Assembly (NCBI GenBank): GCA_026388275.1
Contig: JAPLKB010000047.1
Coordinates: 1 to 50,039, forward strand
Direction of reading: 5' to 3'
Length of the DNA: 50,039 nucleotides
Origin: Pseudomonadota bacterium
GTDB lineage: Bacteria > Desulfobacterota > Syntrophorhabdia > Syntrophorhabdales > Syntrophorhabdaceae
The position numbers and the translations under genes were made by a program. Each line of letters begins with the position of its first letter. Position 1 is the first letter of the stretch. This document shows, piece after piece, positions 1 to 50,039 of this stretch. The notes below the pieces were generated by a model, which was given only the letters and a program-made list of their open reading frames with translations, searched no databases and was not told the DNA's origin.

Positions 1-46
1 CGACGAAATAATCAGCAAAGCTCGGCGTGGTGAATTTATCTGTCAT
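1..46 (-). CDS. 5' end of an unrecognised gene, runs off the window
   Basis: The ATG at 46-44 opens a reading frame (MTDKFTTPSFADYFV) that leaves the window at position 1. I do not recognise the family. The start is supported by an AAGGAG site just upstream and by a partner at 29844 on the plus strand that begins VTNKFDTPGFADYFI and has the same upstream sequence, including a matching promoter. It lies downstream of the dead BON gene at 149-463 but has its own promoter. Confidence 0.6.
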   Translation of the reverse strand, partial: MTDKFTTPSFADYFV

Positions 47-77
47 GAGGATGACTCCTTGGAGTGGGATAATCATC

Positions 78-106
78 AATATACCATATATATCATATAG
101 TTACAA
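78..106 (-). promoter_or_regulatory. Sigma70-type promoter for the gene at 1-46
   Basis: Read on the minus strand, TTGTAA (106-101) and TATATT (83-78) are separated by 17 bp. The same two boxes, spacing and flanking bases occur at 29785-29813 ahead of the related gene there. Conservation of the pair supports the call; no transcript data are available. Confidence 0.55.
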
Positions 107-148
107 GCTATTTCAGGGTAAATTACCGTGCAAAGGTCTTATAGTAGT

Positions 149-463
149 TTACTTCACGATCAGATTATTCCTTACGGATTTTACCCCTCCGACACCCCTT
201 GCTATTTGATCCGCTTTGTTTAAGGCATCCTGAGAATTCACAAAGCCGCTCAGTTGGACGGTGCCCTTGCGAGTTTCAACGCTGATTTGAAATGACTTGA
301 GAAAATCATCATTTGCAAGTAGTGATTTTACCTTCGTCGTGATGACCGAGTCATCAACGAATTCACCTGTACTTTCCTATTTGGGTGAAGATGCACAGGC
401 CACAAAGGTGGTTATTAGCATAAGCATGAGCAAATAACTGATAAAAACATTTCTTTTTTTCAT
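149..463 (-). pseudogene. BON-domain lipoprotein gene killed by an amber codon
   Basis: This is a close paralogue of the intact BON lipoprotein gene at 6660-6974, with the same 105-codon length, the same AAGGAGG ribosome site and closely similar 5' sequence. Codon 29, CAG in the intact copy, is TAG here (377-379), just after the lipobox cysteine region, so only a signal peptide stub would be made. The rest of the frame is still open to a TAA at 151-149, which suggests recent inactivation. A readthrough product or a sequencing error is possible. BON domains bind membranes and phospholipids in the periplasm. Confidence 0.85.
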
Positions 464-605
464 AGTGGTCATCCTCCTTGTAATAAATTTGGTGGTGAAT
501 GTGTATGGCATTGCTCACATCCTGTTATGTTTAATCCCTTCTCAGGCTCTGGAGATATCGCAGCAAGCCATCTACAGTACGATACCAGAAGCACTGACTC
601 ATGTC

Positions 606-670
606 TGTCACAGAATTAACAATTATTTTGTAGTATTCTCATTAATAAGCATATCGTCTTTTTTGCGACA
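606..670. repeat. TGT-spaced intergenic element, copy A (long form)
   Basis: Begins TGTCACAG and ends TTTTTTGCGACA. It is preceded by the ACGATACCAGAAGCACTGAC segment shared with copies at 7.2 and 30.0 kb. It lies 143 bp upstream of the dead BON gene at 149-463 and past the stop of the DUF5329 gene. Confidence 0.85.
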
Positions 671-727
671 AGGATTTGTAACCTATCAATTCTGCGAGAA
701 AATCACCGGAAATCCCAGAAGGACATG

Positions 728-1105
728 TTATTCTTTCATGGATCTTCTGTATTCTTTCAGAACCTTTTTCATCCACTCGTCACAGCGTAATTCTTCCCCT
801 TCTTTTGTCCTGACCATGTATGGTTGATCTGTCTGAAGACTTTTGGTGGCAGCAAATTGGATAAAATCTTCGGGGGTTGCAATCTGGTTCTTGAAATACT
901 GACGCTTAGTTTTCATGTGAGATGAGGCCTGCTTACCAGTGTAAGATTGACCATTCCGAATAAAGATATAATCGGATTTTGCAACAAAAGCCAGCAGGTA
1001 CTCAATTGTCTCGTTTGTATTTTCCCAGGATCTCGTATTTTCAGCAAGGACCATGGTAGAAGCAAGAATAATTAATATGACCGCAATGATTAGTTGTCTC
1101 TTCAT
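728..1105 (-). CDS. DUF5329 (YfeK-like) secreted protein
   Basis: A 125-aa protein with an N-terminal signal peptide (MKRQLIIAVILIILASTMVLA). The core carries the family pattern seen in E. coli YfeK: FIRNGQSY, then a short helix with SSHMKTK, then TPEDFIQFAATKS and QPYMV. Function is unknown; export to the periplasm is expected. A second family member lies at 36074-36439 on the other strand, sharing NG-x-x-Y, the EDFI motif, and the AxKS and PY positions. The gene is followed by repeat copy A and preceded, 35 bp away, by the end of the DUF3943 gene, so the two may be cotranscribed. Confidence 0.8.
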   Translation of the reverse strand: MKRQLIIAVILIILASTMVLAENTRSWENTNETIEYLLAFVAKSDYIFIRNGQSYTGKQASSHMKTKRQYFKNQIATPEDFIQFAATKSLQTDQPYMVRTKEGEELRCDEWMKKVLKEYRRSMKE

Positions 1106-1139
1106 ATTCTTTTCTCTGTTAACTCCAGTTTACAGGACA

Positions 1140-2870
1140 TCAGCGCCACTCGACAGCGCCGAATTTAGTATCGCCGAGTAAGGTGTAAACGAGGCTGAAT
1201 GTCCCCGCTGTCTGGCGACTGTCGGCCCGGTCAGAATAGTGCGCATCCCGACCCGATGCCATGTAATGGATTCCGAGAGCATGGCGGCCGTAGATGCGAA
1301 CTGTGAGCCCCATGTTCAGGCGGCCGATGGTCTCATTTCCTCCTGTCTCGGTGGAGCCCATGCCGCTGATATAGTACCCGCGAGCCGTCGCGTCAAGCAT
1401 GGCCTTGTCGTCAAGGATGAGACGGAGCGCAAGGAGTCCCTGCGGAGCGATGCCGTAGTGGTAGTCCCGTTCTCCTGATCCGGAGATGTTGCCGGCTGCG
1501 CCGTAGCCAACGCCGCCAAGTGCCGAGCCCTGGAGCGCCACCTTTTGAGTGAGCCACCATTGAAAGGTAGTGCCGAGAGAGGCGGACGTGCTTGAGACAC
1601 GGAAGATTTGCGGCGATATATAATCATAGCCGCCGTAAAGTCCCCATACGCCTCTATAGGATTCGCCTGCTTCATATTTCTTTCCAAAGAGTAGACCACG
1701 AATCATGACATCCTCGAGGAGGTTGTCCGGATTGCTGGTAGCCATGGCCTCAAAGTGGAAGTAATCAAAGGGGCGCGTATAGTCATAGCCCGGCTTCCCG
1801 GGAAGCCCATAGGCCATGGAGAAGTCCATAGTCCCCTCTGTCCCGCCGACGGGGCTCAGACTGCCCTGGTCTTTCACGCGGTCGGTAAAAAAAGCACCGA
1901 ATCTCAAGCGCCAGAAAGTGGCCGGATTATGGCTTGGGAAGACAGGCGTGAAACGTTCACCGAAGACAAGGCGGTTAAAGCCGGTAGGGGGCGATATCAG
2001 TGTAGCGCCCAGCTCACGCCAGAACCCCGGGTTTTCGCAGCCGCTCTCGAGCAGCAGGCTGGCTATCCGGAAAAGCGGCTCCCCGAAAAAGGCTCCTGCA
2101 ATACCGCTGGCGATCTGGTCATTGATGGAGGGCGACGTTGTCTCACCACCCATTTCCCAAAGAAAACTGCCCGCGAAGGTATAGGCGGACGACTCCCAGA
2201 AATTGAGCCCGGCCGATCGCGCGAATCCGTAGTAGATGGACCCCTGGTACGGATGCAATAGCTGATTTACCTTGAAGGCGTCCTGGTCGAACCCCCATGG
2301 GCCATGGTCGACGTGGTCCCGGAAGGTGGACCAGGTCACGCTGTAGACTTTTTTCCCATCCTGTTCCTCATTGGGGCTGGCAATCCGGTTGTACCCATTG
2401 AGGGCCAGAATGAAGGCCGGGATTTCGAGGGCCGGGATTAGGTAGCTCTTGCCAGCCCCTGTATCCCAATTCAAGACTGGTGTCTGCATCTTGGGCTTGT
2501 ACTTCAACCATCCTTTCTTGGCCATAGCGATATTTATGTTCCTATTAGGGGTTATATCGGAAAGCTCAATCATGCCCGATGTCAGTATATTGTCATATCC
2601 TGTTTTTGACGAAATGAGGATGTAGTTTCCCGGTGATGGAACGACCACCGAATAGTTACCCGACGCATCAGTAATACCCGTTCCTGCCAACATACCGGTA
2701 CTCACATCGCTTATTGTGATGATCACCCCTTCAATGCCCCTGTTATTTGAGGAATCCCTTATGGAACCCGCAATACTGCCTTGGGCAAAGGCCCAACTGT
2801 TCACAGCTATCAATCCGCACGCGAAGATCATCGCAATAATTGTTTTGAATACTATTTTATGGCGTTTCAT
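1140..2870 (-). CDS. Outer-membrane DUF3943 protein with N-terminal carboxypeptidase-regulatory-like domain
   Basis: A 576-aa protein. Residues 1-30 are a signal peptide. Residues about 31-115 form a carboxypeptidase-regulatory-like (CarboxypepD_reg) beta domain: GSIAGSIRDSSNNRGIEGVI, TGITDASGNYSVVVPSPG. From about residue 190 comes the DUF3943 signature: FKVNQLLHPYQGSIYYGFAR, GLNFWESSAYTFAGSFLWEM and GE-x-x-x-PSIND. The C-terminal half alternates aromatic and polar residues and ends in a beta strand with W-R, fitting an outer-membrane barrel. Function is unknown. It probably belongs with the next two upstream genes in one envelope cluster. The start follows a purine-rich GGGAGG site. Confidence 0.8.
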   Translation of the reverse strand: MKRHKIVFKTIIAMIFACGLIAVNSWAFAQGSIAGSIRDSSNNRGIEGVIITISDVSTGMLAGTGITDASGNYSVVVPSPGNYILISSKTGYDNILTSGMIELSDITPNRNINIAMAKKGWLKYKPKMQTPVLNWDTGAGKSYLIPALEIPAFILALNGYNRIASPNEEQDGKKVYSVTWSTFRDHVDHGPWGFDQDAFKVNQLLHPYQGSIYYGFARSAGLNFWESSAYTFAGSFLWEMGGETTSPSINDQIASGIAGAFFGEPLFRIASLLLESGCENPGFWRELGATLISPPTGFNRLVFGERFTPVFPSHNPATFWRLRFGAFFTDRVKDQGSLSPVGGTEGTMDFSMAYGLPGKPGYDYTRPFDYFHFEAMATSNPDNLLEDVMIRGLLFGKKYEAGESYRGVWGLYGGYDYISPQIFRVSSTSASLGTTFQWWLTQKVALQGSALGGVGYGAAGNISGSGERDYHYGIAPQGLLALRLILDDKAMLDATARGYYISGMGSTETGGNETIGRLNMGLTVRIYGRHALGIHYMASGRDAHYSDRADSRQTAGTFSLVYTLLGDTKFGAVEWR

Positions 2871-3012
2871 GATTTTATTCCCTCCCTATAAAACGGCATC
2901 CGGAAAACAATTAAAATTGCATTTGGATTTGGAGCAAACCTAACAATATAGAGTAATCCCCAGGGCTTGCTAAATTAGCTGAAATAAATTCTTGTTATTC
3001 TGGTAATTCCCT

Positions 3013-3966
3013 TCAAAACCGGTAACTGAACCCGCCCATAAATACATCGGTGTCACGGCTGTAGTCGGTAATTATCCGGCTAAAGGCAGCGCGTATCGCG
3101 AAGCATGGATGAAACCGGTAAGCAGCCATGAAACTGAGGTCTCCAGCTATTGTAGTTCTCTGTCCATCATCACCGCTGTATTTGTCACGAGCAAAATAAG
3201 GACCGGCGCCGATGCCAAGAACCAGATGATCGTTGAAGAAATCCCGTACAGCCCATAGTTGAGTGTTAACACCCCAGCGGCCGATGGGGCGGGTATCACC
3301 TTCATTGAGCCAGGCGACCGTCCAGTCCATATAGCGGAAAAGCTTGCGCCGGTATTCGACGCTCATGGCAGTGTCCTTCTCCCCCCTAGTGCTGTTCAGG
3401 ACCGTTTGGCCAAGCAAAAGGGTGATTTCATTGTCAGTCTTCCACGCACTCTGGGCTGGTTTGGGCTGTGAGGGCTTGGCATCAAGCAGATAGCCGATCC
3501 CGAAGGTAGCCGATAGGGTGTCGAAGCTATGTTGGGTCGCAATGTAGTTGAGACGCACCTGGAGCAAAAAAGGGCTTAGCCCCAGCCATGTGGCGGTCGC
3601 GCTGGAGATGATCCCAAAGCCGTGGGCGTCCTCGTAGATATCTCTCACAGCGGTGACCTTTGTATCGGCATACGCAAAGGGCCCGACGCCAAGGGCTAAG
3701 GACAAACGTGGATCAAGTATTGTTGTACGCCCCCAAATTTGGGCAGCAAGGCCATCGCGATAGTGGTTCGGTTGGTGACCCTCGTTTATATAGGAAAAGC
3801 TAAATGCGGTGTGTTCTCCGAGGGCCTGCCGGTAAGTGACCGACCACTGCATTGCTGCAGTGCCTGTTTTGACGTCCTGCGTAACCCCGGCGTTGACATA
3901 AACCTCCTGAGCCATGGCGGGGTGCGCCAGAATGACAAACAGTAGTGCAAAAATAATCTTCTTCAT
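3013..3966 (-). CDS. Outer-membrane beta-barrel protein with internal duplication
   Basis: A 317-aa protein with a signal peptide (MKKIIFALLFVILAHPAMAQ) and two homologous halves. Each half contains a segment like TAMQWSVTYRQAL...FSYINEG (about 40-65) or TAMSVEYRRKLF...VAWLNEG (about 200-225), followed by W-x-x-x-D/R-x-x-L and LGVGPFAYAD or LGIGAGPYFARD. The last residue is Phe after SYR, the usual barrel insertion signal. I chose ATG 3966 over the in-frame GTG at 3972 because the AAGAGG site fits it better. No function can be assigned; a PagL/OmpW-like small barrel fold is possible. Confidence 0.65.
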   Translation of the reverse strand: MKKIIFALLFVILAHPAMAQEVYVNAGVTQDVKTGTAAMQWSVTYRQALGEHTAFSFSYINEGHQPNHYRDGLAAQIWGRTTILDPRLSLALGVGPFAYADTKVTAVRDIYEDAHGFGIISSATATWLGLSPFLLQVRLNYIATQHSFDTLSATFGIGYLLDAKPSQPKPAQSAWKTDNEITLLLGQTVLNSTRGEKDTAMSVEYRRKLFRYMDWTVAWLNEGDTRPIGRWGVNTQLWAVRDFFNDHLVLGIGAGPYFARDKYSGDDGQRTTIAGDLSFMAAYRFHPCFAIRAAFSRIITDYSRDTDVFMGGFSYRF

Positions 3967-4000
3967 GTCCACCTCTTAAAATATTTTAGGGTAGGATGAA

Positions 4001-6433
4001 TCATCGAGGCTTCTCCTGCTGTCCGGGCCCGACTTGAGACTTATCCTTCTGACCAGGCCTTGCCGGAGCAACACTATCAGATTTTACAGCAGCATCATCC
4101 TTCTGTTCCGTTTTTGCAGCGGGCTTGTCTTTCTCACTCGGTTTTACGGGCGTAGCCTGTTTAGGTGGTTGTTGTTCGGGTTTTGCCGGTGTTACGTGTT
4201 CCGGTTGTTGAACCGGTTTCACAGGTGCCACATGCTCAGGGATTACAATTTTTTTGGGCTGACCCGGTTGTGCCGGTGCTGTGTGCTGAGGCACGACAAC
4301 CTGACCGGGACGTTCCTTCTGACCCTGTTTTACAGGTGTCGCATGTTCGGGTATGACAACCTGGCCTATCTGACCCTGTTTTGCCGGTGCTACATGTTCG
4401 GGCACCACGGCCTGACCCGGATGTTCGGGTTGTGCCGGTGCTGTGTGCTGAGGCACGACAACCTGTCTCGCTTGACCTGGCTTTGCCGGTGCCACGTGCT
4501 GAGGCACAACGACCTGACCGGGAGGCCCGGCTTGGCTCGATCTTGCCGGTAATACGTGTTCAGGTATTACAACCGTAGCTGTTTGACCCGGTTGTGCCGG
4601 TGCTGTGTGCTGAGGCACGACAACCTGACCTGGACGTTCCTTCTGACCCTGTTTTACCGGAGTCGCATGTTCGGGTATGACAACCTTGCCTATCTGACCA
4701 GGTCTTGCCAGTGCCGTGTGTTCTGGCACCACAGTTTGACTCGGGTGTTCAGGTTGTGCCGGTGCTGTGTGCTGAGGCACTACAACCTGTCTCTTTTGAC
4801 CTGGCCTTGCCAGCGCCACATACTGAGGTACAACAACCTGAGCAGGCTGGACTTTGGAGGTTCCCCTTCCGGCACCTTTAATCTCCCTCTGCTGGAACTT
4901 TATTTCCGATTTGGGCTGATTCACTTGATTGGCTGGTACGATATAGTTCGTGGTCTTAGGGGGTTCAATCCGGGCCTCACGGTTAACCTTGCCCTCCCCG
5001 ATTCTCTTTACCTGTTGTTGGACCACGCCAGCATTTTCTTTCTTGCTACTCTGAATTGTTGCCTCATTCTGCTTGATTCGATTTACCACGGTATTGTGAG
5101 GCTTTTCCTTCACCGTGGCGTTGGTATAGTTAAACCGCTGTTTGTTTGTCGTGTAATTGTTCATCACGGTGTTATTGATGACCGGAGCTGCACGGTAGTT
5201 GTTGATGATGGTATTGGAGTTTATATTGGTCGCTCTTACATTCCTGTAATTGTTCACACGGTAAAAATCGTTCTGAGGGACCACGATGGCACGGTTTGCA
5301 TAAGCATAATTCCGGATATTAATGTTTAATTGCACAAGATTGACATTGGTTACGACCACCTCATGAGGACCTCCCCAGTTGCGGTGACTGTAATAGGTCT
5401 CGCGCGGCGCCAGAGGCACCCACCCCACATAAACTCCACTGTGAATCCATGAAACTCTTCCGGGACTCCAGAATAAGCCAATGTCGAGAAGAGGAAGACC
5501 GACGCGCATGCTCACCACAGGCGGAGCCCAATACCAGTGATTCCGGGTGTAAATCCAGTTGCCGTAATGGTGGGTAACATAACCGAAGGGTTCTTCCGGA
5601 ATCCATGTTTGATCCCCGTCCCAATCAGTCCAGCGCCCTGCTGTGAAGGGCGACCATCCCGCACTCACGGTCGTAGGCCGCCAGAACCTGCGATCTCTGC
5701 CCTCATAGGGAATATTCTCCCATCTCCCGTTCTCTTCAAGGACATATGCTTCAGGTTGGAGGCCTGGTGGAAGATATCCGACCGATTTCCCTCCCATCCT
5801 GGCCTTTGATGCCCAGAAGTTTTCCCGGGTATTATTCCATGCATCCCAGTTGGGATCAATACCGCCACCCTCTGAAGTTACCTGGTTCTGGTCGGCAAGG
5901 ATTGAAGGGTTCCCTGGAGATATTTCATACCTGGAATTGGTTGCAGCGTGTACAAAGGTAATCTTTCCTTTTACTGACACAGCTTCCGCAGAGTTTTCGC
6001 CCACATAGAAATCAAAAATCGCTCCGGGATAGGCCAGGACATACCCGAAGGGGCTTGTTGTTTTGATGACTGTATCGGATCCTTTGTTATAGAAACGGGC
6101 CATGCCCGAAGCTACATCCATTTCGGCCACATCCGTGTCAAGGGCAATAAACTGAATCTGAGTGTTGTCTCCAATCCTGATCCAGGTCCCGTTGGGGACA
6201 ACAAGCTCGGCCATGCCCTCATTTCCCGTGTAAAGGGTATCCCCTGTACTAAAAGGTGCATCCCTAACTGCAGCTACCCAGTCTTTCTCCTCGGGAACAT
6301 AACGGAGCAGATCTCCTTCGATAGTATATATGCGACCAACCACTACTGCCGGTGCATCTGCGGCCAGAGCTGAAGGAACTATCGCCACGATTGCAAAAAA
6401 CAAACAGATCATCAATTCAACCCATCTCTTCAT
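4001..6433 (-). CDS. FecR-like / DUF6600 secreted protein with long Pro-rich repeat tail
   Basis: An 810-aa protein. Residues 1-24 are a signal peptide. About 30-185 form a FecR-like beta domain (GDTLYTGNEGMAELVVPNGT, IRIGDNTQIQF). About 215-375 match DUF6600, rich in Trp and Tyr (RFWRPTTVSAGWSPFTAGRW, YVTHHYGNWIYTRNHWYW, WVPLAPRETYY). An Asn-rich linker follows (about 380-480), then a tail from about residue 530 built of 12 or more units like VVVPQHTAPAQPGQ, ending in a Lys/Glu-rich segment. Unlike true FecR regulators it has no partner sigma factor or TonB receptor here. It is likely an envelope or surface structural protein. Confidence 0.75.
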   Translation of the reverse strand: MKRWVELMICLFFAIVAIVPSALAADAPAVVVGRIYTIEGDLLRYVPEEKDWVAAVRDAPFSTGDTLYTGNEGMAELVVPNGTWIRIGDNTQIQFIALDTDVAEMDVASGMARFYNKGSDTVIKTTSPFGYVLAYPGAIFDFYVGENSAEAVSVKGKITFVHAATNSRYEISPGNPSILADQNQVTSEGGGIDPNWDAWNNTRENFWASKARMGGKSVGYLPPGLQPEAYVLEENGRWENIPYEGRDRRFWRPTTVSAGWSPFTAGRWTDWDGDQTWIPEEPFGYVTHHYGNWIYTRNHWYWAPPVVSMRVGLPLLDIGLFWSPGRVSWIHSGVYVGWVPLAPRETYYSHRNWGGPHEVVVTNVNLVQLNINIRNYAYANRAIVVPQNDFYRVNNYRNVRATNINSNTIINNYRAAPVINNTVMNNYTTNKQRFNYTNATVKEKPHNTVVNRIKQNEATIQSSKKENAGVVQQQVKRIGEGKVNREARIEPPKTTNYIVPANQVNQPKSEIKFQQREIKGAGRGTSKVQPAQVVVPQYVALARPGQKRQVVVPQHTAPAQPEHPSQTVVPEHTALARPGQIGKVVIPEHATPVKQGQKERPGQVVVPQHTAPAQPGQTATVVIPEHVLPARSSQAGPPGQVVVPQHVAPAKPGQARQVVVPQHTAPAQPEHPGQAVVPEHVAPAKQGQIGQVVIPEHATPVKQGQKERPGQVVVPQHTAPAQPGQPKKIVIPEHVAPVKPVQQPEHVTPAKPEQQPPKQATPVKPSEKDKPAAKTEQKDDAAVKSDSVAPARPGQKDKSQVGPGQQEKPR
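4120..4840. repeat. In-gene tandem repeats with higher-order duplication
   Basis: About twelve units of 45-60 nt encode V-V-x-P-(E/Q)-H-x-x-P-(A/V)-x-(P/Q)-(G/E)-Q. A larger block occurs twice: QHTAPAQPEHP, then VVPEH, then QGQIG, then VVIPEHATPVKQGQKERPGQ, then QHTAPAQPGQ. The nucleotide sequences of the two blocks are nearly the same, so the array grew recently by unequal exchange. Unit boundaries are approximate. Confidence 0.85.
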
Positions 6434-6562
6434 TATTTCTCCTCTTCTAATAACTCTGCCGGTTTCTTATGTTGACTAAAACATTGCATTTAGTGAAAAA
6501 TCTTTACAAGTCCCTTGGCTGATTGCCCCATGGTAGTTCATTTCTCAGGCCATAACATAGAA

Positions 6563-6598
6563 ACCTTAAAGACAGAGCCGTGGCTCTGTCTTTAAGGT
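6563..6598 (-). terminator. Strong hairpin after the BON gene
   Basis: A perfect 17-bp inverted repeat (ACCTTAAAGACAGAGCC and its complement) has only GT between the arms. It lies 62 bp past the stop of the BON gene at 6660-6974. On the minus strand the hairpin is followed by TTTCTATG, a short T tract, so it may work as a terminator or 3' stabiliser. Confidence 0.6.
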
Positions 6599-6659
6599 CC
6601 TCAATCATCATGTGACTACCATGCTCCATTTCTGGAAAGATAACAGTCTGTGGGATTGT

Positions 6660-6974
6660 TCACTTCACGGCCAGATTATTCATGACGGATTTGACCCCAC
6701 CGACGCCCCTTGCTATTTGGTCCGCTTTGTTAACAGCGTTTTGAGAATCAACAAAGCCGCTTAGTTGGACAACACCCTTGCGAGTTTCAACGCTGATCTT
6801 GAATGACTTAAGAAAGTCATCGTTTGCAAGTAATGTTTTTATTTTCGTCGTGATAACCGAGTCGTCAACGAATTCACCCGTACTTTCCTGTTTAGGTGTC
6901 GATGCGCAGGCAACAAAGGTGGCGATCAGCATAAGCATGACCAGATAACTGATAAGGATATTTCTTTTTTTCAT
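6660..6974 (-). CDS. BON-domain lipoprotein
   Basis: A 104-aa protein. A lipoprotein signal ends in ATFVAC (Cys22), and one BON domain covers about 35-104: VDDSVITTKIKTLLANDDFL, VVQLSGFVDSQNAVNKA, then GVKSVMNNL. BON domains (OsmY type) bind phospholipid membranes and are induced by osmotic and envelope stress. I start it at ATG 6974, eight bases after AAGGAGG, rather than at an upstream in-frame Met. It is the intact twin of the dead gene at 149-463. Repeat copy B lies 266 bp upstream, and about 120 bp of sequence between it and the gene is absent from the twin locus. Confidence 0.85.
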   Translation of the reverse strand: MKKRNILISYLVMLMLIATFVACASTPKQESTGEFVDDSVITTKIKTLLANDDFLKSFKISVETRKGVVQLSGFVDSQNAVNKADQIARGVGGVKSVMNNLAVK

Positions 6975-7239
6975 AGCGGTGCTCCTCCTTGTGATAAGTT
7001 TGGTGGTAAATTTGTATAACATTGCCACATCCTGTTATGTTCAATCCCTTCTCCGGTCTTGGAGATATCGCAGCAAGTCCATTACATAAAGATCATGCTC
7101 CTGAATGGGACTAATGCTCTGTCTTTCTTTCTGTGAGAACAAAGGTTTTAACCGGGCGATTCCACGATCACAACAAGCCTTTATCAATTGCACCAGGAAA
7201 ACCATATACAGTACGATACCAGAAGCACTTATTCCTGTC

Positions 7240-7281
7240 TGTCGCAGAACCAACAATTATGTTGTCATCTTTTTTGTGACA
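7240..7281. repeat. TGT-spaced intergenic element, copy B (short form)
   Basis: TGTCGCAG to TTTGTGACA, 42 bp. It lacks exactly one 24-bp period relative to the long copies. The right half, TGTCA-N9-TGACA, is a perfect 5-bp inverted repeat. Upstream of the intact BON gene at 6660-6974. Confidence 0.85.
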
Positions 7282-7460
7282 GAGTTATGGTTTGAATTCA
7301 TTTAAAATTTCGCATTGATAACTAAAGCCGCAAAGATAAAGTAAATTACAACCGCCAGAGGCGGTGACATGCTAAAGGAATCGTTGGTCATACTTTGAAA
7401 ACCGTAGACAAGATTATTAATGATATAAGGCCTTTGAATAATCTCCTTTACGAAAGGGGC

Positions 7461-8090
7461 TCATTTACGGTTCTTCAAACCATCAATAAGCTGTCCCAGG
7501 AGTTTGAGCTGTTCCTGCTGAATTGCGATTAGTTCGCTCCACTGTTTCTCTCTGAGTCCATCTACTTTATCGTGGAGCATCATTATTTCGAGTTCTGACT
7601 TTAGATTTACCTCATAGTCGTGTTCGGCAGCCAGGCGATCCCTATGGGCTTGCCTGTTCTGGGACATCAGTATTACCGGTGCCTGAATAGCAGCCAACAT
7701 TGACAGGACAAGATTTAAGAGAATATAAGGATAAGGATCGAAAGTGGTGTTAAATTTGAGAAGAAGGAACCAGTTGAGCGCAATCCAAAGGAAAAGTACG
7801 GTCCCGAACAGTGAGATGAAGATCCAGGAGCCGCCGAAAGCCGCTACACGATCCGCGAGTTGCTGGCCAAATGTCAATTGGTCGGCAAACTCTTGAGACG
7901 TGTTCCTTGCAATATGAGTCCTTGAGGCAAGGTGGCGTGCAACATTCCTTTCTTGTTCGCCTAAGTCTTCGCATTTCGAGTGAAACAGTTGTTCCGCGAT
8001 CTCGTGTTCCTTCTGGCTCGCTTTCTCGGCTTGTTTTACCTTTTTCACATTCTCAGAAATTGGCTTATTTTGCTCATTTGATTTTCTCAA
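7461..8090 (-). CDS. DUF1003 membrane protein
   Basis: A protein of about 209 aa. The N-terminal third is charged and helical (about 1-70). The DUF1003 core follows: FADQLTFGQQLADRVAAFGGSW leading into a first membrane segment (IFISLFGTVLFLWIALNWFLLL), an FDPYPYILLNLVLSMLAAIQ motif with the second segment, then APVILMSQNRQAHRDR and a coiled C-terminus. Function is unknown. The first ATG (8102) has no ribosome site and in fact contains GGAGGG, so I place the start at the TTG at 8090, about 6 bases after GGAGGG. It is transcribed away from the 1.2-kb gap that separates it from the stress protein at 9272. Confidence 0.8.
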   Translation of the reverse strand: MRKSNEQNKPISENVKKVKQAEKASQKEHEIAEQLFHSKCEDLGEQERNVARHLASRTHIARNTSQEFADQLTFGQQLADRVAAFGGSWIFISLFGTVLFLWIALNWFLLLKFNTTFDPYPYILLNLVLSMLAAIQAPVILMSQNRQAHRDRLAAEHDYEVNLKSELEIMMLHDKVDGLREKQWSELIAIQQEQLKLLGQLIDGLKNRK

Positions 8091-8220
8091 TATTCCCTCC
8101 ATTAATTTACAACAGCCGCTCGTGAAATGGCTGTGTCTCTGTTTTCATTTATAACATTGTATTGTGAATTCATACAAGTTCCGCAGCTTTTCAGGAAGCC
8201 ATAGCCCTCATTACTCTCAC

Positions 8221-8430
8221 CTACCGGATTCCGGGTGAGGGCATAACATTGCTATAAATAAGGGCACGAAAACTTTTACCTACAGCACGCTTCAGTGCGT
8301 CCCTCAGGTCTTGCCCCCAGCTTTGTGTAGACTCCGTGATAGGCATGGCGTGGAGATCTTCTATCGGTTTGATATTGAGCAAAGGAATAGGCACGGACGT
8401 AGCTCCATTGATTCCGTTAGCGGCATCTTC
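8221..8430 (-). pseudogene. Possible gene remnant without start codon
   Basis: An open stretch between TAA (8433-8431) and TAG (8223-8221) reads ...SVPIPLLNIKPIEDLHAMPI then TESTQSWGQDLRDALKRAVG and so on for about 69 codons. It has a protein-like composition but no ATG near its beginning. I cannot name a family. It may be the 3' remnant of a lost gene, or chance. Confidence 0.25.
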
Positions 8431-8633
8431 TTACAAAGTTTATGGGACGATTTAACAATGTAATAGTACAAGTGTACTCCATCGTTTTTTCTATCATCAA
8501 AATAATACAATCTTTAGAAAACCCCTCATAACATAATGATGCACACCTGCCTGACATCACTTTCATCCTAAATGTTTTGGGTATTCCCCTCGCTGATAAA
8601 TGAAATACGCTGCCAGGGATCTACTTGCTCTGT

Positions 8634-8714
8634 TAATTAGTTTCTCGTCCGGAATTTCCGGATGGACACTAATTAGAGAAGCGGAGAAGAGATGGGGGGA
8701 TTCCTCTTCTCCGC
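8634..8714. other. Two adjacent strong hairpins in a divergent gap
   Basis: The first structure pairs TAATTAGT (8634-8641) with ACTAATTA (8668-8675) around a nested palindrome TCCGGAATTTCCGGA. The second pairs GCGGAGAAGAG (8681-8691) with its exact complement at 8704-8714 across a 12-nt G-rich loop. No gene ends here, so these are not ordinary terminators for known genes. They could belong to a small RNA or a mobile-element scar. Confidence 0.6.
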
Positions 8715-8907
8715 TGATGAAATAGGACCCGATGGGTGTCCTTTCCGAACAATAGGGGAACTGGTTTCATTTCTTAAATTCCCTTTACAGTGTTATATCT
8801 GTTCAGGCAATTCATATCCGACAGAGGAGCTGCCTTCATGATATGTTTTCCATATCTGTACAACGCAAAATACAGAAATTACTGTATAACAGAAAGCCTC
8901 TAATGTC

Positions 8908-8949
8908 TGTCGCAGAATCAACAATTATGCTGTAATCTTTTTTGCTACA
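8908..8949. repeat. TGT-spaced intergenic element, copy C (short form)
   Basis: TGTCGCAG to TTTTGCTACA, 42 bp, same deletion form as copy B. It lies 322 bp upstream of the universal stress protein on the plus strand. Between them (about 8975-9269) I see a low-quality open frame rich in Ser, Lys and Glu, with no recognisable product. Confidence 0.8.
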
Positions 8950-9271
8950 GGGATTGAAGAGGATATGGTGGCCTGCCTGCTATGGAAAAATAAGAGAAAG
9001 ATGAGGAATTATTTCGAGAGTTCACCGAGAAGCAAAAAAGTGAAGGCGTAGAGGCGTTGTCTTCTCTAAATTCTTTCCAAATATCAATTTTCCCCTCAAG
9101 GGTTCCCTCTGCCCCCCCCGAACGGCTGATTGCACCTTTATACTCAAGACAAAAGTGTGAACCACTCAAGAAACAGAGGCTGGCCCAAAACATTATGGAT
9201 ACATCTTGCCTCATGTGTCTTGACTACTTCGGATTTAAGCACTATATTCAAGTTCCGGGAGGTAACTAATC

Positions 9272-9712
9272 ATGTTTAAAAAGATCCTTTTCCCCACCGA
9301 TTTTTCCGATGTGGCCAGGAAGGCTATGGAATATATCACCCAACTTAAGGGCGCAGGGGCGCAGGAAGTCATCGCCCTCCATGTAATTGACGAAAAGGAA
9401 TTAACCGTCCTCTCCTCCAGGGCTCCCGACCAGTACCTCCGGATAATGGAGACTCTTGACAAGGAGGTGTCGTCGGAGATGACTGCCGTCGAGACAGCTT
9501 TAACGTCGGAGGGATTCCGTGTAAGACTGGAAGTAAGGACGGGCAATCCCTTCAAGGTGATAATGGATACGGCCGCGAAGGAAAAGGCCTCAATCATCGT
9601 GCTGGGTTCCCATGGCCGCTCAAACATAGCAGAAATGCTTATGGGCTCTGTCTCTGAAAATGTTATCAGGCATGCCGGCGTGCCGTTGCTTGTCATCAGT
9701 AGGGAGACGTAA
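9272..9712 (+). CDS. Universal stress protein (UspA family)
   Basis: A 146-aa single-domain protein of normal family length. It begins MFKKILFPTDFSDVARKAME, the typical first strand and helix, and has the ATP-binding motif G-x2-G-x9-G-S at residues 112-126 (GSHGRSNIAEMLMGS) followed by VSENVIRHAGVPLLVI. This motif places it in the nucleotide-binding UspFG/MJ0577 class. It is cytoplasmic, with roles in survival under starvation and stress. GGGAGG lies seven bases before the ATG. It is one of the few plus-strand genes in the first 29 kb. Confidence 0.92.
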   Translation: MFKKILFPTDFSDVARKAMEYITQLKGAGAQEVIALHVIDEKELTVLSSRAPDQYLRIMETLDKEVSSEMTAVETALTSEGFRVRLEVRTGNPFKVIMDTAAKEKASIIVLGSHGRSNIAEMLMGSVSENVIRHAGVPLLVISRET

Positions 9713-9826
9713 CCATAGGTAGGGAAGCAGTTTGGCATACATGGAGCCCGCAATAGCAATATTAGAGTAGAGGTGCCCGCAGGATAGCCTTTTTTCCTCT
9801 GATGTTTACTTAATATTGATAAAACT

Positions 9827-10460
9827 ATGAAATCATTAACCGCTAATTATTTAAAATCACTCTGGAAAAAGACCCTTGCTGTTTTTTCCTTCATAACGTT
9901 TATTCTTCTTTGCATCATTCCCTTTGTTTATGCACAGAAAACAGGCCTGACGGCGTCCGCACATGTATCTGTTACATCTCTTATGCTTAGTTCTGAAAAG
10001 ATAAAGGAAAAAATTAAAGAAATAGAAGGCGACAAAGAGTTGGAACAGGGACTGAGAAACAAGCTCCTCAGTCAATATCGACAGGCCAATAATTCACTTG
10101 AGATGGCAGCGGCCTATGAATCTTATACGCTCTTCTATTTACAATCACTGAAGTCGGCCCCCGTAGAAGAAGAAAAAATAAACCGCCTTCTGCAGAAAAT
10201 GGATGCAAAACCAAAGGTCATTTCGAAAAATGGTCATCCCTCTTGTGCTTCAAAAACCGGAGCCTCAGGTCAGCCTACTTGATTTTGGAGAGAATTCACT
10301 GACTTTTACAGTCTTTGCTTTTGCAAAACAATTGTCAGATCGTCTCACTATTATTCATGAACTTCATATAGACATTGAGAAATCTCTGCGTGAGCAGGGG
10401 ATAACTATCCCTGTGCCTCAGCGCGATATTCATATACGGTCGCATGTGCAGAAACCTTAA
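9827..10460 (+). pseudogene. Mechanosensitive channel (MscS family) with the middle deleted
   Basis: The 5' part (9827 to about 10215) encodes a signal-anchor and a periplasmic helical region (GDKELEQGLRNKLLSQYRQA, YTLFYLQSLKSAP). From about 10235, in a different frame, the sequence is an MscS C-terminus: PEPQVSLLDFGENSLTFTV, KQLSDRL, then EQGITIPVPQRDIHI. All the pore helices and the middle beta domain are gone, and the junction is out of frame. The best reading is one large internal deletion in a longer MscS/KefA-type channel gene. A functional product is very unlikely. Confidence 0.8.
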
Positions 10461-10506
10461 ACAGACAGATTTTTATGAATCTGAAAAATGGAGATTTTTT
10501 TGGACA

Positions 10507-11361
10507 TTATAATACCGTCGATCTTTTTCGATCTTCTTCCAGAAAATATGCAAACTCCCCACCCACAACAAGAATCGTCGAAGAATAATAGACCCACAAA
10601 ACTAAAATGGCAAGGGTACTTAATGAACCATAAAAAAAGGAGTACCTGGCAAGATGGACAACATACCAGGTGAAAAGATGTTTGGCTATTTCCCAGAGCA
10701 GGCCGGTAAAGAATGCTGCCTGAAGGGAGGACTTGAAGTGAACCTTTTTATTTGGGATTATTTTGTAAATCAAAAAAAACATGCCGACAGTGAGGAAAAA
10801 GGGGAGCAGGTATTTCAGAATCCATTGAATCGTCGGTCCTATCGCTACCGAAATCTGTCCCTGGTAACTCTGTAAGAAGGTGACAGCGGAGCTAAGAATC
10901 ATGCTTACAAGAAGAAGGGTTCCCGCCAGATAAATCATCAGAAGATCAATGCCGATTCCACGCAAAATTCCCCCACTCTTCTCAACGCGAAAAACGATAT
11001 TAAGAGCGATCCGTAAAGAACCAAAGACAAATGTGGAAAACCAGAGTAAACTTACAAATCCCAGGATTCCCACAATCTGACGGTTCTGGATAACGTCGAT
11101 AAGTTTTTTCATAATATCTGGATCCAATGCTGGAATCACATACCTGAAATAAGCGCGAATATGATTCAGCACTTCCTGCGCATTGTAAAGATAAGCTCCA
11201 GCCAATGCCAGCAGCACCACGATAAAAGGAATCAAGTTGACGAGAATATTAAAAGCAATCCCCGAAGATAAGAAAAAGCCATTATCTCCATTGAATTTCT
11301 TTAAAGCCTGCCAGATGAGACCAAAGTTCATGAAAATCTTTTTGAATTGTTTGAATCTCAT
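10507..11361 (-). CDS. YihY/BrkB-family inner-membrane protein
   Basis: A 284-aa protein with about six membrane segments: residues about 29-58, 88-108, 130-160, 175-202, 212-235 and 245-268. Family features include the N-terminal AFNILVNLIPFIVVLLALAG, the short amphipathic DPDIMKKLIDVIQNRQIVGI and LIYKIIPNKKVHFKSSLQAA. Once annotated as RNase BN in error, these proteins are inner-membrane proteins of uncertain function, possibly transport. The gene starts five bases after the stop of the truncated branching-enzyme gene, so the two are cotranscribed. Confidence 0.88.
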   Translation of the reverse strand: MRFKQFKKIFMNFGLIWQALKKFNGDNGFFLSSGIAFNILVNLIPFIVVLLALAGAYLYNAQEVLNHIRAYFRYVIPALDPDIMKKLIDVIQNRQIVGILGFVSLLWFSTFVFGSLRIALNIVFRVEKSGGILRGIGIDLLMIYLAGTLLLVSMILSSAVTFLQSYQGQISVAIGPTIQWILKYLLPFFLTVGMFFLIYKIIPNKKVHFKSSLQAAFFTGLLWEIAKHLFTWYVVHLARYSFFYGSLSTLAILVLWVYYSSTILVVGGEFAYFLEEDRKRSTVL

Positions 11362-11366
11362 CGAAT

Positions 11367-11759
11367 CTATTCATCCTGCGAGAAAATCACCACTGTGTAT
11401 GGCCCTATACTTATTTCACCTGAACAGGGCAATTCATTGGATTCTTCTTCATTCGCTTCGACGTCAGGTGCAGGATGATTGTAGAAGTTTGGGTCATAGT
11501 TGTAGGAGTCACTGTTAAATCGTGTTTTCCATAATCCTTTCCTTGAAAGACCGATGATATAAGCATCGCGGCTTTGATTCGTCATATTAACCACCATAAC
11601 CACGCTGTCGTTTGCACCTTTTTCATCCCAGCTATTGAAGGTTCCTATCAAGTAAACATTTTCGGCATGTGGCGCCCATACACGAAAGGTAACACCATTT
11701 GTATGGGGAATAGCCCCCATACCGGAATGTTTTACCATTGTGGGAACTTTTTCTGTCAT
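11367..11759 (-). pseudogene. Glycogen branching enzyme with catalytic domain deleted in frame
   Basis: The 130-aa frame starts with a CBM48/E-set segment (GMGAIPHTNGVTFRVWAP, YLIGTFNSWDEKGA) and passes directly, near residue 48, into the C-terminal all-beta domain of GH13 branching enzymes (DSVVMVVNMTNQSRDAYIIG, GLWKTRFNSDSYNYDP, GEISIGPYTVVIFSQ). The whole (beta/alpha)8 barrel of several hundred residues is missing, but the frame is kept and the ribosome site (AGAGGAGAAA) is good. It could still be made as a small glucan-binding protein. I call it a deletion derivative. Confidence 0.75.
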
Positions 11760-11790
11760 TTTCTCCTCTTTATTCGAATCATTTCCCGCT

Positions 11791-11994
11791 TTATTCTGAC
11801 AGTAATTTCCCTATGTGGATCCTGGAGAGGGAACCTATAAGCCCAAAAACACTCAGGAGCCAAAGCACAACGACAATGACCACAACAGCGTTCAGGATCG
11901 ATTTAATGGAGCCCGCCATTGGTATAAATCGGTTGATGAGCCAGAGAATAACACCAACCACGACCAGGGTTACTACTACTTGAATTAAAGGCAT
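11791..11994 (-). CDS. Small membrane protein, Thivi_2564 type
   Basis: A 67-aa protein with two hydrophobic segments, LIQVVVTLVVVGVILWLINRF (with MPL before it) and ILNAVVVIVVVLWLLSVFGL. This matches the Thivi_2564 family of tiny inner-membrane proteins found in stress islands. Function is unknown. Its ATG overlaps the last 10 bases of the upstream gene, and GGGAGG sits 16 bases before it, so translation may be coupled. Confidence 0.75.
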   Translation of the reverse strand: MPLIQVVVTLVVVGVILWLINRFIPMAGSIKSILNAVVVIVVVLWLLSVFGLIGSLSRIHIGKLLSE

Positions 11995-12932
11995 GATTTA
12001 ATATACCTCCCTATTCTATTTTCTATTTTGTTTGTCTGGCCTTCCTGAAGAATTTTGCTGACTTTATCGGCCTGTCTCTTGTCGGTAATATATTCTTCCT
12101 TTTTTATTTCAAAAATCTGTATTTTGTATGGAGCTGCCAAATCATACCATTGGCTGATTCGTTTCTCAAAGCGTTGCCCGGCAGGAGTCTTAAGCGTATC
12201 CAGGTATGCCAGAATTGCAAAATAATAGCACACAGCGTTACGCTCGACTCCCCCGCTCAGACCATTCGTATAAATAGGGCTACCATCACTATTCATACCT
12301 ATTACACTGAAACCTGGTTTGCTGCCCCCGAATATTTTCATAATATAATATCCTATGGTGCTGTATGCAAAATAATGCTGTAAATGAATAAAGGTTTTGT
12401 CTTTGTCAAGCGGCACTGCCTCAAATTTAAATTGGTGTTCCTTTGTATTAAAGGGACCTTCTTTTGCAGCAAGTGAAATATCAAAATATCCGGGTTGCGA
12501 CTTGGTGACGCGATATTCTGATTTCATTTGATATGCGTCATCAAGAGATTCGGAGAATTTATCGAAGTTATATGTATTGAGCAGCCATGTATTGTTTACT
12601 TTCTTGTAATAACATGCTCTCACATAAATATGCGGCAAAACAATATCGCACCAGTTAGTTGGAACCCGAAGCACATTCTGTACGATGGTAAATGAATGTT
12701 CAACAATACCGTAGATATCGACATGGGATGCATTCTGTTCTACAGACGATTCTAAATAGACCGGGATGCCAAAAGAACTTTTCTCCAGCTTTGTTTCAAT
12801 CTGATGGTACTTATCGATAAGTGATTCACGTCCTGCAGACAATGAATCATTGCCATATAAAATATTGCACCATCGGGTAAATAATAAAATTGAAATTACC
12901 AGGAAAAAACATACGACAAAAGTCCTGCGCAT
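11985..12932 (-). CDS. Secreted protein of unknown function, START/SRPBCC-like
   Basis: A 315-aa protein with an N-terminal membrane or signal segment (about 3-21). The central region (about 50-260) recalls a group of exported proteins with a possible START-like fold: SSFGIPVYLESS, NVLRVPTNWCDIVLPHIYV, GYFDISLAAKEGPFNTK and GVERNAVCYYFAILAYLDTL. No catalytic residues are recognisable. It ends in a Lys-rich helix. It overlaps the small membrane gene downstream. Fold assignment is tentative. Confidence 0.55.
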   Translation of the reverse strand: MRRTFVVCFFLVISILLFTRWCNILYGNDSLSAGRESLIDKYHQIETKLEKSSFGIPVYLESSVEQNASHVDIYGIVEHSFTIVQNVLRVPTNWCDIVLPHIYVRACYYKKVNNTWLLNTYNFDKFSESLDDAYQMKSEYRVTKSQPGYFDISLAAKEGPFNTKEHQFKFEAVPLDKDKTFIHLQHYFAYSTIGYYIMKIFGGSKPGFSVIGMNSDGSPIYTNGLSGGVERNAVCYYFAILAYLDTLKTPAGQRFEKRISQWYDLAAPYKIQIFEIKKEEYITDKRQADKVSKILQEGQTNKIENRIGRYIKSCL

Positions 12933-13011
12933 ATGCTATCTCCTCCGTTTACGCTCATCATCTCTCACTCAAATTTAAAATCTGTTATATACTCCAACTT
13001 CTTCTATTATC

Positions 13012-13518
13012 CTAATCCTTGCCCTGGCCATGTCCGCGGTTCCGCTTTTGCTCTTGCTTGTACTCCCTTTTATCTTCTTTCCTCTCTTCTTTGTCTATTT
13101 TCGTCTCTTTTTTATCCTGGTTCTTCCATTGTTTCTTCCACTGTCCGTATGGGATGTGCTTTTCTTTCTCATACACTACCCGGTAATCCCTGGGGACACG
13201 GTGCACGGAGGCGGGAACATAACGTCTATCCACAGTTCCCCACGGTCCATTGTATGCCTTCGCACGGTACCAATGGCTTCCGCGTGGAGACCACCAGTAA
13301 CCGTTATAGAAGAATACATCAATATTCGGGTCGGGAACGAAGTAGACCCGTGAGCGGGGGACCATGACCACCGCCGGGGGCTCGGCAACTACGATCGGCG
13401 GGGGGCCGAGATTGACGGTGACTTGTACTTGTGCGACTGCCTTATTTATCCCCCCGTGAAGCAGTATTGCTCCAAGAATAACAAACAACCCAAGAATCCT
13501 GTAGATATATTTTTTCAT
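13012..13518 (-). CDS. Secreted Trp/Tyr-rich protein with charged tail
   Basis: A 168-aa protein starting at ATG 13518 behind AAGGAG. After a signal peptide it has a VTVNLGPPPIVVAEPP stretch and aromatic repeats (VFFYNGYWWSPRGSHWYRAK, YNGPWGTVDRRYVP), then a Lys/Glu-rich C-terminus (about 125-168). The same plan, signal then NLGPPP then NG-x-WW-x-P-x-G-x-WY, is found in the larger protein at 14468-15262, so the two are paralogues. Function is unknown; a periplasmic or surface role is likely. Confidence 0.7.
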   Translation of the reverse strand: MKKYIYRILGLFVILGAILLHGGINKAVAQVQVTVNLGPPPIVVAEPPAVVMVPRSRVYFVPDPNIDVFFYNGYWWSPRGSHWYRAKAYNGPWGTVDRRYVPASVHRVPRDYRVVYEKEKHIPYGQWKKQWKNQDKKETKIDKEERKEDKREYKQEQKRNRGHGQGKD

Positions 13519-13550
13519 TTCTAACTCCTTGGCAATCAGCATCCCTTGCC

Positions 13551-13841
13551 CTATTTGAACCTTGAGGCCGCGCCTTGGAAGGCAGTCTTAACTTCAGTCC
13601 AAACGTTTTCTGTGGCTGCCTTAAGGTCTGCCCACGCATCATCACCAGCGGTCCTTAACTCCTGCAACTTAATCCTGGCCGCATCTTGCTTACCTTGTAA
13701 GGTTTCTATCATTTTGTAATACTCAATCTTCTCCTCGGCTTTGGCTTTGTCAGCTTTGGAGTTAAGCAGGGCGATCTCGGCACTCCATTCCTTCAACTGT
13801 GCATCAAATTTTTTTTCATATGATTTTCGTTTGTCCGTCAT
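13551..13841 (-). CDS. Small coiled-coil protein, sll1863-like
   Basis: A 96-aa, highly charged helical protein (YEKKFDAQLKEWSAEIALLN, KADKAKAEEKIEYYKMIETL, then AWADLKAATENVWTEVKTAF). No signal peptide or membrane segment. The composition and the final W-x-x-L/V-K-x-A pattern match small stress-associated helical proteins called sll1863-like; the name is tentative. The start at 13841 has an AGGAG site; an upstream Met in the same frame has none. Confidence 0.6.
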   Translation of the reverse strand: MTDKRKSYEKKFDAQLKEWSAEIALLNSKADKAKAEEKIEYYKMIETLQGKQDAARIKLQELRTAGDDAWADLKAATENVWTEVKTAFQGAASRFK

Positions 13842-13878
13842 GAAAAGCTCCTCGCAATTAAACATATATTTCTTCTCA

Positions 13879-14100
13879 TCAGCCCTTTTTATTTCCAAGA
13901 ACCAGCAGTACGATACCTCCCACAAGCGCAATAGCCCCCACAATAGGCGGCAGCGGCAACGTTTTAGTTTTCTCAGCCGTCACCTGAATGGGACCGAGAT
14001 CAACAACTTTCTCTCTGGTCGTATAGGTAATACCTTGGTAAGCTAACAACACAATTCCCAGAGCGATCAGTATGATCGCAATTATGATTTTTGGTTTCAT
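13879..14100 (-). CDS. DUF3185 small membrane protein
   Basis: A 73-aa protein with two membrane helices (IIIAIILIALGIVLLAYQGI and IVGAIALVGGIVLLVLG) joined by a loop with REKVVDLGPIQVTAEKTK. This is the DUF3185 layout, including the conserved YTTREKVVDLGP region. Function is unknown; the family is common next to BON and lmo0937-type proteins. A dead lmo0937-type gene lies directly upstream. Confidence 0.85.
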   Translation of the reverse strand: MKPKIIIAIILIALGIVLLAYQGITYTTREKVVDLGPIQVTAEKTKTLPLPPIVGAIALVGGIVLLVLGNKKG

Positions 14101-14150
14101 CTAAATCCCCTTTTCCTTAGCTTTAAATGGGACAATGGGATTGCCTTATT

Positions 14151-14293
14151 GCCCTCGTCGCCCCTGAATGAAACCGTATTTTACAATAATAACGGCTATT
14201 ACCGGTATGACGTGAATGAACCCTCCTCGTGTAACCGGTCGCTAACCTGAACAATCGCAGAACTATCAGCACTAAAACAATCGTCCATAACAT
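14151..14293 (-). pseudogene. lmo0937-type membrane protein gene, frameshifted
   Basis: Aligned to the intact copy at 15332-15478, the first 22 codons agree (MLWTIVLVLIVL...). Two bases are then missing near 14226-14232, where the intact gene has ACAATGGGAGGG and this one ACGAGGAGGG. After the shift the other frame still matches the C-terminal GFIQGRRG-coding sequence. This is the partner of the BON fragment just upstream in a decayed duplicate. Confidence 0.85.
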
Positions 14294-14337
14294 GTGATTC
14301 TCCTTTCAAATATATTCCTTGTCTTGCAGTGAATATA

Positions 14338-14457
14338 TTTGCACTACACGATATTCACAAGGTTCCGCATGTTCTTCACCCCGTTTACGTTGTAACAAAT
14401 TTGGTGGCCGTATTCAATTTGGCTTCGTTTCTGGCTTGATCGGCCAATGTAACCAGA
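14338..14457 (-). pseudogene. 3' fragment of a BON-domain gene
   Basis: The minus strand reads VTLADQARNEAKLNTATKFV, then after a frameshift NVNGVKNMRNLVNIV and a stop. This matches the last BON repeat of the gene at 15538-16293 (VTLTGKAGNAAEKDLATKLV, NDVNGVKNVKNLMIIE). Only the 3' end remains. Confidence 0.8.
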
Positions 14458-14467
14458 TTACATTATT

Positions 14468-15262
14468 CTACTTTCTATCCTGTTTTTCTTCCCGCTCTCT
14501 TTCAGGTTTCCCTTGAGGCTGAGAGTGTTGCTGCTGCTGAACTTTCTCTTGAGGTTCCTGTCTTTGCCGCTGAACTTTCTCCTGAGGCTGTTGTCCTGGC
14601 TGCTGAACTTTCTCTTGAGACTGTTGTCTTTGTCGCTGATCTTTCTCCTGAGGTTGTTGTCCTGGCTTCTGAACTTTGCCTTGAGGTTGTTTTTGTTGTT
14701 GCTGCCTCTGTTGCTGATGTTGCTGAACCTCAGGTCTCTGTTGATATTGTTGTTGTCTTTGCTGTCTCAGTTCCTGTCTCTGTTGTTGCGGTCGAGGTTG
14801 ATAACCCTGGACGCCCCAAGCTTTTTGCTTTTCCCAATGTCGATCATTATGCCAGCTCTTCCAGTTCTGTCGAAGTCGTTGGTTAGGAATACGTTCATAA
14901 TTCCACTGGTGCCCATTCCAATTGTGGTCTCTGTAGTATCCTCTCCAACCTGGGTCTACATCGAAATAAAAACTTGGAACATTTTTATAATAACCCCAGC
15001 CCCGGTTATAATAACGTGAGCGATACCAACGGCCTTCCCATGGACGCCACCACCAGCCATTCCAGAAAAACAAGTCTAAATCTATCCCGGGAACAACATA
15101 AACACTGTTGGTATCAGGCATTACTATCACATCTGGAGGTGCTTGAAATACCATTGGTGGCGGCAAGCCAATATTAACATTTAAATTTACCTGTGCAATC
15201 GTTGGAACAGGAACTACAATTGCCAGTGCCAAAAGTACTGTTCCAAGAAGTAGCCTTTTCAT
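14468..15262 (-). CDS. Secreted Trp/Tyr-rich protein with Gln-rich repeat tail
   Basis: A 264-aa protein. The signal peptide is followed by VNLNVNIGLPPPMVFQAPP, an aromatic core (LFFWNGWWWRPWEGRWYRSR, then WNGHQWNYERIP) and, from about residue 150, a Gln/Arg-rich low-complexity tail with repeats like QQPQEKVQRQR and QQPGQQPQEK. The core is shared with the shorter protein at 13012-13518. Tail length probably varies by slippage. An envelope-associated protein of unknown role. It lies between the two halves of the duplicated BON-lmo0937 module. Confidence 0.7.
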   Translation of the reverse strand: MKRLLLGTVLLALAIVVPVPTIAQVNLNVNIGLPPPMVFQAPPDVIVMPDTNSVYVVPGIDLDLFFWNGWWWRPWEGRWYRSRYYNRGWGYYKNVPSFYFDVDPGWRGYYRDHNWNGHQWNYERIPNQRLRQNWKSWHNDRHWEKQKAWGVQGYQPRPQQQRQELRQQRQQQYQQRPEVQQHQQQRQQQQKQPQGKVQKPGQQPQEKDQRQRQQSQEKVQQPGQQPQEKVQRQRQEPQEKVQQQQHSQPQGKPEREREEKQDRK

Positions 15263-15331
15263 TTTGTTGCCTCCGTTATCTATAATTACATTTTGCTCTC
15301 AAATGCTCTGCCCTGTTAGAGAGATTCTTCA

Positions 15332-15478
15332 CTACCCTCGTCGCCCCTGGATGAAGCCGACCACCACAACAATAATGGCAATCACCAGTATGGCGTGAAT
15401 GAACCCTCCCATTGTGTAACTGGTCAACAACCCAAGCGCCCACAGAATTATCAGTATTACAGCAATTGTCCATAGCAT
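15332..15478 (-). CDS. lmo0937-type small membrane protein
   Basis: A 48-aa protein, MLWTIAVILIILWALGLLTS then YTMGGFIHAILVIAIIVVVV then GFIQGRRG. Two hydrophobic helices and the C-terminal GRR match the lmo0937 family. The start is ATG 15478 with AGGAGA upstream. It lies 59 bp past the triple-BON gene on the same strand and is probably in its operon. Function is unknown. Confidence 0.85.
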   Translation of the reverse strand: MLWTIAVILIILWALGLLTSYTMGGFIHAILVIAIIVVVVGFIQGRRG

Positions 15479-15537
15479 GTGATCTTCTCCTTACAGAATA
15501 GACATCCGCGGACGCGCCCGCAGGAGTCTATTTCTAT

Positions 15538-16293
15538 TTACTCGATGATCATAAGGTTCTTCACATTCTTCACGCCATTTACGTCGTTGACGAGTTTGGT
15601 GGCCAGATCCTTTTCTGCTGCATTACCAGCCTTGCCGGTCAATGTAACCACACCCTTTTTTGTGGTAACAGAGGTATTGAGGGCGCTGGTCGAGCGATGA
15701 TAGAGCAGCATCATCTTGACCTGGGCGGTGATGGATACATCATCAATCTTTTGGCCTACTGTTCGCTCTTTCTTAGTAGTTTTCGCTATTGTCATATCAT
15801 TTTTTACATCTTTGACCCCGTCGACATCCTTGGCGTATTCGGTTGTCAGATCCTTTTGTGCCTGGCTGGTCGCTTCGCCTTGTAAGGTAACGATTCCGTC
15901 TTTCACGTTGACTTCAGTTTTGATACCGCTCACGCTGCGATGGAACAAGAGCGCGCTTTTCACCTTCATCGTGACCCATGGATCTGAGTTCTCAGCAGGG
16001 GATTCCCCTTTGACTTCCAGTTTGTTATCCACACTCTTAACCCCGGCCAGGTTTGCCACAGTTTCCCGGGCTAATGATTTATGGGATTCTTCTGAGACAG
16101 TTCCCGTTAAGGTAACAACGCCATCCATGGACTTGATTTTAATATCATCAGCCTGGAGGTAGGTCTTGAACACATACGACTTCCTGGCTGATGATTCGAT
16201 GCGGTCATCTACCTTGGACGCATGCACAGGCATGCTGATCGCTAACAGAGCTACAGCAGCCACCATTAGGACTACACGATACATTACTTTCAT
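15538..16293 (-). CDS. Periplasmic triple BON-domain protein (OsmY-like)
   Basis: A 251-aa protein. Signal peptide ends near AHA (MPVHASKVDDR). Three BON domains follow at about 27-98, 105-172 and 180-251, each with V-x-x-K-V-K-x-x-L-L and VVTLTG or IVTLQG followed by a GVKxVxN motif. OsmY and similar two-BON proteins bind periplasmic membranes and respond to osmotic stress; three domains is longer than OsmY. A strong GGAGGAG lies before the ATG. It heads a module with lmo0937 that was duplicated and decayed at 14151-14457. Confidence 0.88.
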   Translation of the reverse strand: MKVMYRVVLMVAAVALLAISMPVHASKVDDRIESSARKSYVFKTYLQADDIKIKSMDGVVTLTGTVSEESHKSLARETVANLAGVKSVDNKLEVKGESPAENSDPWVTMKVKSALLFHRSVSGIKTEVNVKDGIVTLQGEATSQAQKDLTTEYAKDVDGVKDVKNDMTIAKTTKKERTVGQKIDDVSITAQVKMMLLYHRSTSALNTSVTTKKGVVTLTGKAGNAAEKDLATKLVNDVNGVKNVKNLMIIE

Positions 16294-16391
16294 TACACTC
16301 CTCCATATTTTAGAACTTTAGTAACCTGTTTGTCCCGCCGGGTGATGTCATAATCCTTGCGTTTTCCCTGGTGGTAATCGGCACATTACGT

Positions 16392-16955
16392 CTACCGATA
16401 ACGATTGATATCCATTTCCAATGAATCAAGCCTGCGGGAAATATCTGTTCTCTCGTCATACGCGGCGTATCTGCCTCCATCCGTCATCCGCAAATAATTA
16501 TGCCGAATGTTGTCCAGTCTGGATTGAAATTCTCGCCCCTCTGTCAGAGGCAAACGTCCGTTGAGCCTTCCATCATCAATTCTCCTTTGGAGCGCGACAA
16601 TCCTGTCTCCATTCCTTGGTTCTTCAATTCTTGTGGTTCGGCCCATCGCCCTGTTAATATCATTTCCAAGCGCATCAAGTCTTGCATGAATGTTTTCCCA
16701 CTCAATCCGGTCGACGCTTCTGTCTCTCAGTGCATCATAGTCTGTTTGAATACCCTTCAATGTTGTCAGAAACATCTGGGACTGATCGGGGGTAAGCGCA
16801 CCGGTTTTCAGCCCATCTCCAATCTTCTCCTGGATTACAACCATCTTGTTCTCTGCATTCCTTTGATCATCCGGCCACGTTTGCATAGAGACACAACCCG
16901 AAAACAAAGCTAATCCAAAAACTATTAGTACTGTCAATAAGATATTCTTCCTCAT
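16392..16955 (-). CDS. Helical lipoprotein, unknown function
   Basis: A 187-aa protein with lipobox LFSGC (Cys21). The mature part is helical and charged and has two weakly similar halves (about 40-95 and 120-180), each with a DDGRLNGRLP or GDGLKTGALT loop followed by Q-x-F-x-x-x-L-x-x-I-x-x-Y or D-x-I-x-x-x-Y. Probably a periplasmic lipid-anchored helical bundle. No family recognised. Confidence 0.6.
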   Translation of the reverse strand: MRKNILLTVLIVFGLALFSGCVSMQTWPDDQRNAENKMVVIQEKIGDGLKTGALTPDQSQMFLTTLKGIQTDYDALRDRSVDRIEWENIHARLDALGNDINRAMGRTTRIEEPRNGDRIVALQRRIDDGRLNGRLPLTEGREFQSRLDNIRHNYLRMTDGGRYAAYDERTDISRRLDSLEMDINRYR

Positions 16956-16994
16956 TTTATTTTCTCCTATCTTTGGAACTTTTTTCCTAAATCT

Positions 16995-17888
16995 TTAGAG
17001 TTTTGGTGCCCAGCTTATCCCGTCAGGCGATGCCAATATCGTTCCATCCGTACCGATAACAATGAATCTATTATTCGAACGAACAACTGCCCCGAGCCAG
17101 CTTTGCGAACCTGACCCTACTGTGGTCCAGTTCCATGAATCAGGTGAAGTCACGATCGTTCCATATGCGCCTACGGCCACAAATTTCCCATCACCATATG
17201 TAACAGCTGAAAGATACTCCGTCGTTCCCGAATAACGCTGAACCCATGTTATCCCGCCATCGGATGATGTCATGATTCTTCCGTTTCCTCCTACGGCTGT
17301 AAACGTTTCATTCGCATAAGCAAGACCGAAGAGGTGGTCGGTATATTGCGTGGCCCGACGTGTCCAGGCGATACCATCGGGTGAATTGAAGATGTTGCCC
17401 ATTTCACCAATGGTGACAAAATTGCCCTTGCCATAGGAGATATTTCTCAGGGCATAGGGGGTCAAATTTATCCTTTTGGTCCATACGTATCCGTCTGGCG
17501 ACGTAATGATCACACCCTCAGAACCGACCGCCACAAAGATTCCCTTTGCAAACTTAATGGCCCAGAGGTCGTTGGTGATGCCTGACTGCCGGATGGTCCA
17601 TGTTACACCGTCCCTTGGGCCGGTCACGATTGTACCGCGGGCGCCCACTGCTACAAAAGTCTCATTGCCGAATGCCATGCCGGCAAGAGGCACGTGAGTT
17701 CCGGAATGCCTTATAGTCCAGGTTTCACTGTCAGGCGAGGTCAGTATAATACCTTTGCCATACGTGATAGCATACATAGGCCATTTATCTGTATCAGACC
17801 ATTGCCATTGCGCTTGCACAATACCTGAACCAGCAAAGAGTATAAACACTGCCATTATAACTATTGGTAGCACAAACATCTTTTTCAT
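16995..17888 (-). CDS. Secreted beta-propeller-like repeat protein
   Basis: A 297-aa protein with a signal peptide and about six repeats of 40-44 residues, each containing W-T-x-R-x-S-G, L-x-x-I/V-x-Y-G-x-x-x-F-V-A-V-G and G-x-I-x-T-S-P-D-G. The pattern resembles YCF48/BNR-type beta-propellers. It was probably exported to the periplasm or outside. Binding partner unknown. There are no catalytic residues of sialidases (no Arg triad visible). Confidence 0.7.
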   Translation of the reverse strand: MKKMFVLPIVIMAVFILFAGSGIVQAQWQWSDTDKWPMYAITYGKGIILTSPDSETWTIRHSGTHVPLAGMAFGNETFVAVGARGTIVTGPRDGVTWTIRQSGITNDLWAIKFAKGIFVAVGSEGVIITSPDGYVWTKRINLTPYALRNISYGKGNFVTIGEMGNIFNSPDGIAWTRRATQYTDHLFGLAYANETFTAVGGNGRIMTSSDGGITWVQRYSGTTEYLSAVTYGDGKFVAVGAYGTIVTSPDSWNWTTVGSGSQSWLGAVVRSNNRFIVIGTDGTILASPDGISWAPKL

Positions 17889-17986
17889 CTTATTTTCTCC
17901 TTTATTTTTTTACCCATAGAACCTTAAATCACACAACTGTACTTCCTCTACGTAAACTACCTTTTCTGATTCTTACCTCAGTGCTC

Positions 17987-18532
17987 CTATTGCACGACAA
18001 TTTCAAAAAGAACTCTCATGTTTGCCTTTGCTGCTTCTGAGTAAAGCTCTTTAGGCGCAGCTTCATACATTGCCGGATTTTTCTCGCCATATCCGATCAT
18101 GGAAAGCCTGTCCGATAAAATGAGCCCTTCGTTAATAAGGTACCCCTTGACGGCATTTGCCCTTCTTTCGCTCAATTTCTGGTTGTAAGCATCTGTCCCG
18201 GATGCAGAAGTATATCCTGCAATACGGACTTGAGCTTTCGGGTTTTGTTTCAGCACCTCAATATTTCTTTTCAGTATTGTCTGCGCTTCCGGTTTAAGCG
18301 TGGACTTGTCGAAATCAAAATGTATGTCCTCAAAAGCAAGGACAACTACCTTCTCGGCTGGCTCAGATGCAAGTGCAACTACCTTCTCGGCTGGCTCAGA
18401 TGCAAGTACAACTGCCTTAGGCACAGGAGCAACAGCTTCACCTCTTTGTTTTTGCACGAAACATCCGCATCCACCTAAGAATAATCCAGTAACGCCAATC
18501 AGTACTAAAAGAGCTACCAACTTTGCTTTCAT
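17987..18532 (-). CDS. OmpA-family lipoprotein (peptidoglycan-binding)
   Basis: A 181-aa protein. Lipobox near LFLGGC, a short linker containing two copies of LASEPAEKVV, then an OmpA C-terminal domain from about residue 68: IHFDFDKSTLKPEAQTIL, then GYTSASGTDAYNQKLSERRA and NAVKGYLINEG. The D at the start and R of LSERRA are the usual diaminopimelate-binding positions. It anchors the outer membrane to peptidoglycan. The linker repeats are identical over about 33 nt, a sign of recent expansion. Confidence 0.88.
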   Translation of the reverse strand: MKAKLVALLVLIGVTGLFLGGCGCFVQKQRGEAVAPVPKAVVLASEPAEKVVALASEPAEKVVVLAFEDIHFDFDKSTLKPEAQTILKRNIEVLKQNPKAQVRIAGYTSASGTDAYNQKLSERRANAVKGYLINEGLILSDRLSMIGYGEKNPAMYEAAPKELYSEAAKANMRVLFEIVVQ

Positions 18533-18667
18533 AAATCCTCCTTTTTTTAGTAGGCATATCCAAATTAGGATATGCCCCTGGTGTTGATGAAGTTTACAAT
18601 GTTTTGTTTTCTCTTTTAAAAGATAGAGCGCCCATCCATCATGGGTTCGCCCTTATGTTCTCAAGCC

Positions 18668-18904
18668 TTACCGGCGGTGCCCACCGCTCTCGCCGACTAC
18701 GTAACCTGCGGCCCCACCTACACCGGCACCAATGGCTGCTCCAACAAGAGGATTTCCTCCAACCAATGCTCCAAGTACACCGCCGCCGACAGCACCAATA
18801 CCAGCCCCGCTCAGAGTAGTCTGTTGTGTTCTACTCATTCCTGCACATCCGACAAAGGTAAAAACAAATGCAAGCATAACAACAATAATCACGATACGTT
18901 TCAT
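18668..18904 (-). CDS. Glycine-zipper lipoprotein
   Basis: A 78-aa protein starting at ATG 18904. A lipoprotein signal ends FTFVGC; the rest is a glycine-zipper pair (LSGAGIGAVGGGVLGALVGG then PLVGAAIGAGVGGAAGYVVG) typical of small outer-membrane lipoproteins such as SlyB or YMGG types. The charged C-terminus is ESGGHRR. Likely envelope-stress associated. Confidence 0.8.
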   Translation of the reverse strand: MKRIVIIVVMLAFVFTFVGCAGMSRTQQTTLSGAGIGAVGGGVLGALVGGNPLVGAAIGAGVGGAAGYVVGESGGHRR

Positions 18905-18933
18905 CTCAAATCTCCTTATTAGTTGTAACGTTT

Positions 18934-19422
18934 TCATGGCTTCTCGGCTAATGGACGGCCGGCAATACCAGTTTTTATGTTCGGTCTGATCATTAAATCC
19001 CAGAGTACATTAGTCACCGGCCTTTCAATATGATCCGGATGCATATCGTAGTATCTGGTTACCCGATCGACAACCTCATTCATGGGCGTATTAGCCATTC
19101 CCTCGACAACCTTCGAGACATAACTGTCCCTTTTAAGCTCCGGGAATTTGTCCATCAGGTAATATTCAATTGAAACCACATGTCCGAAACCCCAGATAAA
19201 TGCCACCTTGGAATCATGCGTCATCTTTTGCCAGAGATCTCCTTTAAGAATTGGCATTCCCAGGGAATCTTCCAACCCCTGCTTAAGGCCTTCCCTGTCC
19301 GCTTTTTGTTCTGCTTTTTGCTCTGGACTTTTCTCCGCAGCTTGTACATTATAAGAACAGGCTATGAACGCAAGCAAAAACACCACTGTAAAACAAATTC
19401 TTAACACGTTCTGTTTCTTCAT
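18934..19422 (-). CDS. Secreted protein of unknown function
   Basis: A 162-aa protein starting at ATG 19422 after AAGGAGG. Signal peptide ends near VQAAEKS. The mature part contains LWQKMTHDSKVAFIWGFGHV, YYLMDKFPELKRDS and then VDRVTRYYDMHPDHIERPV, ending with a predicted helix. This recalls small exported proteins that keep a WGxxHV motif, but I cannot name a family. Ends 30 bp before the glycine-zipper gene start region. Confidence 0.6.
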   Translation of the reverse strand: MKKQNVLRICFTVVFLLAFIACSYNVQAAEKSPEQKAEQKADREGLKQGLEDSLGMPILKGDLWQKMTHDSKVAFIWGFGHVVSIEYYLMDKFPELKRDSYVSKVVEGMANTPMNEVVDRVTRYYDMHPDHIERPVTNVLWDLMIRPNIKTGIAGRPLAEKP

Positions 19423-19485
19423 ATATAGTTCCTCCTTATTTCTATTTTGTTCCCGATAATTATCCCACTGGGACATACCCCGTGG

Positions 19486-19583
19486 CTTGCTCTAAGATGG
19501 TTGTTCACAAATTACTGCAGGGTACTTCATTTCATGTTATTGTCTTGTTTTTGATACCCCACGGTAATACTTGCTGCGGGGTA
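19486..19583. repeat. TACCCCG hairpin repeats
   Basis: TACCCC (19555-19560) pairs with GGGGTA (19578-19583). A broken unit (TACCCCGTGGCTTGC) lies upstream at about 19486, and GCAGGGTACTTCATTTCATG lies between them. Related units at 20482-20580 share TACCCCG...CTTGC and ATTCATTTCATG. The remaining bases of this 300-bp gap show no gene. Confidence 0.6.
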
Positions 19584-19724
19584 GTTACTTTCGGCACCTC
19601 TCTTTCTGCAACCATTGTGGTTGTTCTATGACCAGAATGGAATGCCTTACTATTGCTTCTAATTTGAGTCCGCTTCTCTTCTTCAATTGCTGCCTATCCT
19701 TCCTTATTAAGCGCTAAGTTTAAG

Positions 19725-19949
19725 TTATGGGTGTCTTTTCTCACTGAAGGAAATGTATATATACAGACCAGGAATTACCAATACTGCCAGAGCGGAAAGC
19801 GTAGGCGCCTCATGCAGGCTGAGCGCATTAGCGATAGCTGAGAGTATCCGGTCAGCAATATCAATTGCAAACCCCATGCTCATCAGCACAAATAAGACAG
19901 CAGAAACAGTGGCTACAGCCACAAAGATCAGTTTCATTTTGTTTGTCAT
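19725..19949 (-). CDS. Small membrane protein, unknown function
   Basis: A 74-aa protein from ATG 19949 after GGAGG. Two hydrophobic segments (KLIFVAVATVSAVLFVLMSM and LSALAVLVIPGLYIYISF) flank an amphipathic DIADRILSAIANALSLHEAP. No family recognised. A frameshifted copy with the same upstream region lies at 21786-22009. Repeat copy D lies 169 bp upstream. Confidence 0.65.
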   Translation of the reverse strand: MTNKMKLIFVAVATVSAVLFVLMSMGFAIDIADRILSAIANALSLHEAPTLSALAVLVIPGLYIYISFSEKRHP

Positions 19950-20053
19950 TTTATACCTCCATTTGCAGGACACCCAACATGGCGCCATGACTTACAATCT
20001 ATAATAATTGGAATTAAAAAGTTGATGCACAAGACACGTGTAAATGTGATAGT

Positions 20054-20099
20054 GTTCAATTTTGAACATCATTTTATTGCCTCTGTATGTAGGATACAG
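20054..20099. promoter_or_regulatory. Two palindromes upstream of the 74-aa gene
   Basis: GTTCAATTTTGAAC (20054-20067, 6-bp arms) and CTGTATGTAGGATACAG (20083-20099, 6-bp arms). Both recur at the twin locus as GTTCAATTGCGAAC (22109-22122) and TGTATGTACGATACA (22139-22153). Candidate operators; the regulator is unknown. Confidence 0.5.
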
Positions 20100-20117
20100 C
20101 AGATAATTACTTATGTA

Positions 20118-20183
20118 TGTCGCAGAACTAACAATTATTTTGTAGCGCTTTTCATAAAGAAGTATGTCGTCTTTTTTGCTACA
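20118..20183. repeat. TGT-spaced intergenic element, copy D (long form)
   Basis: TGTCGCAG to TTTTGCTACA, 66 bp, with TGT half-sites at offsets 0, about 23 and about 47. Upstream of the 74-aa membrane gene at 19725-19949. Confidence 0.88.
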
Positions 20184-20296
20184 GGGACTGGACCGATAAC
20201 AGAAAGCAAGATTTGCCGGATACACAATCTTCAGAATTTTCAATCAATGGCATACCTATGGATAAACCAAGTCTTAATTGTTATTGCATCCTCTCG

Positions 20297-20464
20297 CTAC
20301 TTCCCTAAGAACTTCTTGACCTGACCGACCTTTTCCTGAACTTTTCCGGCTATCTTTTCGGCGTTGCCTTTGGCCTCCAACTTGGGATTATCAGCTATTC
20401 CCCCGGCTATTTCTCTAGCCTTACCTTTTGCTTCGTGAAACATTCCTTCTGCCTTGTCTCTGAC
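20297..20464 (-). pseudogene. CsbD-family gene with displaced 5' end
   Basis: The minus strand encodes VRDKAEGMFHEAKGKAREIA, then DNPKLEAKGNAEKIAGKVQE, then KVGQVKKFLGK and TAG. This is a CsbD-type stress protein (repeated A-x-G-K). No ATG or GTG lies at the expected start; the frame is blocked by TAA at 20524-20522, and the upstream bases belong to a TACCCCG hairpin repeat, so the original 5' end seems lost. An internal ATG at 20443 could make a 48-aa protein. Confidence 0.65.
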
Positions 20465-20479
20465 ACTAGATTGCCCCGC

Positions 20480-20580
20480 GGGTTCATACCCCGAAGCTTG
20501 CTTCGAAATGGTTTCATATCCTTATCTCGCCTTTGATACCCCGTCTGCTTGCGGCGGGGTGATTCATTTCATGGATAATT
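20480..20580. repeat. TACCCCG hairpin repeats next to the CsbD fragment
   Basis: CGAAGC-TT-GCTTCG inside TACCCCGAAGCTTGCTTCG, and ACCCCG (20538-20543) pairing with CGGGGT (20555-20560), followed by GATTCATTTCATGG. Same family as at 19486-19583. Confidence 0.6.
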
Positions 20581-20682
20581 TCTTCTTTAAGATTTCTATT
20601 TGACTACCGGTACCTTAGCTTCGCATTCAGCATGATCGATACCTCCTCTTTTCAAAACAGTTGTTTAATGAATTCTGCCGTA

Positions 20683-21279
20683 TTACGGTCCAAGAGGTAT
20701 TGTCATCATGTTCACTATTTCCGGCTTTGTGAGCGGAAGATATATATTGACTTCCGTACCTTGTCCCGCCTGGCTCTCTACTTTTATTACCCCTTGATGC
20801 TGCTTGATAATACGGTAAGCCATCGGAAGACCAAGACCTTTACTATTTGTCTTTGTGGTAAAAAAAGGCTCAAAGATTCTTTCCTTAATCTTCTCGTCAA
20901 TACCTACACCTGTATCTGCAAGGGAAACGAACGCACATGCGCCTACAATAGAATTGTCGTTATCGAGAAGAGATTCAATTTTAAAATTTACCTGGTTGGT
21001 ACTCAATGAAAATTTACCGCCACCAGGCATTGCATCCATTGCATTTTTAATAAGATGAGTTAAGGCTTCCTTCATAAGCGCCATGTCTGCCATTATCTTC
21101 AGGTTTTTTTCTAAAAGCGTTATTGTTAAGTCAATATCCTCTTTCATATATTGTAGCAACACACTTTCCACTGTTCTCACAACCTCGTTGAGATCAGTCT
21201 CTCTTAGTCTGAGCTTTGGATCAAAGTTGAAAGCAGGAAGAATCTTAATCTGGGGTTGTTTTTGAAAACTTTCAATCAT
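20683..21279 (-). CDS. Histidine-kinase ATPase domain without sensor or phospho-His region
   Basis: A 198-aa protein that contains only an HATPase_c domain: N box EALTHLIKNAMDAMP, G1 DTGVGID, F box EPFFTTK, G2 KGLGLPMAYRI and GQGTEVNIYLPL. The N-terminus (about 1-55) looks like the end of a DHp-to-ATPase linker, and there is no H-box. It could be a remnant of a longer NtrB-like kinase or a free ATPase domain that acts on another protein. The nearest neighbours are the CsbD fragment and the DUF883 gene. Confidence 0.75.
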   Translation of the reverse strand: MIESFQKQPQIKILPAFNFDPKLRLRETDLNEVVRTVESVLLQYMKEDIDLTITLLEKNLKIMADMALMKEALTHLIKNAMDAMPGGGKFSLSTNQVNFKIESLLDNDNSIVGACAFVSLADTGVGIDEKIKERIFEPFFTTKTNSKGLGLPMAYRIIKQHQGVIKVESQAGQGTEVNIYLPLTKPEIVNMMTIPLGP

Positions 21280-21366
21280 TATTACACCTCCAAAGTTGTT
21301 TTATATGTCAAATCCAAATAAGGCAGTTCAAACTGCCGAACTCATTTGCCAGGTGTGGAGAGAACA

Positions 21367-21675
21367 TTAACCACAGTTCGAACAATCCGCGGCAGCACGC
21401 GAGTGACTAAAGCTTAAACTTAAAAGAAGGCCCAGTCCTACTCCTACTCCTAATGAGATAAGAATTGTCTTGCCTGGGTTTTTGCAGCTATAACTACTTG
21501 CCTTCTCATAAGCTTCACTTGCTGTATGTGTTGTTTTATCATAAATATCATTTAAGGCTTGCTCTGCTTGCCCGTAAAACTCGGCACCACGTTCCAGGAT
21601 GCTCTGAACGGTAACACTATTACTGCTTCCCCCTGCCTCCTGTTGTTTCTCACATTCATTTTTTTTAATATCCAT
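21367..21675 (-). CDS. DUF883/ElaB-like membrane-anchored protein
   Basis: A 102-aa protein starting at ATG 21675 behind GAGGAGGGAGG. A charged helical region (SILERGAEFYGQAEQALNDI, TTHTASEAYEKASSY) precedes one C-terminal membrane helix (ILISLGVGVGLGLLLSLSF), after a NPGKT turn, with a short Cys-containing tail (DCSNCG). The layout matches YqjD/ElaB, inner-membrane proteins that bind ribosomes in stationary phase. The two-Cys tail is unusual. Confidence 0.7.
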   Translation of the reverse strand: MDIKKNECEKQQEAGGSSNSVTVQSILERGAEFYGQAEQALNDIYDKTTHTASEAYEKASSYSCKNPGKTILISLGVGVGLGLLLSLSFSHSRAAADCSNCG

Positions 21676-21785
21676 ATTATCCTCCCTCCTCTTTAGTGTT
21701 TCATCCACCTTGTTTTTCTTTGGAAAAAAATGCCATTTCATTACGTCGCCAAATTGCTCCTATAATCAATCCCAATAAGCCTGAG

Positions 21786-22009
21786 TTATGAGCATCTTCT
21801 CTGACTGAAGGTAAAATACACATACAAACCACGAATTACCAATACCACCAGGTAGAAAGTGCAGGCACCTCGTGCAGGCCGAATGCATTAGCAATTACTG
21901 AGAGCACCTGGACAGTAATATTAACGGCAAACCGAGTACCCATCAGCATAAAGAAGACAGTAGAAACAGTGGCTGCGACAAAAAAAATCAGACTCACCTT
22001 GTTCGTCAT
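21786..22009 (-). pseudogene. Frameshifted copy of the 74-aa membrane protein gene
   Basis: Begins MTNKVSLIFFVAATVSTVFF like the intact copy at 19725-19949. One base is missing near 21850 (CTTTC then TACCTGG against CTTTCCGCTCTGG), so the product ends early as LSTWWYW. After the shift the other frame continues as VLVIRGLYVYFTFSQRR to TAA (21786). The similarity extends through the upstream region and repeat copy E, giving a duplicated locus of about 450 bp. Confidence 0.85.
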
Positions 22010-22172
22010 CTTATTCCTCCATTTACTGAACAAACAACACGGCATCCCGACTTGCGATAAATCATTGTAATCAAAAGATTGATTTGCAAAACGTATAAAT
22101 GTTGTGGTGTTCAATTGCGAACATAATGTTATTAGCCCTGTATGTACGATACAACAGAAAATCACTTGCGTA

Positions 22173-22238
22173 TGTCGCAGAACCAACAATTATTTTGTAA
22201 CGCTTTTCATAAAGAAGCATGTCATCATTTTTGTTACA
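22173..22238. repeat. TGT-spaced intergenic element, copy E (long form)
   Basis: TGT half-sites begin at 22173, 22196 and 22220, and the closing ACA is at 22236-22238. Upstream of the dead 74-aa gene copy at 21786-22009. Confidence 0.88.
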
Positions 22239-22259
22239 GGTGTTAGACCGGATTTCTTG

Positions 22260-24929
22260 TTATTTCAGCTTCAAAACAGCTTCACTCGTGCCGCCGGGAA
22301 CCCACTGAGTCGAAAACCCCAATAGCTTGAAGACGTGGAGCATCCTCTCATTCTCGGTGAGGACATCTGCCCGAACTTCCTCAAGACCTCTTTCTCTGGC
22401 TATTTGGATGAGTATCTCTAAGAGTTTAGACCCAAGGTGTTTACCCTGGAACTTATCATGCACGAGAAAGGCCACCTCACCGGACGTCATGTCCTGATTC
22501 ATAATAAGTCTTGCAACCCCTATCATGCTCTTCTTTCCATTTTCCTCAATCTCCGCGACTATCGCCATGTGCCGGTCGTAGTCAATATTACAGAAAAGGA
22601 TAAGCCACTCATGTGATATGTCTTTGAAAATGGAGAAGAATCTGGTCCTCAATGTTTTTTCAGACAAGGAAGAGAGCATCTCATGCTCGGCAGGCTCGTC
22701 TTCAGGGCGTATAGCCCTTAAAAGTATGTCTGTCCCATCCGACAGTTGCCAGGGCGTGATGTATCTGGTTGGATAGGGAGTAATGATAAGGTGAGGATAG
22801 ATTGATCGACCTGCAGGAACATAATTCTTGTCAATGATGATTCGTGCGTCAAGAGCAGTGGCTTTTCCATTCGATATGGCAAGAGGATTTATGTCTATTT
22901 CAGCTATTTCGGGAAAATCAACGATAAGATTGGAAAAACTGACAAGGATTTCCTCGAGCCCTTCAAAATCTGCTGCTGGCTTGCCACGAAAGCCCTGAAG
23001 CATTTTGTATACCCTTGTTTCCTGCATCAACATCTTTGCCAGGGTCTGATTGAGCGGCGGAAGTCCTATCGAAAAATCTTTGATGAACTCTGCCATGGTC
23101 CCTCCCATCCCAAAGAGGATAACTGAACCGAAATCCTTATCCTTCTTGGCCCCGAGAATAAGTTCGTAATCAACATCTATAATCATCTGCTCGACTGCTA
23201 CACCCGTTATGGTTGCTTCCGGTACGTGTTTCTTCACCCTTTCTGTCAGCTGCTCATACGATTCCTTCAGGGCTGTGCTCGACTCTATCCCCATGATAAC
23301 GCCGCCAACATCGCTCTTGTGGGAGATTTCGGGCGAAACAATCTTGATAACAACAGGATAACCCATTTTCTCTGCTATGCTTACCGCTGTTTCCGGATTC
23401 TGAGTGACCTGCGCCATTGTAACCGGAATACGGTAGGTCATTAGGAAATCCTTGGATTCTTCCTCGTTGAGAAGCGTTCGTCCTTCCTTAAGTGCTTTCT
23501 TGAGAAGCTCCTTCAGGTGATCCTTCAAGGGTGCTTTATGAGCCGGATACTCGTCAGGAGTCTCATAGAGCTGTTCGAGATGACTCTTGTACTTGCACAT
23601 ATTCACATAAGTTCTAACAGCCTCCTCTGGAGTATCGTAGGCCGGTATGCTGTTTTCAACAAAAATATGTCTCCCTTCCTTGACATCTTCCCCGCCCATC
23701 CATGTTGCAATAACAGGCTTCCAGACGTTTTTAGCACTGTCGGCTACCGCCTGCGCAAGCCGGGTTGAAGGGGCAGAATCCATGGGCACATAAACAACGA
23801 GCACTCCGTCCACCATGGGGTCATTGAGGCATATGGTGAGAGCTTTTGTGAACCTGTCGATGGTTGCGTCTCCAAGCAGATCAACGGGGTTGGATTTGCT
23901 CCAGTAGGACGGCAAAAATGCGTTGAGCTGCTTTATGCTCTCGTCAGAGAGTTGCGCCAGTTCACCACCCAGGTGAATAAGAGCGTCGGTGGCCATCACG
24001 CCGGGTCCACCGGCAGACGTTACTATGGCAAGCCTCGGACCTGCCGGCAACCTCTTAGAATCAAGAACCTCGGCAGCATCGAAGAGTTCCGCTATTTCTC
24101 CGACCCTTACAACGCCGGCCCTCCTGAAGGCTGCTTCATATACCGCGTCGTCCCCTGCCATAGCTCCGGTGTGGGAATGAGCTGCTCTTGCACTCTCTGC
24201 AAATCGTCCAGGCTTCAAAATAATGATAGGTTTGCGGCGGGCAAAGGCCCGTGCCGCACTCATAAATTTTCTTGCGTTACCCACACTTTCCATATAGATC
24301 AGAATGCTCCTGGTAGCCGGGTCGTCACCCAGGAAGTCGATCATGTCGCCAAAGTCGATATCGACCATGGAGCCCAGTGATGCAAACATACTAAAGCCTA
24401 TCCCGGCGCTGACTGCCCAATCGAGTATCGCGCTGCCGAGGGCGCCACTCTGAGAGATGAAGGCAATATTTCCCGAAGGAGGTTTACCTCTGAGAAACGT
24501 TGCATTTAAATCCAGAGGGGGCCGTACAAAACCGAGGCAATTTGGTCCCATAATATGCATTCCGTATTTTTTCCTGATCCGGTCTATTTCGTTCTCTAAT
24601 TGTGTACCTTCTTCACCTATCTCCTTGAATCCGGCGGAGATTATTACTACCCCCTCCACACCTGCCTGACCGCATTCCTCAACCACACCCGGCACTGACC
24701 GGGCAGGGGTTGCCACAACAGCCAGCTCCACATGCTCGGGGACACTTGCAATGGCAGGATAGCTCTCCACATCCAATACTTTGCTTGTATGGGGGTTTAT
24801 TGGAAATATTCTCCTCTCCTTTGACCGGAGCAGGTTCTCAAAGACTGTCCGTCCTATAGCGCCTTCCTTCTCAGTTGCACCTATCAGAGCTATTGTTTTG
24901 GGATTAAACATTACTTGTATGCGGCTCAT
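22260..24929 (-). CDS. Bifunctional acyl-CoA ligase (ADP-forming)-like / GNAT protein, Pat family
   Basis: An 889-aa protein. Residues 1-130 are a CoA-binding Rossmann domain (KTIALIGATEKEGAIGRTVF, GPNCLGFVRPP). About 145-460 form succinyl-CoA-ligase-like domains with SQSGALGSAILDWA and the His-loop AAHSHTGAMAGDDAVYEAAF. About 480-690 are the ATP-grasp domain (YPVVIKIVSPEISHKSDVGG, ILGAKKDKDFGSVILFGMGG). From about 725 a GNAT domain follows with VHDKFQGKHLGSKLLEILIQ. This layout is that of protein lysine acetyltransferase Pat, which modifies acyl-CoA synthetases. A 5' scrap of a second copy lies at 26388-26471. Confidence 0.88.
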   Translation of the reverse strand: MSRIQVMFNPKTIALIGATEKEGAIGRTVFENLLRSKERRIFPINPHTSKVLDVESYPAIASVPEHVELAVVATPARSVPGVVEECGQAGVEGVVIISAGFKEIGEEGTQLENEIDRIRKKYGMHIMGPNCLGFVRPPLDLNATFLRGKPPSGNIAFISQSGALGSAILDWAVSAGIGFSMFASLGSMVDIDFGDMIDFLGDDPATRSILIYMESVGNARKFMSAARAFARRKPIIILKPGRFAESARAAHSHTGAMAGDDAVYEAAFRRAGVVRVGEIAELFDAAEVLDSKRLPAGPRLAIVTSAGGPGVMATDALIHLGGELAQLSDESIKQLNAFLPSYWSKSNPVDLLGDATIDRFTKALTICLNDPMVDGVLVVYVPMDSAPSTRLAQAVADSAKNVWKPVIATWMGGEDVKEGRHIFVENSIPAYDTPEEAVRTYVNMCKYKSHLEQLYETPDEYPAHKAPLKDHLKELLKKALKEGRTLLNEEESKDFLMTYRIPVTMAQVTQNPETAVSIAEKMGYPVVIKIVSPEISHKSDVGGVIMGIESSTALKESYEQLTERVKKHVPEATITGVAVEQMIIDVDYELILGAKKDKDFGSVILFGMGGTMAEFIKDFSIGLPPLNQTLAKMLMQETRVYKMLQGFRGKPAADFEGLEEILVSFSNLIVDFPEIAEIDINPLAISNGKATALDARIIIDKNYVPAGRSIYPHLIITPYPTRYITPWQLSDGTDILLRAIRPEDEPAEHEMLSSLSEKTLRTRFFSIFKDISHEWLILFCNIDYDRHMAIVAEIEENGKKSMIGVARLIMNQDMTSGEVAFLVHDKFQGKHLGSKLLEILIQIARERGLEEVRADVLTENERMLHVFKLLGFSTQWVPGGTSEAVLKLK

Positions 24930-25090
24930 TTTTTTGTCCTCCTCATTTATCCTTATGGAAGCCTGCTGATACTAAATCTCTGTATTGATTTTTCATGAAG
25001 TTCCTGACAATACCATTTACTTTTTCTTTTCCGCCTCAAGATACTCAAGCTTGAGGTACAATTTGCTGTTATACTTTTCTACAATCCCCT

Positions 25091-26197
25091 TCAAAATCCC
25101 AGAGACACTTCCAGACCATAGTATTCCACTTTATTATTGTAGAACTGGCCATGCGGATCAAACCCCTTATACCACTGCCCCATTAGGCGCAGTCGACGCT
25201 GACCCGGGTTGGGGTGGCCGAACTCGAGGCCTGCCTTGACGCTGGTACTGGTGGCCCAGTTATGCTCATCGAAGCTCTTCATGTCTACCCCGCCAATCGG
25301 CCTGCCTTTCCACACAAGCGGCTTGCTGCCGCGATACTCTATCCCCCAGTGTGCGCTCATCGGCCTTAGATCGTGCGGTTCTTTGTGGATCATGTATTCA
25401 CCGCCACCGTACAATCGCCATTCGTGCCATTCGCGGGAATAGATAAGTTCAATAGCTTCATAGCTGAGATTAACCCGTTCCGGAGGATTAACACTCTGAA
25501 GAAATTCATCTCCCAGGTGCGAACTCTGGTGATAGATGCGAAAGCGGAAAGAATTATCGCCGTACCGGTATGTAACAGGAATTCCGACTGTATAATCAGC
25601 GTTGATGAGGTCGTGGGAAGATGTATCCATGTTAAACTGGGCAAATAAAGCGCCTTCCACGCTGAGCTGCAGGCCGTCCCCTTCACGGGTACCTAAAAAC
25701 CTGTACATGCCGAAGGTCTCTCCGAAGCCGACTGACGCCATGGTATACCGCCCACCAGGTGATTTGAAGCGGTTCATACTGACAAAAAACCGTGTCTGCT
25801 TAGGGTCGGCGATGAGTGGCTGGAACAGGTTTCCTGTTGGAAAGGCTCCTCCTTCCCTGGTTATCCCCATAAAACTGCTTACCGTCCCCGGCTTGCCTGC
25901 ATCTGCAGACTTCACCACAATCGTCATTTCATGCAGTCCGTCGATATTTCGTAGCTGTTTATCGGCCGTCTCCCGCCGTATCGGGTCATCTTTAAACAAA
26001 GTAACCGTGGCAACCCCATTGACAATCTTCAAGATATAGCTGTCTCTCTCCCAGTGTAAATCCCGCTCAAGGATAGATGCAATATAGCCGGTCAGGAATT
26101 CATCACCGGTCCTGTCCGCAGCCGATAAAGGGTGAGATGGGAAAAGAAGCATGAGCCATAAAACCTCAAGAACCATAAATAATCTAATTAAAGGCAT
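25091..26197 (-). CDS. BON-like plus DUF1207 outer-membrane protein
   Basis: A 368-aa protein. Signal peptide (about 1-27), a BON-like domain at about 35-95 (SILERDLHWERDSYILKIVN, GVATVTL, then DGLHEMTIVV), then DUF1207 with FPTGNLFQPLIADPKQTRFF, FRIYHQSSHLGDEFLQSVNP and YGGGEYMIHKEP, ending YYGLEVSLGF as a barrel should. The BON and DUF1207 pairing is found in similar islands. The start codon context, ATGCCTTTAATT with a preceding CTTCAGGAAGG segment, matches that of the small membrane gene at 11994. A short 24-codon helical open frame follows the stop (EKYNSKLYLKLEYLEAEKKK) and may be a remnant. Confidence 0.78.
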   Translation of the reverse strand: MPLIRLFMVLEVLWLMLLFPSHPLSAADRTGDEFLTGYIASILERDLHWERDSYILKIVNGVATVTLFKDDPIRRETADKQLRNIDGLHEMTIVVKSADAGKPGTVSSFMGITREGGAFPTGNLFQPLIADPKQTRFFVSMNRFKSPGGRYTMASVGFGETFGMYRFLGTREGDGLQLSVEGALFAQFNMDTSSHDLINADYTVGIPVTYRYGDNSFRFRIYHQSSHLGDEFLQSVNPPERVNLSYEAIELIYSREWHEWRLYGGGEYMIHKEPHDLRPMSAHWGIEYRGSKPLVWKGRPIGGVDMKSFDEHNWATSTSVKAGLEFGHPNPGQRRLRLMGQWYKGFDPHGQFYNNKVEYYGLEVSLGF

Positions 26198-26387
26198 GAT
26201 ACAACATCCTCCCTTTTTTATTTATCTGCCCTTCCTGAAGTCGGGTATTGGTGCTGTTCTATGGGGGAAGCAATGCGATACTTCTCTGGAACCATATCTT
26301 GGCTGGGAAAGATAGAAGTAAAAAGTTGATTTGTCATTGTTGTTTCACCATCTATTCAACGTTACGCATCAACTCTTACCACCATAA

Positions 26388-26471
26388 TTATCCGTCAGAT
26401 ATGCCTTCCTTCTTAGTTGCACTTATCAGGGCTATTGTTTTAGGAGCAAACATTATTTTTATGCGGCTCAT
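26388..26471 (-). pseudogene. 5' scrap of a Pat-like gene
   Basis: MSRIKIMFAPKTIALISATK then KEGISDG and TAA. The first 24 residues parallel the Pat-like gene at 22260-24929 (MSRIQVMFNPKTIALIGATE). Everything after codon 27 is gone. Its own AAGGAG site remains. Confidence 0.8.
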
Positions 26472-26520
26472 TTTTCTATTCTCCTTTACCCGGACATCCA
26501 CTATATTTAAGGAAGATTGT

Positions 26521-26700
26521 ACACGGTAAAAATATGTACCTCCGTTTGTTCCAAGCAGCAGGACTCCGGTCAGGTATCCTCCAATAAATGCCGATGAGAT
26601 CAAAAAAGGCGGCAAGTAAGGGAAAGCTGATGATTGAGACAGCTATTCCCGGGCTGATTAGATACCGCAAGGGTTCGAATTGAGCGTACGGCCCAGGGAA
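26521..26700 (-). pseudogene. Fragment of an MlaE/YrbE-type permease gene, frameshifted
   Basis: The minus strand reads QFEPLRYLISPGIAVSIISF then PLLAAFFDLIG, then with a one-base shift IGGYLTGVLLLGTNGGTYFY. This is the conserved middle of MlaE permeases (lipid-transport ABC systems). Both ends are missing and the right end runs directly into the 5' region of the Pat scrap, so two unrelated gene pieces are joined. Confidence 0.75.
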
Positions 26701-26750
26701 GTCAATTATAACCTTGCATGAAAAAAATTGTTCTTACCCCTCTTTGATTC

Positions 26751-26948
26751 CTAACGCCGTTCTTCGTGAGATCCACCCCTGCCATCACGTCCTCCATCCC
26801 TGGCATCACGTCCTCCATCCCTGTCATCATGTCCTCCGCCACCTCGGTTATCATATCCTCCAGGTCCTCCAGGTCCCCAGAAACATCCTCCAAGCGATAC
26901 AAGCACCGTCATTAATACCATTGTCAATAAAATGATTCTCTTCATCAT
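26751..26948 (-). CDS. Small Gly/Asp/Arg-rich lipoprotein
   Basis: A 65-aa protein with a lipobox VSLGGC followed by a short tail of repeats such as DGGRDARDGGRDGR, encoded by repeated CATCCCTG-CATCACGTCC units. Start at ATG 26948 after AAAGGAG. Too simple to classify; a lipid-anchored low-complexity tail. Confidence 0.55.
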   Translation of the reverse strand: MMKRIILLTMVLMTVLVSLGGCFWGPGGPGGYDNRGGGGHDDRDGGRDARDGGRDGRGGSHEERR

Positions 26949-27141
26949 CTCTCCTTTCTTTTGATTTGTTTGTTACCAAACATGCGAATTGTATGACCCA
27001 CCTACACGCAAAAGGGCTTCGACCCGGGCCTTTGTCGGGAGGAACCCCGGTTGAATAACGCCGCAATCATATTAAGCCGCATCGCGCGAGACAGACTGCT
27101 TTACCAAGGCGCTGAACTGGTCGATATATAAGATTCCCTTC

Positions 27142-27444
27142 TTATCGAAAATTAAGCGGGAAAACAATGCTGATGCCCGGCGACTGATACGGGTATGGGT
27201 CATAGACGACCGGTGGAGGCACATAGACCGGAGCCTGGTAGTAGTAATGACGGGGGGGCTGCCGATACACACGCTGGCTGTACCCGTACCGGCCCTGTTT
27301 GTAATGCCCCCTGTGTTTACCGTTATCCTGACTGAAAGCTGGTGTGATGTATATGCCGCCGATCATTGAGGCGAAGACGAGCGCCATCATAATCTTGCCA
27401 ACTGCTAAACTAAACTTCCTGACTCGCGTATTTGAAGTTCTCAT
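27142..27444 (-). CDS. Secreted Tyr/Pro-rich protein
   Basis: A 100-aa protein with a long signal region (residues about 12-38, ending AFSQDN) and a mature part rich in Tyr, Pro, Arg and His (QGRYGYSQRVYRQPPRHYYY, APVYVPPPVVYDP), ending SPGISIVFPLNFR. Similar short exported proteins with PPPVVY stretches are common near BON and Trp-rich envelope proteins. GGAAGG precedes the ATG. Function unknown. Confidence 0.6.
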   Translation of the reverse strand: MRTSNTRVRKFSLAVGKIMMALVFASMIGGIYITPAFSQDNGKHRGHYKQGRYGYSQRVYRQPPRHYYYQAPVYVPPPVVYDPYPYQSPGISIVFPLNFR

Positions 27445-27522
27445 AGTGACCTTCCATTCTTGGAGTGATGCCCTATCGCAAAATAGGGTTTGCTATCTTG
27501 ACGTTGTAGTAGCCTCGATTAT

Positions 27523-28005
27523 TTACTTTTTGCCTTTAGACTTCGGGTGGCGCTGAGGATGGAATAACAGATTAGCATTCTTCTTCTGAGCGTCCGACAT
27601 GCTGGCATAGAGAGGCTCGAAAACCGGAATAAATTTCTTAAGGTAATCTGCATGTGCCTCGGCAATTGTGCTATAGGATTTAAGATCTTCGACAGCAGTC
27701 ATGGTATCTTCTTTTTCTGACCTTTCCTTGATGAGTGCCTCCATCGTTTTCGCATCATCCCGCATCACCTGGGTGACGTTATTCCATAGCTCTTCCTGTG
27801 CCGGGGTGATCTTGAGCTTGGTATGAAGCTCTTTGATGCGTGCCTCAGTACGGTCGACCTTTGTAGCCTTACCAACAGCCGCCTTGCCTGGCTCGGGTGA
27901 TGCCGCGTACGAAGGGCTTGGACTTGTGAGAACCATAAAGGCGAGGAGCACCGCCGCAATAGCAAGTGCAGATGGATAATTGAACTGATAGGCAATTCGT
28001 TTCAT
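27523..28005 (-). CDS. Spy/CpxP-like periplasmic protein (LTXXQ type)
   Basis: A 160-aa protein with a signal peptide to about residue 34 (SYAAS). The mature helical part carries two family motifs: LKITPAQEELWNNV at about 62-75 and SMSDAQKKNANLLF near 136-150. Spy and CpxP act as periplasmic chaperones or stress sensors, and are induced by envelope damage. The C-terminus is His/Lys rich (HPQRHPKSKGKK). Repeat copy F lies 125 bp upstream. Confidence 0.8.
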   Translation of the reverse strand: MKRIAYQFNYPSALAIAAVLLAFMVLTSPSPSYAASPEPGKAAVGKATKVDRTEARIKELHTKLKITPAQEELWNNVTQVMRDDAKTMEALIKERSEKEDTMTAVEDLKSYSTIAEAHADYLKKFIPVFEPLYASMSDAQKKNANLLFHPQRHPKSKGKK

Positions 28006-28129
28006 AATCTGTCTCCTTATACATATTTAAGTTTAATCTCTGTATCCCGTCTCACAGAGGATTTTCAGGGGGGCGATTGTTTTTCCACCCTATTTATATG
28101 AACTTTTAACACACTGTATGTTCTTTGTA

Positions 28130-28195
28130 TGTCGCGGAACCAACAATTATTTTGTAGCGTTTTTCATAAAAAAGCGCGTCGTCTTTATCGTGACA
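28130..28195. repeat. TGT-spaced intergenic element, copy F (long form)
   Basis: TGTCGCGG to TTTATCGTGACA, 66 bp. Both outer arms differ from the consensus in ways that keep partial pairing (CGCG and CGTG). Upstream of the Spy/CpxP-like gene. The next 350 bp to the left of the ice-binding gene terminator show no gene. Confidence 0.85.
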
Positions 28196-28547
28196 AGAAT
28201 CAAAAGTGTATTTCATGCTGAGATAAAAGGGCTGCTAAATGCGATAAAAAGGCTGCTGAATATGGGCCGATGCTGAATGTGCCTTAGCAGGACAGCGCAT
28301 CAGCTTCTTTCTTGTTGGTTTTGACATCCGGGGTGGGATTATTGGTAAAATTGTGGTAGTAGATGCAGGGATATTGGTTGTGTTTTATTCTTATACCGTA
28401 GGGCGATCATAACCTTGATTAGTGCCAGGGCATACCGCCTTCATCCTAGATTTGAGACTACTCGATGGAGACTTTATCCTGGAACCAACGATCTTCCGGC
28501 AGTCTCTGCCCACACTGTATTTCATTTTGGTAATTATTGAGGAACAA

Positions 28548-28576
28548 AAAAGGCAGGGATTAGTTCCCTGCCTTTT
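28548..28576. terminator. Bidirectional terminator hairpin
   Basis: AAAAGGCAGGGA (28548-28559) pairs perfectly with TCCCTGCCTTTT (28565-28576). A-rich and T-rich flanks make it a good Rho-independent terminator for the minus-strand ice-binding-like gene, 20 bp past its stop at 28596. Confidence 0.88.
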
Positions 28577-28595
28577 AATTTATTCAATCCTTATC

Positions 28596-29507
28596 CTATC
28601 CCTTAAATCTGAATCTTAATCCTGCAAGACCGAGGATACTCGAACCAAGAAGGAAAATTGTCGGAGGCACGGGAACGGGGGTACCGCCGCTGAAGCCATA
28701 GCTGCCGAAGTCGGAGCGGCCGGTGTCGAAGTCTTCGGCGGTGTTATTGTTGGAGATAAAATTGTCTTTCAACGTAACTGCCCCAGTTAGCGCGAAGGCC
28801 CTTCCGCACAGAATCGCTGCTGTGGGATCAAGGCCAACACTCGCAAGAGCAATAATATTTCCTGCAAACATAGTGCCTGTGCCCAGAGTAGCAGAGCTGC
28901 CGACCTGCCAATACACGCCAGCACCTGAACCGGTATTGATCACGTTAACAGAAGAGTCGCTTGCGGTCGTGAGTGTACTCCCTATCTGGAAAACCCAGGT
29001 CGCGTCGGCGTTACCCCCGCCATCGAGAGTGAGTGCTCCTGTCAACTGAGCCGACGAGGAAAAATAATAGACACCCGGAGAGAGCGTGTCGTATCCCGCT
29101 GAACCCAGGACGAAAGAAGAATAATTGTGGTCGTAAGGCAAGCCAGATAGCGTATTGTAAACAGCCGTTGCATCTGCCTTAGCAAGTTGTGCGACCCCAT
29201 CATTTTTATGTATCGTTCCCCCGCTCACGGTCCCATCAGGATAAAAGCCAGTAACCGAAGTTCCCGGCGTTACACCCAAATTGCCGTAGACTTGAGTGCT
29301 CTGCGAGGTGCTATGGTCGTTGGTCACTGTCGAGCTGCCCAGCACTGCGAAACTCTGCGCCGAATTCAGTATTGACGCGTTTGATACCAGAGGAATGCAA
29401 AGAAATGCAGTCAATGCTACTATTAATAGAATCAAATAATTGCATTTTATTTTAGATACTTTTCGTTCATCCAAAAATTGGCTAATTTCTTTAAAAATGG
29501 CTCTCAT
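28596..29507 (-). CDS. DUF3494 ice-binding-like protein with PEP-CTERM sorting tail
   Basis: A 303-aa protein. The N-terminus has an extended positive region and a signal peptide (about 22-44, ending SNAS). The DUF3494 ice-binding-like domain covers about 45-240 (AQSFAVLGSSTVTN, YGNLGVTPGTSVTGF, LSPGVYYFSSSAQLTGALTL, ATWVFQIGSTLTT, GRAFALTGAVTLKDNFI). The last 27 residues are a PEP-CTERM-type signal: VPVPPTIFLLGSSILGLAGL then an Arg-rich end. Exosortase removal and surface export are expected; no exosortase is in the window. Actual ice binding is not established for many family members. Confidence 0.88.
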   Translation of the reverse strand: MRAIFKEISQFLDERKVSKIKCNYLILLIVALTAFLCIPLVSNASILNSAQSFAVLGSSTVTNDHSTSQSTQVYGNLGVTPGTSVTGFYPDGTVSGGTIHKNDGVAQLAKADATAVYNTLSGLPYDHNYSSFVLGSAGYDTLSPGVYYFSSSAQLTGALTLDGGGNADATWVFQIGSTLTTASDSSVNVINTGSGAGVYWQVGSSATLGTGTMFAGNIIALASVGLDPTAAILCGRAFALTGAVTLKDNFISNNNTAEDFDTGRSDFGSYGFSGGTPVPVPPTIFLLGSSILGLAGLRFRFKG

Positions 29508-29784
29508 TGCTTTCTCCTTTTTTTAGGTAATCTAATTCAGAATCTGTTTAAAAACCTCCCTATTTTATTTTCAATAATATTTGTTTTCGTAGTTACCAGG
29601 GTCACTAAGAGCAACTCCAAAAAACAATAACATAAAATTCTAATATTTGACCCTATCATAACTTTTTACAATGTAAAACATATTATTTTTTTTGTATGTA
29701 GGATAAGTACGACACCTTGTGTAGGACAAGTTCACAAAATATTGTAAGCTTAGACATTTGCCCGGTAAATACCCCACAAAACAT

Positions 29785-29813
29785 TTGTAACTATATGAGA
29801 TAATTGGTGTAAT
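29785..29813 (+). promoter_or_regulatory. Sigma70-type promoter for the 43-aa gene
   Basis: TTGTAA (29785-29790), 17 bp, TGTAAT (29808-29813). Same boxes and spacing as at 78-106 on the minus strand; the sequence around them is also conserved. Confidence 0.55.
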
Positions 29814-29843
29814 AATAATTATCACACCTCAAGGAGATCACCC

Positions 29844-29975
29844 GTGACCAATAAATTCGACACTCCGGGTTTTGCCGATTATTTCATAGAGCAAATAAAC
29901 ATCAAAACAGCAAGAAAGTCTCACGATCATAAAAAGCTTTTACTGTTTACACCATTAATAATATCTATAATATAA
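29844..29975 (+). pseudogene. Truncated copy of the gene at the window's left edge
   Basis: GTG 29844 with CAAGGAG upstream opens a 43-codon frame: VTNKFDTPGFADYFIEQINI, then KTARKSHDHKKLLLFTPLII. The first 15 residues match the gene starting at 46 on the minus strand. It ends at TAA 29973-29975, 27 bp before repeat copy G, which suggests the 3' part was replaced. The full length of the family is unknown here because the other copy leaves the window. Confidence 0.55.
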
Positions 29976-30001
29976 CAATACCAGAAGCTCTGGCTCATGT
30001 C

Positions 30002-30066
30002 TGTCGCAGAACCGACAATTATTTTGTAACGCTTTTTACAAAAAGCGTGTCGTCTTTTTTGCTACA
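30002..30066. repeat. TGT-spaced intergenic element, copy G (long form)
   Basis: TGTCGCAG to TTTTGCTACA, 65 bp, preceded by ATACCAGAAGCTCTGGCTCATG as in copies A and B. It sits between the truncated 43-aa gene and the AsmA-like gene, 184 bp before its start. Confidence 0.88.
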
Positions 30067-30249
30067 GGTATTTATGGTCACATAAATATTTCGAAACCTG
30101 TTACCCAGGATTATTCTTCGATAATTCTTGTTTTGGGATGGGAGTTCCTTGAAGGGGACAAACAAAACTAAAAGAAGGATCAAGACTTGACAACTGAACA
30201 AATATACATATATTTGAAGCAAGTACATGTCTATCAGGGACTAAAAGTC

Positions 30250-31683
30250 ATGAGGATAAAAAGAAAAAAAGGCCTGATTATCGCGGGCGGCGTTGTCGCC
30301 TTGTTCGTAATCGCTGTAATCGTCACTGTATTATTATTCGATATAAATTCTTACAAGTCGAAGATCGAAACCGTTGCCTCTGAGGCAACCAGCATGGATG
30401 TCAGGATCAATGGGAAGATGGGGCTCTCTTTCTTTCCTTTTGGCGTATCTGCAAAGGATATCCATGTTGCCGGCAAGGGAGGCGTAGTCCTTTCCCTTGA
30501 ACGTCTCAAGTTAGGGGCAGAGTTGATGCCTTTGCTGAGGAAACAGCTAAAGATCACCGATTGTGAACTTGTCAAACCGGCTATTACCATTGTGAAGGAC
30601 GCAGAGGGAAAATACAATTTCGAGAGCACTGAAAAGAAACCAAAAAAAGGGGGTCAAGGAACATCTTTCAGTCTTAATGAACTCAAGCTGTTCAAGGGGT
30701 CCCTTGTTTATCTTGACAAAAAGACAGGCGAAAAGACCGAGATAAATAAAATCAATCTGGCTGGCAAAGATTTTTCGATAGCGGATACCTCAGGGGACAT
30801 TATAAAAAATATCTCTTTTACGGGAAATATAGACTGCAATGAACTGCGGAAAAAAGACCTCAAGATCGACAGTATCAAGAGTGGTATAAAAGCAGAGAAG
30901 GGGATATTCTCTCTAAAGCCCCTTACCATGGATATCTTCGGTGCAAAGGGCGAAGGAAATATCACAGTGGACAAAACAGAAGCAGACGCTGAATATAAAA
31001 TTAATTTAAATGTTTCGAAACTGGACTTCCAAAAACTTCAGGAATCCTTTGGTGCAAAAAAGCTGATCAGCGGAAAAGGTGATCTTGCTGCCTTCCTGAC
31101 GGTGAAAGAAAAAGAAGGGCGCAAGCCGTTGAATGGCATGGATGGTACTTTATCTCTCCAGGGTAACAATCTCATCACCTATACTGTGGACCTCGACAAG
31201 GTCCTCTCAACGTTTGAAGCAAGCCAGAAGTTCAACCTTGTCGACGTTGGCGCTTTTTTCATAGCCGGTCCTTTGGGTTCCGCTGCCCTAAGGGGGTACC
31301 GTTATGGGGATGTTTATTACCAAGCCCAGGGAGGGCGGGGTACCATCACACAGTTCGTTTCCCACTGGAAAATTAAGAGTGGTGTGGCCGACGCCAGGGA
31401 CTGCGCATTTGCGACGCAACATAATCGGGTAGCCCTTAAAGGAAAGCTGAATCTTATCAGCGAGCGCTATGATAACGTAACAGTGGCACTTCTCGACAAC
31501 AAGGGATGCGCAAAATTCAAACAAAGCATCAGCGGCCCCTTCGGGGCTCCCCGAATCGGTGCGTTAAGCACAGTCGAGTCCCTCGCCGGCCCGATCTTGA
31601 ATCTTTTCAACCAAACAAAACGCTTTGTCCAGGCCGGCAAATGCGAGGTCTTTTATAGCGGTTCCGTGCAGCAGCCCCGCTGA
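30250..31683 (+). CDS. AsmA-family protein
   Basis: A 477-aa protein. One N-terminal membrane helix (GLIIAGGVVALFVIAVIVTV), then the AsmA beginning: LLFDINSYKSKIETVASEAT, RINGKMGLSFFPFGVSAKDI. Long beta-rich repeats follow, and the C-terminal AsmA_2-like part contains GKGDLAAFLTVKEKEG, the YRYGDVYYQAQGGRGTITQF region and ending FYSGSVQQPR. AsmA-like proteins bridge the periplasm and are linked to phospholipid transport and outer-membrane assembly. I start at ATG 30250 (AGGGA upstream) rather than a TTG at 30187. Confidence 0.82.
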   Translation: MRIKRKKGLIIAGGVVALFVIAVIVTVLLFDINSYKSKIETVASEATSMDVRINGKMGLSFFPFGVSAKDIHVAGKGGVVLSLERLKLGAELMPLLRKQLKITDCELVKPAITIVKDAEGKYNFESTEKKPKKGGQGTSFSLNELKLFKGSLVYLDKKTGEKTEINKINLAGKDFSIADTSGDIIKNISFTGNIDCNELRKKDLKIDSIKSGIKAEKGIFSLKPLTMDIFGAKGEGNITVDKTEADAEYKINLNVSKLDFQKLQESFGAKKLISGKGDLAAFLTVKEKEGRKPLNGMDGTLSLQGNNLITYTVDLDKVLSTFEASQKFNLVDVGAFFIAGPLGSAALRGYRYGDVYYQAQGGRGTITQFVSHWKIKSGVADARDCAFATQHNRVALKGKLNLISERYDNVTVALLDNKGCAKFKQSISGPFGAPRIGALSTVESLAGPILNLFNQTKRFVQAGKCEVFYSGSVQQPR

Positions 31684-31752
31684 CATATCTTACAAACTGA
31701 CACGAGTATTGCAGGGTAGTTAAAACTGTCATTGAAGCCAACATTCTATAGT

Positions 31753-32058
31753 TTACTCTATGTGTGATTTGGCTGTTTTTAAAGCGAGGTCTTTATCTTT
31801 GGTAAACAATTTCCACTCTATTCCTGAAGAGTGAATACCGGCACCCTTGTCTCGACCTCTACAATAATACCAGTGTCCAAAACACTCGACAGTAGAAAAC
31901 GGATGATTGTCTGCGCAGAAGATTCCGCAAGTATTAATCTCCTCGTAAAAAATAGTTTCGTCGGGGGTTTCGTCGTAGGACATGTCATCAGGTAATACAA
32001 TTTGGGATACGTCAAAACCTTCTGCTTCCTTTTCATCCAACCAGTCTGATATATTCAC
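31753..32058 (-). CDS. Unknown cytoplasmic protein
   Basis: A 101-aa acidic protein with a GTG start (32058) after AGGAGG. It contains DWLDEKEAEGFDVSQIVLPD, CGIFCADNHPFSTVECFGHW and YYCRGRDKGAGI. Four cysteines (C-x3-C, then two) could bind metal, but no known finger is evident. No signal peptide. Family not recognised. Confidence 0.6.
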   Translation of the reverse strand: MNISDWLDEKEAEGFDVSQIVLPDDMSYDETPDETIFYEEINTCGIFCADNHPFSTVECFGHWYYCRGRDKGAGIHSSGIEWKLFTKDKDLALKTAKSHIE

Positions 32059-32124
32059 TGATCTTTTCCTCCTTTCATGTCAACTGACGTTTAACGCTTC
32101 AACCAGAAAAAACTAACCGGCTGT

Positions 32125-33102
32125 TTATCGTGCTTTTGGGATGGACATCATTTCTTTAGGGTAGTGGTCATAATTCGAATCGACCAAGGGCGCAGGGATA
32201 TCAATCCTGGCCAAAAGCGGAAAATGATCGGACGGGTAACGCTTTTTCCAGCGAAGCTGAATAATTATTGTGTCTTGAACCCGGATGGAGGAGGGGACAA
32301 AAATATAGTCGAGCCGGAATCGGAAAAAAAATCTGCGGAACCCGTGGAAGGTCACAGTGTGGCGATGGTTGGGATATTGCAGCCGGAAAGTATCCAGTAA
32401 GGGGGTAGGGTTTAAAACCATTCCTTTTGCCTTCATATTCATATGGACTTTACCTTTTAGAAATTGAATGGGTACACTTCTTTCCCTGGCATTGAAATCA
32501 CCCATAAGAATAAAAGGGTCAGAAAATGATCGTGTATGGATATACTGGGCTAATAAGACCACGCTTTTTTTCCTCGAACGCTGAGAAAGATGATCCAGGT
32601 GGGTATTGTAGAAATAGAAAGCCTGCCCGGAGTCTCTGTCGACAAGCCGCGCCCATGTGCAGGTTCGAGGCAGGATGTTTCCCCACCCCTTCGAACCCGG
32701 GATATCAGGTGTGTCCGATAACCAAAAAGTGCCTTCATCGGAGAGGGAGAACCGCGCTGCATTGAAAAAAATGGCCGTGTGCATCCCTTTGTTGCCCCCC
32801 AGACTGCCAATGCCCACCATCTCATAACCAGGGAGCATACTGTGGAGTGCAGTAATTTGAAAGTCCATTGCCTCCTGAAGGCCAAGGATATCTGGATGAT
32901 ATCGTTTCAACATTTCATGCACCAAATTTTGGCGAAAGATCCAGTGGTTCCTGCCGTCTTTTGCCGTTCCCCGCCGGATGTTGAAACTCATGATATTCAG
33001 GCTAAGGCCGGCATCGTCGGGCACCGGGTCGAACCTGGAGCCCGATGTGATCGGCCTGTAAATGGGATAAATGGTGTTTTTTAGGAGTCTGAGTCTCTTC
33101 AT
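32125..33102 (-). CDS. Endonuclease/exonuclease/phosphatase family protein
   Basis: A 325-aa protein, start ATG 33102. EEP-fold motifs are in order: LNIMSFNIRRG with the Asn-metal region, PDILGLQEAMDFQI (catalytic Glu), FYFYNTHLDHLSQRSR (His-Asp), FILMGDFNARE (Asp-Asn), FRLDYIFVP (Asp) and YPSDHFPLLARI (catalytic Asp-His). Such proteins cleave phosphodiester bonds in DNA, sugar-phosphates or sphingolipids; substrate is not predictable. No signal peptide. Divergent from the phospholipase D-like gene at 33310. Confidence 0.9.
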   Translation of the reverse strand: MKRLRLLKNTIYPIYRPITSGSRFDPVPDDAGLSLNIMSFNIRRGTAKDGRNHWIFRQNLVHEMLKRYHPDILGLQEAMDFQITALHSMLPGYEMVGIGSLGGNKGMHTAIFFNAARFSLSDEGTFWLSDTPDIPGSKGWGNILPRTCTWARLVDRDSGQAFYFYNTHLDHLSQRSRKKSVVLLAQYIHTRSFSDPFILMGDFNARERSVPIQFLKGKVHMNMKAKGMVLNPTPLLDTFRLQYPNHRHTVTFHGFRRFFFRFRLDYIFVPSSIRVQDTIIIQLRWKKRYPSDHFPLLARIDIPAPLVDSNYDHYPKEMMSIPKAR

Positions 33103-33309
33103 TTTTTCATCTTTAGTCTTGTTTTTATGAACTATGAATATGAACGTTTTGGATAACACAGTATCTGATATTAAATTGCATGCCCGAATATAATCACGAT
33201 TATTGAAAAAGTAAATCCCCCGTCCTGTAGAGGACTGGCTTAAGCTGAGGCTCCCTGCGGAATACCTGGTAATCATTGAAATGATGGATGTCAGTGATTA
33301 TATTTACCC

Positions 33310-34707
33310 ATGAAAAAATACAAAACTTTCTTTTTCTTCTTTCTGTTGGTTTCCATCGTGGTCCTCGTTGGTGGATGTGCGACCTTGCCGAACGTTTCTG
33401 AAATGATGGATAAGGCACCGACCACTGAGACAAGGGCTCAAATAGCTTCGGCCAAGGGACTGTTATCCCCCAAACAGAGCAAAGCCCTCATGGAACGATT
33501 GCATCGATCCGTCGACGCGACGGACATACTGCAACGTTACAGCGCTGTGATAGAATCGATGAGTGAAAGTCCGTTGACAAAGGGAAACAAAGTTACGCTG
33601 CTCGTTGATGGTACGGCTACTTATGCCGCAATGTTCAAGGCAATAGAGAATGCCGGCGACCATATCAATCTCGAAACTTATATCATGGAAGATATTGAAG
33701 ACGAGACCGGTCGCAAACTTGCTGATCTGATGTTACAGAAACAGGCGGAAGGTGTGCAGGTGAATCTTATCTACGATAGTGTAGGCAGCTATACTACCTC
33801 CGCTGCATTTTTTCAGCGCTTGCGTGATGGCGGAATACAGGTCGTCGAGTTTAACCCGATAAATCCACTTAAGGCCCGCGGAAAATGGCGTCTGGCCAAA
33901 TCGGATCATCGTAAAATACTGATCGTCGACGGGAAAGTAGCTATTACCGGGGGAATTAACATCAGTCAGGTTTATTCAAGCAGCCTTTCCGGAAGGGGGG
34001 ACGAGGAAGCAGTACAGATGCCATGGCGTGATACGGACGTTCAAATAGAAGGCCCTGCCGTGGCTGAGTTCCAAAAGCTTTTTCTTGACACATGGCAGAA
34101 TCAGAAGGGCGCGAACCTCCCCGAAAAAAAATACTTCCCTGCCCTGAAGGAAGAGGGAAATGCCCTGGTGAGGGTGTTGGGCAGTACCCCGGGAGAGGCC
34201 AACAGGATCACTTTTATTATGTATGTGGCCGCTATCACTTTCGCGGAGAATTCCCTTCACATGACCAACGCGTATTTTATCCCTGACCGCCAGACAATAG
34301 AGGCCCTCACCGATGCTGCAAAGCGTGGAGTTGATGTAAAGATCATTCTACCAGGAACATCCGATTCTTCACTGGCCAGATTTGCAGGAGAATACTTTTA
34401 TTCCGGACTCTTGAAATCAGGGGTGAAGTTATACAAGCGCCGCAATGTTCTGCTCCATGCGAAAACTCTGGTAATTGACGGCGTCTGGTCGACCGTAGGC
34501 TCCACCAATATGGACTTCTGGAGTTTTTCAAGTAATGACGAGGTGAACGCGGTTATTCTGAGCCGTGAATTCGCTATCACCATGGAGGAGATGTTTGTCA
34601 GGGATCTTATGGAGTCAGATCAGATTCTATGGGAAGAATGGAAAAAAAGACCTTTGTCTCTCAAGATCAGGGAATGGTTTTCGCATCTTTTTACCCGCTG
34701 GTTGTAG
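33310..34707 (+). CDS. Phospholipase D-like / cardiolipin synthase-type lipoprotein
   Basis: A 465-aa protein. Lipobox VLVGGC (Cys23). Two HKD motifs: H200-x-K202-x4-D207 (DHRKILIVDGK) followed by GGINIS, and H383-x-K385-x4-D390 (HAKTLVIDG) followed by VGSTNMD. The length and motif spacing fit cardiolipin synthase-type transphosphatidylases, but the lipid anchor would place it in the periplasm, unlike ClsA. Next come a metallo-beta-lactamase-fold lipoprotein and DUF748 on the same strand, an envelope lipid theme. Confidence 0.88.
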   Translation: MKKYKTFFFFFLLVSIVVLVGGCATLPNVSEMMDKAPTTETRAQIASAKGLLSPKQSKALMERLHRSVDATDILQRYSAVIESMSESPLTKGNKVTLLVDGTATYAAMFKAIENAGDHINLETYIMEDIEDETGRKLADLMLQKQAEGVQVNLIYDSVGSYTTSAAFFQRLRDGGIQVVEFNPINPLKARGKWRLAKSDHRKILIVDGKVAITGGINISQVYSSSLSGRGDEEAVQMPWRDTDVQIEGPAVAEFQKLFLDTWQNQKGANLPEKKYFPALKEEGNALVRVLGSTPGEANRITFIMYVAAITFAENSLHMTNAYFIPDRQTIEALTDAAKRGVDVKIILPGTSDSSLARFAGEYFYSGLLKSGVKLYKRRNVLLHAKTLVIDGVWSTVGSTNMDFWSFSSNDEVNAVILSREFAITMEEMFVRDLMESDQILWEEWKKRPLSLKIREWFSHLFTRWL

Positions 34708-34829
34708 GCGGTCCCGGACCCTTTCCGGTAGTCAACAATCGTTATGGTCTCCAGGAATATGGTAAACTATCTGTCATGAATGTGCCAAAGAGTTGTTGTT
34801 TATAAATAGGCCGTTGATTTGGAGTTGGA

Positions 34830-36062
34830 ATGAAAACAAATAGAAAGATTAGACTGAGCCTGTTTATTTTGTTTTTGGCGCTGGTGTCTTTCCTGTCGCT
34901 CGCTACGTGTGTGACAGGACCAAGTGTATACACAGAAAAATCTGAACAGGTCTCGGACCACTTTAATAGTATCCGGTATTTCAATCCCGATGTCCCTCAA
35001 ACTCTGTCGTCTCAGTCGGGCCAGGCGGCAAAACGTAATCCCACATGGTGGGTCTGGAACTGGATATTGCGCACTGATTGGCCTGATTGGCCGAAGCGAA
35101 CCGATTTCCTGCCTGAACCTCCGCCTGTCGCTCGCGTCCCGGAAGGCTCGATCTATATAACACCTGTCGGTCATGCCACTTTCCTCATACAACTGGATGG
35201 AGTCAATATTCTCACTGATCCTATGTGGTCGGAACGTTGCAGCCCGGTATCGTTGGTGGGTCCCAAACGATATAGTCAGCCCGGAATTAGTTTTGAAGAC
35301 CTTCCTCCTGTCGATGTTGTACTGGTGTCTCACAATCATTATGACCATTTTGATCTTCCTACTCTGGAAGGTCTTGCAAAAAAAGGAGGGCCGCGCGCTA
35401 TCGTTCCCCTTGGCAATCTCGATCTCATGCGGAGTACGGGAATCGCCACGGTGGATGAACTTGACTGGTGGCAATCGGTCCCTTTGTCTTCAAAGGTTAC
35501 AGTAACCCTGGTTCCTGCGCAGCATTTTTCGGCACGTACTCTGTGGGACCGGGATCGAACCCTTTGGGGAGGTTTTGTTATCTCAGGGCCATCAGGGAAT
35601 GTTTATTATTCCGGAGACACTGGATATGGTCCCCATTTCCGTGAGATCGCACGCCGCTTTTCACCGATCAGGGTAGCAATTCTTCCGATCGCTCCATTCC
35701 GGCCGCCGCAGACCAGGGAATCGACCCCGGGGTATCGACCCATTGTCCATATGGGGCCGGCTGAGGCAGTCAAGGCACATATGGATCTGGAAACACCGCT
35801 CAGCATTGCCGCCCATTTTCAGGTATTTAGGCTTGGAATAGAGGGATTTAATGATGCCGTGGATGTACTGGCTGCATCATTAAAGGAACACAATCTAAAA
35901 CCTGACGCTTTCGTTACACCCGTGTTTGGACAAGTTATTAAGGTACCTCCCATGCTGGATTCATCGTTGTCTACGGCAGGCAAGGCATACCCTATCGGCC
36001 TGATCCAGGGTTTTACCGGAGCCGGTCCTTCGGTATGCCCTCAGGCATTAGTTCAATATTAA
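34830..36062 (+). CDS. Metallo-beta-lactamase-fold lipoprotein, NAPE-PLD-like
   Basis: A 410-aa protein. Lipobox LSLATC (Cys27). Metal site H168-x-H170-x-D172-H173 (SHNHYDHFD), preceded by PVGHATFLIQLDGVNILTDP and followed by YYSGDTGYGPHF and AAHFQVFRLG. This arrangement is that of NAPE-PLD/UlaG-like hydrolases; NAPE-PLD cuts N-acyl phosphatidylethanolamine. Substrate here is unknown. 122 bp after the phospholipase D-like gene and 11 bp before the DUF5329 gene, so probably one operon. Confidence 0.88.
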   Translation: MKTNRKIRLSLFILFLALVSFLSLATCVTGPSVYTEKSEQVSDHFNSIRYFNPDVPQTLSSQSGQAAKRNPTWWVWNWILRTDWPDWPKRTDFLPEPPPVARVPEGSIYITPVGHATFLIQLDGVNILTDPMWSERCSPVSLVGPKRYSQPGISFEDLPPVDVVLVSHNHYDHFDLPTLEGLAKKGGPRAIVPLGNLDLMRSTGIATVDELDWWQSVPLSSKVTVTLVPAQHFSARTLWDRDRTLWGGFVISGPSGNVYYSGDTGYGPHFREIARRFSPIRVAILPIAPFRPPQTRESTPGYRPIVHMGPAEAVKAHMDLETPLSIAAHFQVFRLGIEGFNDAVDVLAASLKEHNLKPDAFVTPVFGQVIKVPPMLDSSLSTAGKAYPIGLIQGFTGAGPSVCPQALVQY

Positions 36063-36073
36063 GAGGTTCTTAT

Positions 36074-36439
36074 ATGAAAAATATCTCCATGGTACTAATG
36101 GTTCTTCTTTCGCTGATAGTAGCACATGTTTATGCTGAGGATTTTTCAGAGACAGCCAAAATACACTGTTTAATTGCCTCTGTCGAAACTCTGGAGGGGG
36201 CGAACTTTATCAGGAACGGGAATGAGTATGATACCCGGGATGCTTCGGATCACTTGCGCCTGAAACTCAAAGTGGTCGGCAGAAACGTGAAGACAGCGGA
36301 GGACTTCATTAAACTTTTTGCCTCTAAATCCTCTATAACAAGTGAACCCTATTTGATGTGTTTTGCAGACGGTACTACTATAAAATCGGAAGTATTTTTC
36401 GCGAATAAGCTGAAAACATTTGCCACATATAAACCATAA
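36074..36439 (+). CDS. DUF5329 (YfeK-like) secreted protein, second copy
   Basis: A 121-aa protein from ATG 36074 with AAGAGG upstream. Signal peptide to about residue 21 (VYAEDF). Core: FIRNGNEYDTRDASDHLRLK, TAEDFIKLFASKSS and SEPYLM. It fits YfeK better than the copy at 728-1105. Function unknown. Confidence 0.82.
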   Translation: MKNISMVLMVLLSLIVAHVYAEDFSETAKIHCLIASVETLEGANFIRNGNEYDTRDASDHLRLKLKVVGRNVKTAEDFIKLFASKSSITSEPYLMCFADGTTIKSEVFFANKLKTFATYKP

Positions 36440-36451
36440 AGGTAGATTCAC

Positions 36452-36616
36452 ATGGAAAAGTTTTATAGTTACTATAGTGGGCTTGAGGCGGAAGAATTAC
36501 ACTATAAAAGCGAGTTCATATCATTACTCAGTTTCGACACTCCTTTTCTGTGGGGATTACGGTCTTCTTCTGAAATCGGAACTCAAGAGATGAAATTGGG
36601 GACTTTTCATGAATAG
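36452..36616 (+). CDS. Possible 54-aa protein overlapping DUF748
   Basis: MEKFYSYYSGLEAEELHYKS and so on to TAG at 36614-36616. It fills the gap between DUF5329 and DUF748 and overlaps the DUF748 start by eight bases, which would allow coupling. The ribosome site is only fair (AAAGGTAG). No family recognised; it could be chance. Confidence 0.35.
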   Translation: MEKFYSYYSGLEAEELHYKSEFISLLSFDTPFLWGLRSSSEIGTQEMKLGTFHE

Positions 36617-38201
36617 CAGTTTTTTCCATTTAAGGAGACGGAGAGTCTGGGCTCTCTCAATCATCGCCGCGATAATCCTGGGTATCGTTGTACTCTCCCA
36701 TCTTATAAGCAGCGAATCCTTGCGACAGTATATAGAGAACAGGATCAATGGTCATTTGAAGGGGTACACAGTCCATGTCGGGAAAGTTTATTTACATCCC
36801 CTTGCTTTTTCTATGGATCTTGATAATCTGATTCTGGTGCAGGATGCCAATCCGAATCCACCCATCGCGAATATCAAACGGCTTCATGCAAGCATTCAGT
36901 GGAGGGAAGTGTTCACCGGCCATCTGGTGGGTGATTTATCGTTAAGGGAACCGAAGTTCTACGTCAACTTAATCCAAATTCATAAAGAGAAGGAGAGTAA
37001 GGTTCCCCTCAAACAGAAAGGGTGGCAGGAAGCCTTTGAGTCCATCTATCCACTCAAGATTAATGCACTCACAATCAATGACGGGGAGGTTACATATGTG
37101 GATGAAGGACCTTACAAGCCGCTCCAGATGGACAGAATCAATTTCCGGGCCTCCAACATCCGGAACATCCATTATCCTGACAATGTATATCCTTCCGCTA
37201 TCCGCCTGGAGGGAAGGATTTTCGAGCAAGGCAGACTTGTCCTTGTCGGATATGCCAATTTTCTTGGAGAGCCTCGCCCCTGGGCTAAGGCAGACCTTGA
37301 TCTGAGTGATATGGATTTGAGCTATTTCAATCCAATCATAACCCGCTACAATATTTCCATCCGAAAGGGGGCTCTGTCGACAAAGGGAGTTCTGGAATAT
37401 AACCCCCGTATCTCTGTAGTCAACCTGAAGAATCTGGACATTAACGGGGCTGACATCGATTATCTTCACCTTCCGCAAACTGTGGCCGTTGAAAAGAAAA
37501 GGGTCCGACAGGTTGTACACACTGTAAAAAAACTGAGCAACGAGCCTGACTCGAAAATCAGGATAGATATGCTCAGAATTAAAGCAAGCAATTTCAGGTA
37601 CGTAAACAGGACGACCCAGCCCAATTATCAACTCTCTATCGATCAAATGGAAGCAAACCTGAGAAACTTCAGTAATAAAGTCAACGAGGGTCCGGCAACG
37701 TTCGAGCTGAAGGGCAAGTTCATGGGAACAGGCAACACCAAGGTGACCGGCACCTTCCAGCCGGAAACGAAGAATCCTGATTTCAATGTCAATGTGGCTA
37801 TTGATAATACTCAGATGCAGGCCATGAGCGATATTTTCCGAGTCTATGGAAATTTCGATATCAAATCTGGTCTCTTCTCCTTCTATTCGGAACTGTCGAT
37901 CAAAGACAACAAAGTAAATGGTTACATAAAACCCATCTTCAGAGACATGAAGATTTATGACCGTCGTTCGAGACAGGAGAAGAGCCTCTCCCATACACTC
38001 TACGTGTGGACGGTAGGAGGTATATCAAAGCTTCTCGAAAACAGAACCCGTAATGAAGTGGCGACCAGGGCCACTGTCTCCGGGACTCTCGAAAGTCCCG
38101 GCACGAGTAACTGGGAAATCTTCATCAACCTTCTCCGGAATGCATTCGTTAAATCAATTATTCCGGGATTTGAAAAAAAATTGAGTCAACCAAAAGAATA
38201 G
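36609..38201 (+). CDS. DUF748 protein (AsmA-like)
   Basis: A 530-aa protein with one N-terminal membrane helix (about 13-34) after a basic start, then a large beta-rich periplasmic domain: RINGHLKGYTVHVGKVYLHP, FSMDLDNLILVQDANPNPPI, then LSLREPKFYVNL and INFRASNIRNI. The C-terminal part has the conserved NVAIDNTQMQAMSDIFRVYG, and ends with an amphipathic helix after NLLRNAFVKSIIPGFEKKL. DUF748 belongs to the AsmA-like group of bridge proteins for lipid movement between membranes. Overlaps the small frame upstream. Confidence 0.85.
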   Translation: MNSSFFHLRRRRVWALSIIAAIILGIVVLSHLISSESLRQYIENRINGHLKGYTVHVGKVYLHPLAFSMDLDNLILVQDANPNPPIANIKRLHASIQWREVFTGHLVGDLSLREPKFYVNLIQIHKEKESKVPLKQKGWQEAFESIYPLKINALTINDGEVTYVDEGPYKPLQMDRINFRASNIRNIHYPDNVYPSAIRLEGRIFEQGRLVLVGYANFLGEPRPWAKADLDLSDMDLSYFNPIITRYNISIRKGALSTKGVLEYNPRISVVNLKNLDINGADIDYLHLPQTVAVEKKRVRQVVHTVKKLSNEPDSKIRIDMLRIKASNFRYVNRTTQPNYQLSIDQMEANLRNFSNKVNEGPATFELKGKFMGTGNTKVTGTFQPETKNPDFNVNVAIDNTQMQAMSDIFRVYGNFDIKSGLFSFYSELSIKDNKVNGYIKPIFRDMKIYDRRSRQEKSLSHTLYVWTVGGISKLLENRTRNEVATRATVSGTLESPGTSNWEIFINLLRNAFVKSIIPGFEKKLSQPKE

Positions 38202-38326
38202 ATATGCGTGGGCTCAGCCCGTGAAGCTTCAGATGCCCTTTATTATCAGGCTTCCTCCTTATGAGAAATTGACAAAACAAACACAGGCTTGGATATACAG
38301 AAATATTTTGAGTTTGCCGCTCCTAA

Positions 38327-38451
38327 TTCCAATTCTAAATCAAGGATGAAATCAAGGCGGCAAGGAAGAGGAGACGTAGGCGTACGATAGAAGTACGTCG
38401 AGGATCTGATGACGAAGCCAACGATGATAGCGCCTTGAGTTAGAATTGGAA
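38327..38451. mobile_element. MITE-like element with 19-bp terminal inverted repeats
   Basis: The left end TTCCAATTCTAAATCAAGG (38327-38345) matches the complement of the right end CCTTGAGTTAGAATTGGAA (38433-38451) at 18 of 19 bases. The 125-bp body contains GGCGGCAAGGAAGAGGAGAC and AAGTACGTCGAGGATC and no gene. A non-autonomous element or structured repeat; no transposase is in the window. Confidence 0.75.
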
Positions 38452-38496
38452 TAACTTGGTCTCTCAACCGGAGCTACGCAACACCGGCAGAAGGAA

Positions 38497-38554
38497 CGTC
38501 CAGACAATTATTCTGTAGCGTTTTGTACACAAGTATGTCGTCTTTTTTGTTACG
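38497..38554. repeat. TGT-spaced intergenic element, copy H (partial)
   Basis: The left arm is eroded (CGTCCAGACAATTATTCTG), but the rest, TGTAGCGTTTTGTACACAAG then TATGTCGTCTTTTTTGTTACG, keeps the spacing. It lies directly beside the MITE-like element and not near a gene start. Confidence 0.75.
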
Positions 38555-38639
38555 GGGATGAAAATCAGTAATATTGTATTCCTTCACAGGGGTATTTCTC
38601 GATGATTGACAGAAAAGCTCTTTTACCAATTCGCCTTCA

Positions 38640-38735
38640 ATCATATAACTTTGTTGCCTCCTCCTCGCGTTCCTCGACGTACTATTTATGCACGCCTGCG
38701 TCGGCTAGTCGTTGTCGCCTCGTTCTATGTATGAA
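38640..38735. repeat. Inverted fragment related to the MITE-like body
   Basis: On the minus strand this reads GGCGACAACGACTAGCCGAC, GCAGGCGTGCATAAATAGTA and CGTCGAGGAACGCGAGGAGG. It parallels the inner part of 38327-38451 (GACGTAGGCGTACG...AGTACGTCGAGGA) without the terminal repeats. The rest of the 38.2-38.75 kb gap holds no gene. Confidence 0.5.
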
Positions 38736-38747
38736 ACAAAATTGGTA

Positions 38748-39383
38748 TTAATCTTGCGTCAAGTTGTGTATTATGGCGTAATGAATCAGCTCGCTGGTTC
38801 CCTTTACGCCGATTTTTTCCAGAATGCGGGTCCGATATGTCCTTACGGTGTTTGTGCTCAGATAGAGTTCCCCGGCTATTTCTTTCACCGCCTTTCCTTT
38901 GCCGATCATACACAATACTTGAAGCTCACGATCGGAGAGGTTTTCATGGAGAGGTTTTTGTGTATCTGACTCGAAATCGAGCATCATCTTTTCGGCAAAG
39001 GCCGGGCTTAAATATCTCTTACCGGACAGAATTTTCCGTACTGCCAGCACCAATTCATCCGATGCACTTTTCTTTGTAAGATAGCCGTTTGCTCCGGCTT
39101 TTATGGCGCGGGCAGCATATTGCTCTTCAGGATACATGCTCAGGATAAGAACATGGAGTTTATGGTTCTTCTTTTTAATTTCTCTCAAGACTTCCAGACC
39201 ATTGATATCGGGGAGCGAAATATCAAGAATAACGATATCGTAATCATTGTCGTTAATCTTGTTCAACAGTTCATAGCCCTTAGAGGTTGTATCAATCGTC
39301 GCATCGTCGAAGTGTTCCTCGATGATCTCTTTAATACCTTTGAGTACGACCGGGTGGTCATCGGCAATGATAACACGGAGCAT
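38748..39383 (-). CDS. NarL/FixJ-type response regulator
   Basis: A 211-aa protein. Receiver domain 1-120 with acidic pair D8/D9 (IADDHP), phosphoacceptor D54 (VILDISLPD), S82 and K104 (YLTKK). LuxR-type helix-turn-helix at about 145-208 (LSDRELQVLCMIGKGKAVKE, IAGELYLSTNTVRTYRTRIL). It follows the kinase gene by three bases and is its likely partner. Output genes are unknown. Confidence 0.93.
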   Translation of the reverse strand: MLRVIIADDHPVVLKGIKEIIEEHFDDATIDTTSKGYELLNKINDNDYDIVILDISLPDINGLEVLREIKKKNHKLHVLILSMYPEEQYAARAIKAGANGYLTKKSASDELVLAVRKILSGKRYLSPAFAEKMMLDFESDTQKPLHENLSDRELQVLCMIGKGKAVKEIAGELYLSTNTVRTYRTRILEKIGVKGTSELIHYAIIHNLTQD

Positions 39384-39386
39384 GGT

Positions 39387-41486
39387 TCAGACCTCCTCCG
39401 CCGTCTTTCTGGGACGACGCTTTATTGTTGTGTTTTTTTTGAGGGGGATGATTACGGTAACGGTTGTTCCTTTCCCGTGAACGCCGTTAATTTCCAGGGT
39501 TCCCTCAAGGGCATATACCCGTTCACGTATGCCTGTCAATCCAATAGACGCAGCGTCTGTTATCTCCTTTTTTGTAATTCCTTTCCCGTCATCCCTGACT
39601 TCCATAGTGAATCTGTCTGCCGTATTATGCAGGATTATCGCAACCTTTTGAGCGTTGGCATGACGGGAAATGTTAGTAAGGGCTTCCTGGAAGATACGAA
39701 AAACCTCTGTAGAAACTTTCCTGTCAAGGGCCATACTGTGGGGTGTAGAAATAAACTCGCAGGCAATGTCTGTCCTCTTTTCAAAATCAGTTAACAGTAA
39801 TTCTATTGCTTCATTGAGGCCGAAATCGTCAAGGGCCGGAGGTCTCAATGCCATGGAAAGTCTTTGCACGGAAAGGATGGCGTTATCAACAAGCGTAAGC
39901 ATTGAGTTAAGTCTTTCTGTAATCGATGCACTGTCTTCCGGTAATCGTCTTTCTATCCAGCGTACATCCATTTTTAAACCCGTCAGGACCTGCCCTAATT
40001 CATCATGTAGCTCCCGGGAGAGATAAGACCTTTCCTGTTCTCTGATTTGTTGTAAATGGCTGGTGAGATTGCGCAATCGTTTCTGTGATTCCCTCAGTTT
40101 ATCTCCAACTGTTTTTCGTTTCGAGGCTTCCCGTTTAAGTGACTTATTTAATTCAACCAATTGAGCTGTCCGTTCTTCAATCCGTTCTTCCAATCCGTCG
40201 TACGCTTGCTGAAGCTCATCCTCCATACTTTTGTGCTCGGTGATATCGGTGATGGTCCCCACATGGCCGAGCCTTTCTCCATATATGCCTCTTTCAGCTA
40301 TTGCTCTCCCTATCACCCATTTTATAATACCGTTGTGCTTCAGGAAGCGGAATTCTGATTCGAAAGGCAGATCCATTTTGATCGCCCGATGCCATTCGTT
40401 CAAGACCCTTTCTCTGTCCTCAGGGTACAGCGCTTTTTCCCACCCTTCTCCATATGTCTCGTCGGCTGATAGGTTGGTAATTTCAGACCAGTATTCATTT
40501 ACGTAGACAAACTGTCCTTTAGTGTCAGTACGGAATAGTCCCACCGGAGATACCCGGGCGATTGTGTGGAAAAGCTTCTGACTCCTCTGGAGTTCCTTCT
40601 CGACTACTCTTCTGGCGGTGACGTCCACCATTACGACAATAATGCCGATGACACCTCCATGAGTGACAAGCGAATTTACACTCAATAAAAAGGAAGCAAG
40701 CTCGTTATCCCCATGTTCAAAATGGACCTCAATCGCGTGGAGGGTCTTGTCACTCACTGCAGATAGAAGGACAAAGCGAGTCCCGTCGGGATGGAGGAGG
40801 TGAAATACCTCGTCAAATGTCTGGAAGATTGGGCTGCTACCGAGAAACCTATTGGCCGACTGACTTGCACGGATAATACGGCCCTGGTGGTCACAGAGAA
40901 CAAATATTTCTGCAGCTTGTTCGAGAATTTGGGTTGTCAGTTTTCCCTCTGCCAATATCTCTTCATTGTGCTTTTGTTCCGTCAGGTCGGTAACTATCAT
41001 GCACAAGTCACCGGAGGACGTATCGGGGGGTGGCTGAAGGGGGTTTACGGAAAGCAAGACAGGTGCAAAGTTATCCCCTCCGGACCGTAATTCCAATTCT
41101 ACCTTACAGTTCTCCTTTAAACCATGCTCAACCAATGTCTCATATAATTGAAGGTCTTTTGATGATATGTATTGGTAGATTGAAGATCCTATTATTGTTT
41201 CCAGAGGCTCTTTGACAATACTTGCAAAACGTTGGTTACAGAAAAGGATCGTACCTTTGGAAGCAAGGGTAACGGCCCCTTCATTCATGGTTTCAATCAT
41301 AACCCTGTAAGGATGCTCGGCACCTGTTAGTGTAAAGACATGATCTCCTTCCTCCGTTGAGACAACCAGACCATCCACCTCGCCGTTTCGGATAGCGCGC
41401 AGAGTTTCCTCGGCTTCCATCATCCGCGACGTGAGTTCCTGCAACTCATCCAAAAGTTGCCGGCGCGTTCTATACGATTTGTTCAT
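39387..41486 (-). CDS. Triple-PAS sensor histidine kinase (NarX/DegS type)
   Basis: A 699-aa cytoplasmic protein with no membrane helix. An N-terminal coiled coil, PAS domains at about 55-170, 185-292 and 300-418, a coiled coil at about 420-480, then HisKA_3 with phosphoacceptor H494 (SRELHDELGQVLTGLK) and HATPase with N605 (FQEALTNISRHANA) and DDGKG at 632-636. Being soluble, it senses an internal cue through PAS. It lies 10 bp after the second kaiB gene, so the KaiB proteins or KaiC are plausible inputs (inference). Confidence 0.93.
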   Translation of the reverse strand: MNKSYRTRRQLLDELQELTSRMMEAEETLRAIRNGEVDGLVVSTEEGDHVFTLTGAEHPYRVMIETMNEGAVTLASKGTILFCNQRFASIVKEPLETIIGSSIYQYISSKDLQLYETLVEHGLKENCKVELELRSGGDNFAPVLLSVNPLQPPPDTSSGDLCMIVTDLTEQKHNEEILAEGKLTTQILEQAAEIFVLCDHQGRIIRASQSANRFLGSSPIFQTFDEVFHLLHPDGTRFVLLSAVSDKTLHAIEVHFEHGDNELASFLLSVNSLVTHGGVIGIIVVMVDVTARRVVEKELQRSQKLFHTIARVSPVGLFRTDTKGQFVYVNEYWSEITNLSADETYGEGWEKALYPEDRERVLNEWHRAIKMDLPFESEFRFLKHNGIIKWVIGRAIAERGIYGERLGHVGTITDITEHKSMEDELQQAYDGLEERIEERTAQLVELNKSLKREASKRKTVGDKLRESQKRLRNLTSHLQQIREQERSYLSRELHDELGQVLTGLKMDVRWIERRLPEDSASITERLNSMLTLVDNAILSVQRLSMALRPPALDDFGLNEAIELLLTDFEKRTDIACEFISTPHSMALDRKVSTEVFRIFQEALTNISRHANAQKVAIILHNTADRFTMEVRDDGKGITKKEITDAASIGLTGIRERVYALEGTLEINGVHGKGTTVTVIIPLKKNTTIKRRPRKTAEEV

Positions 41487-41496
41487 TGATTTGTAC

Positions 41497-41841
41497 TCAT
41501 GAATGCTTGGGTTTCAGATCGATGCCTATAAGAAACCTTTCCGTGTCCGACATGTCGCCAATGAGCCTTCTGAGTGGCAGAGGAAGTTTCTTGATGAGCG
41601 TCGGGGTGGCAATAATTTGCTCTCCCTTGGCCAGCTTGGGCTGCTGGTAGATATCTATCACTTCGAGTTCATAGCGGCCCGACAGGTATTCTTCACAGAG
41701 TTTCCGGACATTGCCGATTGCCAGGGTTGACTTTGGAGTCATCCCTGTAACATACAGCCGAAGAACATACTTTGCCGGGGTTTGCTTCGCTGACGCTTCT
41801 TCGAATTCCTCAGTGCTCGTTTTCCCTCTTTTACTCTCCAT
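41497..41841 (-). CDS. kaiB: KaiB-family protein, second copy
   Basis: A 114-aa protein. KaiB core: YVLRLYVTGMTPKSTLAIGN, YELEVIDIYQQPKLAKGEQI, IATPTLIKKLPLPLRRLIGD. It has a charged N-terminal extension (about 22 residues) that cyanobacterial KaiB lacks. KaiB binds the KaiC CI ring and, in cyanobacteria, switches to a thioredoxin-like fold. It is about half identical to the next upstream copy. Stops 10 bp before the kinase start. Confidence 0.93.
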   Translation of the reverse strand: MESKRGKTSTEEFEEASAKQTPAKYVLRLYVTGMTPKSTLAIGNVRKLCEEYLSGRYELEVIDIYQQPKLAKGEQIIATPTLIKKLPLPLRRLIGDMSDTERFLIGIDLKPKHS

Positions 41842-41881
41842 AGGCTGTTCCTCTATAAGTTAATACTCAAGTAGATGATAG

Positions 41882-42211
41882 TCAGGGACCGGAACTAATA
41901 TCCAGTCCCACCAGCACGCGCTCTGTGTTTGCCAGATCTCCGATAATCTTTTTAAGCGGTTCAGGAAGCTTCCTTACCAGTGTCGGTATGGCAATAATCT
42001 GATCCTTTTTAGCAAGTTGGGGATTTCTTAAAAGATCTATCACTTCAATGCGGTATTTCCCGGCAAGGTGCTCTTCACATATCTTTTTTAAATTAGTAAA
42101 GGCCGTAATCGATTTCGGGGTCTGACCGGCCACATATAACGTCAGCTTCCATATTTCTTCTGTTGAATCGTTCTTTGCTTTCTCCCCTTTTTTTTCTGAG
42201 ACAGCTTTCAC
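41882..42211 (-). CDS. kaiB: KaiB-family protein, first copy
   Basis: A 109-aa protein: [60 protein letters not shown], then [13 protein letters not shown]. Also has a Lys/Glu-rich N-terminal extension. Its start is one base beyond the kaiC stop, so it is certainly cotranslated with KaiC. Two unequal KaiB copies suggest division of work, one for KaiC and one for the kinase, but this is inference. Confidence 0.93.
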
Positions 42212-42212
42212 C

Positions 42213-43958
42213 TTACTCTCCTTTCTTCTTCTTCGAGCGCATAGCCTCCGGAACTAACGGTTTCCCCTTGCGAAGATACGCCATTTCTAAACGGTCTCCT
42301 GTCAGGACAGTTTGTCTTTTTTGCTCTTCTTCTGCCATCAAAAGCACTTCTTCGGTTTCCACATCGAACTCGGCACGCAATGCTGCAATCTTTGTTTCCA
42401 GGGCATTCCTCTTGCGCTCCTGCTCACGGATCCTGCGATCCACCTCACGCCGGCGTGTCTGCTCAGAGGCCTTTTCCCCGGCATCCTGGGCTGCTCTGGC
42501 ACTGCCGGTTAATACCTCACCGGAACCGGTATAGATATCGATAAGTTCAATGCCCTGGTTCGTAAGCAGGAATTCTTGAATCTGGTTGGAGTGGGGCATG
42601 CCGCGGGACTTCAAAATGTAGAGGCCCCGGTTGCGTTCCCCGTTGAGTTCGATGTCCCTCAGAAGTAGCCACGTATCAATGAGAGAAGATATCTCTTCGC
42701 TTGTGTGTTCAAGGTTGCCTGTAAAATGAGTGAGGTCCGTAAGGAAAGTTGAGATATTTTTCATCTTCAAATAATCGATCAGGCGCGTTAATATGGATTT
42801 GACCTCTGATTCTGTTCCCGCAGCGCTCAGGTTACTGATCGGGTCTATAATGAAAACCTGGGGGTTAAACTTATCGATCTTTTTATGGAAGGTGAGAAGA
42901 TGCATCTCAAGACCGTAAAGCGAAGGCCGGGCTGAATGAAACTTGAGAAGCCCCTGTTTCACCCATCGGGCAAGATCAATGCCGATAGAGCTCATGTTCC
43001 GGATGATCTGGCCGGGAGATTCCTCGAAGGCACAATACAGGCAGCGCTCACCTCGCCTGCAAGCGGCGTCGGCAAAGGTGGCCGACATACTTGTTTTGCC
43101 TGTGCCCGCTGTACCGGAGACAAGGATGGTGCTGCCCCGGTAGAACCCTTTTCCCTCAAGCATTGCATCCAACTTGGGGATGCCCGTGGCAATGCGCTCT
43201 GTGGAAACGGGGTAATCGATCCCCAGGGAAGTGATGGGAAGGATAGAGAGGCCGCTCTCGTCTATCAGGAAGGGATACTCATCGGAGCCGTGAGATGAGC
43301 CGCGGTACTTGACAATACGCAGGCGGCGGGTGGAAATTTGCTTATCAATGCGGAAGTCGAGGAGAATCACGCAATCGGCCACGTATTCCTCGAGCCCGTA
43401 GCGTGTCAGGAGCTTATCGCCCTTTTCCCCTGTAATAATGGCCGTCACACCGCGGTCTTTCAACCAGTGAAAAAGCCGGCGAAGCTCTGCCCGAAGGATA
43501 GCGGCATTAGACAGCCCGGAGAAAAGTGCTTCTATGGTATCTAAGACAACCCGCTTCGCCCCGATGGAATCAATGGCATTGCCCAGGCGGATGAATAATC
43601 CTTCCAGGTCATACTCACCCGTCTCCTCAACCTCGCTCCGCTCGATGTAGACGTGGTCAGTTGCGATAAGGCCACGCGTCATCATGTCGTGGAGATCAAA
43701 ACCAAGGGAGATGAAGTTCTTCGCAAGATCCTCCGGCGTCTCCTCGAAGGTCATAAAGACCCCGGGTTCTCCATAATCCAGGGCGCCCCGCATGAGAAAC
43801 TCCATGGCGAAAAGTGTTTTACCGCAACCCGCACTGCCGCAGATCAGAGTTGGCCTGCCCCTCGGAAGCCCTCCCTTTGTAATCTCATCGAGGCCCTTGA
43901 TGCCCGTCAGGCATTTTTCAAGAAAATCAACATCATGTTTTGCCTTGCCCATTATCAC
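42213..43958 (-). CDS. kaiC: KaiC-family double-domain ATPase
   Basis: A 581-aa protein with two RecA-like domains. CI: Walker A GSAGCGKT at 41-48, catalytic Glu pair E72/E73 (FEETPEDL). CII: Walker A GTAGTGKT at 282-289, E312/E313 (FEESPGQI). The phosphorylation segment reads EEISSLIDT, putting S424/S425 at the Ser431/Thr432 positions of cyanobacterial KaiC, with T419 near Thr426. The last 90 residues form a charged coiled coil ([20 protein letters not shown]...) in place of the KaiA-binding tail. No kaiA is present. Likely an hourglass or stress timer, not a full clock. Confidence 0.93.
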
Positions 43959-44182
43959 CCCCGGTTTCCTTATTCATTATGATGTAATACCAACGAAGAG
44001 TTAGATACTATTGGGACTGCTCAATAAAATATGCATTAAATTATAATACCACCCACCAACCCCTTCCCCTCAAAAAAATGGTGGGGTGAGCTGGATGATT
44101 TAATTTTATTTATTGCACTTGTATTAATGTATATCAAAGAATCTATTATCTCGCAATAGAAAAAAAGTGGGGAGGGGGCTCG

Positions 44183-44827
44183 TCAAAAGAGCTTCTCGAA
44201 GAAATTGGTAATAAGGCCTCCCTTCTTTTTACTTTTCCCCTGGCTGTAGGCATTGGGGTGGAAAATGGTCCTGCTGAAAACGATCCGCCACCCCTCCTCT
44301 TCCTTGATCATCTCCAGGTTCAGCGTTTCGCGATCATAGAGTGTGAAGGGGCTTGAGACCACCGTCACGGCTTTCTTTTTGTCATACTTGTTAAAGATGA
44401 CCTCATCAATTCTGAAATTCTGGACCTTGATGCGATTTTCCACATGATCGTTGGCGAAATCGTTCAGGGTATATGCTTTTTTCGACACCTTGGAGAGTTG
44501 TTCATAAGCGCCCCGATAATCACCCGCCGTGACATCCTCCAAAAACCCATTCACCAACTTTATAATGTGGGATGTATCACGGCTCGGTGTAGTGATCAAA
44601 AATAGAAAAGTCAGCATCAAGGCTGCCAGGAAGGAATATCCCATCACTGCATACCGCTTCTTACTTCTGAAGATGTTTTCGTAAATCCATTTTCGTTCTA
44701 TGAAAATGATCGTACCAATCGCAATGACGATGAGAACAACGGCAAGGATACTGCCCTTTAGCAGGAAAGAAACACCCATTCCGATAAAAATGTTTATAAG
44801 AGTGATGTAAAGATTTTCTTTTTTCAT
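44183..44827 (-). CDS. Membrane protein with NTF2-like domain
   Basis: A 214-aa protein with two or three N-terminal membrane helices (about 7-25, 26-45 and 62-81) and a soluble C-terminal part of NTF2/DUF4878 appearance: NGFLEDVTAGDYRGAYEQLS, FRIDEVIFNKYDKKKAVTVV, LNLEMIKEEEGWRIVF. Function unknown. The tail is basic (GKSKKKGG). Lies upstream of kaiC on the same strand across a 220-bp gap with no gene. Confidence 0.65.
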   Translation of the reverse strand: MKKENLYITLINIFIGMGVSFLLKGSILAVVLIVIAIGTIIFIERKWIYENIFRSKKRYAVMGYSFLAALMLTFLFLITTPSRDTSHIIKLVNGFLEDVTAGDYRGAYEQLSKVSKKAYTLNDFANDHVENRIKVQNFRIDEVIFNKYDKKKAVTVVSSPFTLYDRETLNLEMIKEEEGWRIVFSRTIFHPNAYSQGKSKKKGGLITNFFEKLF

Positions 44828-44983
44828 AAAGATAAGATCCCATTTCCCTCAAAAGACGCGAACTGCAAACATACTTTTCTTAATTCTCCTTTAATTTTAG
44901 TTAATTTACAAGTGAAAATCCTATTACAGAATTACAGAATTACTTAATTCCGTTTGTAATGTTGCATATCGAAAGAGTATAAC

Positions 44984-45018
44984 AAACCCAACATTTCAGG
45001 AAGCTAAATGTTGGGTTT
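44984..45018. other. Perfect 13-bp hairpin
   Basis: AAACCCAACATTT (44984-44996) pairs with AAATGTTGGGTTT (45006-45018) over a 9-nt loop. There is no T tract and no gene end nearby. The following sequence (45008-45223) has an open frame ending GPPKSAGSF that I cannot classify; it may be a remnant. Nearby is the doubled motif ATTACAGAATTACAGAATTA. Confidence 0.55.
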
Positions 45019-45318
45019 ATGGACAACACCCTCGGTGCAAAAAGCAAGACCTGACCCCCAACTCCTAAACGTAAATACCGGCCTTGTTGCTGCGGACGTC
45101 TTCGCCAACAAGCGATACTGGACGCCTGCACAGGGCGGCGATGCAGGCTCTCCCCAGCTCGGCACATGGTCTACGACACCGAATAATGAAGGACCGCCGA
45201 AAAGCGCCGGGAGTTTCTGAAGCTCTTATGCCGCTTGCATATTTTTCTTTATTTCAGTTTCTTTTGCTCTTCACGTGGCTTCCCGCTTCGCGCTTCCCAA
45301 GTCCTCTTATCTTTTCTA

Positions 45319-45354
45319 CTATGTCCCGCATAAAGCGGGATTAAACCGTACACT
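45319..45354 (+). repeat. 36-bp palindromic repeat R1
   Basis: CTATGTCCCGCATAAAGCGG and then GATTAAACCGTACACT, with the internal hairpin TCCCGC-ATAAA-GCGGGA. It is followed by ATTCACTATTAACTATTCAC. It flanks the ParB-like gene; R2 is the inverted copy on the other side. Confidence 0.9.
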
Positions 45355-45386
45355 ATTCACTATTAACTATTCACTATTCACTGCCT

Positions 45387-46316
45387 TTATACTTGCGGCG
45401 GTCTTTTCTTTCCGTACGGGGTTATAAACATCTGTTGCTGCACAAAATTACAGAAAACCTGCAGTTCATAGAGATATTTTTCAACATCTTCCCGTATATA
45501 GGTTCCAATGCCTTTCTCAAAATCTGTTTTTATGGATATCAGACCTTTAACCTGCTTCTTAACGGATTTGGGCTTTGTATTATTCGGGTCAGGTTTGACT
45601 TTTTTGTATGCTGTGAGCATCCTTTCAAGTGTAGCATTTGTTACCGGTGTCTTTATGACAGCATCGAATATGTTTTTAAGATTGGGACATTCGAGGTTTG
45701 CGGCAAAGAGATATCCCTGTGAAACAGGGAGATTTCCTGACGAAATTGTTGCCTGAATTTCAGGAGAAAGTTTTAAAAGTGAAATAGTGCGATGCAGCGT
45801 CCGTATTGACTTTCCGGAGATTTCAGAAATTTCTGCCACAGTGGCAGAAAAATCTTCCGATACATATTCTGGAGAACGATTGTAATTTACCAATTCACTC
45901 ATTACCCCATCCACATCATATCCCTTCTCAGGATGTTTTGCCTGAATAAAAGAGAGTATCCCTTTGGCCTGGTCTATGGGATTTAGGTCTTCACGCTGGA
46001 GGTTCTCAGTAAGTTGAATGGCTATAGTGTCCCCTAATTCATTACCTGCTTCAATAACTCGCACCGGTACGGTTTCAAGCCCGAGTTGTTGGGCTGCAAC
46101 AAGACGCCTCTCTCCACAGATGAGTAGATATGTCCCGTCATCCTGCCCTGTTACAATGAGAGGTTCTAAGATGCCTTTGTCTTTAATCGATTGCATGAGA
46201 GACTTGAATGAGTCTGTTTCAATATCAATGTTCGATCTCACCTGTTCCATTACTACAATCTTGTCTACTGGAATGTACAGAAACTCAGGATTTACACTTG
46301 TCTTCTTAGTTGCCAT
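45387..46316 (-). CDS. Orphan ParB/RepB/Spo0J-like protein
   Basis: A 309-aa protein. ParB N-terminal domain: ILEPLIVTG, CGERRLVAAQQLGLETVPVR (GERR motif, CTP-binding type), QLTENLQREDLNPIDQAKGI. A helix-turn-helix follows at about 145-180 (FSATVAEISEISGKSIRTLH). No parA is next to it and it is bracketed by inverted R1/R2 repeats, so it may be part of a mobile cassette, not the chromosomal segregation protein. Confidence 0.88.
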   Translation of the reverse strand: MATKKTSVNPEFLYIPVDKIVVMEQVRSNIDIETDSFKSLMQSIKDKGILEPLIVTGQDDGTYLLICGERRLVAAQQLGLETVPVRVIEAGNELGDTIAIQLTENLQREDLNPIDQAKGILSFIQAKHPEKGYDVDGVMSELVNYNRSPEYVSEDFSATVAEISEISGKSIRTLHRTISLLKLSPEIQATISSGNLPVSQGYLFAANLECPNLKNIFDAVIKTPVTNATLERMLTAYKKVKPDPNNTKPKSVKKQVKGLISIKTDFEKGIGTYIREDVEKYLYELQVFCNFVQQQMFITPYGKKRPPQV

Positions 46317-46339
46317 ATTAATCCCCCTTTTTGAAATTC

Positions 46340-46423
46340 AGTGTACGGTTTAATCCCGCTTTATGCGGGACATAGTCGTTAGTGAACAGTGTACGGTTTA
46401 ATCCCGCTTAATGCGGGACATAG
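46340..46423 (-). repeat. Palindromic repeats R2 and R3 in tandem
   Basis: R2 (46340-46375) is an exact inverted copy of R1. R3 (46388-46423) is the same orientation as R2 with one change in the loop (TTTAT to TTAAT). Between them are 12 bp including CGTTAGTGAACA. Confidence 0.9.
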
Positions 46424-46784
46424 TTAAAGACATTTTATTAATCCAGTAATCATTTTATTTATTTCGTTAATATCAGCTTGAATATCCTTTGTTTTTATCT
46501 TTCTTCAAAAAACCCAATTCCTCAGAAAGCAGCACTTGAGTCTCCAACTCTGCTAATGACCCGAGCGCTATATACAAAAACTGTTTATACTCCTTATTAT
46601 ACCTTTTCATGAAACCTTCGGCTATGTTTGAAGGTACTGACACAGCAGATCTCCGCATCTGACTTATTATTCCGTAAATCTCTTTTGCAGGAAAAGAATC
46701 AGTTTCTTGATAAATAACCTTTGCTAATTCCATACTAGTTTGCCATATCTTCAAATCCTTGAAATTTTTAATTTTATCTTCCAT
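46424..46784 (-). pseudogene. S23-type four-helix-bundle protein gene, frameshifted at the 3' end
   Basis: The first 95 residues are a normal four-helix-bundle protein of the type encoded in 23S rRNA intervening sequences: FKDLKIWQTSMELAKVIYQE, IYGIISQMRRSAVSVPSNIA, EGFMKRYNKEYKQFLYIALG, LETQVLLSEELGFL. The frame then stops at GYSS, while the neighbouring frame continues DIQADINEINKMITGLIKCL to TAA (46424). A one-base slip near 46490 in an A-rich run would restore it. May be real or a sequencing error. Confidence 0.8.
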
Positions 46785-46840
46785 TTTTTATCTTCCCGTT
46801 TTTACTATTCACTACCTTTTCATTTTTTCTGCCTTTTTAA

Positions 46841-46876
46841 CTATATCCCGCATAAAGCGGGATTAAACCGTACACT
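46841..46876 (+). repeat. 36-bp palindromic repeat R4
   Basis: CTATATCCCGCATAAAGCGG and then GATTAAACCGTACACT, one base from R1, followed again by ATACTATTCACTATTCACTG. With R3 it brackets the four-helix-bundle gene. Confidence 0.9.
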
Positions 46877-46982
46877 ATATACTATTCACTATTCACTGCC
46901 TTTTCACATTTCATGTCTCGTATCTCGTTAAAGATTCTTCTATGAGGTTTTTACATTTCACGAACAGCACTTTGCGATCAGC

Positions 46983-47010
46983 AAAAAAACGACCTAAACA
47001 CATAGGCCGT
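46983..47010 (-). terminator. Rho-independent terminator
   Basis: On the minus strand ACGGCCTA pairs with TAGGTCGT (one G-U) over a 6-nt loop and is followed by seven T. It is 10 bp past the stop of the gene at 47021-47431. Confidence 0.88.
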
Positions 47011-47020
47011 TTGCAGTGCT

Positions 47021-47431
47021 TCAAATAAATATTACTTTTTTTCGATATATCTTTATTATTGCCCTTATCAATTCAGTGTCATCCATACCTGCTCGCTGAA
47101 GGGAAAAGAGGAGTTCTGCTCCTTTTCTGGCAATCTTAACAATTTCCTCAAACTCGCCATGACGCCCGGCTTTATAATACTCTTGCCTAAACCGCACTAT
47201 TTTTGATAAAGACCGACTAAATCTCTGATTTTCCTTCCCCCTTTTTTCCTGGCAGCTTTCGCAAAAACAATCACCGTGTCTTTCAGCCATCCCTAACAGC
47301 TTGGTGATCCTGTCATGAGGGAATTCTTCTTTTGTTACCAAAACCCTTAAGGCTTTTACGATATTAACAAAATCCAATGCCTTTTTCCCGTCTGCTTTTT
47401 TTTCTGGAACGATTTGTTCTGGCTCTGCCAT
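47021..47431 (-). CDS. Unknown helical protein
   Basis: A 136-aa charged, mostly helical protein. It contains a cysteine cluster DCFCESCQEKRGKE (C-x-C-x2-C) with a preceding His, a possible metal site, and the helices FVNIVKALRVLVTKEEFPHD and GEFEEIVKIARKGAELLF. Start has AGAGGTGAAG upstream and the gene has its own terminator, so it is probably expressed. No family recognised. Confidence 0.6.
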   Translation of the reverse strand: MAEPEQIVPEKKADGKKALDFVNIVKALRVLVTKEEFPHDRITKLLGMAERHGDCFCESCQEKRGKENQRFSRSLSKIVRFRQEYYKAGRHGEFEEIVKIARKGAELLFSLQRAGMDDTELIRAIIKIYRKKVIFI

Positions 47432-47812
47432 AACTTCACCTCTTGTTTTTTAAATGATTACCCTTTCTGCTCATTGACGTCTTCATGCCGAACTGATTTT
47501 GGAATGTCCACCAGAAACACTCTTAATTGATACTATACTCTGCCGTTGATGTAAAGGAGCTTTACCGCATCGGACTATCCATGGGTGAGACCCGCTCGAT
47601 GCCCTTCATGCGGAGGGCGAAATGGGGTCACGGTTCTTTGCCCCGGTACTTAAATTTTGGGGAGCAATGGAGCAGAAAGTGCAATCAAGAAAGTCACCTA
47701 CGAAGCAAGTATATGATCTTTTTCCTTTGATCGTGGATTACGGGAAGAAAGGGTGTATAACGCAGAGGTCAGGCAGAAGCCTGATTTCAGGCCGATTGGC
47801 TGCTCCGCCGGG
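47432..47812. other. Gap with no confident gene
   Basis: A 67-codon plus-strand frame (47527-47730) contains the stretch GETRSMPFMRRAKWGHGSLP but has no ribosome site and no family match; it may be a remnant. I see no repeat or regulatory site that I can support. Confidence 0.4.
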
Positions 47813-48988
47813 TTATGTAAAAAGAACATTGTAACCGATATAGTTTTCCCAGAATTCAGGATCCGTTGTCTTCCATTCAAATAAATCATCAGGATCCTGT
47901 TCATTTGCACTAAGGTACTTGTCAAGCTCGCGTTCTATATTAGCCAATAATTTAGATACTTGTTTATTTTTAGGATGATCATCATTCAGGTAGTAGCGTC
48001 TGTCATCTTCGGAAACCACAAGATTTGATTCAATCAAATCATCAAATACTTTCCCTTCAAATTTGTTGTACTCTTCAAAACCTTTTTCCGCATGATCCAA
48101 AAAGATAAATCGAGCATAGTATTTTGATGAAACTGGTGCCTTATTAATTACCTTTTTTAGCTCATCAATTGCCCGCGTTACCGGATCCCATTTATCTTCG
48201 GGGGTGTCATCTTCCAGCGCCGGGACTGGCTTTTGTCCTGTTGACACAAGTTGCGCCCTTAGCTGCTTGTTAATTTCCTTAAACTGTGAGTTCTCTGTTC
48301 TTATGTCTTGAAGTTCCTCATTCAGTCGCTCAAAATCCGTTTTCTTGATTTCAATCTTTTCATCGAGGGAGACTGTCACCTTCTCGAGTTGATATATGAC
48401 TTGTTTACCAAGTCCCTTAAGCTCAGCCACACCTACCTTTTTCCAGTTAAGTTGCGGAGTCTTTTCCACGAAAGCCGCACTTGATAGAACTTCACCAGCA
48501 GTAGTGTATTTCGCTATTCTCGCACATCTGTCCACAGGAGACCCTTGTGGATCAGGTACTGAATGGTTTTCAAAGTCCAACTCGTACACTAAGCCGAAAT
48601 CAGCCGTCACCTTTATTCTTGTTTCAAAGCCGGTACCTTTCTTGAGCGTTTCTTCGATTTCTGAAACTCTAGCAACCAAATTTTTTGCATCGTTTATATT
48701 ATCAAAAGAGGCCATAACTTCGTCACCAATGTATTTCACTACTTTCCCATTACATTGAATTATGGCAGTTGCGAGCAGATCGCTGAATTGTTTGACTCTG
48801 AGTATCCATACCTCTGGATTGTCGGGATATTGTATTTTAAACTCTGCTGAACCGACTACATCCATGAATATGATCACTTTTTCTTTGAATCCTTCCCTAA
48901 TTCTTTTCTCGGCAGCAGTCTTTTCCTCGCTGATCTGTTGGGCTCTCTGGTTCAGCTTATCAAGCCAGATCAATTCACTATTCCCCAT
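47813..48988 (-). CDS. Class III nucleotide cyclase with long C-terminal region
   Basis: A 391-aa cytoplasmic protein. Residues about 35-195 are a class III cyclase domain: metal ligands D43 (IIFMDVVGSAEF) and D89 (KYIGDEVMASF), the base-selecting Lys85 position, and the arm GSPVDRCARIAKYTTAGEVL. There D153 replaces the usual transition-state Asn, while R157 is kept. A coiled coil follows (about 205-245), then a helical C-terminal domain of unknown fold (SKYYARFIFLDHAEKGFEEY). Product nucleotide is uncertain. No effector gene is adjacent. Confidence 0.85.
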   Translation of the reverse strand: MGNSELIWLDKLNQRAQQISEEKTAAEKRIREGFKEKVIIFMDVVGSAEFKIQYPDNPEVWILRVKQFSDLLATAIIQCNGKVVKYIGDEVMASFDNINDAKNLVARVSEIEETLKKGTGFETRIKVTADFGLVYELDFENHSVPDPQGSPVDRCARIAKYTTAGEVLSSAAFVEKTPQLNWKKVGVAELKGLGKQVIYQLEKVTVSLDEKIEIKKTDFERLNEELQDIRTENSQFKEINKQLRAQLVSTGQKPVPALEDDTPEDKWDPVTRAIDELKKVINKAPVSSKYYARFIFLDHAEKGFEEYNKFEGKVFDDLIESNLVVSEDDRRYYLNDDHPKNKQVSKLLANIERELDKYLSANEQDPDDLFEWKTTDPEFWENYIGYNVLFT

Positions 48989-49033
48989 TTTCTTCTCCTA
49001 TTGCTTTCGTCAACATAACCACTAAGTAGACAG

Positions 49034-49080
49034 AAATAATTCTGTAAAGTTATGGTAAAATGCATAAATAATTCTGTAAA
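49034..49080 (-). promoter_or_regulatory. Direct repeats and promoter upstream of the cyclase
   Basis: The 15-base sequence AAATAATTCTGTAAA occurs at 49034-49048 and 49066-49080, 32 bp apart (about three helix turns). Read on the minus strand, TTTACA of the distal copy (49080-49075), 17 bp, then TACCAT (49057-49052) form a plausible promoter. A related doubled motif lies at about 44923-44945. Confidence 0.5.
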
Positions 49081-49471
49081 AACCCGCCTTACACATGTTT
49101 TCACCCAAGTTTTTTCAAATATTACAGTCTTGGCAATTACTATATGCCTGAGATACTTATTGTGGTTATCTGTCGATGGTTCCACGCCCATAAAATGATT
49201 TTCCCGTATTTTTGGTTGGGTTTCAAGAAGAAAATCGTTGATTCAATAATCAAATGCGATGAAATCTTCATAGTCTCTGGCGGCCTGTCGATTGAGGAAG
49301 AAGCAATTGATAAAGTCACCTACCAATCTACAACATGACGATTTTGCCTTCATCCACAGTTACCACATAAAAGCTGCAAAACAATGTGGTGAACAAAAAA
49401 ACCTCTATGAAAATGCAAAAATAAAGCTTATATTATTAGCATGTTAAGGGATGGAAAGGGAAGCCCCCTTG
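49081..49471. other. Gap with no confident gene
   Basis: A 64-codon plus-strand frame (49144-49338, SIIKCDEIFIVSGGLSIEEE) has no good ribosome site and no family match. Otherwise nothing recognisable. Confidence 0.35.
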
Positions 49472-49699
49472 TTACTTCAGCGACTCCTTTTTTGGTAACA
49501 ACAAAATCACAAGCTTAGGCGCTATATAACCAAGCAGATCAGTCCTAAAGCCCTTGCCCTTGCCTTTGCCTTCTATGCTTTGTTCCTCTTGAGTTATTGT
49601 TGCTTCAAGGCCCATCTTGTGTGCTTCGATAAGTAATTCGTTTATCTCTTTCTCTTTCTCCTTGATGCTTTCCAACAATTTCTCCTTAGTTATATTCAT
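49472..49699 (-). CDS. Small charged helical protein
   Basis: A 75-aa protein starting at ATG 49699 behind AAGGAGGGG. The N-terminal half is a coiled helix (KLLESIKEKEKEINELLIEA), followed by a Gly/Lys turn (EGKGKGKGF) and a hydrophobic end (LLGYIAPKLVILLLP). No family recognised. Confidence 0.6.
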   Translation of the reverse strand: MNITKEKLLESIKEKEKEINELLIEAHKMGLEATITQEEQSIEGKGKGKGFRTDLLGYIAPKLVILLLPKKESLK

Positions 49700-49915
49700 A
49701 TTCCTCCCCTCCTTGTAATTTGAAATACTCGTACAATCGTACTTTCCCATCTCTTTGGTTTGTGTCTTTCAATAATACACCCTACTGTTTTTTTCTCAAT
49801 TCCAACATGAGACAAAATAAGATATTATGTCCAGTAAAATAAACCTACCCTTGCGGTGTGAGTTACTAAAAACCTTAATATCTCTTTGCACCTACCTAAT
49901 ACGTAACAAAATTTA

Positions 49916-49944
49916 TTGACCGTTAGACTGCTAAGGATCATTAT
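49916..49944 (+). promoter_or_regulatory. Sigma70-type promoter for the last gene
   Basis: TTGACC (49916-49921), 17 bp, CATTAT (49939-49944), 35 bp before the start codon at 49980. Confidence 0.5.
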
Positions 49945-49979
49945 TTATTCTGCTTTTTCTTAAAAGAAAAGGAGGAGAA

Positions 49980-50039
49980 ATGACCCGGACAAATCAAAGT
50001 TTTATCAGACCAAGCGGCAACTTCGAGGCAGTACGCCAA
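49980..50039 (+). CDS. 5' end of an unrecognised gene, runs off the window
   Basis: ATG 49980 follows AAAGGAGGAGAA, a near-perfect ribosome site. The visible residues are MTRTNQSFIRPSGNFEAVRQ. Too short to classify. Confidence 0.6.
   Translation, partial: MTRTNQSFIRPSGNFEAVRQ

Follow-up and report, generated by a model that had tools for sequence, protein, structure and literature searches.

Results

Two neighbouring genes between inverted heptamer arrays

Two neighbouring genes of a Syntrophorhabdaceae bacterium, one for a ParB-like protein and one for a protein of the 23S rRNA intervening sequence (IVS) protein family (IVP), each lie between inverted arrays of a 7-bp repeat. With a probability of about one half, we take them to be two IVS-like single-gene elements, copied by repeat-mediated recombination together with IVS-type insertion and carrying no dedicated transposase of their own. 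The window, that is, the whole stretch of DNA analysed (50,039 nucleotides), is contig C47 (JAPLKB010000047.1) of a genome of 3.53 Mb in 71 contigs (GCA_026388275.1); other C numbers denote contigs of the same genome. Positions in the window are listed in Table 1.

Table 1. Features of the two cassettes, with positions in the window and strand.
Feature	Position	Strand	Remark
R1, 37-bp palindromic repeat	45318–45354	+	3' side of ParB-like gene
ATTCACT heptamer array (AGTGAAT in gene sense), left bracket of ParB-like cassette	45352–45382	+	
ParB-like gene, 309 aa; ParB_N CTPase domain, HTH_ParB, variable recognition segment 141–180	45387–46316	-	
R2, palindromic repeat	46340–46376	-	24 bp upstream of ParB start codon
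Degenerate heptamer GTTCACTAACG between R2 and R3	46377–46387	-	
IVP cassette as RNA, terminal stem of R3/R4 and arrays, ORF in loop	46380–46900	-	predicted fold
R3, palindromic repeat	46388–46424	-	abuts ancestral end of IVP reading frame
IVP (four-helix-bundle) gene, 103 aa	46473–46784	-	23S_rRNA_IVP/TIGR02436
Inner heptamer remnant TTTACTATTCACT upstream of IVP	46801–46813	+	
R4, palindromic repeat	46840–46876	+	upstream of IVP
ATTCACT heptamer array, outer bracket of IVP cassette	46874–46897	+	

An earlier, sequence-only reading of this DNA had described two single-gene cassettes, each between inverted copies of one palindromic repeat. The window search bore out the four repeats: the 37-bp unit matched four times with up to three mismatches, and never in 100 dinucleotide shuffles. 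R1 and R2 are 100% complementary, R4 and R2 97%, and R2 and R3 are 97% identical. The ATTCACT-rich trailers that had been noticed on R1 and R4 are also real (six matches, 0.09 expected). On the minus strand, the order is AGTGAAT array, R4, IVP gene, R3, one heptamer, R2, ParB-like gene, AGTGAAT array and R1, and the heptamer reads ATTCACT before the ParB-like gene and AGTGAAT after it and before the IVP gene. Each window gene is therefore a single-gene cassette in inverted brackets, with no transposase inside, as had been proposed, but the brackets are oppositely directed ATTCACT/AGTGAAT arrays, and the palindrome is an extra unit within them. At the array junctions, ...aacgactattcactgaattt... 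on C18 stands against ...aacgact-atgtcccgcataaagcgggattaaaccgtacact-gaattt... in the window; such comparisons of copies that have and lack the palindrome show it to be an insertion within the heptamer array.

IVP genes of several phyla mostly lie between inverted arrays

The window IVP protein matched PF05635, the IVS protein family (E 1.3e-34), and a relative of solved structure (2gsc, E 1e-23); a single-sequence structure model was poor (pLDDT 51) and was left out of use. The gene is probably decaying, because a frameshift sets its C-terminus apart from those of the C51 and C58 copies. At four loci of the same genome, an IVP gene stands directly upstream of a ParB-like copy. PF05635 occurred in 70 of 118 genomes across the phylum, with up to 14 matches in each.

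We compared the flanks of 45 IVP loci from several phyla, including Cyanobacteria, a Nitrospiraceae record and Bacteroides, which were reached via named records. In the genomes of the phylum, the flanks carry short tandem arrays that differ by locus (CGTAAAT, CTGTTAG, GGTCAGG, AGTGACT and others) and run in opposite orientation on the two sides. When the left flank was aligned with the reverse complement of the right, the median score was 36, compared with 16 for direct alignment and 16 for outward controls (p ~1e-8), and a 7-bp periodicity was present in 67% of IVP flanks versus 2% of controls, period 8 being the next commonest. RNA duplex energies between flanks were noisy, with low values in the outward controls too, and were dropped in favour of alignment and periodicity. 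At the 45 loci, the IVP genes are mostly flanked by inverted arrays of 7-8-bp repeats whose sequence is locus-specific. Because the orientation is inverted rather than direct, we argue that the arrays belong to the element and not to the target.

In the open-licence literature, we found no description of IVP genes set between inverted heptamer arrays. Tandem 7-bp repeats in intergenic DNA are also seen in the cyanobacterial STRR heptamers and the TAACTGA repeats of Beggiatoaceae (PMC4679880), but nearly all TAACTGA sets stand upstream of genes as direct repeats (PMC4679880), whereas the IVP and ParB arrays are inverted pairs around a gene family. In Calothrix sp. PCC 7103, a split ORF that, as read from the ORFs, resembles an ISL3-type transposase precedes five near-identical IVP copies (L336–L340), with two more at ~83%. 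This case is possibly an insertion sequence with IVP as a passenger, and these copies were set aside as a guide to element ends on account of that upstream ORF.

Predicted hairpins and likeness to the 23S rRNA IVS

In predicted folds, the transcript of each cassette forms a long terminal stem that loops out the gene. The fold of the window IVP cassette has an energy of -150 kcal/mol (z = -9.6), an unrelated IVP locus gave z = -6.6, and for the ParB cassette a 38-bp stem of R1 and R2 is predicted around the gene. This layout resembles the 23S rRNA IVS that encode S23p/IVP in Leptospira and Coxiella, in which a stem of complementary ends loops out the IVP ORF and for which mobility has long been suspected. 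In the Coxiella IVS, too, tandem heptamers (GACAGAT) precede the ORF (PMC4990558). Unlike the 23S IVS, the window element lies between protein genes and not in rRNA (Rfam detected no rRNA in the surrounding 10 kb, where the neighbours are protein genes). It also differs in that the arrays stand on both sides, inverted and with a sequence particular to each locus, in that there are several copies per genome, and in that a ParB-like gene lies alongside in a matching setting.

A ParB-like family amplified in a few relatives

The window ParB-like protein matched ParB_N and HTH_ParB (E 5e-15). Its model has the ParB/Noc CTP-clamp fold, with Noc 7nfu and ParB 7bnr as the best structural matches in Foldseek, together with the ParB of Myxococcus and Caulobacter. 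The GERR and ENLQRxDLNP motifs are conserved, and the core CTPase motifs are kept in all or nearly all copies. In domains, motifs and fold, the protein thus resembles the chromosomal CTP clamps ParB, Noc and KorB. It departs from them in having tens of dispersed copies with an exchanged recognition segment and no ParA beside the window copy (no ParA domain was present among the neighbours scanned). In a search for parS-like sites, we found no palindrome common to copies of the same recognition segment.

The genome gave 50 matches to the window protein, corresponding to about 40-50 copies and fragments, although contig ends and collapsed repeats could distort such copy numbers, the amplified genomes being draft assemblies. 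Sixteen are ORFs of at least 290 aa with 55-100% identity. Among the others are many fragments and frameshifted copies, and many lie at contig ends, as expected if ParB-like copies break the assembly; a few distant matches are probably ordinary ParB. Of 99 relatives, three (a member of the same genus and two members of a single other genus) reached 23 scored matches or more, and two others had 14 and 7, whereas the other 30-odd members of the bacterial family, and genomes beyond it, had merely 1-5 weak matches. A few relatives share the amplification of the ParB-like gene, whereas most members of the bacterial family lack the gene. Records with copies include the MAGs LacPavin_0920_SED1_MAG_45_15, AlinenSediments_bin-2384 and Syntrophus sp. 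SW.010. A copy with 64% identity was also present on a short contig labelled Thermoplasmata archaeon (L223, JAUSPR010000149.1), which is probably misbinned. Plasmids, phages and viral contigs yielded no close relative (at best ~25-49% identity over part of the protein), and an origin of the family in plasmids or phages was rejected.

The part common to all copies is solely the stretch from the ribosome-binding site to the stop codon, and no other gene is constantly linked to it. Some copies have an IVP gene upstream and some a conserved non-coding leader, whereas others have neither. The leader, ~100-200 bp long, is of two alternating types, one on C34, C15 and C33 and a second on C18, C11, C52, C20, C43, C32 and C68; these may be structured RNAs or promoters. 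Many ParB-like copies have no inverted arrays at all, and therefore the arrays cannot be the sole means of spread. On C51, a group II intron with the only reverse transcriptase gene detected in this genome (G000:C51 8277-10105; L113 3778-5581) sits antisense between residues 197 and 198 of a ParB-like copy.

Purifying selection and exchange of the recognition segment

The dN/dS ratio of the ParB-like copies was 0.18 overall, 0.10 for residues 1-140 and 0.41 for residues 141-178 (235 close pairs), which shows at the codon level that the protein is under purifying selection. Residues 141-180 make up the predicted recognition helix and the helices that precede it. Pairwise distances in one half of the CTPase domain correlated with those in the other at 0.85, whereas the correlation was just 0.05-0.07 between the CTPase domain and the recognition segment, and 0.04 between the recognition segment and the C-terminal part. 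The nearest neighbour by CTPase domain was also the nearest by recognition segment in only 2 of 53 copies. At codons 151-180, DNA blocks share 96-100% identity in pairs of copies, some of them from different genera, whose identity is 56-80% in many of the adjoining windows. As judged from these alignments, the recognition segment is exchanged among copies almost independently of the CTPase domain, a module exchange beyond mere variability, and homologous gene conversion is its presumed cause. We found no report of shuffled ParB families in the open-licence literature.

In exchange of target-recognition domains of HsdS and in gene-conversion repertoires, a recognition module is reassorted against a conserved body. 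The ParB-like family resembles these systems in that respect, but here the protein is a DNA-binding CTP clamp dispersed over the genome, with no known expression locus.

Two explanations take the protein itself as the reason for the amplification, and we consider both unlikely, to a similar degree. According to one, the ParB-like protein drives the spread of its own gene, as a selfish gene whose diversifying recognition helix opens new sites. The restriction of common sequence to the gene, the strong constraint combined with a diversified recognition segment and the patchy expansion agree with this. However, by fold and motifs the protein is a ParB/Noc CTP clamp, a class for which we know of no strand-transfer activity, and no site varying with the recognition segment was found. 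According to the other, host selection and not selfishness maintains the copies, which would serve as a bank of DNA-binding CTP clamps differing in their exchanged specificities and might act in the silencing of foreign DNA, in regulation or in the partition of many replicons. The low dN/dS across dispersed copies and the reassortment of recognition modules against conserved CTPase domains, even across genera, favour such a useful repertoire, but the many fragmented and frameshifted copies, the rest of the bacterial family living mostly without the gene, the lack of ParA beside the window copy and the absence of a meaningful PADLOC match speak against it.

The palindrome follows the genes but is not their bracket

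The 37-bp repeat has 22 copies in the whole genome, 19 of them no more than 250 bp from a ParB-like or IVP copy, a space that makes up 1.5% of the genome (binomial p ~2e-32). An inverted pair encloses only three genes, namely both window genes and the ParB-like copy on C11, and most ParB-like copies carry one palindrome or none. The repeat is tied to ParB and IVP genes, yet it is no systematic bracket, and on this point the sequence-only reading fails. The palindrome was also rejected as the cognate site of the ParB-like protein, for it does not track the recognition segment.

That reading had further inferred exchangeable cassettes mobilised by a transposase acting in trans. The exchangeability agrees in part with the data: what stands upstream of ParB differs, the sites are many, and one site differs between two species. 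This site, on C61, has ~1.2 kb with ParB in the genome studied and 43 bp in the sister species (G001), with both flanks matched; it is our sole two-sided comparison, and its junctions are too diverged for a target-site duplication to be read. At four other sites, the sister has a conserved flank and no ParB within the few kb fetched. Loss in the sister rather than gain is possible, because a genome of another genus (G016) has a ParB-like copy after the same neighbouring gene as on C61. The homology between ParB-like copies ends raggedly, not sharply.

For the mobilisation in trans there is no supporting evidence. The genome-wide transposase survey covered the Y1 family (PF01797), which had no match in this genome and matched in 5 of 14 control genomes. 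If the cassettes were MITE-like and mobilised by a transposase encoded elsewhere, the palindromes would be their terminal inverted repeats. This idea draws on the inverted pairs R1/R2 and R3/R4 and on the similar pair on C11, but it is improbable: three genes are bracketed among 22 repeats, several ParB-like copies lack a palindrome, the palindrome lies within heptamer arrays and not at the ends of homology, and the one two-sided site is too diverged to establish target duplications. In a MITE or insertion sequence, every copy, and not three genes only, would have the palindrome on both sides.

Window positions 47021-47431 hold a 136-aa ORF of unknown family whose DNA shares 98% identity with the sister species and 95% with another genus, exceeding the 77-91% of most other flanks compared. 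It adjoins a seeming IS3-transposase relic and was probably transferred recently.

Ordinary REP/REPIN repeats that are chance neighbours of paralogues would likewise be short GC-rich palindromes in intergenic DNA, and three of the 22 copies are solitary, one between two consecutive flagellar operon genes (G000:C59 46633-46663). Solitary repeats all over the genome had been named as the finding that would tell against cassettes; since 19 of 22 copies adjoin ParB-like or IVP genes, the repeat is no ordinary scattered REP. This tie to one gene family and the absence of a RAYT or Y1 transposase make the explanation very improbable. Equally remote is retro-mobility, in which a reverse transcriptase in trans would copy hairpin RNAs back into DNA, proposed on account of the relation between IVP and the Avd protein of diversity-generating retroelements (DGR): IVP matches the PHROG 'Avd protein of DGR', a distant relation in line with the structural homology of IVP and Avd (PMC10053308), and hairpin RNAs are predicted, but 44 of the 70 IVP-bearing genomes, including the single-contig G066 and G082, have no RVT_1 match, RVT_1 showed no clear association with IVP among the 118 genomes (26 of 70 IVP-positive, 14 of 48 IVP-negative), and the only RVT_1 match of the genome studied is the group II intron that landed in a ParB-like copy, with no DGR-type reverse transcriptase.

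Discussion

In the explanation that we prefer, two neighbouring IVS-like elements, each would consist of an ORF between inverted heptamer arrays decorated with the 37-bp hairpin unit, and its transcript would fold back into a stem that loops out the gene. IVP would be the usual ORF of such elements, and the ParB-like CTP-clamp gene would have taken up the IVS-like setting in many copies and multiplied to dozens in a few related genomes. Homologous recombination or gene conversion among dispersed copies and arrays would have remodelled the copies. Presumably, the ParB-like proteins are made and used, and the arrays may act at the RNA level through RNase III-type processing, by analogy with the 23S IVS. 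The demonstrated architecture, predicted hairpins, copy number, patchy distribution, purifying selection and recognition-segment exchange are to be weighed against several points that count against this explanation, namely the array-less ParB-like copies, the ragged edges, the possible loss in the sister species and the frameshifted, decaying IVP gene of the window.

It is possible, though the odds are somewhat against it, that these genomes hold a transposase-free, genome-wide repertoire of ParB-type CTP clamps, with modules reassorted across copies and genera and partly housed in IVS-like hairpins, and that the IVP genes across phyla are the ORFs of widespread dispersed elements defined by inverted, element-specific arrays of 7-8-bp repeats. 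For decades it has been an open question how 23S intervening sequences originate and spread (PMC4990558). The anatomy seen here is consistent, an IVP gene in inverted heptamer arrays, outside rRNA and in several copies per genome, and it would therefore turn the origin and spread of the 23S IVS into a problem of comparative genomics with many natural examples. A ParB-like family that keeps its CTPase switch while reshuffling its recognition segment would be a natural library on ParB specificity, and it may represent a selfish gene, or a DNA-binding repertoire, of a new kind.
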